Below, in pieces: positions 1-26,053 of a stretch of DNA of 26,053 nucleotides. Within the stretch, counting starts at the first letter, position 1, and each line of letters starts with the position of its first letter. The notes under the pieces were generated by a model that saw only the letters and a program-made list of their open reading frames with translations, did not search any database and was not told the DNA's origin. The position numbers and the translations under genes are program-made. Source of the stretch: a virus; the IMG/VR virus record IMGVR_UViG_3300012920_000231, positions 1 to 26,053 of that record; one strand, given 5' to 3'.

Positions 1-1251
1 ATTACACATGATAATGCAAATCCTACAGGAGCTGGGACAGATTTCTTTAGAGCATATGATGGTAGTAATTCAAGCAGTAATGCTTCTGGATTCTGGTTTA
101 ACTTAGATTCATTCAATCAATCTCTCCAAATAACAGATGGGGCTGCTAGTCCTACAGTCTTAGTAACAATAGACAAAACTGGTGTAGAATTTACGGGGGG
201 TACTTTAGGAAGTGATAATAGCGGTGAAAGGGCTATAACAAGCACTGCTGCCACATTTACTGATGGAAGTAATGATAGACTTAGAATAGGTGTATCAACA
301 ACATCTGGACACAACGCTAAACTATTTATGCCACAGTCTGGTGACTCCATGACTATTGGAGGGGCGGGGACTGCTTCTGTTTTACCTCACAATTTGACAA
401 ATAAATTCGGAAGTTCAAGTTTACCTTGGGATGAAATATATGCTGATAATATACTTTTAGATAGTGGTGGAAGTGCTGCCCCTGCTTATACATTTTTTGA
501 TGATACAGATACAGGAATGTTTAGAGATTCAGTAAATGGAGTAGGATTAGTAGCCCACGGAGGCTCTGGAGTTGTTGTTGCTAATAATAGTGATAGTAGT
601 AATGTATTTAGAACTTGTATATTTCCTGACAACACTACTCAAGATGGCTCTGCGGCAACTAGTTCTATTCATTTTATTGGTGCTAAACACTCATCTGCTT
701 CTGATGCGACAGGTAGTTTTGATAGTAGGGCTTTTGCAGGCGTTGTTACATCCACAATATTTCTAGCTGCTGGTTCTGCAAGTGCTCCTTCAGTAATATT
801 CAATGATGGTAACGGTGACACAGGATTATTCTTTGATACTGATGAAGTAAGTATCTCAACTAATGATACACATAGACTTCAAGTTGATAATGATGGTACT
901 ACATTTAAAACAATCGCCACCGGGACTGTGGCATTTGAGACGTTTGTAAATAGTGCAGGATTGTTGAAAAGAGTAACCTCATCTGAAAAACGGAAAAAAG
1001 ATATAGTTAAATTAACCACCCCCTCTGAAAAAATATATGATTTAGAACCAGTTAATTTTACATATAAACAAAATAATGAAAAAGATTTCGGGCTTATTGC
1101 AGAAAGAGTATATGAAACATTACCGGAACTAGCAGTATTAGATGAAGAAGGAAAACCTGATGGAGTTAAATACTCTAGGTTATCTGTATTATTATTAAAT
1201 GAAGTACAAAAATTAAAAAAAGAAATAGAAGAATTAAAGGAGAACAAGTAA
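1..1251 (+). CDS. Tail fibre/spike protein, C-terminal part with S74 chaperone domain (5' truncated)
   Basis: The frame is open from base 1, so the gene begins outside the window. A Met at 328 is internal and is probably not the start. The visible part is rich in Ser, Gly, Thr and Asp, as is usual for fibrous phage adhesins. It contains related blocks of the form GSAxAPxxxFxDxxDTGxF, encoded around 469-525 and 772-835. The last ~90 residues match the intramolecular chaperone of endosialidase (peptidase S74). They have an S-E-K-R-K-K motif with the presumed catalytic Ser at codon 982, then a GLIAERVYETLPEL segment, a YSRL segment and a Lys/Glu-rich C-terminal coiled coil. In this family the domain drives trimer folding and then cleaves itself off just before the Ser. 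The role in host binding is inferred. The stop overlaps the next start as TAATG. Confidence 0.85.
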   Translation: MTHDNANPTGAGTDFFRAYDGSNSSSNASGFWFNLDSFNQSLQITDGAASPTVLVTIDKTGVEFTGGTLGSDNSGERAITSTAATFTDGSNDRLRIGVSTTSGHNAKLFMPQSGDSMTIGGAGTASVLPHNLTNKFGSSSLPWDEIYADNILLDSGGSAAPAYTFFDDTDTGMFRDSVNGVGLVAHGGSGVVVANNSDSSNVFRTCIFPDNTTQDGSAATSSIHFIGAKHSSASDATGSFDSRAFAGVVTSTIFLAAGSASAPSVIFNDGNGDTGLFFDTDEVSISTNDTHRLQVDNDGTTFKTIATGTVAFETFVNSAGLLKRVTSSEKRKKDIVKLTTPSEKIYDLEPVNFTYKQNNEKDFGLIAERVYETLPELAVLDEEGKPDGVKYSRLSVLLLNEVQKLKKEIEELKENK

Positions 1252-1442
1252 TGCCAGATATAACAGTATCATTTACAGATGCACAATGGACTAGAATAGT
1301 AGCAGCATCATCTCATATAAAAGACGTTTTTGATGGGAGTGGTGATGTTGACGAAGCTTTTTTAGCAACTAAATATAAAAGATGGACTGAAAGCATAGTT
1401 AAAAGTTATGAGAAAAAGCAAGCATCAGTAGATGACTTCTAA
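1251..1442 (+). CDS. Small protein of unknown function downstream of tail fibre
   Basis: 63 residues. The start overlaps the fibre stop (TAATG) and is preceded by AAGGAG about 8 bases upstream, so it is translated with the fibre gene. The N-terminus (PDITVSFTDAQWTRIV) resembles short phage proteins of unknown function that begin with a beta strand followed by a TDAQW-type helix and often sit next to tail genes. There is no Cys pair, signal peptide or membrane segment. The C-terminal half is charged and probably helical. A virion-associated or tail-assembly role is only a guess from position. Its stop again overlaps the next start as TAATG. Confidence 0.7.
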   Translation: MPDITVSFTDAQWTRIVAASSHIKDVFDGSGDVDEAFLATKYKRWTESIVKSYEKKQASVDDF

Positions 1443-1825
1443 TGAAAGCTAAAAACAAGATAGTAAGGTTACGAAATAAGTATCCTTTAATGTCTTCATC
1501 GGAGATTAGTAGAAAAGTAGGAGTCAGTCGTGTCTATGTTCATAACATTTTAAAACAAAATGACCTACAAACTAAGGTTCCAAAACCCCAAAAGGTGGTA
1601 TACTGTAAAGAGTGTGGGGATATAACCACCGATAAAGGTAGAATACACAAGGGAGAATGTACTTTTAACTCAAGATTCATGAGATTAACATGTTCTTGGT
1701 GCAAAATACCTTTTTATAGAAGAAAAACTATAGTAAAAGTAAGGATAAAGAATAAATTAAAGAATATTTATTGTTCATACAAGTGTTATGCCGAATATAG
1801 ACGATACAATGCAAATAAACGATGA
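1442..1825 (+). CDS. HTH protein with two Cys clusters, probable transcription regulator
   Basis: 127 residues and strongly basic. Residues about 16-40 (SSSEISRKVGVSRVYVHNIL) read as a helix-turn-helix of the sigma region 4/resolvase type. Two cysteine groups follow: C55-x2-C58 with C73 (H69 nearby), and C84-x2-C87 with C111-x3-C115. These suggest one or two zinc-binding knuckles. The gene starts at the TAATG overlap with the preceding gene and has no strong Shine-Dalgarno, so translational coupling is likely. Its 3' end overlaps the proposed start of the sigma-like gene. DNA binding is a confident inference from the HTH. Whether it regulates phage or host genes, or is instead a homing-type or replication accessory protein, cannot be read from the sequence. 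Confidence 0.75.
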   Translation: MKAKNKIVRLRNKYPLMSSSEISRKVGVSRVYVHNILKQNDLQTKVPKPQKVVYCKECGDITTDKGRIHKGECTFNSRFMRLTCSWCKIPFYRRKTIVKVRIKNKLKNIYCSYKCYAEYRRYNANKR

Positions 1826-2315
1826 GTTAATCGAAAAATGGGAGCCAAAAATCTATAAAATGTTGCAAAATGCTTACATTGAGGGGTGGGAGAAGGAAGA
1901 TTTAGTGCAAGAGCTTAGATTAACAGTAATTAGAGCGGCAAAAAAGTATAATCCAAATAAAAATGCGTCATTTCACACTTATTTACACACTGCAATGGTA
2001 AATACCTTAAGAACTTTACATACAAAGTCCACTAAAAAGGTACAGACAGTTAGCATGGATAGGAATAACTCATCCGGTCACGCAGATAACGATGATTTTA
2101 CATTAAAAGATTTATTACCTAGTGAAGACAATCATATAGATGAAATTAGGTTAGACCATTTTTTAAATTCTTTAGGCTTAGAAAAAAGTGAAAAAGAGTT
2201 CTTGACAATGAAGTATAAAAATTATACTATGGAACGCATACAAGATAATTTGACTGATACTTCGATATATAAAGTCAAGAAATCTTTAAGAAATAAGTAT
2301 AAAGAAGGAGAATAG
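1788..2315 (+). CDS. Sigma-70-like RNA polymerase sigma factor
   Basis: 175 residues. Residues about 30-76 match sigma-70 region 2: WEKEDLVQELRLTVIRAAKKY, then an F-x-TYL helix. This is the part that binds the core beta' clamp and the -10 element. A short linker containing LKDLLPSED follows, as often seen between regions 2 and 4. Residues about 121-173 (helical, with a SEKEFLTMKY start) occupy the place of region 4. The length is in the range of small two-domain sigma factors. The start is uncertain: ATG at 1788 overlaps the previous gene by 38 bases, and ATG at 1809 would remove seven residues. Neither has a good ribosome site. It may redirect host RNA polymerase to phage promoters, with AGTATAATA sites as candidates. 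An alternative is a degenerate sigma used as an anti-sigma or helper. Confidence 0.75.
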   Translation: MPNIDDTMQINDELIEKWEPKIYKMLQNAYIEGWEKEDLVQELRLTVIRAAKKYNPNKNASFHTYLHTAMVNTLRTLHTKSTKKVQTVSMDRNNSSGHADNDDFTLKDLLPSEDNHIDEIRLDHFLNSLGLEKSEKEFLTMKYKNYTMERIQDNLTDTSIYKVKKSLRNKYKEGE

Positions 2316-3557
2316 TTGGAAAATTTTAATTTCATAGAGTCGGGACTCATATTTGGATTATGTGAGTCAAACAATTACAAAGCTTTTACGCATCCTGTAA
2401 AAGACTTTGCTAATCATGGAGAAGCATACAAATTTATTCAAGAGCATTTAGATGAATACAAAGAGTTTCCTAAGTGTGAAGTATTATTAGAAAAGTTTCC
2501 TCAGTTATCAAAGGATGCAAAAGACATAAACTTTCAATATGCATTAGGTGAATTTAAGAAACATGTAATGTACAGGAATATTATCTCTGCCTTTTCTGAA
2601 CAAAAGCCTATACTAAGGGAAGACCCGAAGAAAGCTTTATCATTAATTATGGATGGCTTACATGATGTAGAGATATTACATGATGCTGATGTAGTTCAGT
2701 ATGATTCAGGTGAGTTGGATAGATTTGAAGAGTGGAAAGAGAAGAATGCTAAAAGAGAACTAGGTGACGGCATGATAGGCATACCTACACCATTTAATGT
2801 TATAAATTCAACAGGTATGGGATGGCAACCGGGAGATTTAATTACTGCTTATGCTAGACCTACTGTAGGTAAGACTTGGTTATGTTGTAAGATAGCAGCA
2901 ATAGCAGTAGAAAAAGGATTTAAGACATTATTAGTATCTACAGAAATGACTAGAGCTTCTATAAATCTAAGGATGGATGTGATATTGGGTCAAATGAGGG
3001 GTTTTAATTTATCTCACTCTGCAATACGAAACGGTAATGAGATAGATGAGAGTGAGTATAAAAGGTTTCTAACCGAGACTGACTCTAAGAATCTATTAAT
3101 ATGCGACCATATTAGTGGGGAGGATAGTATATCTCTACCTAGTATAAACAACCTAGTTAGGAAATACTCTCCTGACTTATTAGTAATAGATGGTGTATAC
3201 TTAATATCTCAAGATAGTAATAAAGCTGCATGGGAGCAATCACATTCATTGTTTTATGGACTAAAGAACTTAGCACTATCTACTAATACGGCGATAATGG
3301 CATCAACTCAAGCCACTCGAGATGCAGCTGACATGTATGTGCCACCTGCTCCTAGTCAGGTAGCGTTTGGTGATGCATTGATTAGGGCATCAGATGTGGC
3401 AGTATCTATGTCAATGATGAAAGATGATTTAGATATGCCTATATCAGATAAAAGACAAATACAATTTCAAAAATATAGAGATGGAGATTTAGCATTTAAT
3501 GACTTTGAATTTATATGGAGGGTTAACAATGGACACATTGAGCAAGCTAATGCATAA
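2316..3557 (+). CDS. DnaB-like replicative DNA helicase
   Basis: 413 residues with a TTG start directly after the preceding stop and an AAGGAG site upstream. The C-terminal half is a RecA-fold DnaB/gp4-type helicase. Its Walker A is ARPTVGKTW (about residues 180-188), equivalent to the DnaB ARPSMGKT motif. A STE segment is near 208-210. Walker B is PDLLVIDG (about 286-293), and a polar motif STQATR near 330-335 sits where DnaB has the SQLNR-type motif. FQKYRDGD near 384-391 fits the FxKxRxG end motif of the family. The N-terminal ~150 residues are helical and probably serve as the primase-contact or ring-forming region. It should unwind DNA 5' to 3' at the fork. The next genes encode a 4-Cys protein, primase and SSB-like protein, which fits a phage replisome operon. 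Confidence 0.92.
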   Translation: MENFNFIESGLIFGLCESNNYKAFTHPVKDFANHGEAYKFIQEHLDEYKEFPKCEVLLEKFPQLSKDAKDINFQYALGEFKKHVMYRNIISAFSEQKPILREDPKKALSLIMDGLHDVEILHDADVVQYDSGELDRFEEWKEKNAKRELGDGMIGIPTPFNVINSTGMGWQPGDLITAYARPTVGKTWLCCKIAAIAVEKGFKTLLVSTEMTRASINLRMDVILGQMRGFNLSHSAIRNGNEIDESEYKRFLTETDSKNLLICDHISGEDSISLPSINNLVRKYSPDLLVIDGVYLISQDSNKAAWEQSHSLFYGLKNLALSTNTAIMASTQATRDAADMYVPPAPSQVAFGDALIRASDVAVSMSMMKDDLDMPISDKRQIQFQKYRDGDLAFNDFEFIWRVNNGHIEQANA

Positions 3558-3813
3558 ATATAAAGACCAAACTTTTTTACAACTAAGGTGTGGTAAATGT
3601 AGTGCTAATGGTAAACTTAAAACTGGATTGACAGTGAGAGTGCCTATACTAAAAGCAGACGGAAGTGCAAAAGTTAAAATATTAGGAATAATAAAAGACG
3701 ACCCCTCATGTATAAAATGTGGAACTACATTTCCAGAGGGATATAGACAAGTAAAAGATGACATCATATACAGGATTAGACCGACAAAAACAAGATATGA
3801 TAGACTGGACTGA
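3529..3813 (+). CDS. Small 4-Cys (probable zinc-binding) protein between helicase and primase
   Basis: 94 residues from ATG 3529, which has GGAGG at 3517-3521 placed seven bases upstream. An upstream in-frame ATG at 3499 lacks such a site. The gene starts inside the end of the helicase gene. Four cysteines form two knuckles, C21-x2-C24 and C61-x2-C64, separated by a beta-rich stretch, as in a zinc ribbon. The function is not recognised. A zinc-ribbon protein squeezed between helicase and primase suggests a nucleic-acid-binding accessory of the replisome. The primase downstream has its own CHC2-type zinc site, so this is not simply its missing zinc domain. Confidence 0.75.
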   Translation: MDTLSKLMHKYKDQTFLQLRCGKCSANGKLKTGLTVRVPILKADGSAKVKILGIIKDDPSCIKCGTTFPEGYRQVKDDIIYRIRPTKTRYDRLD

Positions 3814-4669
3814 AATCTTACACAAGATTGGTGTAGATGTACCATTAGGTGCAGAACAGTTTAATATAGAATGTCCTTTTCATAAGGATGATAAACCTTC
3901 ATTAGCTATAAATACTAATAAGGGTGTATGGATATGCTTTGCTGGCTGTGGTCAAGGTAGTTTAAAAAGTTTTATAAGGAAACGGATGGGATGGAGTGCT
4001 CGCAAAATACTAGACTTTTTAGTAGAGAACTCAGAGGGTTACGACCCTGTAAAAATGTTTGAGATAGATACTCCTGCTCCTCTTGGATTAACAGCACTTG
4101 AAGAAAAAGAGTTCCCTTTTAAACAATATGTGGTGCCTAAATGGATATTTGACAGAGGGTTTGATAAGTTTACATTGAATAGATGGGGGTGTGGCATAAC
4201 ATCTAGTAACGGATTAGTAATTCCTGCTCATGATAAAGATGCGAAACTAGTCGGGTGGATAATTAGAAGAGAGTTTGGAGTACCAAAGTATGTTTATGCT
4301 AAAGGATTTAAGAAATCACATATATTATTTGGGCAACCGTTAGTGGATACATCTAATGCAGTGTGTATAACTGAAGGTGCACTAGATGCAATGTGGTTAA
4401 ATCAGCTTGGATATCAGGCAGTTGCTTTACTTGGTATGCAAATGTCTAAGGTTCAAGAGGAGTTAATATTAGAATTACCATCTAAAGAAATTATATTATG
4501 TTTAGATAATGATGAAGCAGGTGAAAAAGGTAGAGATTACATATTGACAAGATTAAGAGGTCGTGTTAATATATCTTATCTGAAACTTCCTATAGGATAT
4601 AAAGATGTGCAGGAAGTTAAAAATTATGATACAATAAAAGAAACAATAGAAAACCGGAGAATCTGGTGA
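3758..4669 (+). CDS. DNA primase (CHC2 zinc finger plus Toprim)
   Basis: 303 residues. Residues 39-64 (numbered from ATG 3758) hold a CHC2-type zinc site: C39-x2-H42 (in CPFHKDDKPSL), then C60-x3-C64. This is the DnaG/T7 gp4 pattern for recognising the template. The Toprim catalytic fold follows, with ITEGALDAM around 204-212 (Glu206) and CLDNDEAG around 248-255 (DxD motif), which would bind Mg2+ for RNA primer synthesis. It lacks a helicase domain. The helicase is encoded separately just upstream, unlike fused T7 gp4. The start could instead be ATG 3797, which removes 13 residues and the overlap with the preceding gene. Neither site has a strong ribosome-binding sequence. Confidence 0.9.
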   Translation: MTSYTGLDRQKQDMIDWTEILHKIGVDVPLGAEQFNIECPFHKDDKPSLAINTNKGVWICFAGCGQGSLKSFIRKRMGWSARKILDFLVENSEGYDPVKMFEIDTPAPLGLTALEEKEFPFKQYVVPKWIFDRGFDKFTLNRWGCGITSSNGLVIPAHDKDAKLVGWIIRREFGVPKYVYAKGFKKSHILFGQPLVDTSNAVCITEGALDAMWLNQLGYQAVALLGMQMSKVQEELILELPSKEIILCLDNDEAGEKGRDYILTRLRGRVNISYLKLPIGYKDVQEVKNYDTIKETIENRRIW

Positions 4670-4679
4670 AGGAGAAAAG

Positions 4680-5432
4680 ATGGCAGGAATAGCCGACATA
4701 CAAAACAGATATGAGAGTTATCAAAAGAATAGAAACTCTGTATCAAACAATAGCTTAGGCAGGGAACTGTTCTTGAAACAAGATGGTGACCAAGCCTTCA
4801 TAAAATCAATAGCAACAGGAACACCTGAAGACCCTTATCTAGCAGAGATTAGATTACATACTTTCAGAGAAGATGGAAGATGGCAGTCTGTTCTACATAC
4901 TGAAGAAGGACCTGCAGATGAAGTTCCAGAAGGAAGTGTACCTTCAAGAAAGTTTGCTTTATGGGCATATGTATCAGAGGTAGTACACCCTGAGAAACCA
5001 AACTTAGGACTCGCAGGAGACTTAGATTGGGAAGAACGCACATTACCATCAGGTAAAGTAGTGTTCGTAGAGCCTATAAATGATTTTAGAATTATTACTC
5101 TAAGCTTCGGAAGAGGCAGATACCTATGGAATGAACTTGTCGACATATATAATGATTGGCAAGGACTAGATAAAGGTGTCCTTAGAATAAAAAGAAATGG
5201 TTTGAGTACTGATACTACTTATACCATTACAACTGTTTCTGATAAGAGTATTGAGATACCAGAAGATAGAATTAAGGAGACATCTGAATTGACTCCTCTT
5301 GATGAATATTTTGCCAATAGATATGGTAAAAAATTCGTACCATCTTCTAACAACAATACACCTATGGAAACACCTAAAGACGCAGTATCTACAATGTCTG
5401 ATGATTCAGATGATGTAGAGATGCCTTTTTAG
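4680..5432 (+). CDS. Probable single-stranded DNA-binding protein with acidic -PF tail
   Basis: 250 residues with AAGGAG six bases before the ATG. The most telling feature is the C-terminus: a low-complexity, Ser/Asn-rich linker ending in DDSDDVEMPF. This is the acidic tail closing in Pro-Phe that bacterial and phage SSBs use to recruit partners. The body (residues about 30-210) is beta-rich with many aromatic residues, compatible with an OB fold, but I cannot match it to a named SSB family by eye. Its place between primase and polymerase supports the call. It should coat ssDNA at the fork and contact primase, polymerase and recombinase. The alternative is a different replication accessory protein that copies the SSB tail. 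Confidence 0.7.
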   Translation: MAGIADIQNRYESYQKNRNSVSNNSLGRELFLKQDGDQAFIKSIATGTPEDPYLAEIRLHTFREDGRWQSVLHTEEGPADEVPEGSVPSRKFALWAYVSEVVHPEKPNLGLAGDLDWEERTLPSGKVVFVEPINDFRIITLSFGRGRYLWNELVDIYNDWQGLDKGVLRIKRNGLSTDTTYTITTVSDKSIEIPEDRIKETSELTPLDEYFANRYGKKFVPSSNNNTPMETPKDAVSTMSDDSDDVEMPF

Positions 5433-5449
5433 TAACCTCCTCTCAATTT

Positions 5450-5479
5450 CCTCCCCAAGTTTGACTCATCTTGGGGAGG
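5450..5479 (+). promoter_or_regulatory. Hairpin that buries the DNA polymerase ribosome-binding site
   Basis: A perfect 10-bp inverted repeat, CCTCCCCAAG (5450-5459) and CTTGGGGAGG (5470-5479), flanks a 10-base loop. The 3' arm contains the GGGGAGGA Shine-Dalgarno of the polymerase gene, whose ATG is at 5490. In the folded mRNA the ribosome site would be fully paired. No T-run follows, so it is not a Rho-independent terminator. A further ACCTCCT at 5435-5441 resembles the 16S anti-Shine-Dalgarno. The structure suggests translational control of polymerase synthesis. What opens it is not visible. Confidence 0.75.
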
Positions 5480-5489
5480 ATGAATAATT

Positions 5490-7496
5490 ATGAACTCATT
5501 AATAGTAAATACAGATAATTTTAAAGATACACTTAGTTCACTTAAGAATGACTACAGTGCTGTGAATACTTGGATAATAGACGTAGAAACTAATGGTTTA
5601 GATGTTTATAATCCTGATATTAAATTATGTGGTATAGGACTTACCCCTGTAACGAATCATGAAATATTAGATGTTGCACCTATTTATTACTTTCCTGTAA
5701 GACACGAGGAAGGGAACAATTTAGAAATGTCTGACGTAAATGATTTGATACAGTTTCTAAATGATACATGTCATATACTTATTGGATACAATATTAAATT
5801 TGATGCTAAGTTTTTAGAAAAACAAGGGATGGATATATCTAATATGCAGATGATTGATGTGTTGGTTATGGTTAGAATGACAGAGGCTACTACGGTAAAT
5901 AAATTAAGTCTATTAGATATAACTATAAAAGACTATGGAGAAGTTGCTGGTCAGTATGATTTAGATACAGACAAAATTCTAAAGTCAAACCGAACTGATG
6001 GAGTGAGATGGAAAGATAATTACTCATTAGCCCCTGTTGATGTATTAGGTCCATATTGTATAGAAGATGTTAAATGCACTAAAAGACTATACGTTGATAG
6101 ATTATCTAAGATAAAACAAGCAGGTATGACTGACTTACTAAAGTTACAATGTAAATTAAGTAAGGCTTTATATGATATGGAAAGTAGGGGCGTTGCTATA
6201 GATAATAAATATGCTCAAACCGCCAATAAAAGAATCCTTACAAGATTAAATAAGTTAGAGCATCGTATATACGATTTAGCCAAAAATGAATTAGGTTTTG
6301 ATAAAATAGACTTTAAATTTAATATTAGTAGTCCATCTCAGATAGGTGAGATATTTAATAAAATGAATATACATTCTCCTGTTCAGACTAGCACAGGAGC
6401 TGAGGCATGGAATGAGGCAGTCTTAGTTCAAGTTAATCACCCACTTGCAGGATTGATAAGACAATATAGAACACTCAATAAATTTAACTCTACTTACATA
6501 GAGCCTTATTTAGAGATGCCCGTATTACATACAGGATTTAAAAACTGGGGTACTGTCACGGGTAGGTTATCATCTAGTAACCCTAATTTACAGAACATAC
6601 CTAGAGACACGATATACATTGCAGACAGAGAACTTGATGAAGAACAACGTGATGAAGTTAAGGGTAGGATATCTGCTTTGATATCTAGCAAAGGTGGCGA
6701 TTCTACAGTAACACTTACAGATGATGTCATAGATACATGGAGTTTTTTAGGTGGTGATAAGTTTGATGTCAAAGATAAAACACAGATTGCTATCCGACAT
6801 CTATTCGTACCTCGTAAGGATTACACGCTTATGGCGTATGATTACTCACAGATGGAAGTTAGAGTGTTCATGTATTATGTTGATAACGCTGAAATGAATG
6901 AACTCATGAAACAAGATGATGTAGACTTTCATGGAGAAGCAGCTAAGATAGCTTTTAATATGGATGAGGATAACCCTGAATTTAAGTTCTATAGACAATT
7001 AGCTAAGTCAATTACTTTTGGAGTTATATATGGTATTGGTAAAGATAAGCTGGCAATGCAATTAAATACAAGTGCTAATGAAGCTTTCAGATATAAAAAG
7101 ACATATTTAGAAAACATGAAAGGGTCAAAAGAATTTTTTAACTCTGTGGTTAAGACTATTGAAACTAAGGGCTGGGTTAGAAATAAGTATGGAAGAATAT
7201 ACAAAGTTCCAAAAGATTATGCATATAGAGGTGTAAATTACTTGATTCAGGGCACAAGTGCTGATATTATGAGTGAAAGAATAGTAGAAATACACGATTA
7301 CCTAAAAGATAAGAAGAGTAATCTACTACTTCAAGTGCACGATGAAGTTATATGTGAGATACATAAGTCGGAGTTGGATGAAGTAGCACCTAAAATTAAA
7401 GAACTAATGAAAGAAAACACATTGAATATCCCACTTGGTGTAGATATGGAAGTATGTAAGCCATCGTGGGCAGTGAAGGAAGATTATAAATTATGA
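5490..7496 (+). CDS. polA: Family A DNA polymerase with 3'-5' exonuclease
   Basis: 668 residues. The proofreading exonuclease comes first: Exo I DVETNGLD (D31, E33), Exo II GYNIKFDAKF (D105), Exo III Y189-x3-D193. There is no 5'-3' flap nuclease domain. The polymerase domain has TGRLSSSNPNLQNIP (357-371), motif A DYSQMEVRV (D451), motif B with R502, K506, F510 and Y514, and motif C VHDEV (H617, D618, E619). The residue equivalent to E. coli Pol I Phe762 is Phe510. About 63 residues (372-434) separate QNIP from IRHLF, where E. coli Pol I has about eight, so there is an extra segment next to the active site. The gene is preceded by a ribosome-site-burying hairpin and its stop overlaps the bS21 start (ATGA). 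It is the replicative polymerase of the phage. Confidence 0.96.
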   Translation: MNSLIVNTDNFKDTLSSLKNDYSAVNTWIIDVETNGLDVYNPDIKLCGIGLTPVTNHEILDVAPIYYFPVRHEEGNNLEMSDVNDLIQFLNDTCHILIGYNIKFDAKFLEKQGMDISNMQMIDVLVMVRMTEATTVNKLSLLDITIKDYGEVAGQYDLDTDKILKSNRTDGVRWKDNYSLAPVDVLGPYCIEDVKCTKRLYVDRLSKIKQAGMTDLLKLQCKLSKALYDMESRGVAIDNKYAQTANKRILTRLNKLEHRIYDLAKNELGFDKIDFKFNISSPSQIGEIFNKMNIHSPVQTSTGAEAWNEAVLVQVNHPLAGLIRQYRTLNKFNSTYIEPYLEMPVLHTGFKNWGTVTGRLSSSNPNLQNIPRDTIYIADRELDEEQRDEVKGRISALISSKGGDSTVTLTDDVIDTWSFLGGDKFDVKDKTQIAIRHLFVPRKDYTLMAYDYSQMEVRVFMYYVDNAEMNELMKQDDVDFHGEAAKIAFNMDEDNPEFKFYRQLAKSITFGVIYGIGKDKLAMQLNTSANEAFRYKKTYLENMKGSKEFFNSVVKTIETKGWVRNKYGRIYKVPKDYAYRGVNYLIQGTSADIMSERIVEIHDYLKDKKSNLLLQVHDEVICEIHKSELDEVAPKIKELMKENTLNIPLGVDMEVCKPSWAVKEDYKL

Positions 7497-7678
7497 AAGT
7501 AACAGCAAAGAAAAACGAAACTTTTGAAAAATTATTACGAAGGTTTAAAAAGTCTATTGAAAAAGATGATATAATTAAGACATATAGAAAAAAGTCAGAG
7601 TTTACACCGAAAAGTGTAGAAAGACAACAGAAAATTAAAGACAAGTTACGAAAGAGTAGAGAAAATGGCAAAGGCTAA
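7493..7678 (+). CDS. rpsU: Ribosomal protein bS21 (phage-encoded)
   Basis: 61 residues and very basic. The sequence follows bS21 throughout: KNETFEKLLRRFKKSIEK (7-24) matches the conserved NExxxxALRRFKRxxEK helix. The next part, with YRKKSEFTPKSVER around 31-44, matches the RRRExYEKPSxxR segment, and a basic helix ends the protein. It lacks a long Arg-rich tail but is near normal length. bS21 sits on the 30S platform near the 16S 3' end and helps mRNA binding at initiation. Genes for bS21 are known in many, largely aquatic, phages. The start overlaps the polymerase stop by four bases (ATGA), with AAGGA at 7476-7480. It may replace host bS21 in ribosomes and favour phage mRNAs. That effect is inference. 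Confidence 0.88.
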   Translation: MKVTAKKNETFEKLLRRFKKSIEKDDIIKTYRKKSEFTPKSVERQQKIKDKLRKSRENGKG

Positions 7679-7988
7679 AAAGAAAACATTAAAAGATAAA
7701 TTAGATATATATTTACAAGCTTTTGAGGAAGAAGTTATGCTCTATGATGAGTACGAAGATGCCTTTGTAGGATTAGGATATCAACAATACAAAGGTCCAA
7801 TTGCTATATACGATGCAAGAAAGTGTGTAGAAATACTAACTGACAATTTTATGGATGACCCTGACTGCGAAAGTAGAGAAGCAGCTGAAGAAATGGCGAT
7901 AGAATGGTTTGACTATAACTCTGTTGGAGCATGGTATGGAGAAAAAACACCAATATTTATATCAACTACATTGGAGGATTTAGAATAA
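7665..7988 (+). CDS. Conserved phage protein of unknown function
   Basis: 107 residues, starting 14 bases inside the bS21 gene. It begins with a short Lys-rich stretch and is acidic afterwards. The central YDARKCVEILTDNF, followed by an EEMAIEWFDYNSVGAWYGEKTPIF segment, looks like a family I associate with marine phages (tyrosine-aspartate, KC-x-EIL, then EWF-x2-N and GEKTP). No function is known to me. There is one Cys pair (about residues 54 and 68) but no zinc motif, and no signal peptide or membrane segment. Coupled translation with bS21 and the next gene puts it in the polymerase operon. Its stop overlaps the next start as TAATG. Confidence 0.8.
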   Translation: MAKAKKKTLKDKLDIYLQAFEEEVMLYDEYEDAFVGLGYQQYKGPIAIYDARKCVEILTDNFMDDPDCESREAAEEMAIEWFDYNSVGAWYGEKTPIFISTTLEDLE

Positions 7989-8380
7989 TGACAGCAGGAT
8001 GGAAAAACCCGAAAGCTCCTTATGATTTTACACAAGGAGAGTGGGATGATTATCAAGAAAAGTACCCAAATTTATCTTGGGGAGAATATAAACAAATGAA
8101 ACAATGGAATGTGGAGGAAAGAATGGCAAACAAAAAGTATAGTTTTATAGAAGCCTATAACAGACCTGTAAAAGAAGCTACCGACCCTGTACACTATCAT
8201 TTTGATATAGAACCTTTTGATTACATACATGACAATCAGATGGGTTTTGCAGAGGGAAATGTGGTAAAATATATAACAAGGTGGAGATACAAAGAGAATG
8301 GTATTGAAGACCTTTATAAAGCGAAACAATATATAGATATGCTGATTGCAAAGGAGATAACAGACGAGCAAAGAAACTGA
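7988..8380 (+). CDS. DUF3310 domain protein
   Basis: 130 residues from ATG 7988, chosen for its GGAGG site upstream and TAATG overlap with the preceding gene. An upstream ATG at 7931 would lie deep in that gene. The C-terminal half carries the DUF3310 pattern: H-Y-x-F, an I-E-P-F-D-x-I helix, GNVVKYITRWRYK, then EDLYKAKQYIDMLI. DUF3310 proteins are common in phages and sometimes labelled nucleotide kinase, but their biochemical role is not established. The N-terminal 45 residues are Trp/Tyr-rich and look like a separate segment. An in-frame ATG at 8123 has its own strong GGAGG (8113-8117), so a shorter 85-residue form containing just the domain may also be made. Confidence 0.85.
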   Translation: MTAGWKNPKAPYDFTQGEWDDYQEKYPNLSWGEYKQMKQWNVEERMANKKYSFIEAYNRPVKEATDPVHYHFDIEPFDYIHDNQMGFAEGNVVKYITRWRYKENGIEDLYKAKQYIDMLIAKEITDEQRN

Positions 8381-8426
8381 ATATACAATTGAATATTAAA
8401 TGAATTAAAAATGATAAGGAAGACTT

Positions 8427-8933
8427 ATGAACAACAAAATTAGACACAATGAGATAGACGTGCCTTACAAAGGCAGAATTGCTAAACTATGGTTTGAAGA
8501 GGGTAACTTTGACTCTTATAAAGCTACAGTTTTGGTGCCGGGTAGTAAAAAACCTATAGCACCTTTAGATGAAGGTTACTTTAATTACTTTCAAGAACTA
8601 AGAACAGAAGAAGAGAAAGAACAAATATATCAAGATTTTACAAAGATATACGATGTTACTACTACTGAAGTAGAAACTTCTGTCATTAAACTAATTAATC
8701 AGTTATCAAGCAAATATGATGACTCAGATGATATTAACTTAAGATTTGTTATCGTGTACTATGGCATGGTAGCAGAAGAAAATAAAGAATTTGCAAAATT
8801 AAAAAAACGAATTAAACGTCTAGGTATGTACCAAACTTTGATTGAGGGTATGAAACCTAGAGACGCTGCTAATTTTAGTAAAGGTAAAGATTGGACAGAG
8901 CTAGACGTTATTATGAAAGAAAGAGGATTTTGA
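8427..8933 (+). CDS. Conserved phage protein of unknown function
   Basis: 168 residues, preceded by AAGGAAG. A 46-base gap (8381-8426) separates it from the DUF3310 gene; that gap is AT-rich and I see no convincing promoter in it. The N-terminal part is beta-rich. The C-terminal 60 residues, starting VYYGMVAEENKEFAKL and ending NFSKGKDWTELDVIMKERGF, look like the most conserved portion and resemble a motif I associate with phage proteins of unknown role: an EEN helix, a basic RIKRLG helix, then an ANFSKGK-x-W-x-ELD ending. A nucleic-acid-binding or regulatory role is possible from the basic helix and the position in the replication operon, but nothing fixes it. Confidence 0.75.
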   Translation: MNNKIRHNEIDVPYKGRIAKLWFEEGNFDSYKATVLVPGSKKPIAPLDEGYFNYFQELRTEEEKEQIYQDFTKIYDVTTTEVETSVIKLINQLSSKYDDSDDINLRFVIVYYGMVAEENKEFAKLKKRIKRLGMYQTLIEGMKPRDAANFSKGKDWTELDVIMKERGF

Positions 8934-8934
8934 T

Positions 8935-9168
8935 ATGGCAAAAGTCGGAGTAAAATTAGGATTTACATTTAGAGTAGGTCCACTCGACACAAATCAATAT
9001 GCAAGAATGGACATGGAAATACATGACATTAATACTGAGCTTCCGTTAGACGAACAACTAACGGAGGCTGGGTTAACAATTGACAAAGCATACACTGCAA
9101 TACATGATAAGGTGGATGAAGAAATCAAGAACATCCTAACGAAGGGAAAGAAGAAGGATGCAAGCTGA
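8935..9168 (+). CDS. Small protein of unknown function
   Basis: 77 residues, one base after the preceding stop, with GAGGA at 8923-8927. The first ~35 residues form probable beta strands (VGVKLGFTFRVGP, then ARMDMEIHDI), and the rest is an acidic then basic helix. I do not recognise the family. Many phages carry short beta-alpha proteins of this shape beside their recombinase genes, so an accessory role in DNA metabolism is possible. The 3' end overlaps the MazG-like start by 11 bases. Confidence 0.65.
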   Translation: MAKVGVKLGFTFRVGPLDTNQYARMDMEIHDINTELPLDEQLTEAGLTIDKAYTAIHDKVDEEIKNILTKGKKKDAS

Positions 9169-9439
9169 ACATGTTAGAGCTATAATTACTGAACAGTTTT
9201 TATCTGAACGAGAATCACAAGAAGAAAAATGGGGTGAACAAATACATCACTCAGATGAATATTGGACTGTAATTCTAGCTGAAGAGTTTGGGGAGGTAGC
9301 TAGAGAAGTATACGAAAAGAATACACCTAAGTTATATAACGAACTTATTCAGTGTGGTGCTGTATGTATGGCTTGGGCGGAAGCAATACAAAAAAGAAAC
9401 ATGGAAAGACGAATAGAAAAAGGAGATGATTTACTTTGA
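9158..9439 (+). CDS. MazG-like NTP pyrophosphohydrolase family protein
   Basis: 93 residues, all helical. The motif ERESQEEKWGEQIHHSDEYW, followed by ILAEEFGEVAREV (EExxE-type metal-binding helix, E42, E43, E46) and NELIQCGAVCMAW, is the pattern of phage MazG-like/NTP-PPase-like proteins. Family members hydrolyse nucleoside triphosphates, or in some cases act on (p)ppGpp-type alarmones. In phages they may tune host nucleotide signalling or remove noncanonical dNTPs. The protein is short compared with full two-domain MazG, and only the first metal-binding helix is clear, so activity is likely but unproven. Its stop overlaps the TTG start of the recombinase. Confidence 0.8.
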   Translation: MQAEHVRAIITEQFLSERESQEEKWGEQIHHSDEYWTVILAEEFGEVAREVYEKNTPKLYNELIQCGAVCMAWAEAIQKRNMERRIEKGDDLL

Positions 9440-10437
9440 AAGAAAATGCAGAATCAATATTTAATGATTTATTAAATGATAAAAAACTTGCTACAAAGCG
9501 TGGAGATGATGAAAGTTTTGCTTATGGCAGAATACCTTTTAACATCCCACAGTTAGATAAGATTACAAATGGTGGTATCCCAAGAAAAAGATTTACTCTT
9601 TTATTTGGTGGATGGTCATCTGGTAAGTCTTATATAGCATCACAGTTGTGTAAGTCGGTGCAAGAAGAAGGTGGAGTACCTATGTGGATAGACTTAGAAA
9701 AGTCTTGGGACCCAGCATGGATGGAAAAAGTTGGCGTAGATATAACTAAAATACTAGTTGCTGACCCCGCCACTGCAGAAGAATCATTCACAGTTGCACA
9801 AAAAGGACTACGAAGTGGTGTAGATTTAATCGTGTTAGATAGTGCTGCAGGTATAATACCAGCAGATATATTTAACAATGATAAAGGAATCGACTATAGT
9901 CCCATTGCATGGCAATCAAGAACATGGAATCAAATGTTAATTAGGTTACTCCCAGACCTAACATATGGTAGTTCTTTAGTTGCTATCAACCAGACTAGGG
10001 GAGCAATGGGACCAGTCACTGCTATGGAAACTATGCCGGGTGGAGAGGGTCAGAAGTTCTTTTCACACTGTTGCATGCAGGTATCTAAAGGCGGATGGAT
10101 AAATGAACCAGCTTCATCTACCAATAGAGTAGGGTTTGAAATCAAAGTAAAACTATTGAAAGATAAGTTTGGTGGAGAGAAGTGGGAAGAAGTAGTAGTG
10201 CCATTCCGTGTTGAAGGTGGAGTAGACATAGTGGAAACTTATGTAAGATTAGGGCTAGAATATGGTTTAATAAAACAAACAGGAGCTTGGTATACTTATG
10301 AAAAGATGCCTAGTAAAGTAGCAGGTATCAATAAAGTAGTAGATTGGTTCAAAGCTAACCCTGATGACTACGAGGTATTTAAGAGTGAGACCGAAAAGTT
10401 TTACACCACAGGAGAATCTGATAGCAAAAGTTCTTGA
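9436..10437 (+). CDS. RecA-family recombinase
   Basis: 333 residues with a TTG start and AGGAG at 9421-9425. A RecA ATPase core is clear: Walker A GGWSSGKS (58-65); the WIDLEKSWDP segment near 84-93 with E88, equivalent to the RecA catalytic Glu; Walker B LIVLDSAAGIIP (131-142); the INQTRG loop (184-189), equivalent to the sensor/L2 entry of RecA; and GGEGQKFF, matching the GGNALKFY loop. It lacks the long C-terminal acidic domain of bacterial RecA and is closer in size to phage UvsX-type proteins. It would form filaments on ssDNA and promote strand exchange for repair and recombination-dependent replication. Its last 74 bases are also read in another frame by the DUF559-like gene. Confidence 0.93.
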   Translation: MKENAESIFNDLLNDKKLATKRGDDESFAYGRIPFNIPQLDKITNGGIPRKRFTLLFGGWSSGKSYIASQLCKSVQEEGGVPMWIDLEKSWDPAWMEKVGVDITKILVADPATAEESFTVAQKGLRSGVDLIVLDSAAGIIPADIFNNDKGIDYSPIAWQSRTWNQMLIRLLPDLTYGSSLVAINQTRGAMGPVTAMETMPGGEGQKFFSHCCMQVSKGGWINEPASSTNRVGFEIKVKLLKDKFGGEKWEEVVVPFRVEGGVDIVETYVRLGLEYGLIKQTGAWYTYEKMPSKVAGINKVVDWFKANPDDYEVFKSETEKFYTTGESDSKSS

Positions 10438-10672
10438 TGAAACAGGACTTCGTTATGCTAGGCAAGTGCCCATAGGAAACTATACTGTAGACTTCCTTAT
10501 AACTGAAATGGATGTTATAATAGAAGCAGATGGTCCTTTTGGGCATCTAGCAAAACGTGATGCAAAGAGAGATGCTGATTTAATTGAGATGGGGTTTGAA
10601 GAAGTTTGGCATCTTGAAGAAAAGACATACAAAGATATAAAGGATAGATTATGGCAGGAATTGAAGCTATAA
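10364..10672 (+). CDS. DUF559/Vsr-like PD-(D/E)xK endonuclease
   Basis: 102 residues. It shows the pattern of the Vsr/DUF559 group: a TPQENLIAKVL helix, GLRYARQVPIGNYTVDFLI, then VIIEADG (D43 and E54-x-D56 as probable metal ligands), a basic RDAKRDADLIEMGF helix and EEVWHLEE. DUF559 domains belong to the PD-(D/E)xK nuclease superfamily and resemble the very-short-patch mismatch nick enzyme. The start is uncertain. ATG 10364 has no ribosome site; GTG 10385 has GAGG at 10373-10376 and keeps all the conserved part. Either way the N-terminus is read inside the recombinase gene. A recombination or junction-processing role is likely from its neighbours. Confidence 0.8.
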   Translation: MTTRYLRVRPKSFTPQENLIAKVLDETGLRYARQVPIGNYTVDFLITEMDVIIEADGPFGHLAKRDAKRDADLIEMGFEEVWHLEEKTYKDIKDRLWQELKL

Positions 10673-11343
10673 ACAATGCGATAAGTAACGAGCCTAAAGC
10701 TAAAAAGTCTAGTGGTAGAACCAAGAATCAAGATAGGTGGTTACTTAAATCTATTGATAATGCTATCTCATATAAGAATAGACCTCCGAGCAAAGGTAAA
10801 TTTTACCCATCTTTATTTGGTAATCCTTGTGATAGATACTTATATATGGCTTATAACGGTCTATTAGATTGGGATGAAATAGACGGTAGAATAAAACGAA
10901 TATTTGACCATGGTGGAACTTTTGAAGACCGCATGAAAAAGTATTTGAAGAAAGCTGATATTTATATAGATGATGAAGTATCTGTAAAAAACGAAGACCC
11001 CCCTATATCAGGCAGGATTGACTTCATAATAAAACATGATAAGCATGAAGAAGCATTGTTAGAGTTAAAAACTATAAAAGATGAAGACTTCAAAGATTTA
11101 AAAGAAGCTCCAAAACACGAACACACGATACAGTTACAGATATATCTTAACTTAACTGATAGAGAGTATGGTGTAGTTATGTATGAAAACAAAAATGACC
11201 AAAAATTAAAAGCTTTTAAAGTAGATGTTGACAAACAAATTTGGACTGATATACTTGATAGATGCAAAAGCATAATGAATATGTCAGAAGCACCTGTGCA
11301 ATGCACGGGTATGTGGTATTGTAAATGTAAAGGAGAAAAATAG
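10651..11343 (+). CDS. Cas4/RecB-like PD-(D/E)xK nuclease with four-cysteine (Fe-S-type) pattern
   Basis: 230 residues with AAGGA upstream of the ATG. The nuclease core is present: H87 in FDHGGTFED (motif I), GRIDF with D124 (motif II), ELKT with E138 and K140 (motif III), and QLQIY (Q161, Q163, Y165). A single Cys near the N-terminus (C60 in NPCDRYLY) and three near the C-terminus (C218, C224, C226) copy the cysteine spacing style of Cas4 and AddB, where four Cys hold a 4Fe-4S cluster. Such enzymes are ssDNA exonucleases that make recombinogenic ends. No cas1/cas2 or repeat array is nearby, so this is a phage recombination nuclease rather than part of a CRISPR locus. The gene overlaps its neighbours at both ends. 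Confidence 0.85.
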   Translation: MAGIEAINNAISNEPKAKKSSGRTKNQDRWLLKSIDNAISYKNRPPSKGKFYPSLFGNPCDRYLYMAYNGLLDWDEIDGRIKRIFDHGGTFEDRMKKYLKKADIYIDDEVSVKNEDPPISGRIDFIIKHDKHEEALLELKTIKDEDFKDLKEAPKHEHTIQLQIYLNLTDREYGVVMYENKNDQKLKAFKVDVDKQIWTDILDRCKSIMNMSEAPVQCTGMWYCKCKGEK

Positions 11344-11825
11344 TGGAAAAAAAATGGAGTTATAAAAGAGCATTACAATTAGCCCAAGAGGTTATGAAAG
11401 AGACAGGCATACCTAATATTACTATGGACGCAAATGCAGATGCTAATTTAGATTTCATAGATGTAATTCATGCATCTAATAAAAAACTAGAAGAGTATTT
11501 AGTAATCTATGGTGGATTCAAAGGGCAACTAGAACAACGTGTCGCAGACATTGAAACTAAAAGAGCTGCAATAGAAGCACAGGTTACTGAAAATTACAAC
11601 ATAGCTTTTGCTGACTTACTAGCATCACATGAAGGTAGGAAACCTACTAAGGATGAGTGTCGTGGTATTATAATGAAATCTAATGAAGGTATAGCACAAC
11701 TTCAGAGAGATTTGATAGATGTTACTACAATTAAAAATAAATTAGATGCTCAACTTAGATTGTATACACAATGTTGGGCAACTGTTTCAAGAATTGTAGC
11801 CCTAAGAACTCAGGGAAATGATTAA
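11343..11825 (+). CDS. Helical coiled-coil protein, possible UvsY-like recombination mediator
   Basis: 160 residues with a GTG start overlapping the preceding stop (TAGTG) and AAAGGAG upstream. It is almost entirely helical. Residues about 45-90 form a coiled coil (KKLEEYLVIYGGFKGQLEQR, then an IETKRAAIEAQV repeat), followed by a basic loop and another long helix that ends with a conserved-looking Trp (LYTQCWATVSRIVALR). The size and order (K-rich helix, R-K-containing middle, helix with a central Trp) resemble T4 UvsY, the mediator that loads UvsX. It directly follows a recombinase and two nucleases. I cannot confirm homology by eye. The alternative is an unrelated coiled-coil scaffold. Confidence 0.7.
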   Translation: MEKKWSYKRALQLAQEVMKETGIPNITMDANADANLDFIDVIHASNKKLEEYLVIYGGFKGQLEQRVADIETKRAAIEAQVTENYNIAFADLLASHEGRKPTKDECRGIIMKSNEGIAQLQRDLIDVTTIKNKLDAQLRLYTQCWATVSRIVALRTQGND

Positions 11826-11829
11826 TTTG

Positions 11830-11838
11830 AGTATAATA
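11830..11838 (+). promoter_or_regulatory. AGTATAATA motif, candidate promoter -10 (site 1)
   Basis: AGTATAATA lies in the 32-base gap before the first small membrane protein gene, only about 20 bases from its ATG and overlapping the approach to the AGGAGG site. It contains a perfect TATAAT. No TTGACA-like box stands 17 bases upstream. The same 9-mer recurs at 17221, 21980 and 22660, always in a gap. If it is a promoter, the transcript would start almost at the ribosome site. Confidence 0.45.
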
Positions 11839-11857
11839 ATAATAGGAGGAAATTAAC

Positions 11858-12010
11858 ATGATGGGTAAATTAAGACCACAAATATTTTTAGCTATTATAG
11901 TGCTTGGACTTCTAAGTGCAGTTGGAGTATATTTTGGATATACAGAAATAGCCACAGGATGTACAGGTGGAATTATAGCATTAGGTATGAAAGTATTAGA
12001 ATCAGAGTAA
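11858..12010 (+). CDS. Small membrane protein (50 aa), possible holin-type
   Basis: ATGATG start with AGGAGG at 11845-11850, eight bases upstream. The 50-residue product has a short basic N-terminus (MMGKLRPQ), a hydrophobic stretch IFLAIIVLGLLSAVGVYFGY (9-28), and a second, weaker hydrophobic stretch ending IIALGM. It probably crosses the membrane once or twice with the N-terminus inside. The role is unknown. Holin or another envelope function is possible from size and hydrophobicity, but there is no lysin gene next to it. It follows a candidate promoter and pairs with another small membrane gene. Confidence 0.7.
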   Translation: MMGKLRPQIFLAIIVLGLLSAVGVYFGYTEIATGCTGGIIALGMKVLESE

Positions 12011-12025
12011 ATAAAAGGAGACATA

Positions 12026-12199
12026 ATGACAAGTAAAGATGTAGTAAAAAGTATAGCAAAGACATTACCGGTAGTAGGAGCACTTGCAGTCGGTGTAGGG
12101 GCAACTATGGCTGTATTTAAAAGAGATGCACTAGAAGATAAAGTGTATGACAAATTAACTGCTAGACAGATTATAAAAGAAGATATCCCTTTACAATAG
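12026..12199 (+). CDS. Small membrane protein (57 aa)
   Basis: AAAGGAG at 12014-12020 precedes the ATG at good spacing. The product has an amphipathic N-terminus (TSKDVVKSIAKTL), one hydrophobic segment of about 18 residues (LPVVGALAVGVGATMAVF), then a charged C-terminal tail (KRDALEDKVYDKL and onward). This is a one-pass membrane topology. It sits 15 bases after the other small membrane gene and its stop directly abuts the resolvase ATG, so the three are co-translated. I do not recognise a family. A pair of tiny membrane proteins could act together in host takeover or lysis, but the sequence does not decide this. Confidence 0.65.
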   Translation: MTSKDVVKSIAKTLPVVGALAVGVGATMAVFKRDALEDKVYDKLTARQIIKEDIPLQ

Positions 12200-12694
12200 A
12201 TGGAAAAATATATAGGGATAGATTGCTCGTCTAAAGCTGTACACATTGTAGTTTTAGATGGCAAAGAACAATTAATAGATAAATACAAATGGAGCTCAAA
12301 TCTAAAAACAGCTGATGCAAGATTTTTAGATATAGTAGACCAGATACACAGTAACTTACCTGACTTCAAAGATGCTAAATTAGTATGTGTTGAGGATTCT
12401 TTATATATACAGAACCCATTGACAACACGCACTATAACTGCTATAGTGTATTCAATTATTTACTTTTTACATCATTATGATATTAATTGTTTGACAACTA
12501 AACCTCAACAATGGAAAAAAGTTTTAGACAACAAAGAAGTATTTAAAAAGGGTAAGGCGAAAGAAACTATAATGAATTATGTAAAAAATAAATGGCATCA
12601 CGATGATTTTGATGAACAAGACTATGCTGATGCAGCTTGTGTAGCACTTTATGGTTTAAGACAAGAAAAGGAGAAAGATAATGGCAGCACCTAA
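12200..12694 (+). CDS. RuvC-like Holliday junction resolvase
   Basis: 164 residues of RNase H-like fold. The four acidic positions of RuvC are visible: D8 in IGIDCSSKA, E65 in VCVEDSLY, and D141 and D144 in DEQDYADAACVAL, matching the QDAADA ending of RuvC. The NPLTTRTI segment after the Glu matches the RuvC helix that contacts DNA. The length is typical (about 160-175). It would cut four-way junctions made by recombination and resolve branched replicative DNA before packaging, which fits its position between recombination genes and the terminase. The ATG directly follows the preceding stop and has only a weak ribosome site, so coupled translation is likely. Confidence 0.88.
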   Translation: MEKYIGIDCSSKAVHIVVLDGKEQLIDKYKWSSNLKTADARFLDIVDQIHSNLPDFKDAKLVCVEDSLYIQNPLTTRTITAIVYSIIYFLHHYDINCLTTKPQQWKKVLDNKEVFKKGKAKETIMNYVKNKWHHDDFDEQDYADAACVALYGLRQEKEKDNGST

Positions 12695-13172
12695 AGGTTA
12701 TAAAAAAACAACAGGTCAAAAGAATAAAACATATTTTTATGATACACCTGAACTCAAAGATACCAAGATAGAGGATAAGTTACCCAAAGGCATGACTGCT
12801 GAAGAGTTCAAAGCAAAATATGCTAAGGTTGTGTGGTGTGACTATTATAAATGTATACACAATGTGCAAACTGAAGGAGCTAAACGAACTATAGCAACTT
12901 TATTAGAAAATCCTCAATATAAACCTCTCGGTCCAAAAGATGCAATGATAAGAGGTGTATGTAGTAGAGCAGAGATAGGTATTAAATTTAAAGAGATAAG
13001 CACAACAGGTGGCGTAAAGCACAAAGTTCCAGAGTGTTTTAATGCTGCTGGTAATAAAAACAAGGGTGGTATGGATTTTAGTAAATTATTACAATCTAAT
13101 GGAACCCCACATGGAGGAAGCATTGAATCAGGAAACGCTGATACAGGATGGTCTAATGCTGCATATATGTAA
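12681..13172 (+). CDS. Cys-containing protein of unknown function
   Basis: 163 residues with AAGGAG shortly before the ATG. The N-terminus is basic (KGYKKTTGQKNKTYF). Four cysteines stand in a C53-x4-C58, C94, C119 pattern within a region reading WCDYYKCIHN, RGVCSRAEIGIK and VPECFNA. This may bind a metal and resembles short metal-binding domains of the C-x-C/I-x-I type seen in phage and bacterial proteins. The C-terminal ~40 residues are Gly/Asn/Ser-rich and probably disordered. I do not recognise a function. Position directly upstream of the small terminase could suggest a packaging accessory, but a regulatory role is equally possible. The stop overlaps the next start as TAATG. Confidence 0.7.
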   Translation: MAAPKGYKKTTGQKNKTYFYDTPELKDTKIEDKLPKGMTAEEFKAKYAKVVWCDYYKCIHNVQTEGAKRTIATLLENPQYKPLGPKDAMIRGVCSRAEIGIKFKEISTTGGVKHKVPECFNAAGNKNKGGMDFSKLLQSNGTPHGGSIESGNADTGWSNAAYM

Positions 13173-13675
13173 TGCCTAAGAAATTTTCACGCCAAGTAAG
13201 AGACAGAGCATTTAAACTATACTTAGATGATACATATTCTGCACGCGAGATTGCTGAACAAGTATCTCAAGAATTTAGAGTAGCAGTGACTACTCCTACA
13301 ATTTATAGTTGGATAAGAACTTTAGATTGGGATACTAAGAAAAAAGAAACGGAAGCAAAAGCTATGCAGAAAATGCAGGAAGATGAATCAACTAAGATAG
13401 CTAGAATGCAAGAAGAACACCAAGAACTATATAAGACTGTGAGAGACAAAGCTGGTATAGAATTAAATTCATTAACTTTTGAAAGAGCTTTTGATGCAGT
13501 AAAAGCTTTAGACATAGGTATACAAGGAGAAAGACAAGTTGCAGAGGGATTAATTAATGTGCAGTTTATACAAGATGTAGTTAATATCCTAGTAGATGAA
13601 ATAGAAGATGTAGAACTTATTAAACGTATAGCAACTAAATTGAAAGTATTGATGGCATCAAAAGACAATGAGTGA
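13172..13675 (+). CDS. Terminase small subunit
   Basis: 167 residues. The N-terminal ~58 residues are a helix-turn-helix of the kind found in small terminases: RQVRDRAFKLYLDDTYSARE, then IAEQVSQEF and a recognition segment TTPTIYSWIRTLDWDTKKKE. A long charged coiled coil follows (KAMQKMQEDESTKIARMQEE region), which would drive ring formation, and the C-terminal helix may contact TerL. Its stop overlaps the large terminase start by eight bases. It should recognise the packaging site and regulate the motor. The call rests on fold features plus position rather than on a strong family signature. Confidence 0.8.
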   Translation: MPKKFSRQVRDRAFKLYLDDTYSAREIAEQVSQEFRVAVTTPTIYSWIRTLDWDTKKKETEAKAMQKMQEDESTKIARMQEEHQELYKTVRDKAGIELNSLTFERAFDAVKALDIGIQGERQVAEGLINVQFIQDVVNILVDEIEDVELIKRIATKLKVLMASKDNE

Positions 13676-15314
13676 CGATTTAACAACATATAACAAAGCC
13701 TTTGAAATACTTGCAGAAAAACTAGAAAAAAGTAACAAGTATCAAATAGGTAGTTTCTGGGAATTTACTAGAGATATCTGGGCAGAGGGTTTTGAACACC
13801 CTGAATATTTTAGAGCTTGGCATGTAGGTAGGTTAACTGAAGAAGTTGAAAAATGCATTGAAGATAACTTAAATTATTTAGCTATATTGCCTAGAGCACA
13901 TTTTAAATCTACTATATTAGGACACGCATTTAGTATTTGGAGGAGTTTAAAAGTAGCTGGCAGTACAAATATATTATACTTATCTTATAGTGATACAATG
14001 GCTAAATACCACATCTCAGAAATAAATAAAGAAGTCAATAGAAATCCTATTTTAAAAGAAATGATGACTAATAAAGCACCTAAAGCTGACTTTACGTTTA
14101 GATATGATACAGGCAGCGGGGGTAGTGCTGAGATATTACATGGTGGATTGTTCTCTTTCAAAAGAGGTATGCACGTTAATGGAGCTTTGATTGCTGATGA
14201 CATACTAAAAGACCCAGAGAGTCCACTAGCTATTGGACAAATGTCTAAGATTGAAGACCATTTTTTAACAGAGTCTTTATTCATACCTAATCAAGGTGTT
14301 CCTGTTGTTATAGTGGGTACTCCAATGATGCCCGGAGATTTGTTGACAGTGTTAGAAAAAGATGATAGATTTGTTACTAGAAAGTTACCAGCACTTGACC
14401 CAGAACCGGGTAGAAGAGTGCTTATGCCTGAGTTATATAGTGAGGAATGGTTGTTAGAACAACAAAAAGCAAAACCTAAATCATTTGCTTCAGAGTTCTT
14501 ACTCCAGCCACACTTTAATACTGAGGCATACTTTGATTCAGAAGACATAGAAAAATGTGAGGATGCTAATTTGAGGTCGCTACCGACTACAATTAAACAT
14601 ACGTTTGCAGAAGATGAAGACATCTTTGCTGGATTTGATGTGGGTAAAAAAAGACACCCATCACATTTAGTTATCTTCAGAAGAAAGGGTGAAAGGATAG
14701 AACAAATTCATCAGTCGTGGTTAGATGGTTGGGATTATTCTGAACAGATAGTTTATCTTAATGAAGTAGCTGAGAACTTCGGACTTAGCAAAGGATACAT
14801 AGATAATACTAGAGGTGAGTTAGAAGATAGAGGATTACATAGAACATGGTATCCTTTAGCATTTACTCTAAAGTCTAAGAATAATATGGCACATATCTTT
14901 GAAGAGTATGTACATTCTGGGAACTTATTCTTAATTCAAGACCACAGGCAACGTCAACAAATATTGTCTGTAAACAATGAATTGAAAGCTCCAGAAACTC
15001 CTATGGGACACGGTGATGCATTTTTTTCTATCGCTATGGCTTTACAAGCGGCTTATGAAACTGGTATATTTAGGATGCAAACTATTGGAAGTATGCAAGA
15101 CTTTGCGAATGAATTGGAACCACCAGTCGGTAAACCGAAAGATAGCCAAAAATCATTATTGGATTTTCCAAAAAATGAGTATAATAATAACAGTAATTCT
15201 TCTTCGGAATCAGGTGCTCCCAATCCCTTGTGTACAGAAGATGTATGCAATCCAGCATTTTGGATTCCAAAAAGAAAATTATGTTTACATTGCAATTACA
15301 GAGGACAATTATAG
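13668..15314 (+). CDS. terL: Terminase large subunit
   Basis: 548 residues. The ATPase has a Walker A-like LPRAHFKST (74-82), Walker B LIADD (174-178) and a VGTPM coupling segment (217-220), with an earlier LYLSYSDT segment. The RNase H-like nuclease has three acidic ligands: D324 in AGFDVG, D379 in GYIDNTRGE, and D450 in GHGDAFFS. Together these pump DNA into proheads and cut it to length. The first Walker A position is not the usual G-rich loop but follows the PRxxxKS/T variant of other phage terminases. After a Ser/Asn-rich linker (about 500-517), a short cysteine module follows with C522-x4-C527 and C539-x2-C542, probably a zinc ribbon. It ends 12 bases before the reductase start. Confidence 0.95.
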   Translation: MSDDLTTYNKAFEILAEKLEKSNKYQIGSFWEFTRDIWAEGFEHPEYFRAWHVGRLTEEVEKCIEDNLNYLAILPRAHFKSTILGHAFSIWRSLKVAGSTNILYLSYSDTMAKYHISEINKEVNRNPILKEMMTNKAPKADFTFRYDTGSGGSAEILHGGLFSFKRGMHVNGALIADDILKDPESPLAIGQMSKIEDHFLTESLFIPNQGVPVVIVGTPMMPGDLLTVLEKDDRFVTRKLPALDPEPGRRVLMPELYSEEWLLEQQKAKPKSFASEFLLQPHFNTEAYFDSEDIEKCEDANLRSLPTTIKHTFAEDEDIFAGFDVGKKRHPSHLVIFRRKGERIEQIHQSWLDGWDYSEQIVYLNEVAENFGLSKGYIDNTRGELEDRGLHRTWYPLAFTLKSKNNMAHIFEEYVHSGNLFLIQDHRQRQQILSVNNELKAPETPMGHGDAFFSIAMALQAAYETGIFRMQTIGSMQDFANELEPPVGKPKDSQKSLLDFPKNEYNNNSNSSSESGAPNPLCTEDVCNPAFWIPKRKLCLHCNYRGQL

Positions 15315-15326
15315 GAGGAACTTACA

Positions 15327-17198
15327 TTGGTCACGTTAACACAACAAGCAGAAACAGTCGCATCAAAAAGATATTACTTAAAAGACGAATCAGGTGAACC
15401 TGAAGAAAACGCAAACACGTTATTGAAACGAGTAGCTAAAGCTATAGCTTCCTCTGAAAAGTTGTATGGAAAGACAGATGCTGACACACAACTAACTGAA
15501 AAAGAATTTTATGACATGATGTCATCATTAAACTTTATCCCTAACTCACCTACGTTAATGAATGCGGGCACTGAACAAGGTACTTTGTCTGCGTGTTTCG
15601 TACTACCTTTAGAAGATAGTATGGAAGATATTATGAAGGCAGCTCATGACATAGCCATGGTGCAAAAATTTGGTGGGGGTACAGGATTTGCATTAAGTAA
15701 ACTCCGACCAAAAGGAGATAAGATTAAGACTACACATGGTATTGCATGTGGTCCGATACAAGTATTACAAACACTGTCTAGAGTATCATCTATGATTACA
15801 CAGGGTGGTAAGAGAGATGGTGCAAACATGGCAGTGATGTCAGTATACCATCCAGATATATTAGAGTTTATTGATTGTAAAAAAGTAGAGGGAGATATAC
15901 ACAACTTTAACATATCAGTAGGTGTGGATTCTAACTTTATGAAAGCAGTAGAAGCTAATCTTAATTACCCTTTAATTAATCCAAAGAGTAAACAAGTAGT
16001 TGGTGAACTAAATGCAAAAGAAGTATTTGACAAAATGGTATATGGGGCATGGAGAAATGGTGAACCGGGTATGATTTTCTTAGACGAAGTAAATAAAGAT
16101 AATCACGTTACAGAAGAATACGGAGAAATGATTGCAACTAATCCATGTGGTGAACAACCATTATTAGGAAATGAATCATGTAACTTAGGGTCAATTAATT
16201 TAGCCAACTTTGTAGAATCTAGAGAAGTACGACCTTACATTAAGTGGGATGAATTAAGAACCACTATTAAAACAGCTACACGATTCTTAGACAATGTGAT
16301 TGACGCAAACAAATATGCAACTCCAGAAATAGAAAAAATGACTAAAGCTACAAGAAAAATAGGTTTAGGTATTATGGGATTTGCAGATATGCTTACACAA
16401 CTTAGAGTATCATATGGTTCTAAAGAAGGCAGAAAGATAGGGTCTGATATAATGAGGTTCTTAAAGACTCATGCAGATAAAGCATCAATTGAATTAGCAG
16501 AAGAAAGAGGTGCTTTCCCCGCATGGGATAACAGTGATTATGGTGAGGATGAAAAATATAGGAACGCTTGCCGACTAACTGTAGCACCTACAGGAACTAT
16601 CTCTATGTTTGCTGACGCATCTAGTGGAGTAGAACCGTTGTTCTCCTTAGCATATAGAAAGATGAACATATTAGAAGGGGAGACTCTTTACTATGTGAAT
16701 AAATACTTTGAACAAGATGCAAAGGAAATGGGTTTTTATTCAGAAGACCTTATGGAATATTTATCTGATGGTGGCTCTCTTAAAGATAGAAGTGAAGTGC
16801 CTGATGAAATAAAAGATATTTACACGACTGCACCTGAAATATCCCCTGAAGCACATGTAGGAATGCAAGCAGCTTTTCAACAACACTGTGATTCTGGGAT
16901 ATCTAAGACCATAAACTTTGCAAATGATGCTACAATAGAAGATGTATACACAACTTATATGCTGGCTTGGAAGACAAAATGTAAAGGAATTACAGTCTAC
17001 AGAGCTGGTAGCAGAGATAAAGAAGTATTAGTAACAGCACATAAGTCAGAAGAGACTACTGCTACCAATATGGAAGAACAACTTAATTTCTTTCAAGAAA
17101 TAGAAGATGCAGAATGTTGTGCAGAACCTAACATAGTAATGGAATCTGGTTGTAAGACATGTAAAGTTTGTGGATGGAGTGCTTGTCATATAGCATAA
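15327..17198 (+). CDS. nrdJ: Class II (adenosylcobalamin-dependent) ribonucleotide reductase
   Basis: 623 residues with a TTG start and AGGAGG at 15313-15318. It follows NrdJ closely: [11 protein letters not shown] (71-81), LSACFVLP with C90, [13 protein letters not shown] (116-128), NPCGE with N272, thiyl C274 and E276, SCNLGSINL with C285, and the PTGTIS loop (421-426). C90 and C285 form the redox pair, spaced from C274 as in the Thermotoga enzyme. The C-terminus has a Cys tail (C609, C612, C615, C620) that shuttles electrons from thioredoxin or glutaredoxin. There is no intein. It makes deoxynucleotides using vitamin B12 without oxygen or a radical-cofactor partner. It sits between terminase and portal, an unusual place for a metabolism gene. 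Confidence 0.96.
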
Positions 17199-17220
17199 AT
17201 TCATAAATTTATAAAAAAAC

Positions 17221-17229
17221 AGTATAATA
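17221..17229 (+). promoter_or_regulatory. AGTATAATA motif, candidate promoter -10 (site 2)
   Basis: In the 48-base gap after the reductase. The TATAAT at 17223-17228 stands 17 bases after TTCATA (17200-17205), which matches four of six positions of TTGACA. This makes it the best-formed promoter of the set. It would drive the gene at 17247 and the portal. An ATAAATTTAT palindrome (17203-17212) lies in the spacer. Confidence 0.5.
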
Positions 17230-17246
17230 ATAGTAGGAGAAAAGAT

Positions 17247-17663
17247 ATGCCGATAGGTAATATGTTAAGAGATAGACAAGAACAGTATGTCGCACAAAAA
17301 GATAATACTGGTACTTGGAGAATACTCGATACTTGGCACGAAGATTTAACTAAATTAAGTCCAGAAGATGAAATAGATGACTCTAGTGAAGCAGTCACAG
17401 TGTTGTCAGAAGGTGCTTTTTTAGCTTTAATTAGAGAGTCAACTAGATTAGGAGTGTTGCAAAACGCTGCTGTGATGGAAAACGAAGCTTTGGCTGACCA
17501 AGTAACAGAGTTAAAAGAAGAAAACAGTAGACTACAATTACAAATTGAAACTACCCCTGCAGTTGAAGTTACACACGAAGAAAAAGCAGGGTTAAAACAA
17601 CATGCAATAGACACCATAGCCAAGATAGTAGCTATAGATAGTGTTGAAATAACTAAGGAATAA
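17247..17663 (+). CDS. Unknown protein with coiled coil, upstream of portal
   Basis: 138 residues with AGGAG at 17235-17239. The N-terminal third includes a DNTGTWRILDTWHEDL segment. The middle is acidic, and residues about 75-100 (NEALADQVTELKEENSRLQL) form a short coiled coil. The C-terminal part is helical with VEVTHEEKAG. I do not recognise the family. Small coiled-coil proteins between terminase and portal are common in phages and may be packaging or head-assembly accessories, but nothing here proves that. It follows a candidate promoter and ends two bases before the portal start. Confidence 0.7.
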   Translation: MPIGNMLRDRQEQYVAQKDNTGTWRILDTWHEDLTKLSPEDEIDDSSEAVTVLSEGAFLALIRESTRLGVLQNAAVMENEALADQVTELKEENSRLQLQIETTPAVEVTHEEKAGLKQHAIDTIAKIVAIDSVEITKE

Positions 17664-17665
17664 GT

Positions 17666-19720
17666 ATGAAATTAGGAGATTATCTTCCAGAAGTTCCTGA
17701 AATGGCGAAACAAATGGGTCAACTCGGCTCACAAATGGAGATATTCAACGACTTAATGTTGAGTAAGTCAGCAGGAGAAACAGGTAGCGGACCTACATTT
17801 GGTGTAGACTACATAGTTAACTCATATATCAGAAACCAATTAGCTTATCGTAAGCAACTTGTACAAGATTTACAGACTATTGCATATACCTGTGAAGAAT
17901 TACGAGCTCCTATTATGCACATTACTGGGGAAGTATTTAGAAGAGGTATAAAAGTAGAACCTACTAAAGTAGACCCAGACAGTTCTCAAATAAAACGTCT
18001 AGTTAAATTTATGAAGAACTGTAATTTATTTGAGCAAGGTTTAGAAGAAGTTCTAAGACAGTTCCATTGGGACTTAAACACAGTAGATGATGCTTTTCTA
18101 TATTTTGCAAAAGAATATTATGATGCGGGTGATGGTAAATTAAATTCTAGAGTAACAGAAATTAGAAGAATTAATCCAGCATTAATAGAATACGACTTAG
18201 ATGAGACAGGATTACCTAAGAACTCTCATTTCTTCTGCCCCCTACACAGACAGAATATATCAGAATCACCAGAAGAATGTTCTGAAGAAGGTTGTGAACA
18301 AGAGAAACAACCTGCAATGTATAGATACTTATATAGGACTGAGGTTCACTACTTCTTAGATACAGAGGTGGTGCATTTATCTAAATTTAATCCAACAGAA
18401 ACTTATGGTTGGTCTCCTGTATTAACAATATTTGAAAAAGCTCTCACGCTTATAGGTATGGATAGAAACTTATATAGGTATTTCTTTGAAAGAAAGATGC
18501 CTGCATCTATGGTTATGGTAACTACAGATGACCCTGAAAGTTTAAAACGTGAAAGGGAAGCTATCGCCGCAAAAGTAAGACAAGACCCTAACTATATACC
18601 AATGGTTGCTGTATCTTCTAGAACTAATAGAGGTAGAGTAGATATGGTTAGAATGTTCCACACATTACAGGAGATGGATTACTTACCTGTGAGAGCTGAA
18701 ATAAGAGAAAGAGTGTCTGCAATATATGGTGTATCACCAGTATTCCAAGGTGCTCCTGATTCTTTTGGTGGATTATCTCAACAGACTACACAATTAACTG
18801 TGATGAGTAGAGTGGTAGAAAGAGACCAGAGACAAATCATGGAAAAAGTATTTAGTGCTATCTTGGACAACTTTGGTGTAACTGATTATAAATTAGTATT
18901 ACCTAATCCAGAGGAAAAAGCAGAGGCTACTAGAATCGCTCAAGCACAACAAAGAACTGTAATAGCTAATCAATTATTACAAATGGGCTTTGATGTTGAA
19001 CTTAAAGATGATAAAGTAGACTTAATGGATATAGACTTTATGATTAGTGGAGAGCCGGTGCCTAGTGCTCAAATGCAGGGTCAAATGACTGCCATACAAT
19101 TAGACCAACAGCAACAACAAGCAGCTGAACAAGAGGCTCAAAGAGCTGAACAATTTGATGCAGCAGCAGACATTGCTGAAAGTGAAACAGGCGGTGAAGA
19201 TGAAGAAGTTGAAAATAGTTTAGAGAAAAATGTTTTAACTAATGATTCAAGAAGTCAATCTTTACAACAACCCTTTGCTAATATGAATACTGCAATCCCA
19301 AAAGGAAAAGGTAAGTTTGAAGGAAGAACTGCAGGAAGAACCCCAGACCATAATGATAAAACTCCTTTAGAAGAAAGAGATATTGAAGAATACGCAGAAG
19401 CTAGAGAGAAAAAGTTTGAAGATAGAGTGTATGGTCTAGCTAAAGCTACATCTACATGGACTGATAGTTTAGCTGACCAAGGGTATGATTTCCCTATAAT
19501 TAAAGAAGTTTCTTTAGATGGTAGTCAATTATGGTTTATTAGTAATGGAGTTGACTACATAGGTAACCTAGAAGCAAATGGAGTATCAAATATATCAAAA
19601 GCATCCTTTTCAGGTATGGAAGGTAAAAAATATTATGGAGACCAGTACCAAACTGAAAGAGGTGATGGTTCGTCTAAAAATAAACCAGTCAACGTAGAAG
19701 AGGAGAAAGACGATGACTAA
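17666..19720 (+). CDS. Portal protein with a Cys/His insertion
   Basis: 684 residues with AAGGA about eight bases upstream. The central part fits phage portals: RAPIMHITGEVFRRGIKVEP near 80-99, a region with HWDLNTVDDAFLYF, EVVHLSKFNP, and ERVSAIYGVSPVF followed by FGGLSQQTTQL. These are the stem and clip-forming segments of the dodecameric ring through which DNA enters the head. Between about 190 and 211 lies CPLH (C191, H194), then C205-x4-C210, a likely zinc-binding loop rarely seen in portals. The C-terminal ~150 residues are Gln/Glu-rich, then contain a YAEAREKKFEDRVYGL segment and an ISNGVDYIG fold of unknown role. The gene follows the terminase module and ends in an ATGACTAA overlap with the next gene. 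Confidence 0.85.
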   Translation: MKLGDYLPEVPEMAKQMGQLGSQMEIFNDLMLSKSAGETGSGPTFGVDYIVNSYIRNQLAYRKQLVQDLQTIAYTCEELRAPIMHITGEVFRRGIKVEPTKVDPDSSQIKRLVKFMKNCNLFEQGLEEVLRQFHWDLNTVDDAFLYFAKEYYDAGDGKLNSRVTEIRRINPALIEYDLDETGLPKNSHFFCPLHRQNISESPEECSEEGCEQEKQPAMYRYLYRTEVHYFLDTEVVHLSKFNPTETYGWSPVLTIFEKALTLIGMDRNLYRYFFERKMPASMVMVTTDDPESLKREREAIAAKVRQDPNYIPMVAVSSRTNRGRVDMVRMFHTLQEMDYLPVRAEIRERVSAIYGVSPVFQGAPDSFGGLSQQTTQLTVMSRVVERDQRQIMEKVFSAILDNFGVTDYKLVLPNPEEKAEATRIAQAQQRTVIANQLLQMGFDVELKDDKVDLMDIDFMISGEPVPSAQMQGQMTAIQLDQQQQQAAEQEAQRAEQFDAAADIAESETGGEDEEVENSLEKNVLTNDSRSQSLQQPFANMNTAIPKGKGKFEGRTAGRTPDHNDKTPLEERDIEEYAEAREKKFEDRVYGLAKATSTWTDSLADQGYDFPIIKEVSLDGSQLWFISNGVDYIGNLEANGVSNISKASFSGMEGKKYYGDQYQTERGDGSSKNKPVNVEEEKDDD

Positions 19721-20348
19721 GAAGTTTTCAAAAAAAGACGCAGAGTATTCAGAAACACCAAAAGCTGCGTTACCTAAGAAACCGGGAGAACCCGACCAGT
19801 ATTCTAATCACAACTATGAAAATAGAGAAGTAAGACCTGATGGTTCCACAGTATACTATTATGAAAACGGAGTAAAAGCAATACACCACCCACCACAAAA
19901 AACATCTTCAGGTTATCATAAGACTGCGGCAAAACATCATTTAGATGAAACTAAATCTTCAATTGATAGTGCTAAATATAAAAAAGCACTGTCACACTTA
20001 AGAGCTTTATCAGGACACAGCCAAGCCTTAGATAAGTTTAAGGAGCAGTCTGGCACTAACGTAGAAAAACTTGCAAAAGAATTTGCAGGCACTGTGGCAG
20101 TAGCCAGTGACCCCGCTGTATTCACTCGGACTTATGGTGGTAATAATAAAAAAGGTAAAAGTGGAGTAAAAAAACTAGACGACTATTTAAAAAAAGAACT
20201 TGAACATAAAAAAGCAATGGTTAATTTAGTAAAAGATGTACAAAAAGAATTAAAAAATGATGATACAATAGATATAATAAAAGCTGAAGATGAAGATTTT
20301 TACCAATTCCAAAAAGAATTAGATGAGGAATTTGCATCTAATGACTAA
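19713..20348 (+). CDS. Charged protein of unknown function after portal
   Basis: 211 residues with GAGGAG upstream and an eight-base overlap with the portal stop (ATGACTAA). The N-terminal part holds a beta-hairpin-like VRPDGSTVYYYENGVKAIHH, which resembles the MORN/YD-type repeat turn. A His/Lys-rich helix follows, then a long lysine-rich helix (LDDYLKKELEHKKAMVNLV) and an acidic tail. There are no Cys or membrane segments. The function is not recognised. Location between portal and capsid genes suggests a head-assembly or minor virion role. Confidence 0.7.
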   Translation: MTKKFSKKDAEYSETPKAALPKKPGEPDQYSNHNYENREVRPDGSTVYYYENGVKAIHHPPQKTSSGYHKTAAKHHLDETKSSIDSAKYKKALSHLRALSGHSQALDKFKEQSGTNVEKLAKEFAGTVAVASDPAVFTRTYGGNNKKGKSGVKKLDDYLKKELEHKKAMVNLVKDVQKELKNDDTIDIIKAEDEDFYQFQKELDEEFASND

Positions 20349-20586
20349 TTTAAATAAATTTTTAGAATTTATGGAAACTGACTTGACCCGAAAGAAAAAA
20401 GGTGTTAAGGTAAAATTAAATAATATGCCTTTTTTAAATCACTATAAAAAATCTAAAGAAGGTAGAGTGGAAAATCCACCTAACAGAAAAAAAACAATTG
20501 CATATGGTTCTAGGAGAACTCCTCGACCAGACCCGCAAGGATATAGAAATCCACCTAATAGGAGGACCCCTAATCCAGAAGATTAA
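20341..20586 (+). CDS. Small basic protein with Pro/Arg repeats, unknown function
   Basis: 81 residues from ATG 20341, chosen because it overlaps the preceding stop by the same ATGACTAA junction seen at 19713 and has GAGGA at 20325-20329. ATG 20323 is possible but lacks a site. The protein is Lys/Arg-rich. The C-terminal half repeats ENPPNRKKT and RNPPNRRT around a GSRRTPRPDPQ segment, so it is probably unfolded and positively charged. Such tails can bind DNA or acidic partners such as a scaffold. I do not recognise a family. Confidence 0.6.
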   Translation: MTNLNKFLEFMETDLTRKKKGVKVKLNNMPFLNHYKKSKEGRVENPPNRKKTIAYGSRRTPRPDPQGYRNPPNRRTPNPED

Positions 20587-20607
20587 CAATAGTAAAGGAT
20601 AGATAAC

Positions 20608-21966
20608 ATGACAACATTCGTCATACCAGAAGAGGCAAAAGAAGAGATAGTAAAGAGAAAAATGGCAGGAGCAACATGGAGTGCTCTATCAAGATGGGTA
20701 GAAGATAGATGGGGCGTAGCAGTTCATAGAACTACACTACAGAAGTGGTACGATAGAGAAGTAGAGCTACTCGATGAACAACAGTCACAAGACATGGAAG
20801 ATATGCAGACAGACTTTACACCTGAAGCACATGTTAAACTGGCTAAAAAAGTAGAAACTTATAAAGCGGAATCTAGATATTGGAAAAAAGTTGCAGAAGC
20901 AGCTATCAAAAAAGACGCTAAAGAAAATCTTCTAATAGAATCAATTAAAAAATTTACCCCTTCATATAAAGAAGTAAAGAAATATAAACGCCGAAAGCCT
21001 ACAGGTAAGATAAAAGGGGACAGCACACAGTCTATGATAGCCCCACTCACGGATACCCACATTGGTGATAATGTAGAATCTGACCAGATGTTAGGCTTAA
21101 ATGAATATAATATTGATGTATTTAACAAAAGATTATATGGATGGGCAAATCAAATTATTACATTAGCAGAACTTAGGCGTAATTCTGCAGACGTTGGAGA
21201 GCTTATAGTTCCAATGTTAGGTGACATGATTAGTGGGGATATCCACGAAGAGTTAGCACGAACTAACAATGACCACTGCATGGGACAAATGATTAGAGGA
21301 GCTAATCTTATATCACAAGCACTTATGCTTATAGCCCCACACTTTGATAAAGTAAGAGTTGCATGTGTAGTAGGTAATCATGGTCGTATGACTAGGAAGC
21401 CTCCTATGAAAGATAAGTACATGGACTGGGATTACATGTTATATCAATGGATATCTGTGTTCTGTCAAGACCAGAAAAACATAGAGTTTCATATTCCAAA
21501 GTCTTTCATGACTACAATCAAAGTATGCAATAGAGATATCTTATTAGCACACGGGGACTTTATTAATGGTGGTGGAAGTGGCACTGCAATCAGTAGGGGT
21601 GTAAATAATATGCGAAATGTTATGGCATTTAGAAAAGGATTAGTAGATGAGATGCAGCAACTACAAGACAATGCTTTAGAAAATGTGCCTGATAAATTTG
21701 AAACAGCACTACTCGGACACTTTCATAGAGTAGACGAAGTTGATATAGGAACGGGAGCTGTGCATATCTGTGGTTGCATGAAGGGTGGAGACGAATATGC
21801 TATGCAAAGAGTGCAATCTATCAACAAACCAAGACAAATAGTTCTATACTATCACCCTAAATATGGTGAGATTGGTAAAGAAATTGTTTACCTAAACAGA
21901 TATGACTCTCGTAAGGGTCAATTCAATGACATACTACCTGATGTATGGTCTAAAACTTTTAAGTAA
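20608..21966 (+). CDS. HTH-metallophosphoesterase fusion
   Basis: 452 residues with AAAGGA upstream. The N-terminus (about 5-50) reads as a helix-turn-helix: PEEAKEEIVKRKMAGATWSA, then a WVEDRWGVAVHRTTLQKWY recognition region, similar to terminase small subunit or transposase HTHs. A coiled linker with Lys-rich stretches follows. From about 143 there is a calcineurin-type metallophosphoesterase: D149-x-H151 (LTDTHIG), GD at 205-206, GNH with N257 and H258, H315 in LLAHGD, and GHFH with H371 and H373. All five metal-binding motifs are intact. Phosphodiesterase or nuclease activity is likely (Mre11/SbcD and phage phosphatases share the fold). The substrate is unknown. It sits between portal and capsid genes where a protease might be expected. 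Confidence 0.88.
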   Translation: MTTFVIPEEAKEEIVKRKMAGATWSALSRWVEDRWGVAVHRTTLQKWYDREVELLDEQQSQDMEDMQTDFTPEAHVKLAKKVETYKAESRYWKKVAEAAIKKDAKENLLIESIKKFTPSYKEVKKYKRRKPTGKIKGDSTQSMIAPLTDTHIGDNVESDQMLGLNEYNIDVFNKRLYGWANQIITLAELRRNSADVGELIVPMLGDMISGDIHEELARTNNDHCMGQMIRGANLISQALMLIAPHFDKVRVACVVGNHGRMTRKPPMKDKYMDWDYMLYQWISVFCQDQKNIEFHIPKSFMTTIKVCNRDILLAHGDFINGGGSGTAISRGVNNMRNVMAFRKGLVDEMQQLQDNALENVPDKFETALLGHFHRVDEVDIGTGAVHICGCMKGGDEYAMQRVQSINKPRQIVLYYHPKYGEIGKEIVYLNRYDSRKGQFNDILPDVWSKTFK

Positions 21967-21979
21967 ACAGGTTTAAAGT

Positions 21980-21988
21980 AGTATAATA
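21980..21988 (+). promoter_or_regulatory. AGTATAATA motif, candidate promoter -10 (site 3)
   Basis: In the 41-base gap before the connector-type gene at 22008. TATAAT is at 21982-21987, preceded by GTTTAAAGT. There is no clear -35 box. The AAAGGAG ribosome site follows within ten bases. Confidence 0.45.
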
Positions 21989-22007
21989 AGTACAAAGGAG
22001 ATTTATT

Positions 22008-22397
22008 ATGGCTACAGCTGAACAAAATGATGCTTTTAGAGCTTTTATAAAAGAATTAATAGAAAGATTTGCTACTAATGTGTATGAAAACTCACAAGCG
22101 TCAGTCCCTGTAGTTACTGGTGAATTAAAAGCTTCTGGAAGTCTTAGAAAAATAAATAACGGTTATGAAATTAAATACTCAGCTCCTTATGCATCGTTAA
22201 TTGATGGTATGGGGGAGGATTTTACCATGATTTTTAGACGAGGTGATAAACCTTTTAGATTTCCAAAATCTCCTCAGACCGCTAGTGGTTTTGTTTCAAA
22301 TAGTGTTAAAAATACTGCTGAAGAGGGCATGCGTTCTTTGATTTATGCGGCTAATGGTGGTCCAGCTTCAGCTCAATATAATTTTTATATACAATAG
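22008..22397 (+). CDS. Head-tail connector/tail completion protein, HK97 gp10-like
   Basis: 129 residues with AAAGGAG at 21994-22000. Residues 33-66 contain VPVVTGELKASGSLR, then GYEIKYSAPYASLIDG. This is the core pattern of the HK97 gp10-like family (P-x2-TG-x-L-x2-S, then I-x-Y-x-x-PYA-x-x-x-x-G). These proteins cap the neck side of the tail tube or link it to the head. An Arg-rich loop (FRRGDKPFRF) follows. The C-terminus is short. It is placed before scaffold and capsid rather than after them, which differs from the usual order, so the role is probable but not certain. Confidence 0.7.
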   Translation: MATAEQNDAFRAFIKELIERFATNVYENSQASVPVVTGELKASGSLRKINNGYEIKYSAPYASLIDGMGEDFTMIFRRGDKPFRFPKSPQTASGFVSNSVKNTAEEGMRSLIYAANGGPASAQYNFYIQ

Positions 22398-22412
22398 AAA
22401 AGGATAACAGAA

Positions 22413-22628
22413 ATGGTAGACATCGAAAACGTAACAGATGAACAGGAATGGCTAATAGCTAGACATTCTAGGATGGTAGGTAAGATTTTAGACCTAGTAG
22501 AGACTGCAATGCCCGAAGGTAAACAGTGTGAAAAGCTTAAGAAACTACTACAAGTTCCACTATACGACTTTAGAAATGATATGCTGCGTTTACAAAGCGG
22601 TGACGCAGACATAAGTATCGTTGAGTAA
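22413..22628 (+). CDS. Small helical phage protein of unknown function
   Basis: 71 residues with AAAAGGAT upstream. It is helical and includes IARHSRMVGKILDLVETAMPEGKQ and a VPLYDFRNDMLRL segment. The spacing of basic and hydrophobic residues looks like a small family that I associate with phages, but no function is established to my knowledge. There are no Cys pairs. It follows the connector-type gene within the structural module. The 156-base gap after it holds a promoter-like and a terminator-like element. Confidence 0.7.
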   Translation: MVDIENVTDEQEWLIARHSRMVGKILDLVETAMPEGKQCEKLKKLLQVPLYDFRNDMLRLQSGDADISIVE

Positions 22629-22659
22629 GCGTATATTTTTTTATATTTCTATATAAATT

Positions 22660-22668
22660 AGTATAATA
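22660..22668 (+). promoter_or_regulatory. AGTATAATA motif, candidate promoter -10 (site 4)
   Basis: In the 156-base gap before the scaffold gene. TATAAT is at 22662-22667. The DNA upstream is a long AT-rich tract (GTATATTTTTTTATATTTCT), which could act as an UP-like element. No TTGACA is visible. A start near 22674 would give a leader of about 110 bases ahead of the scaffold ATG. Confidence 0.5.
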
Positions 22669-22699
22669 TAAGTGTACATAAATTATATTATGTTTTAAG

Positions 22700-22730
22700 A
22701 AGGTCGGGGGTGGCTTAGACCAACCTTTTT
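22700..22730 (+). terminator. Terminator-like hairpin in the scaffold/capsid leader
   Basis: GGTGG (22709-22713) can pair with CCAACC (22720-22725, one bulged A) around a CTTAGA loop, and five T residues follow directly (22726-22730). An alternative outer stem AAGGT/ACCTT (22700-22704 with 22723-22727) is also possible. It lies after the candidate promoter at 22660 and before the scaffold ribosome site, so it may end transcription from upstream or act as an attenuator. AGGTCG occurs on both sides (22701 and 22731). Confidence 0.45.
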
Positions 22731-22784
22731 AGGTCGAAGATTAATTTATAGTTAAAAAAACATCAAGAAAAAGGAGGACATAAT

Positions 22785-23663
22785 ATGTCTGACGAAATTC
22801 TAAATAGAATTGAAAAGCACATGGAAGGTACGCAGTTAGGATTAGCTGCACTATCAGAAGTGTTGCAAAAAATGGATGCAAGAATCGAAAACGAAGCAGA
22901 AGCTTCATACGAACTTGCAAAAGCAGAAGAAGAAGCTTTGGAAAAAGAAGCTTTGGTGAGAGATATTGCTAAGGCAGTATTAATCGAACTATCGGACCAA
23001 GGTATGGATGTTGACGGTACTGACATCGAAAACGTAGGAAAGCCTGACCCGACCAAAGGTGCAACTGCTACACCTAACTACATTGGTGACGCTGATGACT
23101 CATCTGAAACTATAACGCCAAGAACTGATATCTCTGAACAACAGGCATCAATCATGGCTGAAAAGAAAGAAGATGAAGAAGAAGAAAAAGCGTACACTAA
23201 AATGGGTATGAACAAAGCAGAAGGTGAAGAAAACAAAGACAAAGAAGAAGGTGATGAAGAAGAAAAAGCTATGGGTTTCCCTAAGAAAGAGAAAGCCATG
23301 CACGAAGAGGATGAAGGAGACAAAGAAGATGACGAAGACAAAGATGACGATGACGTAAAGAAATTATTCAAACAAATGAGTTCTTTACAGAAACAAATCG
23401 AATCATTAGACATCTCTAAGTCAGTCAAAGAAGAATCCGAGAACAGACTACGAAAAATGGGATTCAAGGAAGAGAATGGATTACAGAAACCACAATTGAC
23501 TAACGTGTTTGGAGCAGATGAAACTCCAATCAAGAAAGCTCAAACTGTGAATGATGTAGTCGACCAACTTACTACACTCTCTTACAAAGAACTGCGAAAA
23601 ATGCAGGAATTAAAGAGACAAGGTATGGTAGACGGTTTGCCAGATGAAATTGCAAACCTCTAA
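22785..23663 (+). CDS. Probable capsid scaffolding protein, highly acidic
   Basis: 292 residues with a strong AAGGAGG at 22771-22777. The N-terminal 60 residues are a helical, coiled-coil-like region. Residues about 126-190 are nearly all Glu, Asp and Lys (runs such as EEEE and DDDD). A coiled coil follows at about 192-225, and the C-terminus (KELRKMQELKRQ and onward) is a basic helix. Charged, coiled-coil proteins directly upstream of the major capsid gene are typically scaffolds, and their basic C-terminal helix often binds the capsid subunit. No protease motif is visible, so it is probably not a protease-scaffold fusion. Codon use leans to C-ending codons as in the capsid gene, suggesting high expression. 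Confidence 0.75.
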   Translation: MSDEILNRIEKHMEGTQLGLAALSEVLQKMDARIENEAEASYELAKAEEEALEKEALVRDIAKAVLIELSDQGMDVDGTDIENVGKPDPTKGATATPNYIGDADDSSETITPRTDISEQQASIMAEKKEDEEEEKAYTKMGMNKAEGEENKDKEEGDEEEKAMGFPKKEKAMHEEDEGDKEDDEDKDDDDVKKLFKQMSSLQKQIESLDISKSVKEESENRLRKMGFKEENGLQKPQLTNVFGADETPIKKAQTVNDVVDQLTTLSYKELRKMQELKRQGMVDGLPDEIANL

Positions 23664-23702
23664 ACTTTTAATAAACAATAAGAAAACGAGGAGATAATAA
23701 TT

Positions 23703-25106
23703 ATGCCTTCACTAAGTGAATACATAGCTCAATCGAATAGAGGACTAAACCAGTCTGTATTCGGTCCTGAGTACTTATCCAAAGCGTTTAATGCTGCTAG
23801 CTCAGGCACTGCTGATGCAATCTTTACGACTACATCTGCAGATAACGTCTTTACTTCTACTTTCGGTAGAAAAGTATGGCAGTCATTGAACAACCAAACT
23901 CGTTTTTTCAACGCAATCCCAAGAACAGTTTTCGGTAACACCGTTGGTTGGAGGGTGAGAACAGATAGAGGTAGCCAAAGGTCTCGACCAATAACAGAGA
24001 CTGGTAGCCTACCAGATATCGATGTTTCAAACCTAGAAACAATCTCTAGCTTGCCTAAGATTATTTCTACTTCATTCGGTGCTTCTGTGAAAGCAATGTA
24101 CACTGCCCAATTAGAAGGTGGTGTCGGTGACGTATTAGCGTTGGAAAACGAAAACGCACAACTTGACCACATCAAGGAAATGAACCAAGAACTATTACTA
24201 CCAAACACAGTTTCAAACTCTGGAGATATTGGTGGTTCAACTACAGATGCTAACGTAACAAACGGTGCCGACCTAAGAATCGGTGACCAAGTGATGTTAG
24301 TAGATGCTGGGTCTGCTACAGATAACAACGCAGCTCCTATATCAGCGATATCAGGAAATGATATTACTTTTAGCTCTGCTTTAAGTGGTACTCCAGCAGC
24401 TGGAAACTCTGGGTCAATCGCAGACAACCTTTCAGTTACATCAAGAGCTGGTTTGACATCAATTGATGACATCGTAATGATTAACGGTGTAGCAGCTAGC
24501 GGTAACGCAGGTGTGGCTACTGGTGGTTCAGCTTACGACTTAACTAAGTCAACTAACTCTGGTGGATTCCAAAGAGGCTCAGGTGCATTCAGTGCTGCTG
24601 CTACTGTAAAAGGTAACAGTGGTGTTGGAAGAGACCTGTCTCTAAACCTACTAGATGATTGTATACAAACAATCAGAACTAATGGTGGAGAACCTAAGTT
24701 AATTCTTATGGGTCACGACCAATACTTCAAACTAGAGAGATTACTTAACTCTCAACAGAGATACATGGGACAGGAAGAGTACCAAGTAGGAGTAGGGTCT
24801 GAAAAGACTTTCCCGGGTACAAGAACTGGACTAGTTCTCGCAACTTACCAAGGTATTCCAATTCTACCAGATGCAGACACTACTAAATCAGAGGCTGCTT
24901 CTGATGGTTCAAAACTAGGTTCAAACATCTACGTTTTGGATACAGATTACCTAGAAATCGCTGTAGCTCAACCTACTCAGTATATTGAGAACAGAGATTA
25001 CTTCGCAGCTGACGCACTTGTAGTCAGAGGTTTGCTATACACAATGGCAGAGTTCAGAGCTTACAGGTTTGACGTTCAAGCTAAGATTACAGACTTAAAC
25101 GCGTAG
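23703..25106 (+). CDS. Probable major capsid protein (HK97-fold type)
   Basis: 467 residues with GAGGAG upstream and a spacing of about nine bases. The N-terminal half has a region with FFNAIPRTVFGNTVGWRVRT and SSLPKIISTSFGASVKAMYTAQ, as expected of the N-arm, E-loop and spine helix of HK97-type coats. The C-terminal half has LILMGHDQYFKLERLL, PGTRTGLVLATYQGIPILPD, NIYVLDTDYLEIAVAQPTQY and LLYTMAEFRAYRFDVQAKI. This order (sample-position helix, then a GIPI-type strand, then a final tower strand) is common in phage major capsid proteins. A Ser/Gly/Asn-rich stretch (about 170-300) looks like an inserted domain. Its position after a scaffold, and the C-biased codons (AAC, GAC, ATC), fit the most abundant virion protein. 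The exact fold is inferred. Confidence 0.8.
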   Translation: MPSLSEYIAQSNRGLNQSVFGPEYLSKAFNAASSGTADAIFTTTSADNVFTSTFGRKVWQSLNNQTRFFNAIPRTVFGNTVGWRVRTDRGSQRSRPITETGSLPDIDVSNLETISSLPKIISTSFGASVKAMYTAQLEGGVGDVLALENENAQLDHIKEMNQELLLPNTVSNSGDIGGSTTDANVTNGADLRIGDQVMLVDAGSATDNNAAPISAISGNDITFSSALSGTPAAGNSGSIADNLSVTSRAGLTSIDDIVMINGVAASGNAGVATGGSAYDLTKSTNSGGFQRGSGAFSAAATVKGNSGVGRDLSLNLLDDCIQTIRTNGGEPKLILMGHDQYFKLERLLNSQQRYMGQEEYQVGVGSEKTFPGTRTGLVLATYQGIPILPDADTTKSEAASDGSKLGSNIYVLDTDYLEIAVAQPTQYIENRDYFAADALVVRGLLYTMAEFRAYRFDVQAKITDLNA

Positions 25107-25143
25107 TCGGTTTAAAGTCATAGAAACTAAAAGACTATTATGA

Positions 25144-25182
25144 AAAGCTGGGGGTAGTTATTAAATTAATTACCCCCGCTTT
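25144..25182 (+). terminator. Strong hairpin after the capsid gene
   Basis: AAAGC (25144-25148) pairs with GCTTT (25178-25182); GGGGGTA (25150-25156) with TACCCCC (25171-25177); and GTTA with TAAT (one G-T), around a TTAAAT loop. This makes about 16 bp with one bulged T. The T residues lie inside the 3' arm and no further T-run follows, so it may be a partial terminator or mRNA 3'-end protector after the capsid gene. The rest of the 111-base gap holds no gene. Confidence 0.55.
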
Positions 25183-25217
25183 ATGAATGTAAATGAAATG
25201 TAATGTAAGGATGAATA

Positions 25218-25439
25218 ATGCAGATTGTATATGCTAACGGAGTATTACAAAGTCTAGATGTACAAACGAAGAGGATGGTTGGAGAAGTGATGACCCTAAT
25301 AGAAGGTTCATTAACAGATGCTCCAACAACCACTGCGTTAAAAAAATCGATTAAGCAAGCCATGTGGCGAACTAATCGCAATATTCAAGATGACGTGACT
25401 AGTATGGCATTTAATACGGAGGAAATAAAAGATGGCTAA
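25218..25439 (+). CDS. Small protein of unknown function after capsid
   Basis: 73 residues with AAGGA at 25207-25211. It begins with a short beta strand (QIVYANGVLQSL) and is then helical and basic (TTALKKSIKQAMWRTNRNI). I do not recognise a family. Genes directly after the capsid often encode head-tail adaptors or decoration proteins, and an adaptor role is possible. Its stop lies eight bases inside the next gene. Confidence 0.65.
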   Translation: MQIVYANGVLQSLDVQTKRMVGEVMTLIEGSLTDAPTTTALKKSIKQAMWRTNRNIQDDVTSMAFNTEEIKDG

Positions 25440-26053
25440 ACATACTTTTAAACTATCAGACGTAACACCAGACGCTAGGATTATAGCAAGGTCTGCATTA
25501 GGTTACGATTTTAACTATTACGCTGACGCTGAAACATTATTGTTCGGTAGTACAGACGAAACTGCATTTAGAATGCAGAACATGTCAGCAGGAAGTGGGA
25601 TATTCCCAACTCATGCTGAATCTTATGCTGCTAACGTAACAGTAGCCGGTGACTTAATAAAAACTGAAATTTTTATTGACCTCACTGGTTTGAACTCATC
25701 TGCAGCAGGAGACATTATTGGTAAAGATGGCGGAACTGCTAATTGCCACATAGGACAGATTACAGCTGCTCTAAATGGTACAATAATTGGGGGTTCAATT
25801 GCTTGTCTAGAAACACCAGCAGGTGGAGAACCAGACATTGATGTGTTCTCAGCTACTGTTGGAACTGGTGCAGAAGACACTGCTGTTACTGATTTAACAG
25901 AAACTAAGTTGTTTGATGCGGGACAAGACTTTATTGCAGGTCTGTCTGCAAACCAATTCAACTTTGGTGGATTTATTGCAGTGCCAGCAGCTGACGAGTT
26001 CTTATACTTAGTCGGTTCTGGTGGTGGAACTAGTGCCACTTACACAGCAGGAA
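25432..26053 (+). CDS. Probable virion structural protein (3' truncated)
   Basis: ATG 25432 has GGAGG at 25418-25422 and overlaps the preceding stop. The frame stays open to the window end (207 complete codons), so the gene is cut. The product begins KHTFKLSDVTPDARIIARSA and is rich in Ala, Gly, Thr and Asp with a beta-strand pattern (AFRMQNMSAGSGIFPTHAES, VFSATVGTGAEDTAVT). This is typical of phage virion proteins such as neck, tail-tube or decoration subunits. C-ending codons are frequent as in the capsid gene. I cannot name the family. Confidence 0.7.
   Translation, partial: MAKHTFKLSDVTPDARIIARSALGYDFNYYADAETLLFGSTDETAFRMQNMSAGSGIFPTHAESYAANVTVAGDLIKTEIFIDLTGLNSSAAGDIIGKDGGTANCHIGQITAALNGTIIGGSIACLETPAGGEPDIDVFSATVGTGAEDTAVTDLTETKLFDAGQDFIAGLSANQFNFGGFIAVPAADEFLYLVGSGGGTSATYTAG

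Follow-up and report, generated by a model that had tools for sequence, protein, structure and literature searches.

bS21 accounts for 88% of the ribosomal proteins found in uncultured viruses (PMC6375957), and phage bS21 is already a known kind of gene whose published context is mainly that of late-expressed structural genes, with some copies near DNA-processing genes (Mizuno 2019, PMC6375957; Chen 2022, PMC9723584). The pelagiphage HTVC008M, a 147-kb myovirus, encodes a bS21 that is closest to that of its Pelagibacter host (54% identity) and that enters E. coli 70S ribosomes (PMC6375957). The Bacteroidetes lake phages of Chen et al. 2022 (PMC9723584) encode bS21 on the reverse strand in a group of late structural genes, with which it is co-expressed, and their protein carries an aromatic residue at position 54, the residue that in Bacteroidia keeps the anti-Shine-Dalgarno (anti-SD) sequence away; this best-studied phage bS21 lineage is tied to Bacteroidetes ribosomes that ignore Shine-Dalgarno (SD) sequences. 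Work in bacteria points to effects on translation, as loss of a bS21 homologue in Francisella alters the proteome without matching transcript changes (PMC9578407) and bS21 loss in Flavobacterium alters mRNA selection (PMC9976891). In the latter genus bS21 blocks the anti-SD, and the bS21-containing operon is preceded by a strong, extended SD that belongs to rpsU itself, an autoregulated gene (McNutt et al. 2023, PMC9976891). Finally, the T4/RB69 gp43 operator places a hairpin 5' of a phage DNA polymerase start, involves the ribosome site region, and is proven to mediate autorepression (review PMC3014915).

Like HTVC008M, the phage represented by our window (the whole 26,053-nt stretch of viral DNA analyzed here) encodes a bS21. 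The gene lies at 7493..7678 on the + strand, and its 61-aa product reads MKVTAKKNETFEKLLRRFKKSIEKDDIIKTYRKKSEFTPKSVERQQKIKDKLRKSRENGKG. The original prediction had named this ORF bS21 from an alignment by eye over almost its whole length, and profile searches bear this out: PF01165 matched at 37.7 bits (curated cutoff, 27) over profile positions 2-54 of 55, and TIGR00030 at 38.6 (curated cutoff, 28.95) over positions 1-55 of 58. PHROG 21469, annotated as 'ribosomal protein S21', was matched as well. The two segments singled out by eye, LRRFKKSIEK and S-x-x-R, are present as residues 15-24 and S41-V-E-R44. An AlphaFold model, for which 23 phage family members served as input, has three helices and a mean pLDDT of 81.6, and all 17 of its structure matches in the PDB are ribosome entries (TM by query, 0.57-0.72). 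The best of them had a probability of 1.00 and an E-value of only 0.03, weak E-values being expected at a length of 61 residues. Designed TPR repeats among the PDB sequence matches were rejected as repeat-score artefacts with no single convincing stretch. The assignment is not a chance match, because viral contigs found from the gene itself share the same gene order and its median dN/dS of 0.15 (162 pairs) indicates purifying selection.

For comparison with bacteria we used 67 distinct bS21s from a genome scan, a set biased to Bacillota, Beta- and Gammaproteobacteria. Nine residues conserved across these proteins (N8, E9, R16, R17, F18, K19, K24, R32, and R44 in phage numbering) all occur in the window and, with few exceptions, in the 23 family members, where R44 is K in six, K19 is T in two, and N8 is D or G in three. 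Most conserved basic residues (R16, R17, K19, K24, R32, and R44), the loss of which had been named as grounds for abandoning the bS21 assignment, are thus retained. Other bacterial invariants are replaced across the phage lineage: A14 by L, G26 by D (G in two members), and E30 by T. Relative to the sampled bacteria, positions 39-40 read PK instead of KP and K45 is Q; both K45 and K47 are mostly Q in the phage family, with K47 kept in the window. Position 54 is K in 23 of 23 phage sequences and no aromatic residue occurs from position 47 onward. Judged by these alignments, the bS21 described here is a divergent subfamily, new relative to known phage bS21, and lacks the Bacteroidia-type residue that blocks the anti-SD.

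The window covers a phage replication and head region with all genes on one strand, in the order sigma-like, DnaB, primase, ssb-like, polA, bS21, small genes, recA-like, nucleases, terL, RNR, portal, and MCP, where DnaB, primase, RecA, and RNR were named from sequence without a family search. bS21 sits between polA and the small replication-region genes; terL begins at 13668 and MCP at 23703, and the gene does not lie among capsid, protease, portal, and terminase genes. The ssb-like gene 5' of polA (4680..5432, +) was named by its position and an acidic tail ending MPF, and had no Pfam family match above cutoff. The upstream neighbor of bS21 is a family A DNA polymerase with a 3'-5' exonuclease-like N-terminus (polA, 5490..7496, +; PF00476, E 1.7e-78; phrog_17, E 3e-110), and the next gene (phrog_13182, unknown function, 7665..7988, +) shares its first 14 nt with the end of bS21. 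Elsewhere in the window, a protein with a sigma-70 region 2 domain (1788-2315; PF04542, E 1.4e-12) is encoded just 5' of the DnaB-like helicase gene. A DUF7004 protein (8427-8933; E 3.4e-48) shows 25-53% identity between near-identical relatives whose polA is 95-99% identical, making this gene a possible hot spot of variation. The only phage records matched by the MCP (23703-25106), at about 25-30% identity over 38%, are those of haloarchaeal viruses plus a single Methanofastidiosa virus, which is odd for a phage carrying a bacterial ribosomal protein.

At least 66 viral contigs carry this bS21 (52 from a search with the gene itself, and more with second and third queries), and the gene order around it is kept wherever it is visible. 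In a tree of 97 polA proteins the carriers form two groups: clade A, with 35 rows including the window, and clade B, with 12 carriers plus L163 and L164, two contigs that end too soon after polA to tell whether bS21 is present and so are unusable as examples of loss. The other rows have no bS21 behind polA. Exactly one PF01165 match was found in each of 10 carriers searched, and none in the complete records of 12 non-carrier relatives, two of them 82-85 kb long. Between clades A and B, bS21 proteins share about 62-66% identity and the gene has the same location, which suits a single gain behind polA followed by one loss in a small group next to clade B, a group whose placement there has 80% support only. 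Cultured relatives were sought in phage records, where MCP, TerL, and DUF7004 had no near match and polA matches fell below 30%.

The original prediction also held that bS21 overlaps the polymerase stop, and this is so: the sequence ATGA (7493..7496, +) contains both the polA stop and the bS21 start. A weak SD-like stretch, AAGGAAG (7476..7482, +; duplex -5.7 kcal/mol), lies 10 nt 5' of the ATG. The overlap alone proves little because overlaps are common in this compact window with its genes on one strand (19 of 36 junctions, by our own gene picks from the ORF list); what stands out is conservation of the junction. Contigs that include polA show 45 distinct polA/bS21 junctions, of which 42 fall at -4, -1, 0, or +1 nt, with polA identity down to 50%, and the remaining three have an ORF inserted between the genes. 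Such conservation is the pattern of termination-reinitiation, and translational coupling is the mode of expression that we infer from it. The unrelated ORFs inserted exactly between polA and bS21 (L028:5435-6000 and the same in L029, L158:6961-7520, and L157:3992-4300) look nuclease-like or winged-helix-like by eye, and each has at its end a copy of the HIDWx tail found at the polA C-terminus, which preserves the sequence just 5' of bS21. A YIDW-like tail of this kind, which may be an interaction peptide, is common to most relatives and to the inserted ORFs and is missing in clade A1 (window 7460-7496). Because it is common in relatives that lack bS21, we discarded it as a bS21-linked leader.

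The interval from the ssb stop (5432) to polA (5490) contains an 11-bp stem whose 5' arm, TCCTCCCCAAG (5449..5459, +), pairs with its 3' arm, CTTGGGGAGGA (5470..5480, +). As the original prediction had proposed, the polymerase ribosome site is hidden in this hairpin: the SD GGGGAGGA (5473-5480, +; duplex -11.4 kcal/mol) is within the 3' arm and ends nine bases before the polA ATG, and compensatory changes occur in relatives. In clade A1 (nine distinct sequences), 98.0% of stem cells are paired, against 42-65% when the partner is slid by 1-3 columns, and there are 11 double-sided changes in four pairs. Clade A2 (17 distinct rows) has a 13-bp stem in the same place, with 93.7% paired versus 38-53% when slid and 50 double-sided changes over 10 of its 13 pairs; a model built from A2 places the window element at the homologous site, weakly (E 0.27). 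After the ssb stop, an anti-SD-like stretch, AACCTCCTCTCAAT (5434..5447, +), is identical in all nine distinct A1 sequences, and its ACCTCC, 5' of the stem, is invariant in both A1 and A2. The A1 element is a true leader, since the polA reading frame is open only from beyond the ssb stop and has no start 5' of the annotated ATG; in A2 all sequences keep the leader in the polA frame (57, 60, or 63 nt), where it may be translated. An intrinsic terminator was ruled out, as no T run follows the stem, and the polA leader matched no Rfam family. Relatives without bS21 have, near polA and mostly in the leader, a conserved stretch of about 100 nt, AGACARGRTACG ... AAGSCTTGCT ... CCTGAAAGCC (L178:1180, L184:4903, L195:4901, L219:4234, L177:4801, and L170:6914; the L180 leader equals that of L178, and that of L209 is similar). 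Five of these loci had no Rfam match at E up to 1, and the stretch may be an undescribed structured RNA.

The interpretation toward which we lean, with modest confidence, is that a bS21 made from the replication operon by coupling to polA swaps into the host 30S subunit and shifts initiation to phage mRNAs. The divergent bS21 would be part of an operon of ssb, hairpin, polA, and bS21 in which polA translation would begin at the SD held in the hairpin. Ribosomes finishing polA would then restart at the overlapping ATG to translate bS21, which on such reinitiation would be made when the polymerase is made and at most in roughly the same amount. The new protein could exchange into host 30S subunits beside the 16S rRNA 3' end and bias initiation toward phage mRNAs during the replication phase. 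This interpretation builds on the protein family and fold, the gene order, the conserved stop/start overlap, the covarying hairpin, and purifying selection. Retention of the shared bacterial residues together with lineage-wide replacement of several invariants counts in its favor, as do the published entry of HTVC008M bS21 into E. coli ribosomes and the effects of bS21 loss in Francisella and Flavobacterium. Against it, coupling to polA may give too little protein for most ribosomes, SD strength is unchanged with bS21, and overlapping genes are common in the genome.

Phage starts pair with the anti-SD at -4 kcal/mol or better in 76% of cases, versus 23% of internal ATGs. A shift in SD use in bS21-carrying phages was sought among orthologous genes of relatives and none was seen: orthologous starts have about the same strength with bS21 (mean -6.9 kcal/mol) as without it (-7.2 kcal/mol), and the genomes thus hold no sign of phage mRNAs adapting to a swapped bS21. 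A changed choice of mRNA through the phage bS21, as originally suggested, is possible. Unshifted SD use suits the main rival, in which the phage protein tops up, or keeps functional, a labile and exchangeable ribosomal protein during host shutdown so that general translation continues. Mizuno et al. (PMC6375957) argued that viruses pick exchangeable ribosomal proteins, and the core residues of bacterial bS21 are kept here; however, replacement across the lineage of residues that do not vary among the sampled bacteria points beyond a mere copy, and coupling to polA limits the amount of bS21 available for such a role. We regard simple supply as possible and appreciably less probable.

A functional link between hairpin and bS21, which the original prediction had raised, found no support. 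In clade B carriers ssb and polA are joined directly as TAAATG with no leader between them, unrelated hairpins often occupy the ssb-polA leader of non-carriers (L173, L187, L208, L212, L218, and L221), and SD strength is alike in both; the first two observations rule out the hairpin as a necessary partner of bS21. The hairpin is best read as a control of polA, one that bS21 would inherit via coupling. The first two observations also weigh against the proposal that bS21 acts off the ribosome, binding RNA as a small regulator of the operon that encodes it (e.g., at the ssb-polA leader) or serving as a polymerase partner. Its constant position behind polA in the carrier lineage and the conservation of an anti-SD-like ACCUCC in both the A1 and A2 leaders would fit such a role, and bS21 is reported to have an extraribosomal function in the OLE complex (PMC12054373). 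Nevertheless, clade B keeps bS21 without the leader, many relatives have polA without bS21, and non-carriers have unrelated hairpins in the same place, so we consider an extraribosomal role improbable. We give very little credence to a combined scheme in which the hairpin and ACCUCC would sense ribosome state, the polA start and coupled bS21 depending on whether ribosomes carry host, phage, or no bS21, with feedback tying replication to ribosome takeover. That bS21 is a passenger without specific benefit, picked up into a slot behind polA that is variable in relatives lacking it and that received foreign ORFs in L028, L029, L157, and L158, is most improbable given that neutrality is hard to square with the low dN/dS and with the gene's retention throughout both carrier clades.

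A Bacteroidia-type host seems unlikely because position 54 is K and the phage genes use SD sequences. A genome scan with the phage alignment found no host by bS21 similarity, and a broader scan gave only distant bS21s among the matches listed, the best at 43% identity over 46 residues. Among 399 Pseudomonadota genomes the best bS21 score was 35.8 bits, versus about 90-127 bits among phage members. The source metagenomes of these contigs are, from their IMG identifiers, presumably marine, and the phage is probably an uncultured marine one.

Set beside the described systems, what is new here is the divergent subfamily, its placement in a replication rather than a late module, and the lack of the Bacteroidia anti-SD-blocking residue. 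The main texts of PMC6375957 and PMC9723584 make no mention of bS21 adjoining a polymerase gene, although the detections tallied there may include the present contigs, and neither main text describes a bS21 that follows a conserved RNA hairpin in a replication module. HTVC008M is set apart, by its description, from the present family, for which the searched samples contained no close bacterial bS21 and whose gene follows a family A polA. The Bacteroidetes lake phages likewise conserve bS21 within a phage lineage with lineage-specific substitutions (PMC9723584), but here the gene shares its strand with the replication genes and its product has K at position 54. As at gp43 of T4, a conserved structured element covers the polymerase ribosome site in clade A1 (a covarying stem with the SD in its 3' arm), with the A2 stem lying in an open frame; the polymerase family differs, being family A here, and any comparable autorepression is putative. 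Flavobacterium shares a strong SD ahead of the bS21-containing operon, whereas in the window it is polA that has this SD, and SD use extends across the phage's genes. The hairpin 5' of polA offers an RNA element that can be put to the test and is absent from Rfam, and the divergent bS21 residues are direct targets for a ribosome assay. A bS21 in the replication operon of SD-using phages calls for different timing and a different effect on initiation from those of the Bacteroidetes lineage and, if our interpretation is true, would give phages a second means, separable from the first, of altering host ribosomes.
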